A stretch of DNA of 11,321 nt from Desulfobacteraceae bacterium (GTDB taxonomy: Bacteria > Desulfobacterota > DSM-4660 > Desulfatiglandales > B25-G16). How positions within the stretch are numbered: the first letter of the stretch is position 1; each line of letters begins with the position of its first letter. Shown piece after piece: positions 1 to 11,321 of the stretch. The stretch lies in contig DAOVDY010000007.1 in the NCBI GenBank assembly GCA_030669265.1, forward strand, positions 1-11,321, read 5' to 3'. The notes below the pieces were generated by a model, which saw only the letters and a list, made by a program, of their open reading frames with translations, was not told where the DNA came from and ran no database searches. The position numbers and the translations under genes are program-made.

Positions 1-720
1 GGCATAGCTGATAGGCTGGATACCCTTGTAGGGTTTTTTACACTGGGCCTCGAGCCTGATGGAACAGCTGATCCCTATGCCCTCAGGAGACAGGCCCTGG
101 CTATTATAAGGATAGTGAGAGATAAAAAAATTGCTATTTCCTTTCAGGAACTCATTAATAAATCAGCATGTATTCTTAATGAAACTATTTCATTTGACCT
201 AAAAGAGGTTACAAATAAGGTAATTGATTTTATAAAGGAACGCTTTAAGAATTTGTTGTTATCTGTGGGAATTACGCAAGATTTTATAGAGGCAGTAATT
301 TCTATCGATTTTAATTTACTCCATCAAGTAGAGAAAAAAATCGAAGCCTTACAAAGATTTCGGGACATTTCGAAAGATTTTGAAACCTTAGCGATAGCGT
401 TTAAACGGATCATTAACATAGGAAAAGGTTTTGAAGAAACGTATAGGGTGAATCCTGATTTATTTGAGCATAAAAGTGAAGAAGGTTTATGGAAAACATT
501 TAAGTTAATAAAGGATGAAGTAAAAAAAGAAATAGATGGAGAAAATTATTTTGAGGCATTGAATATACTATCCAAAATAATTAAGCCGGTAGATCAATTT
601 TTTTCCGAAGTAATGGTCATGGCAGAAGATAAAAGGATAAGAGAAAACAGGCTTGGAATTCTAAAAAGCCTGCATCAGTTTTTTTTGCAGGTAGCTGATT
701 TTTCAAAATTTTCTATTTAG
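1..720 (+). CDS. glyS: Glycyl-tRNA synthetase beta subunit, C-terminal part (5' end outside window)
   Basis: The reading frame is open from base 1 to the TAG at 718-720, giving 239 residues of a protein that is normally about 690 aa. It therefore starts upstream of the window, and the GTG at 115 is internal. The beta subunit works in the cytoplasm with GlyQ as an alpha2beta2 enzyme that charges tRNA-Gly. Visible family signatures are ADRLDTLVGFF at residues 3-13, DPYALRRQAL about 15 residues later, and near the end PVDQFFSEVMVMAED followed by a closing VADFS. The tail is the helical, tRNA-contacting region of the beta subunit. Nothing looks broken. A separate glyS indicates the bacterial alpha/beta type of enzyme rather than the single-chain type. 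Family assignment rests on recalled motifs and is very secure. Confidence 0.96.
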   Translation, partial: GIADRLDTLVGFFTLGLEPDGTADPYALRRQALAIIRIVRDKKIAISFQELINKSACILNETISFDLKEVTNKVIDFIKERFKNLLLSVGITQDFIEAVISIDFNLLHQVEKKIEALQRFRDISKDFETLAIAFKRIINIGKGFEETYRVNPDLFEHKSEEGLWKTFKLIKDEVKKEIDGENYFEALNILSKIIKPVDQFFSEVMVMAEDKRIRENRLGILKSLHQFFLQVADFSKFSI

Positions 721-736
721 CATCAAAGTTTTTTAT

Positions 737-839
737 GCCACAAAGACACAAAGTCACTAAGTATTTTTTGAAGTGGAATCATCTCTTGCTAATATGAAAA
801 TCATATTTTTTCTCCTTTGTGTCTTGGTGCTTTAGTGGC
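737..839. repeat. 103-bp imperfect inverted repeat with GCCAC...GTGGC ends
   Basis: The left arm at 737-761 starts GCCACAAAGACACAAAG. The right arm at 815-839 ends GCTTTAGTGGC. Aligned as an inverted repeat without gaps, 19 of 25 positions match. The spacer is 53 bp with no ORF. The element fills the gap between convergent glyS and mltA. Its GCCAC ends and short internal periodicity (ACACAAAG) recall the inverted-repeat cassette at 10372-10572. I recall similar repeats as common intergenic elements in environmental Gram-negative genomes, but I cannot verify copy number here. Confidence 0.7.
791..811 (+). terminator. Possible weak intrinsic terminator after glyS
   Basis: A 7-bp stem AATATGA/TCATATT (791-797 and 801-807) with a 3-nt loop runs into a six-T tract ending at 811. 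The stem is entirely AT-rich apart from one G-C pair, so it would be weak. It lies inside the larger inverted repeat, whose arms could fold and help termination in both directions between the convergent genes. Confidence 0.35.
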
Positions 840-855
840 CGGATTGTTATTATTT

Positions 856-2052
856 TTAGTTATCTGGTTTTTTTACTAAAAAATACATCTCTCCATCATG
901 TTTAAGATTGCCTGCAGCTAATTCCGCATAAGGGTCACTACCCCAAAAAATGTCTGCTCGTCCCGTACCTTTTATAACCCCTCCAGTATCTTGGTTTAAA
1001 AGAAATCTTGAAAAAGGAACCCATCCAGTTATAGTTCCATCTTTCCCCATAATGGGTTTCTGACAGCGAATATACACCAGGGCCCCTTTTGGAAATAATC
1101 TGTCATCAACGGCTAAAGACCGTCCGGGTGTTAGAGGAACACCGATGTTGCCCAGAGGCCCACTATCAAGTAGTCGGAAAAAAACATACGATGGATTATA
1201 ATTCAATATCTCATCTTTAATGTCAGGGTTTTGTTTTATAAAAGATCTGATAGTCTGAAGGGATAAATTATCAGCTGTAATATATCCCATATCTATCATA
1301 TATCTGCCTATACTTTTATAGGGGTGCCCATTTGAGGCACTATAACCAACTCCGATTGTCTTTCCGTTTGGTAATCGTATCCTCCCTGAACCCTGAATTT
1401 GTAATATGGCTACGTCGAGAGTATCCTTGAGCCATGCAATTTCAAGATTTTGTCTTTCTAGAACCTTGTTTTCCATTATATCTTTTCTAGTGTAATAGGG
1501 GACAAGACTATTGCCTTTTATCCTGGCCGTAATGCGCTGTCCGGAAAATTTCGGTCGGAAAAGGCCCAAATTCATTGTCAATAGATTGTCTGGCCTTCTA
1601 TATATTGGATATCTGTGTATAGAATCACGCTCAAGATTTCCGTCAAAGATTGGCTCAAAATATCCAGTAAAGAGCACCTTTTTGCTTCCCCAAAAACCAG
1701 CCGCCTTATATAAGAAAAATCTTTCCCTTAAATCTCTATTGAATTTTTTACTATCTGAACTTTGCTTGGAAATTGATAAAAAGGTTTTTAATGATTCCCT
1801 AACATGTTCAGCGGAAAATGTATCAGGACCATAGGTAAAAACTGTATCTTTCTTAAGCCGGTCTAAGTACTGCAGATCACTTTCAATAGCCAATGAAAGA
1901 GAATCTATATCCATGTCATCCTGAAATTTTGGCCAGAAATACTTTACCTTTTTAAGGGCTTTGGATGGTTCCTTAACCTCTTTTTTGACCAAAGGATAGC
2001 AACCACCTATAATAATGAAGATCAATATTGCTGAAAGATAGCGATGAATCAT
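856..2052 (-). CDS. mltA: Membrane-bound lytic murein transglycosylase A (lipoprotein)
   Basis: The 398-aa protein cleaves the MurNAc-GlcNAc bond of peptidoglycan, forming 1,6-anhydro ends, and acts from the periplasmic face of a membrane. The N-terminus is a lipoprotein signal: a hydrophobic run at residues 6-17, then the lipobox IGGC with Cys18 as the lipidated residue. The MltA domain is marked by GYFEP (130-134), YYTRKDI (186-192) and QIQGSGRI (218-225). The C-terminal 3D domain carries its three conserved aspartates: D316/D317 in VDDRLFPKG, D355 in QDTGG and D367 in RADIFWG. By recalled alignment D367 matches the E. coli catalytic aspartate. Length is slightly above E. coli MltA (about 365 aa), with extra sequence between the lipobox and the domain. 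The ATG gives a proper lipoprotein signal directly, which supports this start. No clear Shine-Dalgarno is visible. It is transcribed alone, divergently from lpxC. Confidence 0.93.
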   Translation of the reverse strand: MIHRYLSAILIFIIIGGCYPLVKKEVKEPSKALKKVKYFWPKFQDDMDIDSLSLAIESDLQYLDRLKKDTVFTYGPDTFSAEHVRESLKTFLSISKQSSDSKKFNRDLRERFFLYKAAGFWGSKKVLFTGYFEPIFDGNLERDSIHRYPIYRRPDNLLTMNLGLFRPKFSGQRITARIKGNSLVPYYTRKDIMENKVLERQNLEIAWLKDTLDVAILQIQGSGRIRLPNGKTIGVGYSASNGHPYKSIGRYMIDMGYITADNLSLQTIRSFIKQNPDIKDEILNYNPSYVFFRLLDSGPLGNIGVPLTPGRSLAVDDRLFPKGALVYIRCQKPIMGKDGTITGWVPFSRFLLNQDTGGVIKGTGRADIFWGSDPYAELAAGNLKHDGEMYFLVKKPDN

Positions 2053-2313
2053 ATTTTAAATATTAGATTCAAACCTTTCTCAAATACAAGAAAAAAAGTA
2101 TTGACTTAAAAGTTTAATGCGCCTTAAAAACATTAATAAAGTGAACAGGCGTCTCTTTTTATTATGCCCTTCAGATCCTGTTAAGTGGGACCATGTTCTT
2201 AAAGAATCAGCACTTTTATAAATCTTCCTCCTGTTAAGTTTCTCAACATAGCAGTATATAACAGAGCACGCATTTGAGCAATCAATACGATTGTATAAAT
2301 CAAACACAAAAAC

Positions 2314-2331
2314 TGTGTTAAATTTAACACA
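2314..2331. promoter_or_regulatory. 18-bp perfect palindrome, candidate regulator binding site upstream of lpxC
   Basis: TGTGTTAAATTTAACACA is an exact palindrome with no loop, in AT-rich intergenic DNA. No T-run follows, so it is not a terminator. Its centre lies about 145 bp upstream of the start point predicted for the sigma-54 promoter at 2442-2457, within the usual range for enhancer-binding proteins. It matches neither the NtrC consensus nor the NifA TGT-N10-ACA spacing, so the protein is unknown. It could instead be an operator for the divergent mltA or for a TetR/GntR-type regulator. Confidence 0.5.
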
Positions 2332-2441
2332 TTAACAAGATAAGGAAGTGGGTAGTAAACGTACTGCTCATTTAAATTATCACTATCAATTTCAATTAGT
2401 TAACCACATAGATTTTCCTTTTTAATCATTCTTTTAGCTGA

Positions 2442-2457
2442 TGGCACATAATTTGCT
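2442..2457 (+). promoter_or_regulatory. Sigma-54 (RpoN) promoter for lpxC
   Basis: TGGCACATAATTTGCT fits the consensus TGGCACG-N4-TTGCW with one mismatch (A for G at the seventh position). The invariant GG (2443-2444) and GC (2455-2456) have the obligatory 10-bp separation. Transcription would begin near 2468, leaving an untranslated leader of about 55 nt before the lpxC ATG. The strand and position fit lpxC. A sigma-54 promoter needs an activating AAA+ regulator, for which the palindrome upstream is a candidate site. Confidence 0.72.
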
Positions 2458-2522
2458 GAAAGCTATTACGTATTCTAAGTAATATTTTTTCTCTAAATTT
2501 ATTTACTATCAAAATAATTATT

Positions 2523-3452
2523 ATGAATTTAAGACAACGGACAATTGCAGAGGAGATAAGTTGTACAGGAATAGGTCTTCACTCTGGAAAAAAAGTAAAT
2601 CTTACTATAAAACCTGCACCACCAAATAGTGGAATAGCCTTTGAACGTATTGATATATCACCTGGCTGCAGAGTTGGGGCCACTTTTGATAATGTAGTTG
2701 ATACGAATATGGCTACCACTATCGGTTTTAATGGATATAGTGTTTCCACAGTGGAGCATATTATGGCTGCCTTTTTTGGCATGGGAATAGATAATGTTAC
2801 AGTACAAATTGATGGTGGAGAAATCCCTATTATGGATGGAAGTTCAGCCCCTTTTGTATTTCTTCTTAAAAATGCCGGTGTTACCATACAGAATAGTCAC
2901 AAAAAATTTCTTCTTGTAAAAAAGTCAGTTAGAGTTAAGGATGGTAACCGATCTGTTAAGCTGAGTCCCTCAAATGAATTGAAAATAACGTATAAAATTG
3001 ACTTTGATCACCCCTTAATAAAAAATCAATCCTATGAGATGTCCTTTTCCCAATCTAGTTTCGTTAATGAAATTAGTAGGGCACGAACATTTGGTTTTTT
3101 GAAGGATGTTCAAACATTAAGGAATAATGGGCTGGCAAAAGGTGGATCGCTGGATAACGCTATTGTTGTGGATGAATTCAGGGTTCTAAATGAGGATGGC
3201 CTAAGGTATAAAACTGAGTTTGTAAGGCATAAACTCCTGGATTTCATAGGTGATTTAGCTATTCTTGGTTGTGTGCCAATTGGAAATTTTGAGGTTGAAA
3301 GATCAGGGCATTCTTTAAACCAAGAATTGCTTCGGAAGTTTATAACACAAGAAAAGTGCTGGGAGGTAGTACGATTTAAAAATAAAGAAGAGTGTGGGAG
3401 GAAAAGTATCAAGATACCATCTTTTGCTTCCCTTGACTTCGCTCCTGCCTAA
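2523..3452 (+). CDS. lpxC: UDP-3-O-acyl-N-acetylglucosamine deacetylase
   Basis: LpxC is the zinc-dependent cytoplasmic enzyme that removes the N-acetyl group from UDP-3-O-acyl-GlcNAc, the committed step of lipid A synthesis. The 309-aa length matches the family (about 305). All active-site parts are present: E78 and H79 in STVEHIMAAF, then GEIPIMDGSSAPF (99-111), ISRARTFGF (184-192), H236 and D240 in FVRHKLLDFIGD, and H263 in SGHSLN. By homology with the E. coli enzyme, H79, H236 and D240 bind zinc and E78 and H263 are catalytic. The ATG directly precedes the standard start (RQRTIAEEISCTGIGLHSG). No good Shine-Dalgarno is visible. The C-terminus ends in small nonpolar residues (DFAPA), which may resemble the degron tail of E. 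coli LpxC; that is speculation. A sigma-54-type promoter lies upstream, unusual for this gene. Confidence 0.97.
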   Translation: MNLRQRTIAEEISCTGIGLHSGKKVNLTIKPAPPNSGIAFERIDISPGCRVGATFDNVVDTNMATTIGFNGYSVSTVEHIMAAFFGMGIDNVTVQIDGGEIPIMDGSSAPFVFLLKNAGVTIQNSHKKFLLVKKSVRVKDGNRSVKLSPSNELKITYKIDFDHPLIKNQSYEMSFSQSSFVNEISRARTFGFLKDVQTLRNNGLAKGGSLDNAIVVDEFRVLNEDGLRYKTEFVRHKLLDFIGDLAILGCVPIGNFEVERSGHSLNQELLRKFITQEKCWEVVRFKNKEECGRKSIKIPSFASLDFAPA

Positions 3453-3724
3453 AATAGTGAACAGTGAACAACTGCTACAGCAGGCAAGAGAGAGATTTTT
3501 CTGTTTGATAATTACCCTATATTTCCCATTTCCTAAATCCTCGAATTCCTCATTAAAAATCAATCCATTTTATTAAATCTTGCAATAAATTCTCCTTTTT
3601 TCTATGATATCCGCAATATTAATATGAGATACAGTTCTATGTAATTGAGGAATTTAGGGATTGTGGACTGGGAACCAGTTACAGTCTACAGGTTGTATTC
3701 ACTCTAAACTATTAGGTACCTTTA
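3453..3724. repeat. 272-bp intergenic region with small repeats between lpxC and the DUF4390 gene
   Basis: No gene is seen. Just after the lpxC stop lies a tandem 7-mer AGTGAAC twice (3456-3469). CCTAAATCCTCGAATTCCTCA starting near 3532 and TGAGGAATTTAGG near 3646-3658 form an interrupted inverted repeat, with arms about 95 bp apart and six extra bases in the left arm. A tighter hairpin follows: TGTGGACTG at 3662-3670 pairs with CAGTCTACA at 3682-3690 (9 bp including one G-T pair, 11-nt loop). It has no T-run, so it is not a normal terminator. I see no convincing promoter. The stretch looks like repeat-derived spacer. Confidence 0.45.
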
Positions 3725-4312
3725 ATGATAAACTCAGGAACGTTAGGTAACTTTAGGCATTTAAATTGTGCTTTAGTTTTGCTTCTGTTTTTCTTTATTT
3801 CTCCAGAAATTTCTTCGGCAAAAGAGGCTCGCTTATCAGATATAATTGTCACCAACACACGGGACCATCTACTTAGTTATTTTAATGTAAGAGATTGTTT
3901 TACCGAAGAAATGAACAGGGCCATTATGAATGGGATTTCAACCAAATTTACTTTTATCGTCAAGTTATATGAGATTAGAAGTGCATGGTTTGACCGCAAG
4001 ATAGCAGATATTAAGCTAACTCATGCTATAGAATACAACACCCTGAAAAACGAATTTAGCCTTCTTTTACCAGAACAAAATAATAAAAAGGTAAAAACTA
4101 AGGACTTTGATAGAGCGAAAGAATTAATGGCGGATGTGGTTGCCTTAAAGGTGGTCAGACTCAATAGGCTTAAAAGAGGAGTTCTCTATCAATTGCGAAT
4201 GAAGGCGGAGCTTGACAAGATTGAATTACCCTTTTACTTAAACTATGTGCTCTTCTTTTTATCCCTATGGGATTTTGAGACAGATTGGTATTCAGTTGTT
4301 TTCAAGTATTGA
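3725..4312 (+). CDS. DUF4390 exported protein, neighbour of NtrY-type kinase
   Basis: The 195-aa protein has a signal peptide: hydrophobic residues 15-26 and a likely cleavage after SSA at 30-32. This would place it in the periplasm or loosely at the membrane. The rest matches my recollection of DUF4390: an opening beta segment, EMNRAIMNGISTKFTFIVKL (62-81), AWFDRKIADIKLTHAIEYNTL (88-107), a helical middle, and the end LPFYLNYVLFFLSLWDFETDW (168-188). The biochemical function of the family is unknown. It is often encoded directly upstream of ntrY, as here, so a role in signal input to that kinase is a reasonable inference. The stop TGA (4310-4312) is formed by the first bases of an inserted element. 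Without the insert the frame would end at the same codon with TAA. A second, smaller hydrophobic patch is near the C-terminus. Confidence 0.82.
   Translation: MINSGTLGNFRHLNCALVLLLFFFISPEISSAKEARLSDIIVTNTRDHLLSYFNVRDCFTEEMNRAIMNGISTKFTFIVKLYEIRSAWFDRKIADIKLTHAIEYNTLKNEFSLLLPEQNNKKVKTKDFDRAKELMADVVALKVVRLNRLKRGVLYQLRMKAELDKIELPFYLNYVLFFLSLWDFETDWYSVVFKY
4301..4310 (+). repeat. Left copy of 10-bp direct repeat flanking the inserted element
   Basis: TTCAAGTATT occurs here, at the very end of the DUF4390 frame, and exactly again at 4461-4470. It flanks the 150-bp element as a target-site duplication would. Part of it (TTCAA/TTGA) also extends the element's inverted ends, so the true duplication could be shorter. 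Confidence 0.7.
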
Positions 4313-4460
4313 TGAACTAGTAAAAAGTCAAAATTGGGACGGCAAAGTAAAAAGCTCCAAATGCAAGGCTTGCGAATCTTGAGGAATGAGGCGTACTTAC
4401 CAGTACGCCGCAATGACGAAAGATGAAGCGTAACGCAGCAGTTGGACTTTTTACGAAGTC
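4311..4460. mobile_element. 150-bp MITE-like palindromic insertion element
   Basis: The ends are inverted repeats sharing the exact core GTAAAAAGTC (4320-4329) and GACTTTTTAC (4445-4454). Extending to 21 bp, 17 positions match. The interior has a perfect stem-loop, GGCGTACT/AGTACGCC (4390-4397 and 4402-4409) with the loop TACC. There is no transposase, so it would move in trans if at all. It is bounded by the direct repeat TTCAAGTATT. I recall closely similar elements with TAAAAAGTC ends in Desulfobacterota-like genomes, but cannot check. It separates the DUF4390 gene from the kinase gene. Confidence 0.78.
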
Positions 4461-4470
4461 TTCAAGTATT
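4461..4470 (+). repeat. Right copy of 10-bp direct repeat flanking the inserted element
   Basis: TTCAAGTATT repeats 4301-4310 exactly and lies eight bases before the kinase ATG. Confidence 0.7.
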
Positions 4471-4477
4471 AAATACA

Positions 4478-6709
4478 ATGAAAAGACATGTAGATATTAA
4501 AAATGAAGATTTAAAGAGGCGTAAAAGAGAAATAATCATCATATGTATTATACTACCTATTATTGTCCTTCTTACCTATCTAGTGACCAAAGTCTTTGAT
4601 CTTGGTGTTGAATTACCAATTGCCGGCAATATCCTTATCTTTGTTTTAATAAATATCAATGTAATTTTACTACTTCTTCTGCTCTACCTGACTATGAGAA
4701 ATCTGGTCAAGCTGGTCTTTGAGAGAAAAAAGAGGATCATGGGCTCTGGCCTTAGAGCGAAACTCGTTTTTGCCTTTGTAATCCTTTCTCTTTTCCCAAC
4801 TATAATCATCTTTTTTGTTTCAGTCCAATTTATCTCTCTCTCCATTGATTATTGGTTTAATCTTCAAATTGAACAGTCTCTTCAAAAATCCTTAGAGGTA
4901 GGCCAGGACTACTATAAAAGGATAGAAGATGAGGCATTGGCCTTTGGCAATAGCTTGAGTTCCTTAATTACCCATGAAGGGTATATCTTGCTATCAAGAG
5001 CAGATAAACTAGGGGCATTTATAGAGGAAAAAAGAAAGGAATATAATCTCGCCTCTATTCAAATCTTTTCATCAAAATTACTTCTAAGAGCAGGCTCTTA
5101 TGACAGGAGTATTGATTTAAAACCCTTTAAAGATCTGAGCATTGATATATTGCGCAAAAGTTTCAAGGATTCAACTGATATTAAGGTTATTCAAACATCT
5201 CCGCACGGAGACTTAGTCAGGGGCATTGTGCCGATATTTTCACGAACTGAGACAAAGGCACAGGTAGGAGCGATTGTGGTTGCTAAATTTATCCCAGGAG
5301 TAGTTTTGAACAGACTGGCAACTATTACCAAAGGTTTGGAAGGGTATAAACAATTAAAGATGCTCAAGAGACCTATAAAGCTAACGCCTTTGATTTTTCT
5401 GTCTATTGTTACACTTTTAGTCATTTTTTCAGCCATTTGGTTTGGATTTTATCTTTCAAAGGGTATTACAGTTCCAATAGAGGAACTGGCTAAAGCTACT
5501 GATAGGATCGCATCTGGTGATTACGGCTTTCATATTGATCTGGAATCCAAAGACGAGATGGGCATTCTTGTAAATTCATTCAACAGGATGACAAAGGATC
5601 TCAAGGAAGGCAAAATCAAACTTGAGAATGTTTATAAAGATTTAATTACAAGCAGTACGGAATCAGAGCAGCGCAGGATCTATATGGAGACTATTTTAGA
5701 GAATGTGGCTGCTGGGGTTATATCTGCAGATTCTCGCGGAGCAATCTCAACAATAAATAAGTCGGCAGAGAAAATGCTTAATATTTCTGCTAAGGAAATA
5801 ATAGGGCAGAATTACAAGTATATTCTTGGCCCAAAATATCGGTCAATTATTAGTGGATTTGTGGAAGGCGAAAATCGTAACAGAAAAGAATTTATACAAA
5901 GAGAGATAGGCATCTCAATAAAGGGGAATTACTTAAAATTGCTGGTTTCGTTGAATCTTTTGAGGGATGATCAAGATAATTATCTTGGACTGGTTGCAGT
6001 ATTTGAGAATATGACTGAGTTAGAAAAGGCGCAAAGAATGGCTGCATGGAGAGAAGTAGCCAGACGTATAGCCCATGAGGTAAAAAATCCATTGACCCCG
6101 ATTCAGCTTTCAGCGCAAAGGTTGAGAAGAAAGTATGGTGAACGTTTAGCAAAAGAAAATGGAACCGTTTTTGATGAATGTACGCGGTTGATAATAGACA
6201 ACGTTGAAGAGTTGAGGGTGTTAGTGAATGAATTTTCAAGTTTTGCTCGAATGCCGGCTTCTAATCCTGTTTTAGATAATATAAAAAAGATAATTCAGGA
6301 TGCAATTTTATTGTATAAAGATGTTCATAAAAATATTACATTCAACTTTATCGAAAATGATGATATTCCTAAATTAAAACTTGATAGAGAACAGATGAAA
6401 AGGGTTATGATTAATCTCTTAGATAATGCTGTGGCAGCTATACCTGATAAAGGAAAAGTTAAAATCAGGCTTTTCTATGACAAGGCATTGAGGATTGTCA
6501 GGGTTGAAGTTATTGATACCGGTAGCGGTATATCTAATAAGGATAAAGAGCGGCTCTTTGAACCGTATTTTTCTACAAAGAAATCTGGGACAGGACTGGG
6601 ACTTGCAATCGTCAGCACAATAATCGCCGATCATAATGGTTTTATCAGGGTTGAAGATAATAAACCACATGGTACAAAGTTTATCATCGAGCTACCCGCG
6701 AGGGTTTAA
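4478..6709 (+). CDS. ntrY: NtrY-type membrane sensor histidine kinase
   Basis: From the ATG at 4478 the protein has 743 aa. An upstream in-frame TTG at 4442 lies inside the inserted element and is rejected as the start. Segments, in residues from this ATG: membrane helices near 18-38, 49-72, 95-122 and 304-326; an extracytoplasmic sensing region at about 123-303; HAMP at about 315-380; PAS at about 400-510; dimerisation/phospho-acceptor helix with H533 in RRIAHEVKNPLTP; ATPase with the N box NLLDNAVAAIP (N650), DTGSGI (680-685) and LFEPYFSTKKSGTGLGLAI (693-711). This layout and the sequence AWREVARRIAHEVKNPLTPIQ are characteristic of NtrY. NtrY kinases normally phosphorylate NtrX, a sigma-54-class regulator. 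No such gene follows: waaA starts 64 bp on. The domain that receives the phosphate is therefore encoded elsewhere. Signal and targets are unknown; in other bacteria NtrYX affects nitrogen use, respiration or envelope functions. The gene symbol is by family resemblance. Confidence 0.93.
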   Translation: MKRHVDIKNEDLKRRKREIIIICIILPIIVLLTYLVTKVFDLGVELPIAGNILIFVLININVILLLLLLYLTMRNLVKLVFERKKRIMGSGLRAKLVFAFVILSLFPTIIIFFVSVQFISLSIDYWFNLQIEQSLQKSLEVGQDYYKRIEDEALAFGNSLSSLITHEGYILLSRADKLGAFIEEKRKEYNLASIQIFSSKLLLRAGSYDRSIDLKPFKDLSIDILRKSFKDSTDIKVIQTSPHGDLVRGIVPIFSRTETKAQVGAIVVAKFIPGVVLNRLATITKGLEGYKQLKMLKRPIKLTPLIFLSIVTLLVIFSAIWFGFYLSKGITVPIEELAKATDRIASGDYGFHIDLESKDEMGILVNSFNRMTKDLKEGKIKLENVYKDLITSSTESEQRRIYMETILENVAAGVISADSRGAISTINKSAEKMLNISAKEIIGQNYKYILGPKYRSIISGFVEGENRNRKEFIQREIGISIKGNYLKLLVSLNLLRDDQDNYLGLVAVFENMTELEKAQRMAAWREVARRIAHEVKNPLTPIQLSAQRLRRKYGERLAKENGTVFDECTRLIIDNVEELRVLVNEFSSFARMPASNPVLDNIKKIIQDAILLYKDVHKNITFNFIENDDIPKLKLDREQMKRVMINLLDNAVAAIPDKGKVKIRLFYDKALRIVRVEVIDTGSGISNKDKERLFEPYFSTKKSGTGLGLAIVSTIIADHNGFIRVEDNKPHGTKFIIELPARV

Positions 6710-6773
6710 ACTTGTTTTTGGTTGCTGGTTTCTAGTTAACGAATAGCAAGTTAAGAGAGACGAGTAACGAGCA
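6710..6773. repeat. 64-bp repeat-like spacer between kinase and waaA
   Basis: The spacer consists of short recurring units, such as GGTTGCTGG, CTAGTTAACGA and CGAGTAACGAGCAA directly before the waaA ATG. It resembles the degenerate 'AGTAACGAGCAAC' family of intergenic repeats that I recall from environmental Gram-negative genomes. GAGAG at about -19 and CGAG at about -8 are poor ribosome-binding candidates. In NtrY loci a response regulator gene usually sits here. None is present, and no remnant of one can be read. Confidence 0.4.
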
Positions 6774-8207
6774 ATGCTTATCCTCTACCACATTTTAGCT
6801 ACCCTTATCTTTATCATTTTTTCCCCTGTTTTTTATCTTTTAAAAAATAGAGGTCGCTATAAAGAAAGGTTAGGCCTGAATCTTCCTGATCTTGACCAAT
6901 CATCAGCTGGCAGGTTATGGATCCATGCCCTTTCAGTAGGTGAAGTCTTATCCGCAATCCCATTGCTTGAGGCATTAAAAAATAAACATCCAACAAAGGA
7001 GATTGTACTTTCTGTTAAAACAGCTACCGGTTTAGATGTAGCAAGAAAAAAGCTAAAAGATCCCGTTGACTGCTTATTGCCAATGCCTCTTGATTTCTGG
7101 TGGTCATTGAGGGGGATGATAAAAAAAATTAATCCAATCATTTTTATTCTAGTTGAGACAGACATCTGGCCAGGCTTAATCTCATTGTTAAAAAAGAGGG
7201 GGGTAAAAACTATCTTAGTGAATGGCAGACTTTCTCCACATACTGCAAAATCTTATAGGAGGTGGAGATTTTTAATAAAGAGAGTGCTGCAGATGTTTGA
7301 ATTATTTCTGATGCAAACAGAACTCGATAAACGTCGAATTATTAAAGGAGGACTTTGTCCAGATAAGGTCAAGGTTACTGGAAACATTAAATTTGATAAG
7401 TCATGGAGCCCTCTTAACAATAAAGAACGAGACAGATGGCTTGACCTCCTAAACCTTAAAAACATGCTCATATGGGTGGCAGGGAGCACTCATCATCCCG
7501 AAGAGAAAATCATATTTAATGTATTTAGTCAACTTCGTAAATCCTTTCCTGACCTTTCCCTTATAATCGGTCCACGGGAGGCTCACAGGTTTGATGAGGT
7601 GTACAATCTTGCCAAAGATTGTGGATTAAAGGTAATAAGAAAAACGCAATTGCCTGTAGACTCGCCTGCCACTGCCTTGCACGCCTCTTCTCGCAGAGCG
7701 GGACGGGCAGGGAGGCACGAGCGGGAAGAAAAGCAGAAATACAATGTTTTCATTCTTAATACACTCGGCGAATTAGGCCAAGTTTATGGCTTGGCTGATA
7801 TTGCCTTTGTAGGCGGAAGTCTTGCTCCTAAAGGTGGCCATAATCTTTTAGAACCAGCATTTTTTGGTATACCTGTCCTTTTTGGTCCTTACACATATAA
7901 TTTTACCACTATGTCAGAATTAATGATTAAATACAGGGCTGGCAAAATGGTTGCTGATGAATCGGAATTGCTCAGTGTTATGGGAGAGTTATTAGCTCAA
8001 AAAAGCAAAAGAAATGAGATAGGTAGAAGGGCCAAGGAATTTGTGGAGCAAAATCAGGGGGCACTGGATAAGGTGATGGGAATCCTTGAACCTTATATTG
8101 AAATGTCTAAAGTGCCTAAAGTAAATAATACGACAAACCTAAAAAACACAACAAACCATAGAAGCCCAACAAACACAAGAAACACAAGAAACTATGAAAG
8201 AGGTTAA
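6774..8207 (+). CDS. waaA: 3-deoxy-D-manno-octulosonic acid (Kdo) transferase
   Basis: WaaA transfers Kdo from CMP-Kdo to the lipid A precursor on the cytoplasmic side of the inner membrane. The N-terminus is a membrane anchor (residues 1-22). Family marks are LSVGEVLSAIPL (53-64, E57 being the proposed catalytic glutamate), VETDIWPGLI (127-136), NGRLS (150-154), MQTELDKRRI (180-189), KVKVTGNIKFD (198-208), WVAGSTHHPEE (234-244), GPREAHRF (266-273) and FVGGSLAPKGGHNLLEPA (345-362). At 477 aa it is about 50 longer than usual. Two additions explain this: residues 295-319, encoded by a GC-rich inserted repeat, and a low-complexity Asn/Thr-rich tail after about residue 443. Both lie outside the conserved motifs, so the enzyme is probably active. 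The last 14 bases overlap lpxK. The number of Kdo residues it adds cannot be read from sequence. Confidence 0.95.
   Translation: MLILYHILATLIFIIFSPVFYLLKNRGRYKERLGLNLPDLDQSSAGRLWIHALSVGEVLSAIPLLEALKNKHPTKEIVLSVKTATGLDVARKKLKDPVDCLLPMPLDFWWSLRGMIKKINPIIFILVETDIWPGLISLLKKRGVKTILVNGRLSPHTAKSYRRWRFLIKRVLQMFELFLMQTELDKRRIIKGGLCPDKVKVTGNIKFDKSWSPLNNKERDRWLDLLNLKNMLIWVAGSTHHPEEKIIFNVFSQLRKSFPDLSLIIGPREAHRFDEVYNLAKDCGLKVIRKTQLPVDSPATALHASSRRAGRAGRHEREEKQKYNVFILNTLGELGQVYGLADIAFVGGSLAPKGGHNLLEPAFFGIPVLFGPYTYNFTTMSELMIKYRAGKMVADESELLSVMGELLAQKSKRNEIGRRAKEFVEQNQGALDKVMGILEPYIEMSKVPKVNNTTNLKNTTNHRSPTNTRNTRNYERG
7661..7727 (+). repeat. GC-rich palindromic repeat inserted in frame within waaA
   Basis: Bases 7661-7730 are about 69% GC (48 of 70 counted), in a gene that is otherwise clearly AT-rich. 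The stretch contains inverted segments: CTCG (7661-7664) with CGAG (7718-7721), TGCCT (7673-7677) with AGGCA (7713-7717), and alternatively CCTGCC (7665-7670) with GGCAGG (7706-7711). It encodes about 25 residues rich in Ala, Arg, Ser and Gly (SPATALHASSRRAGRAGRHE) just before the conserved FILNTLGELGQVYGLAD block. Other Kdo transferases, as I recall them, have only a short variable linker here. The frame is kept. Confidence 0.68.
8104..8203 (+). repeat. Low-complexity repeat forming the 3' end of waaA
   Basis: Short degenerate units fill this stretch: CTAAAGTGCCTAAAGT, then AACACAACAAACC and AACACAAGAAACACAAGAAAC. They encode a polar tail rich in Asn, Thr, Lys and Arg that has no counterpart in typical Kdo transferases. 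The lpxK ATG (8194) lies at the end of it. A repeat that spread over the original waaA stop codon is the simplest explanation. Confidence 0.55.
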
Positions 8208-9297
8208 TTGGTCAGCTCTCCATACAAAAAGGAAAAAAAACCTTTTTACATTTTTCCTGAGGATACTTTCTTTTTTGTATGGTCTTGCTATTCAACTTAG
8301 GCTTGTAGCTTATACAATAGGTTTCTTGAGGACTAACCGTCTTCCTGCTTATGTTATTAGCATTGGAAATATAACTACAGGTGGTACGGGAAAGACACCA
8401 TTTGTTGCCATGCTCGCCAAGTGGGCAGAAACACATGGATTTAGAGTTGCTATCCTCTCGAGAGGTTATAAAGGGAAGAGAAGCAATGACTCACTTGTTG
8501 TATCTGATGGAAAAACGGTTTTGACATCTGTCAATGATGCAGGAGATGAGCCGGTTCTATTAGCTAAAAAATTATCTTCCGTGCCTGTATTAATATCAAA
8601 AAAAAAATATAAAATCGGATCTTTGGCCTTAAAACTTTTCCATTCGAGGGTATTGTTATTAGATGATGGATATCAGCACATATCATTGCATAGAGATGTG
8701 AATATTCTTCTCATAGATGCTAAAAGACGATTTGGAAACAGATCGCTACTACCCCTGGGCCCTTTGAGGGAGCCTATTGAGGAGATAAAAAGAGCGGATA
8801 TTATTATTATCACCAAATGTACAGATACATATTCTGGAGATGACCTTGTCAATTACTTTCAAAAAAATTTCCCAGTAAAATCTATTTTTCGATCTGGGCA
8901 TTTTCCTGATCAAGTCATATTTCCCCTTGCTGGTAAGACCTATCCGCCAGGTATTTTGACCGGAAAAAATGTGGTAGCATTTGCAGGGATAGCTAATCCA
9001 GATGATTTTTTAGAAATGGTAAAAAGTTGTGGGGCCTCTGTTATTCACTTCAAAGCTTTTTCTGACCACCATTATTTTAGCAATGATGAGATTGAAGAGC
9101 TTGTATCTTGGAAAAAACAATCAAATGTAGACTTTTTATTGACCACGGAGAAAGACTGGATCAGGATTGACGGAAAAATTGATGCTGATTTGGACATTGC
9201 TATATTAACTATAAAGATTGGGCTGATTTCAGGTGCAGATACCTTTTTTAATAGCATCAAGCAGGGGATTATTAGATCAGATGTGAAAAAAAAATGA
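8194..9297 (+). CDS. lpxK: Tetraacyldisaccharide 4'-kinase
   Basis: LpxK phosphorylates the 4' position of the tetraacyl disaccharide to give lipid IVA at the inner membrane. The 367-aa protein starts with an amphipathic/hydrophobic anchor (about 17-46). It then has the P-loop VISIGNITTGGTGKTP (54-69, with K67 and T68), LSRGYKG (88-94), DAGDEP (115-120), the conserved LDDGYQH (156-162), FSDHHYF (289-295) and TTEKDWIRI (317-325). All are typical of the family, and the length is slightly above the E. coli enzyme (328 aa). The start overlaps waaA by 14 bases and no strong Shine-Dalgarno is visible. The stop overlaps the waaF ATG by four bases (ATGA), which implies translational coupling. Confidence 0.96.
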   Translation: MKEVNWSALHTKRKKNLFTFFLRILSFLYGLAIQLRLVAYTIGFLRTNRLPAYVISIGNITTGGTGKTPFVAMLAKWAETHGFRVAILSRGYKGKRSNDSLVVSDGKTVLTSVNDAGDEPVLLAKKLSSVPVLISKKKYKIGSLALKLFHSRVLLLDDGYQHISLHRDVNILLIDAKRRFGNRSLLPLGPLREPIEEIKRADIIIITKCTDTYSGDDLVNYFQKNFPVKSIFRSGHFPDQVIFPLAGKTYPPGILTGKNVVAFAGIANPDDFLEMVKSCGASVIHFKAFSDHHYFSNDEIEELVSWKKQSNVDFLLTTEKDWIRIDGKIDADLDIAILTIKIGLISGADTFFNSIKQGIIRSDVKKK

Positions 9298-10364
9298 GGG
9301 TAAGATCCAGGCATAACATTTCAACTCAGGAGATTAGAAAGATACTGATTAGATCCGCTAATTGGGTAGGGGACACGGCAATGATGATCCCATCCCTCGT
9401 GGCACTAAAAAAAACTTTTCCTTCTGCTGAGATAACGGTATTAGCTAAGCCTTGGGTTATTCCACTCTTAGAGAATCATCCTTCAGTTGACAGAACAATG
9501 ATTTTCGCCAAAGGTAGCGGTTTCTTTAACTCATTGAAAGAATTAGCAAGGATTATATCGTGGCTGAGGGCTGAGAGATTCGATCTGGCTGTTCTCTTTC
9601 AAAATGCCTTTGAGGCTGCATTTCTTGCCTATATAGGAAAGGTTAGATATAGGATTGGTTACAATACAGATGGGAGAGGATTTTTATTAACCCATAAGGT
9701 TATAAGGGATCAACGCATTCTCTTAGTTCATCAAGTTGAATATTTTCTCGGTCTTATAGAGGCCATGAATTGGCACGTTAAAGAAAGAGAGCCAATTTTA
9801 TATGTTAATGACGAGGATAGCAGGTCAGGCTCTTTAATGTTATCTTCTATGGGTATAGAAGATACTTATTTTATTTTTGGAATTCACCCAGGTGCTGAAT
9901 ATGGGTCGGCCAAGAGATGGCCAGAAGAGAGATTTGCTGTTATTGGTGATTGGGCTGCTAATAGATGGAATGCCAAGGTAGTAATATTCGGCTCTTTTTC
10001 CGAGACAGAAATAGCTGCTAAGATATCAGATTTAATGCATGCCAATCCTGTCAATCTCTGTGGAAAAACGACATTAGGTCAAGCTATGGCATTAATCAAG
10101 AGATGTAACTTTTTTTTAACAAATGATTCCGGGCTCATGCATATTGCTGCTGCCTTTAATATCCCTTTGGTGGCTGTTTTTGGCCCTACTGATCATATTG
10201 TAACCAGTCCGGTTAGTAAAAATGCAAGAATTGTAAGGCATAATGTAGATTGCAGCCCCTGTTTAAAAGAGGTGTGTCCTTCGGATCATAGTTGTATGTT
10301 ATCAATTGAGCCAGAAGAGGTTTGGAGGCAAATGGAAGCCCTGAAAAGAGAATTGAAAATTTAG
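9294..10364 (+). CDS. waaF: ADP-heptose:LPS heptosyltransferase II (GT9 family)
   Basis: WaaF adds the second L-glycero-D-manno-heptose of the inner core, using ADP-heptose, in the cytoplasm before LPS export. The 356-aa protein matches family length. It shows ILIRSANWVGDTAMMIPSL (17-35, with D27 at the presumed base position), HPGAEYGSAKRWP (198-210), NDSGLMHIAAA (277-287) and VAVFGPTD (293-300). The cysteine-rich block C320-x2-C323-x4-C328-x5-C334 (CSPCLKEVCP...CM) is a hallmark of WaaF as against WaaC and WaaQ. About 14 extra residues precede the usual IRKILIR start, but the ATGA overlap with lpxK supports the upstream start. Confidence 0.92.
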   Translation: MRVRSRHNISTQEIRKILIRSANWVGDTAMMIPSLVALKKTFPSAEITVLAKPWVIPLLENHPSVDRTMIFAKGSGFFNSLKELARIISWLRAERFDLAVLFQNAFEAAFLAYIGKVRYRIGYNTDGRGFLLTHKVIRDQRILLVHQVEYFLGLIEAMNWHVKEREPILYVNDEDSRSGSLMLSSMGIEDTYFIFGIHPGAEYGSAKRWPEERFAVIGDWAANRWNAKVVIFGSFSETEIAAKISDLMHANPVNLCGKTTLGQAMALIKRCNFFLTNDSGLMHIAAAFNIPLVAVFGPTDHIVTSPVSKNARIVRHNVDCSPCLKEVCPSDHSCMLSIEPEEVWRQMEALKRELKI

Positions 10365-10371
10365 CTATTCG

Positions 10372-10572
10372 GCCACAGATTCACACAGATGAACACAGAT
10401 AGGTTTAAATGCAAAGAAATCACAGATATTATTCCTATCATCAATTACCTGGCGGTGACAAATATTGAAGTTGGCTTATTATTGAACTTTGGCAGAAAAC
10501 CAAAATTCAAAAGATTTGTATATATGGTAACAAAATAAAAAATATCAGTGGTAATCAGCGTAAATCTGTGGC
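10372..10572. mobile_element. 201-bp inverted-repeat cassette around a GxxExxY remnant
   Basis: The left arm at 10372-10400 begins GCCACAGATT. The right arm at 10544-10572 ends AATCTGTGGC. As inverted repeats, 23 of 29 positions match without gaps. The left arm is itself periodic: CACAGAT occurs three times. The 49-codon frame at 10389-10538 starts inside the left arm and ends five bases before the right arm, so arms and frame form one unit. No transposase is present. The ends share GCCAC/GTGGC with the repeat at 737-839. Confidence 0.7.
10389..10538 (+). pseudogene. Internally deleted GxxExxY-family gene, 49 codons, frame intact
   Basis: The frame encodes MNTDRFKCKEITD, which resembles the N-terminus of GxxExxY proteins, joined to INYLAVTNIEVGLLLNFG and KFKRFVY, which match their C-terminus (usually LNYLKATG..VGLLINFG...FKR). 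Full members are about 125 aa with a PD-(D/E)XK nuclease-like fold and unproven function. Roughly 75 residues are missing between residues 13 and 18, including the GxxExxY motif and the predicted catalytic strand. The deletion keeps the frame and there is no internal stop. Whether the peptide is made is unknown. It lies between waaF and gmhB, in the same direction. Recognition is from memory of the family. Confidence 0.75.
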
Positions 10573-10611
10573 TGAGCAGGTAATGAAAATTTAAAATTGA
10601 AAAAATAAAGA

Positions 10612-11181
10612 ATGAGACCGGCGATATTTATAGATAGAGATGGAACTATTAACGAGCAACGCGGTTATATAAATCATATAAGCCAATTTGTACTTTTACC
10701 TGGTGTGGGGAAGGCTATATCCCTTTTAAATAAAAATAACCACATTGTGGCGGTAACTTCTAATCAATCAGGCGTAGCGAGAGGTTACTTCCCCATAAAG
10801 TTGGTAAAAGAGATCCACGAGTTAATGGAGCAGAAGTTGGCAAAAGATAATGCTTATGTGGATGGAATTTACTTCTGCCCGCACCACCCCGAGGGAGAGG
10901 TCTTGGAGTACAGAAGGGCATGCAGGTGTAGAAAACCCGATACCGGCTTCATAGAGATGGCAAGGACTGAATTCGATATCGATATGGGAAGATCATATGT
11001 GATCGGTGACCGCTGGCTCGATATCGACTTTGCCCATAACGCACACCTCCCGGGGATCTTGGTGCTGACGGGGTATGGAATAGGCGAGAGGGAGTATATA
11101 GTGCCTCGAAGAGAGGTAAAACCAGCCTACGTGGCCAAAGATCTACAAGAGGCTGTACGCTGGATTTTAAAAGAAGAGTGA
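10612..11181 (+). CDS. gmhB: D-glycero-D-manno-heptose-1,7-bisphosphate 7-phosphatase
   Basis: GmhB removes the 7-phosphate during ADP-heptose synthesis in the cytoplasm, supplying the substrate used by WaaF. At 189 aa it has the family length (E. coli 191). It is a HAD phosphatase with DRDGTIN (8-14, D8 nucleophile and D10 acid/base), TSNQSG (49-54), and K108 in RKPDTG followed by GDRWLDID (132-139). The structural zinc site is complete: C89, H91, C104 and C106. Histidinol-phosphate phosphatases share this fold, but the LPS context favours GmhB. Base composition changes inside the gene: about 39% GC to position 10860, then about 52% to the end. It lies about 250 bp after waaF, separated by the GxxExxY cassette. 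No strong Shine-Dalgarno is visible. Confidence 0.94.
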   Translation: MRPAIFIDRDGTINEQRGYINHISQFVLLPGVGKAISLLNKNNHIVAVTSNQSGVARGYFPIKLVKEIHELMEQKLAKDNAYVDGIYFCPHHPEGEVLEYRRACRCRKPDTGFIEMARTEFDIDMGRSYVIGDRWLDIDFAHNAHLPGILVLTGYGIGEREYIVPRREVKPAYVAKDLQEAVRWILKEE

Positions 11182-11321
11182 TCAATCGGCATTGGTGGAT
11201 GGGATTGGGTCAACTTTGACTAGAGAAGAGTACTCTGAGCATTTTTGAGAAATGTAAAAAGTCTCAAAGGTCTTTGAATAAGAAGAAAACATTATTCTTG
11301 ATTGAACAGAGAGATAAAGAC
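11182..11321. other. Terminal 140 bp without an assignable gene
   Basis: One frame is open from 11220 to the window end but has no ATG and no recognisable sequence. GTAAAAAGTC at 11254-11263 is identical to the end core of the element at 4311-4460, so another copy may begin here and run out of the window. A short inverted repeat GAATAA/TTATTC (11276-11281 and 11292-11297) is present, with no clear role. The next heptose-pathway gene could start just beyond the window. Confidence 0.4.

Follow-up and report, generated by a model that had tools for sequence, protein, structure and literature searches.

A shortened GxxExxY gene as a decayed copy of a probable mobile inverted-repeat cassette in a Desulfobacteraceae genome

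The window, the whole 11,321-nucleotide stretch of DNA analysed here, is contig C257 of a Desulfobacteraceae genome of 1.30 Mb that is 63% complete. It contains a 49-codon frame flanked on the same strand by a heptosyltransferase-like gene (9294–10364) and a GmhB-like phosphatase gene (10612–11181), both named from Pfam domains. An earlier note had described this frame as fitting exactly between 29-bp inverted arms, with its ATG inside the left one. The ATG does lie within the left arm (10372–10400), the stop codon ends 5 nt before the right arm (10544–10572), and the arms match by eye at 23 of 29 positions. The observation is thereby confirmed, with the minor amendment that the element extends past the 29-bp arms and that each arm is made of three tandem units (Table 1). 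Extended to 10361–10406 and 10538–10583, the arm pair spans 46 nt at 74% identity and is the longest of the 53 inverted pairs in the window; we consider it beyond chance because arm pairs related to it are also found elsewhere in the host genome and in its relatives. The left tip of the element provides the upstream heptosyltransferase gene with its stop codon. Full-length sister cassettes measure 458–484 bp between tips.

Table 1. Features of the shortened cassette and of a second arm pair in the window
Feature	Position	Strand	Remark
Whole element: internally deleted GxxExxY cassette, 223 bp	10361–10583	+	Tip-to-tip coordinates (row L002)
Left tip TTAGCTATTCGGCCAC, consensus GTAACTATTCAGCCAC	10361–10376	+	
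Left arm: three CACAGAT units	10374–10400	+	10-bp spacing
GxxExxY remnant, 49 codons	10389–10538	+	N-terminal end fused to C-terminal end, catalytic middle absent
Right arm: units CACAGAT, CGCTGAT, CACTGAT	10544–10570	−	
Right tip TTACCTGCTCAGCCAC	10568–10583	−	
Probable 8-bp target duplication TGAAAATT, left copy	10354–10361	.	
Probable 8-bp target duplication TGAAAATT, right copy	10584–10591	.	
Second arm pair, same design, three CACAAAG-type units per side	739–761 and 815–837	+ and −	About 100 bp (735–842)

The frame belongs to the GxxExxY family, as had been proposed. It scores 24.1 bits against PF13366 (cut-off 22) and 23.9 bits (E 4e-5) against TIGR04256, below that profile's own cut-off of 35, both matches covering only the C-terminal 26–28 residues (profile positions 88/89–116). 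Alignment with the full-length protein of locus L100 shows that residues 1–15 and the last third from INYL on are present, both in the original frame. The GxxExxY motif and D..ExK catalytic residues (E24, D63, E73 and K75 in alignment A1) fall inside the missing stretch, so that the frame is a remnant that lost its catalytic middle in frame. At L100, L102 and L106 the first start codon of the GxxExxY frame is likewise an ATG inside the left arm. Modelling suggests that GxxExxY is a Cas4/RecB-like PD-(D/E)XK nuclease; among solved structures, a sequence search with an E limit of 1 gave only a single weak match, 2f8l (E 0.37). Unlike Cas4/RecB-like nucleases of this fold, GxxExxY is a lone gene in arms.

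Inverted arms, which the earlier note had expected at full-length GxxExxY genes, proved to be a general feature of them. From archaea to Bacteroidota, each arm typically consists of about three tandem 8–10-bp units. Arm scores of at least 23 were obtained for 61 of 85 loci with usable flanks, while the maximum of 85 shuffles was 22 (two of 87 genes had flanks too short for scoring). The arms are built of tandem units of the form CRCN[AG]AN, spaced 8–10 bp. At least two units of one type were present in both arms of 44 of the 87 loci, compared with 2/87 in the opposite orientation, 1/73 in far flanks and none in 20 shuffling rounds. Public loci from many phyla, including two from Methanosarcinales, gave scores of at least 22 in 62 of 75 usable cases (far flanks 1/63, shuffles 2/75). 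These loci are the best 80 of at least 584 relatives, chosen by similarity; five were dropped, and three duplicate loci of the relatives (L143 = L041, L167 = L082, L203 = L093). The strict same-unit test was passed by only 18 of the 80 (opposite orientation 2, far flanks 0/63), owing to other unit types, such as ACAGGAT, and to some loci without arms. The best arm lag was 8–10 in 41 of 53 and 52 of 57 GxxExxY loci. In the open-licence full-text literature we found neither a description of GxxExxY arms nor the arm strings themselves.

Where loci of different hosts share DNA, the common stretch often breaks off right at the arms or a little beyond them. Between L069 and L070 it runs from −90/−89 to +95 around the gene core, which are the exact arm ends, and L088 is 88.6% identical to the Brocadiaceae locus L150 over 535 bp (about −100 to +90, the arms of L088 lying at −88/+74). 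L042/L044 and L054/L144 share their flanks too and thus represent inherited copies at the same site. Shared DNA that ends near the arms points to arms and gene travelling together, apparently also between phyla, although single cases could be misbinned contigs. Relatives of GxxExxY are present on 8 plasmid records.

The host genome has one full-length GxxExxY gene, on contig C165, and further arm-bearing copies on C189, C92, C196 and C124. In the order as a whole, GxxExxY matches were found in 45 of 61 genomes, with many fragments among the matches listed. Elsewhere in the analysis, one gene set was limited to stop-to-stop frames, and in another internal stops were converted to X. An arm-first search that ignored the gene detected 33 GAT-type arms in 12 of 18 family genomes (reversed control: 1), 30 of which were read, some in overlapping loci (L229/L238, L242/L245). 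GxxExxY sequence was recognisable at E 0.01 or better in 13 of the 30. Three of these (L232, L239 and L240) are intact with 432 bp between the arms, and the remainder are partial or run off. Others of the GAT-type loci retain only the ends of the same element, 56–266 bp, some with nested palindromic inserts. The same arms enclose a deletion series, from the full 432 bp down to 56–89 bp, with sister copies of many sizes. The script found no opposite arm in 10 of the 30 loci (L223, L228, L231, L233, L242, L245, L246, L249, L250, L252), where there is a contig end, a broken arm or other content. L236 and L252 contain a different repeat. Palindromic repeats of the type CCTGCCCGCC..GGCGGGCAGG are nested in cassettes at L227, L230, L237, L266, L272 and others.

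Many arms in the host's family end in the tip GTAACTATTCAG (101 matches in 14 of 18 genomes; reversed control: 7). When tips were used as boundaries (32 rows), flank identity peaked at 8 bp only, with a mean of 0.617 against 0.345 for swapped flanks. Full 8/8 duplications were seen in five rows (0.04 expected) and at least 7/8 in ten (0.22 expected), the other 22 being lower; as L271 and L272 are one site, this amounts to 9 independent cases among at most 31. Further sites are probably shared (L132, L134 and L135; L230 and L231; L266 and L267), L295 and L306 represent a single element that enters the count four times, and L291 and L292 may be orthologous. A further tip set, which has no control of its own and includes partners chosen with up to 4 mismatches that may be wrong, gave 7/8 in 12 of 21 rows and 9 of 18 elements. 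Thus, a good part of the tip-bearing copies carries an 8-bp target duplication. In the window copy the tips have diverged (TTAG.., TTAC..), and its TGAAAATT duplication, 5/8 at the strict boundary and 8/8 with a one-base shift, is AT-rich and hence weak taken alone.

With arm ends from the alignment as boundaries there was no general duplication signal: 2 of 60 loci reached at least 11 bp and values were otherwise near control, none of 57 public loci had a duplication of 8 bp or longer, and the relatives showed a slight excess (3/53 at 7 bp or more, 0.95 expected). Duplications surface once the tip sets the boundary. In copies without a tip none was found, so we do not generalise the mechanism to them; outside the host's family, most of the loci read showed no such tip. 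At L088, a locus with ACAGGAT units from a different family of the order, the outer ends resemble GTAATAGTTCAGC and a flanking repeat of 7/8 can be made out by eye (GAAATTAC / GCAATTAC), so the tip may extend beyond the host's family. No empty palindromic target, defined as tip facing tip within 30 bp, was found in the 18 genomes.

Occupied and empty sites were then compared. The full-length C165 copy, at the rluB-tRNA site, has TCAAGCCC on both sides as part of a 12-bp repeat. Among nine relatives, four, including both sampled congeners, G001 and G002, have an empty junction here with a single copy of the repeat, providing an occupied/empty pair with a duplication; the other five hold other insertions or other sequence. 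The window's own waaF-gmhB site is empty in 8 relatives. G001 has the window's deleted allele there and G004 one like it with an 8/8 duplication; G002 has a repeat of another kind, and in G012, G014 and G016 the unit type differs. The suggestion of a previously undescribed mobile cassette is therefore upheld by inverted arms at GxxExxY genes, 8-bp duplications and empty sites; the GxxExxY cassette family is real and new in this combination.

Across 21 tip-bounded elements no frame is longer than GxxExxY, with 140 codons from stop to stop. Other frames reach at most 81 codons, too short for a transposase, and no transposase frame was seen inside these elements, judged by length and by eye. Downstream of six partnerless tips, longer frames resemble, by eye, ordinary chromosomal genes. 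Intact copies in family f1 show the GxxExxY frame only, between ends that would be those of a putative IS. One end of an IS66-type element in G004 (L276, with a DruA-like ORF and an IS66 transposase), GTAACAGTTTAGC, has 13 nt identical to the cassette tip in G004, G012 and G016; L276 itself is without a target duplication (1/8). MITE-like elements with GTAAC..TTTAGCTCTTTG ends (L125, L311–L335) occur in 11 of 18 family genomes, the host's included; among six, an 8/8 duplication was seen at one and a 7/8 duplication at another, and one such element occupies the waaF-gmhB site of G002. IS66 as a universal mover was a weak candidate, its domain having been detected in only 2 of 18 family genomes, many of which are incomplete MAGs.

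We propose, with a probability of about 0.8, that internal deletion and decay have turned a copy of a mobile GxxExxY cassette into the MITE-like mini-gene. An intact cassette comprises one gene for a GxxExxY PD-(D/E)XK nuclease between inverted arms of about three 8–10-bp units; in the host's family the arms end in the GTAACTATTCAG tip, and insertion duplicates 8 bp of the target. Since the tip resembles the end of an IS66-type element, movement in trans is suggested: judged from sequence, an IS66-type DDE transposase recognising GTAAC.. ends likely mobilises the cassettes. The nuclease would be a passenger or might act on the arms, its function being kept by selection. Host-family cassettes thus apparently move in a known way.

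The element family shares with MITEs terminal inverted repeats, a fixed 8-bp duplication (in the window copy only after the one-base shift) and an origin by internal loss from a longer element whose ends they keep, evident from the deletion series and the L100 alignment. Mobile insertion cassettes (MICs), such as MIC231, consist of a passenger gene between IS ends without a transposase; MICs are mentioned in PMC6542083 and PMC5444012. Like MITEs and MICs, the GxxExxY cassettes combine transposon-type ends and target duplications with the lack of a transposase frame, and they may resemble MICs in having a passenger and in being mobilised in trans; unlike in both, this gene is of a single nuclease family and the tandem-unit arms are of a type that follows the protein. 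PMC11946415 describes IS66 terminal inverted repeats that start with GTAAGCG and 8-bp direct repeats, similar to the GTAA ends of the tip consensus and the 8-bp duplication seen here, whereas the bounded cassettes measure 0.06–0.66 kb and, by length and eye, show no IS66 transposase frame inside. The REP/RAYT system is also reminiscent of the cassette, with palindromic arms by a small nuclease-type gene and many non-coding copies. RAYTs, however, are HUH transposases, while the GxxExxY model has a PD-(D/E)XK fold.

It is possible, if on balance doubtful, that the cassettes are self-driven, the GxxExxY nuclease recognising its own arm units as binding sites and driving movement or copying by nicking, cruciform formation or homing-type repair. 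The predicted Cas4/RecB-like fold, purifying selection on the gene and its standing as the only long frame in the tip-bounded elements would fit. Moreover, unit type follows protein clade across phyla: on the protein tree, which is short and weakly resolved and on which 87 of the 163 rows are labelled, it changes 12 times against 44–55 times in 200 shuffles, and 11 times against 28–35 in 57 non-redundant rows. At 33 loci, units within a locus are more alike than units of other loci of the same type. However, arms and gene are co-inherited, so covariation alone is no proof of binding; different unit types have tips in common, and the exact 8-bp duplication and GTAAC tip of the host family indicate a DDE transposase.

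According to PMC4990558, the intervening sequence (IVS) of Coxiella 23S rRNA has inverted repeats at its termini, carries tandem GACAGAT heptamers ahead of the S23p ORF, and undergoes RNase III processing. The cassette resembles it in having a small ORF within inverted ends and tandem units before that ORF, but differs in its unrelated protein, its 8–10-bp units and, for the window copy, a location between heptosyltransferase-like and GmhB-like genes and not in a 23S rRNA gene. Because of the Coxiella design we tested PF05635 genes (four-helix-bundle, 23S rRNA intervening-sequence protein), which occur in 55 of the order's 61 genomes, with up to 24 matches per genome. In a sample of 50 loci (L340–L389; 30 listed matches and 20 hand-picked), one of which was dropped, 44 of 49 usable loci had inverted arms scoring at least 24 (far flanks 1/43, shuffles 0/49). 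Arm self-match in the 43 best loci was 0.55 at lag 7 and 0.51 at lag 14, compared with 0.22–0.29 at other lags. The four-helix-bundle genes thus have the same inverted tandem-repeat design as the GxxExxY cassettes, with 7-bp units. No duplication signal was found at these loci (none of 43 had a flanking repeat of at least 8 bp). Inverted pairs of GGGAATC heptamers are reported from Xanthomonas, with 70 and 75 per genome (PMC4692102). At G007:C5:4257–5094 a GxxExxY gene adjoins a four-helix-bundle gene.

Tentatively, and with more doubt than confidence, inverted tandem-repeat cassettes could be viewed as a mobile class of their own. The small ORF would set the arm period, at 8–10 bp where it encodes the GxxExxY nuclease and at 7 bp where it encodes the four-helix-bundle IVP protein, rRNA intervening sequences being among the latter; its product would recognise the arms and promote spread, and some lineages would have acquired IS-type tips later. 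An unlikely alternative at the RNA level holds that the arms form a transcript stem excised by RNase III in the manner of the 23S rRNA IVS, making operon insertions tolerable. The Coxiella precedent and the shared design of the four-helix-bundle genes favour this reading, as does a stable RNA fold of 10361–10583 (z = −3.5; 0 of 200 shuffles as stable). On the other hand, spacers of equal rank in the two arms share only 54% identity, where the figure for arms from different loci with one unit type is 47% (33 loci), which implies a weak pairing constraint.

Retention of the 49-codon product for a function, which the earlier note had offered as an option, is very improbable: the frame is open and both its ends are in the original frame, but it lacks the catalytic residues and evolves near-neutrally. 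Compared with its G001 orthologue it has 9.5 non-synonymous and 2.5 synonymous changes (dN 0.091, dS 0.099), giving a dN/dS of about 0.9 on 12 changes only; intact GxxExxY genes, at 0.03–0.34, are under purifying selection. The G001 allele has lost the arm ATG through a nested insert. The length difference from the 432-bp full length is not divisible by three in 9 of 15 copies, the window's included, about as expected by chance and without preference, although this test is weak as later indels and nested inserts alter length too. Taken together, the near-neutral dN/dS, the lost ATG and the sister lengths make the open frame look accidental. We conclude that the deleted gene, the arms on full-length genes and the mobile cassette of the earlier reading stand, that its functional peptide does not, and that the mini-gene is a shortened and dead copy of a mobile nuclease cassette that is widespread.

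GxxExxY and four-helix-bundle genes, numerous and unexplained in this order, prove to be cargo of compact inverted-repeat cassettes, and both families are linked to the long-unexplained 23S rRNA intervening sequences. Protein-specific repeat periods give the question of function a concrete target, the arms, and annotators gain a means of spotting decayed copies like that of the window. To us, the most interesting question is the inverted tandem-repeat design shared by two unrelated proteins.

Several other repeats were observed in the window. The second arm pair (Table 1) encloses no gene and lies between glyS-like and mltA-like genes. An inverted-repeat element at 4296–4478 (..AGTAAAAAGTC / GACTTTTTAC..) has 37-nt arms at 73%, and a similar-looking element is present at the rluB-tRNA site of G009 (L262). 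At 6706–6775, before a waaA-like gene, a heptamer-like array (AGAGACG AGTAACG AGCAATG) is perhaps a decayed four-helix-bundle cassette; its lag-7 match of 19/35 is no better than at several other places. Another heptamer-like array, at 8120–8190, codes for the Asn/Thr-rich tail of the waaA-like protein and resembles, by eye, an arm of the IVP gene L380 of the same genome. Finally, a 22-nt inverted pair (3531–3667) is located between lpxC and a DUF4390 gene.
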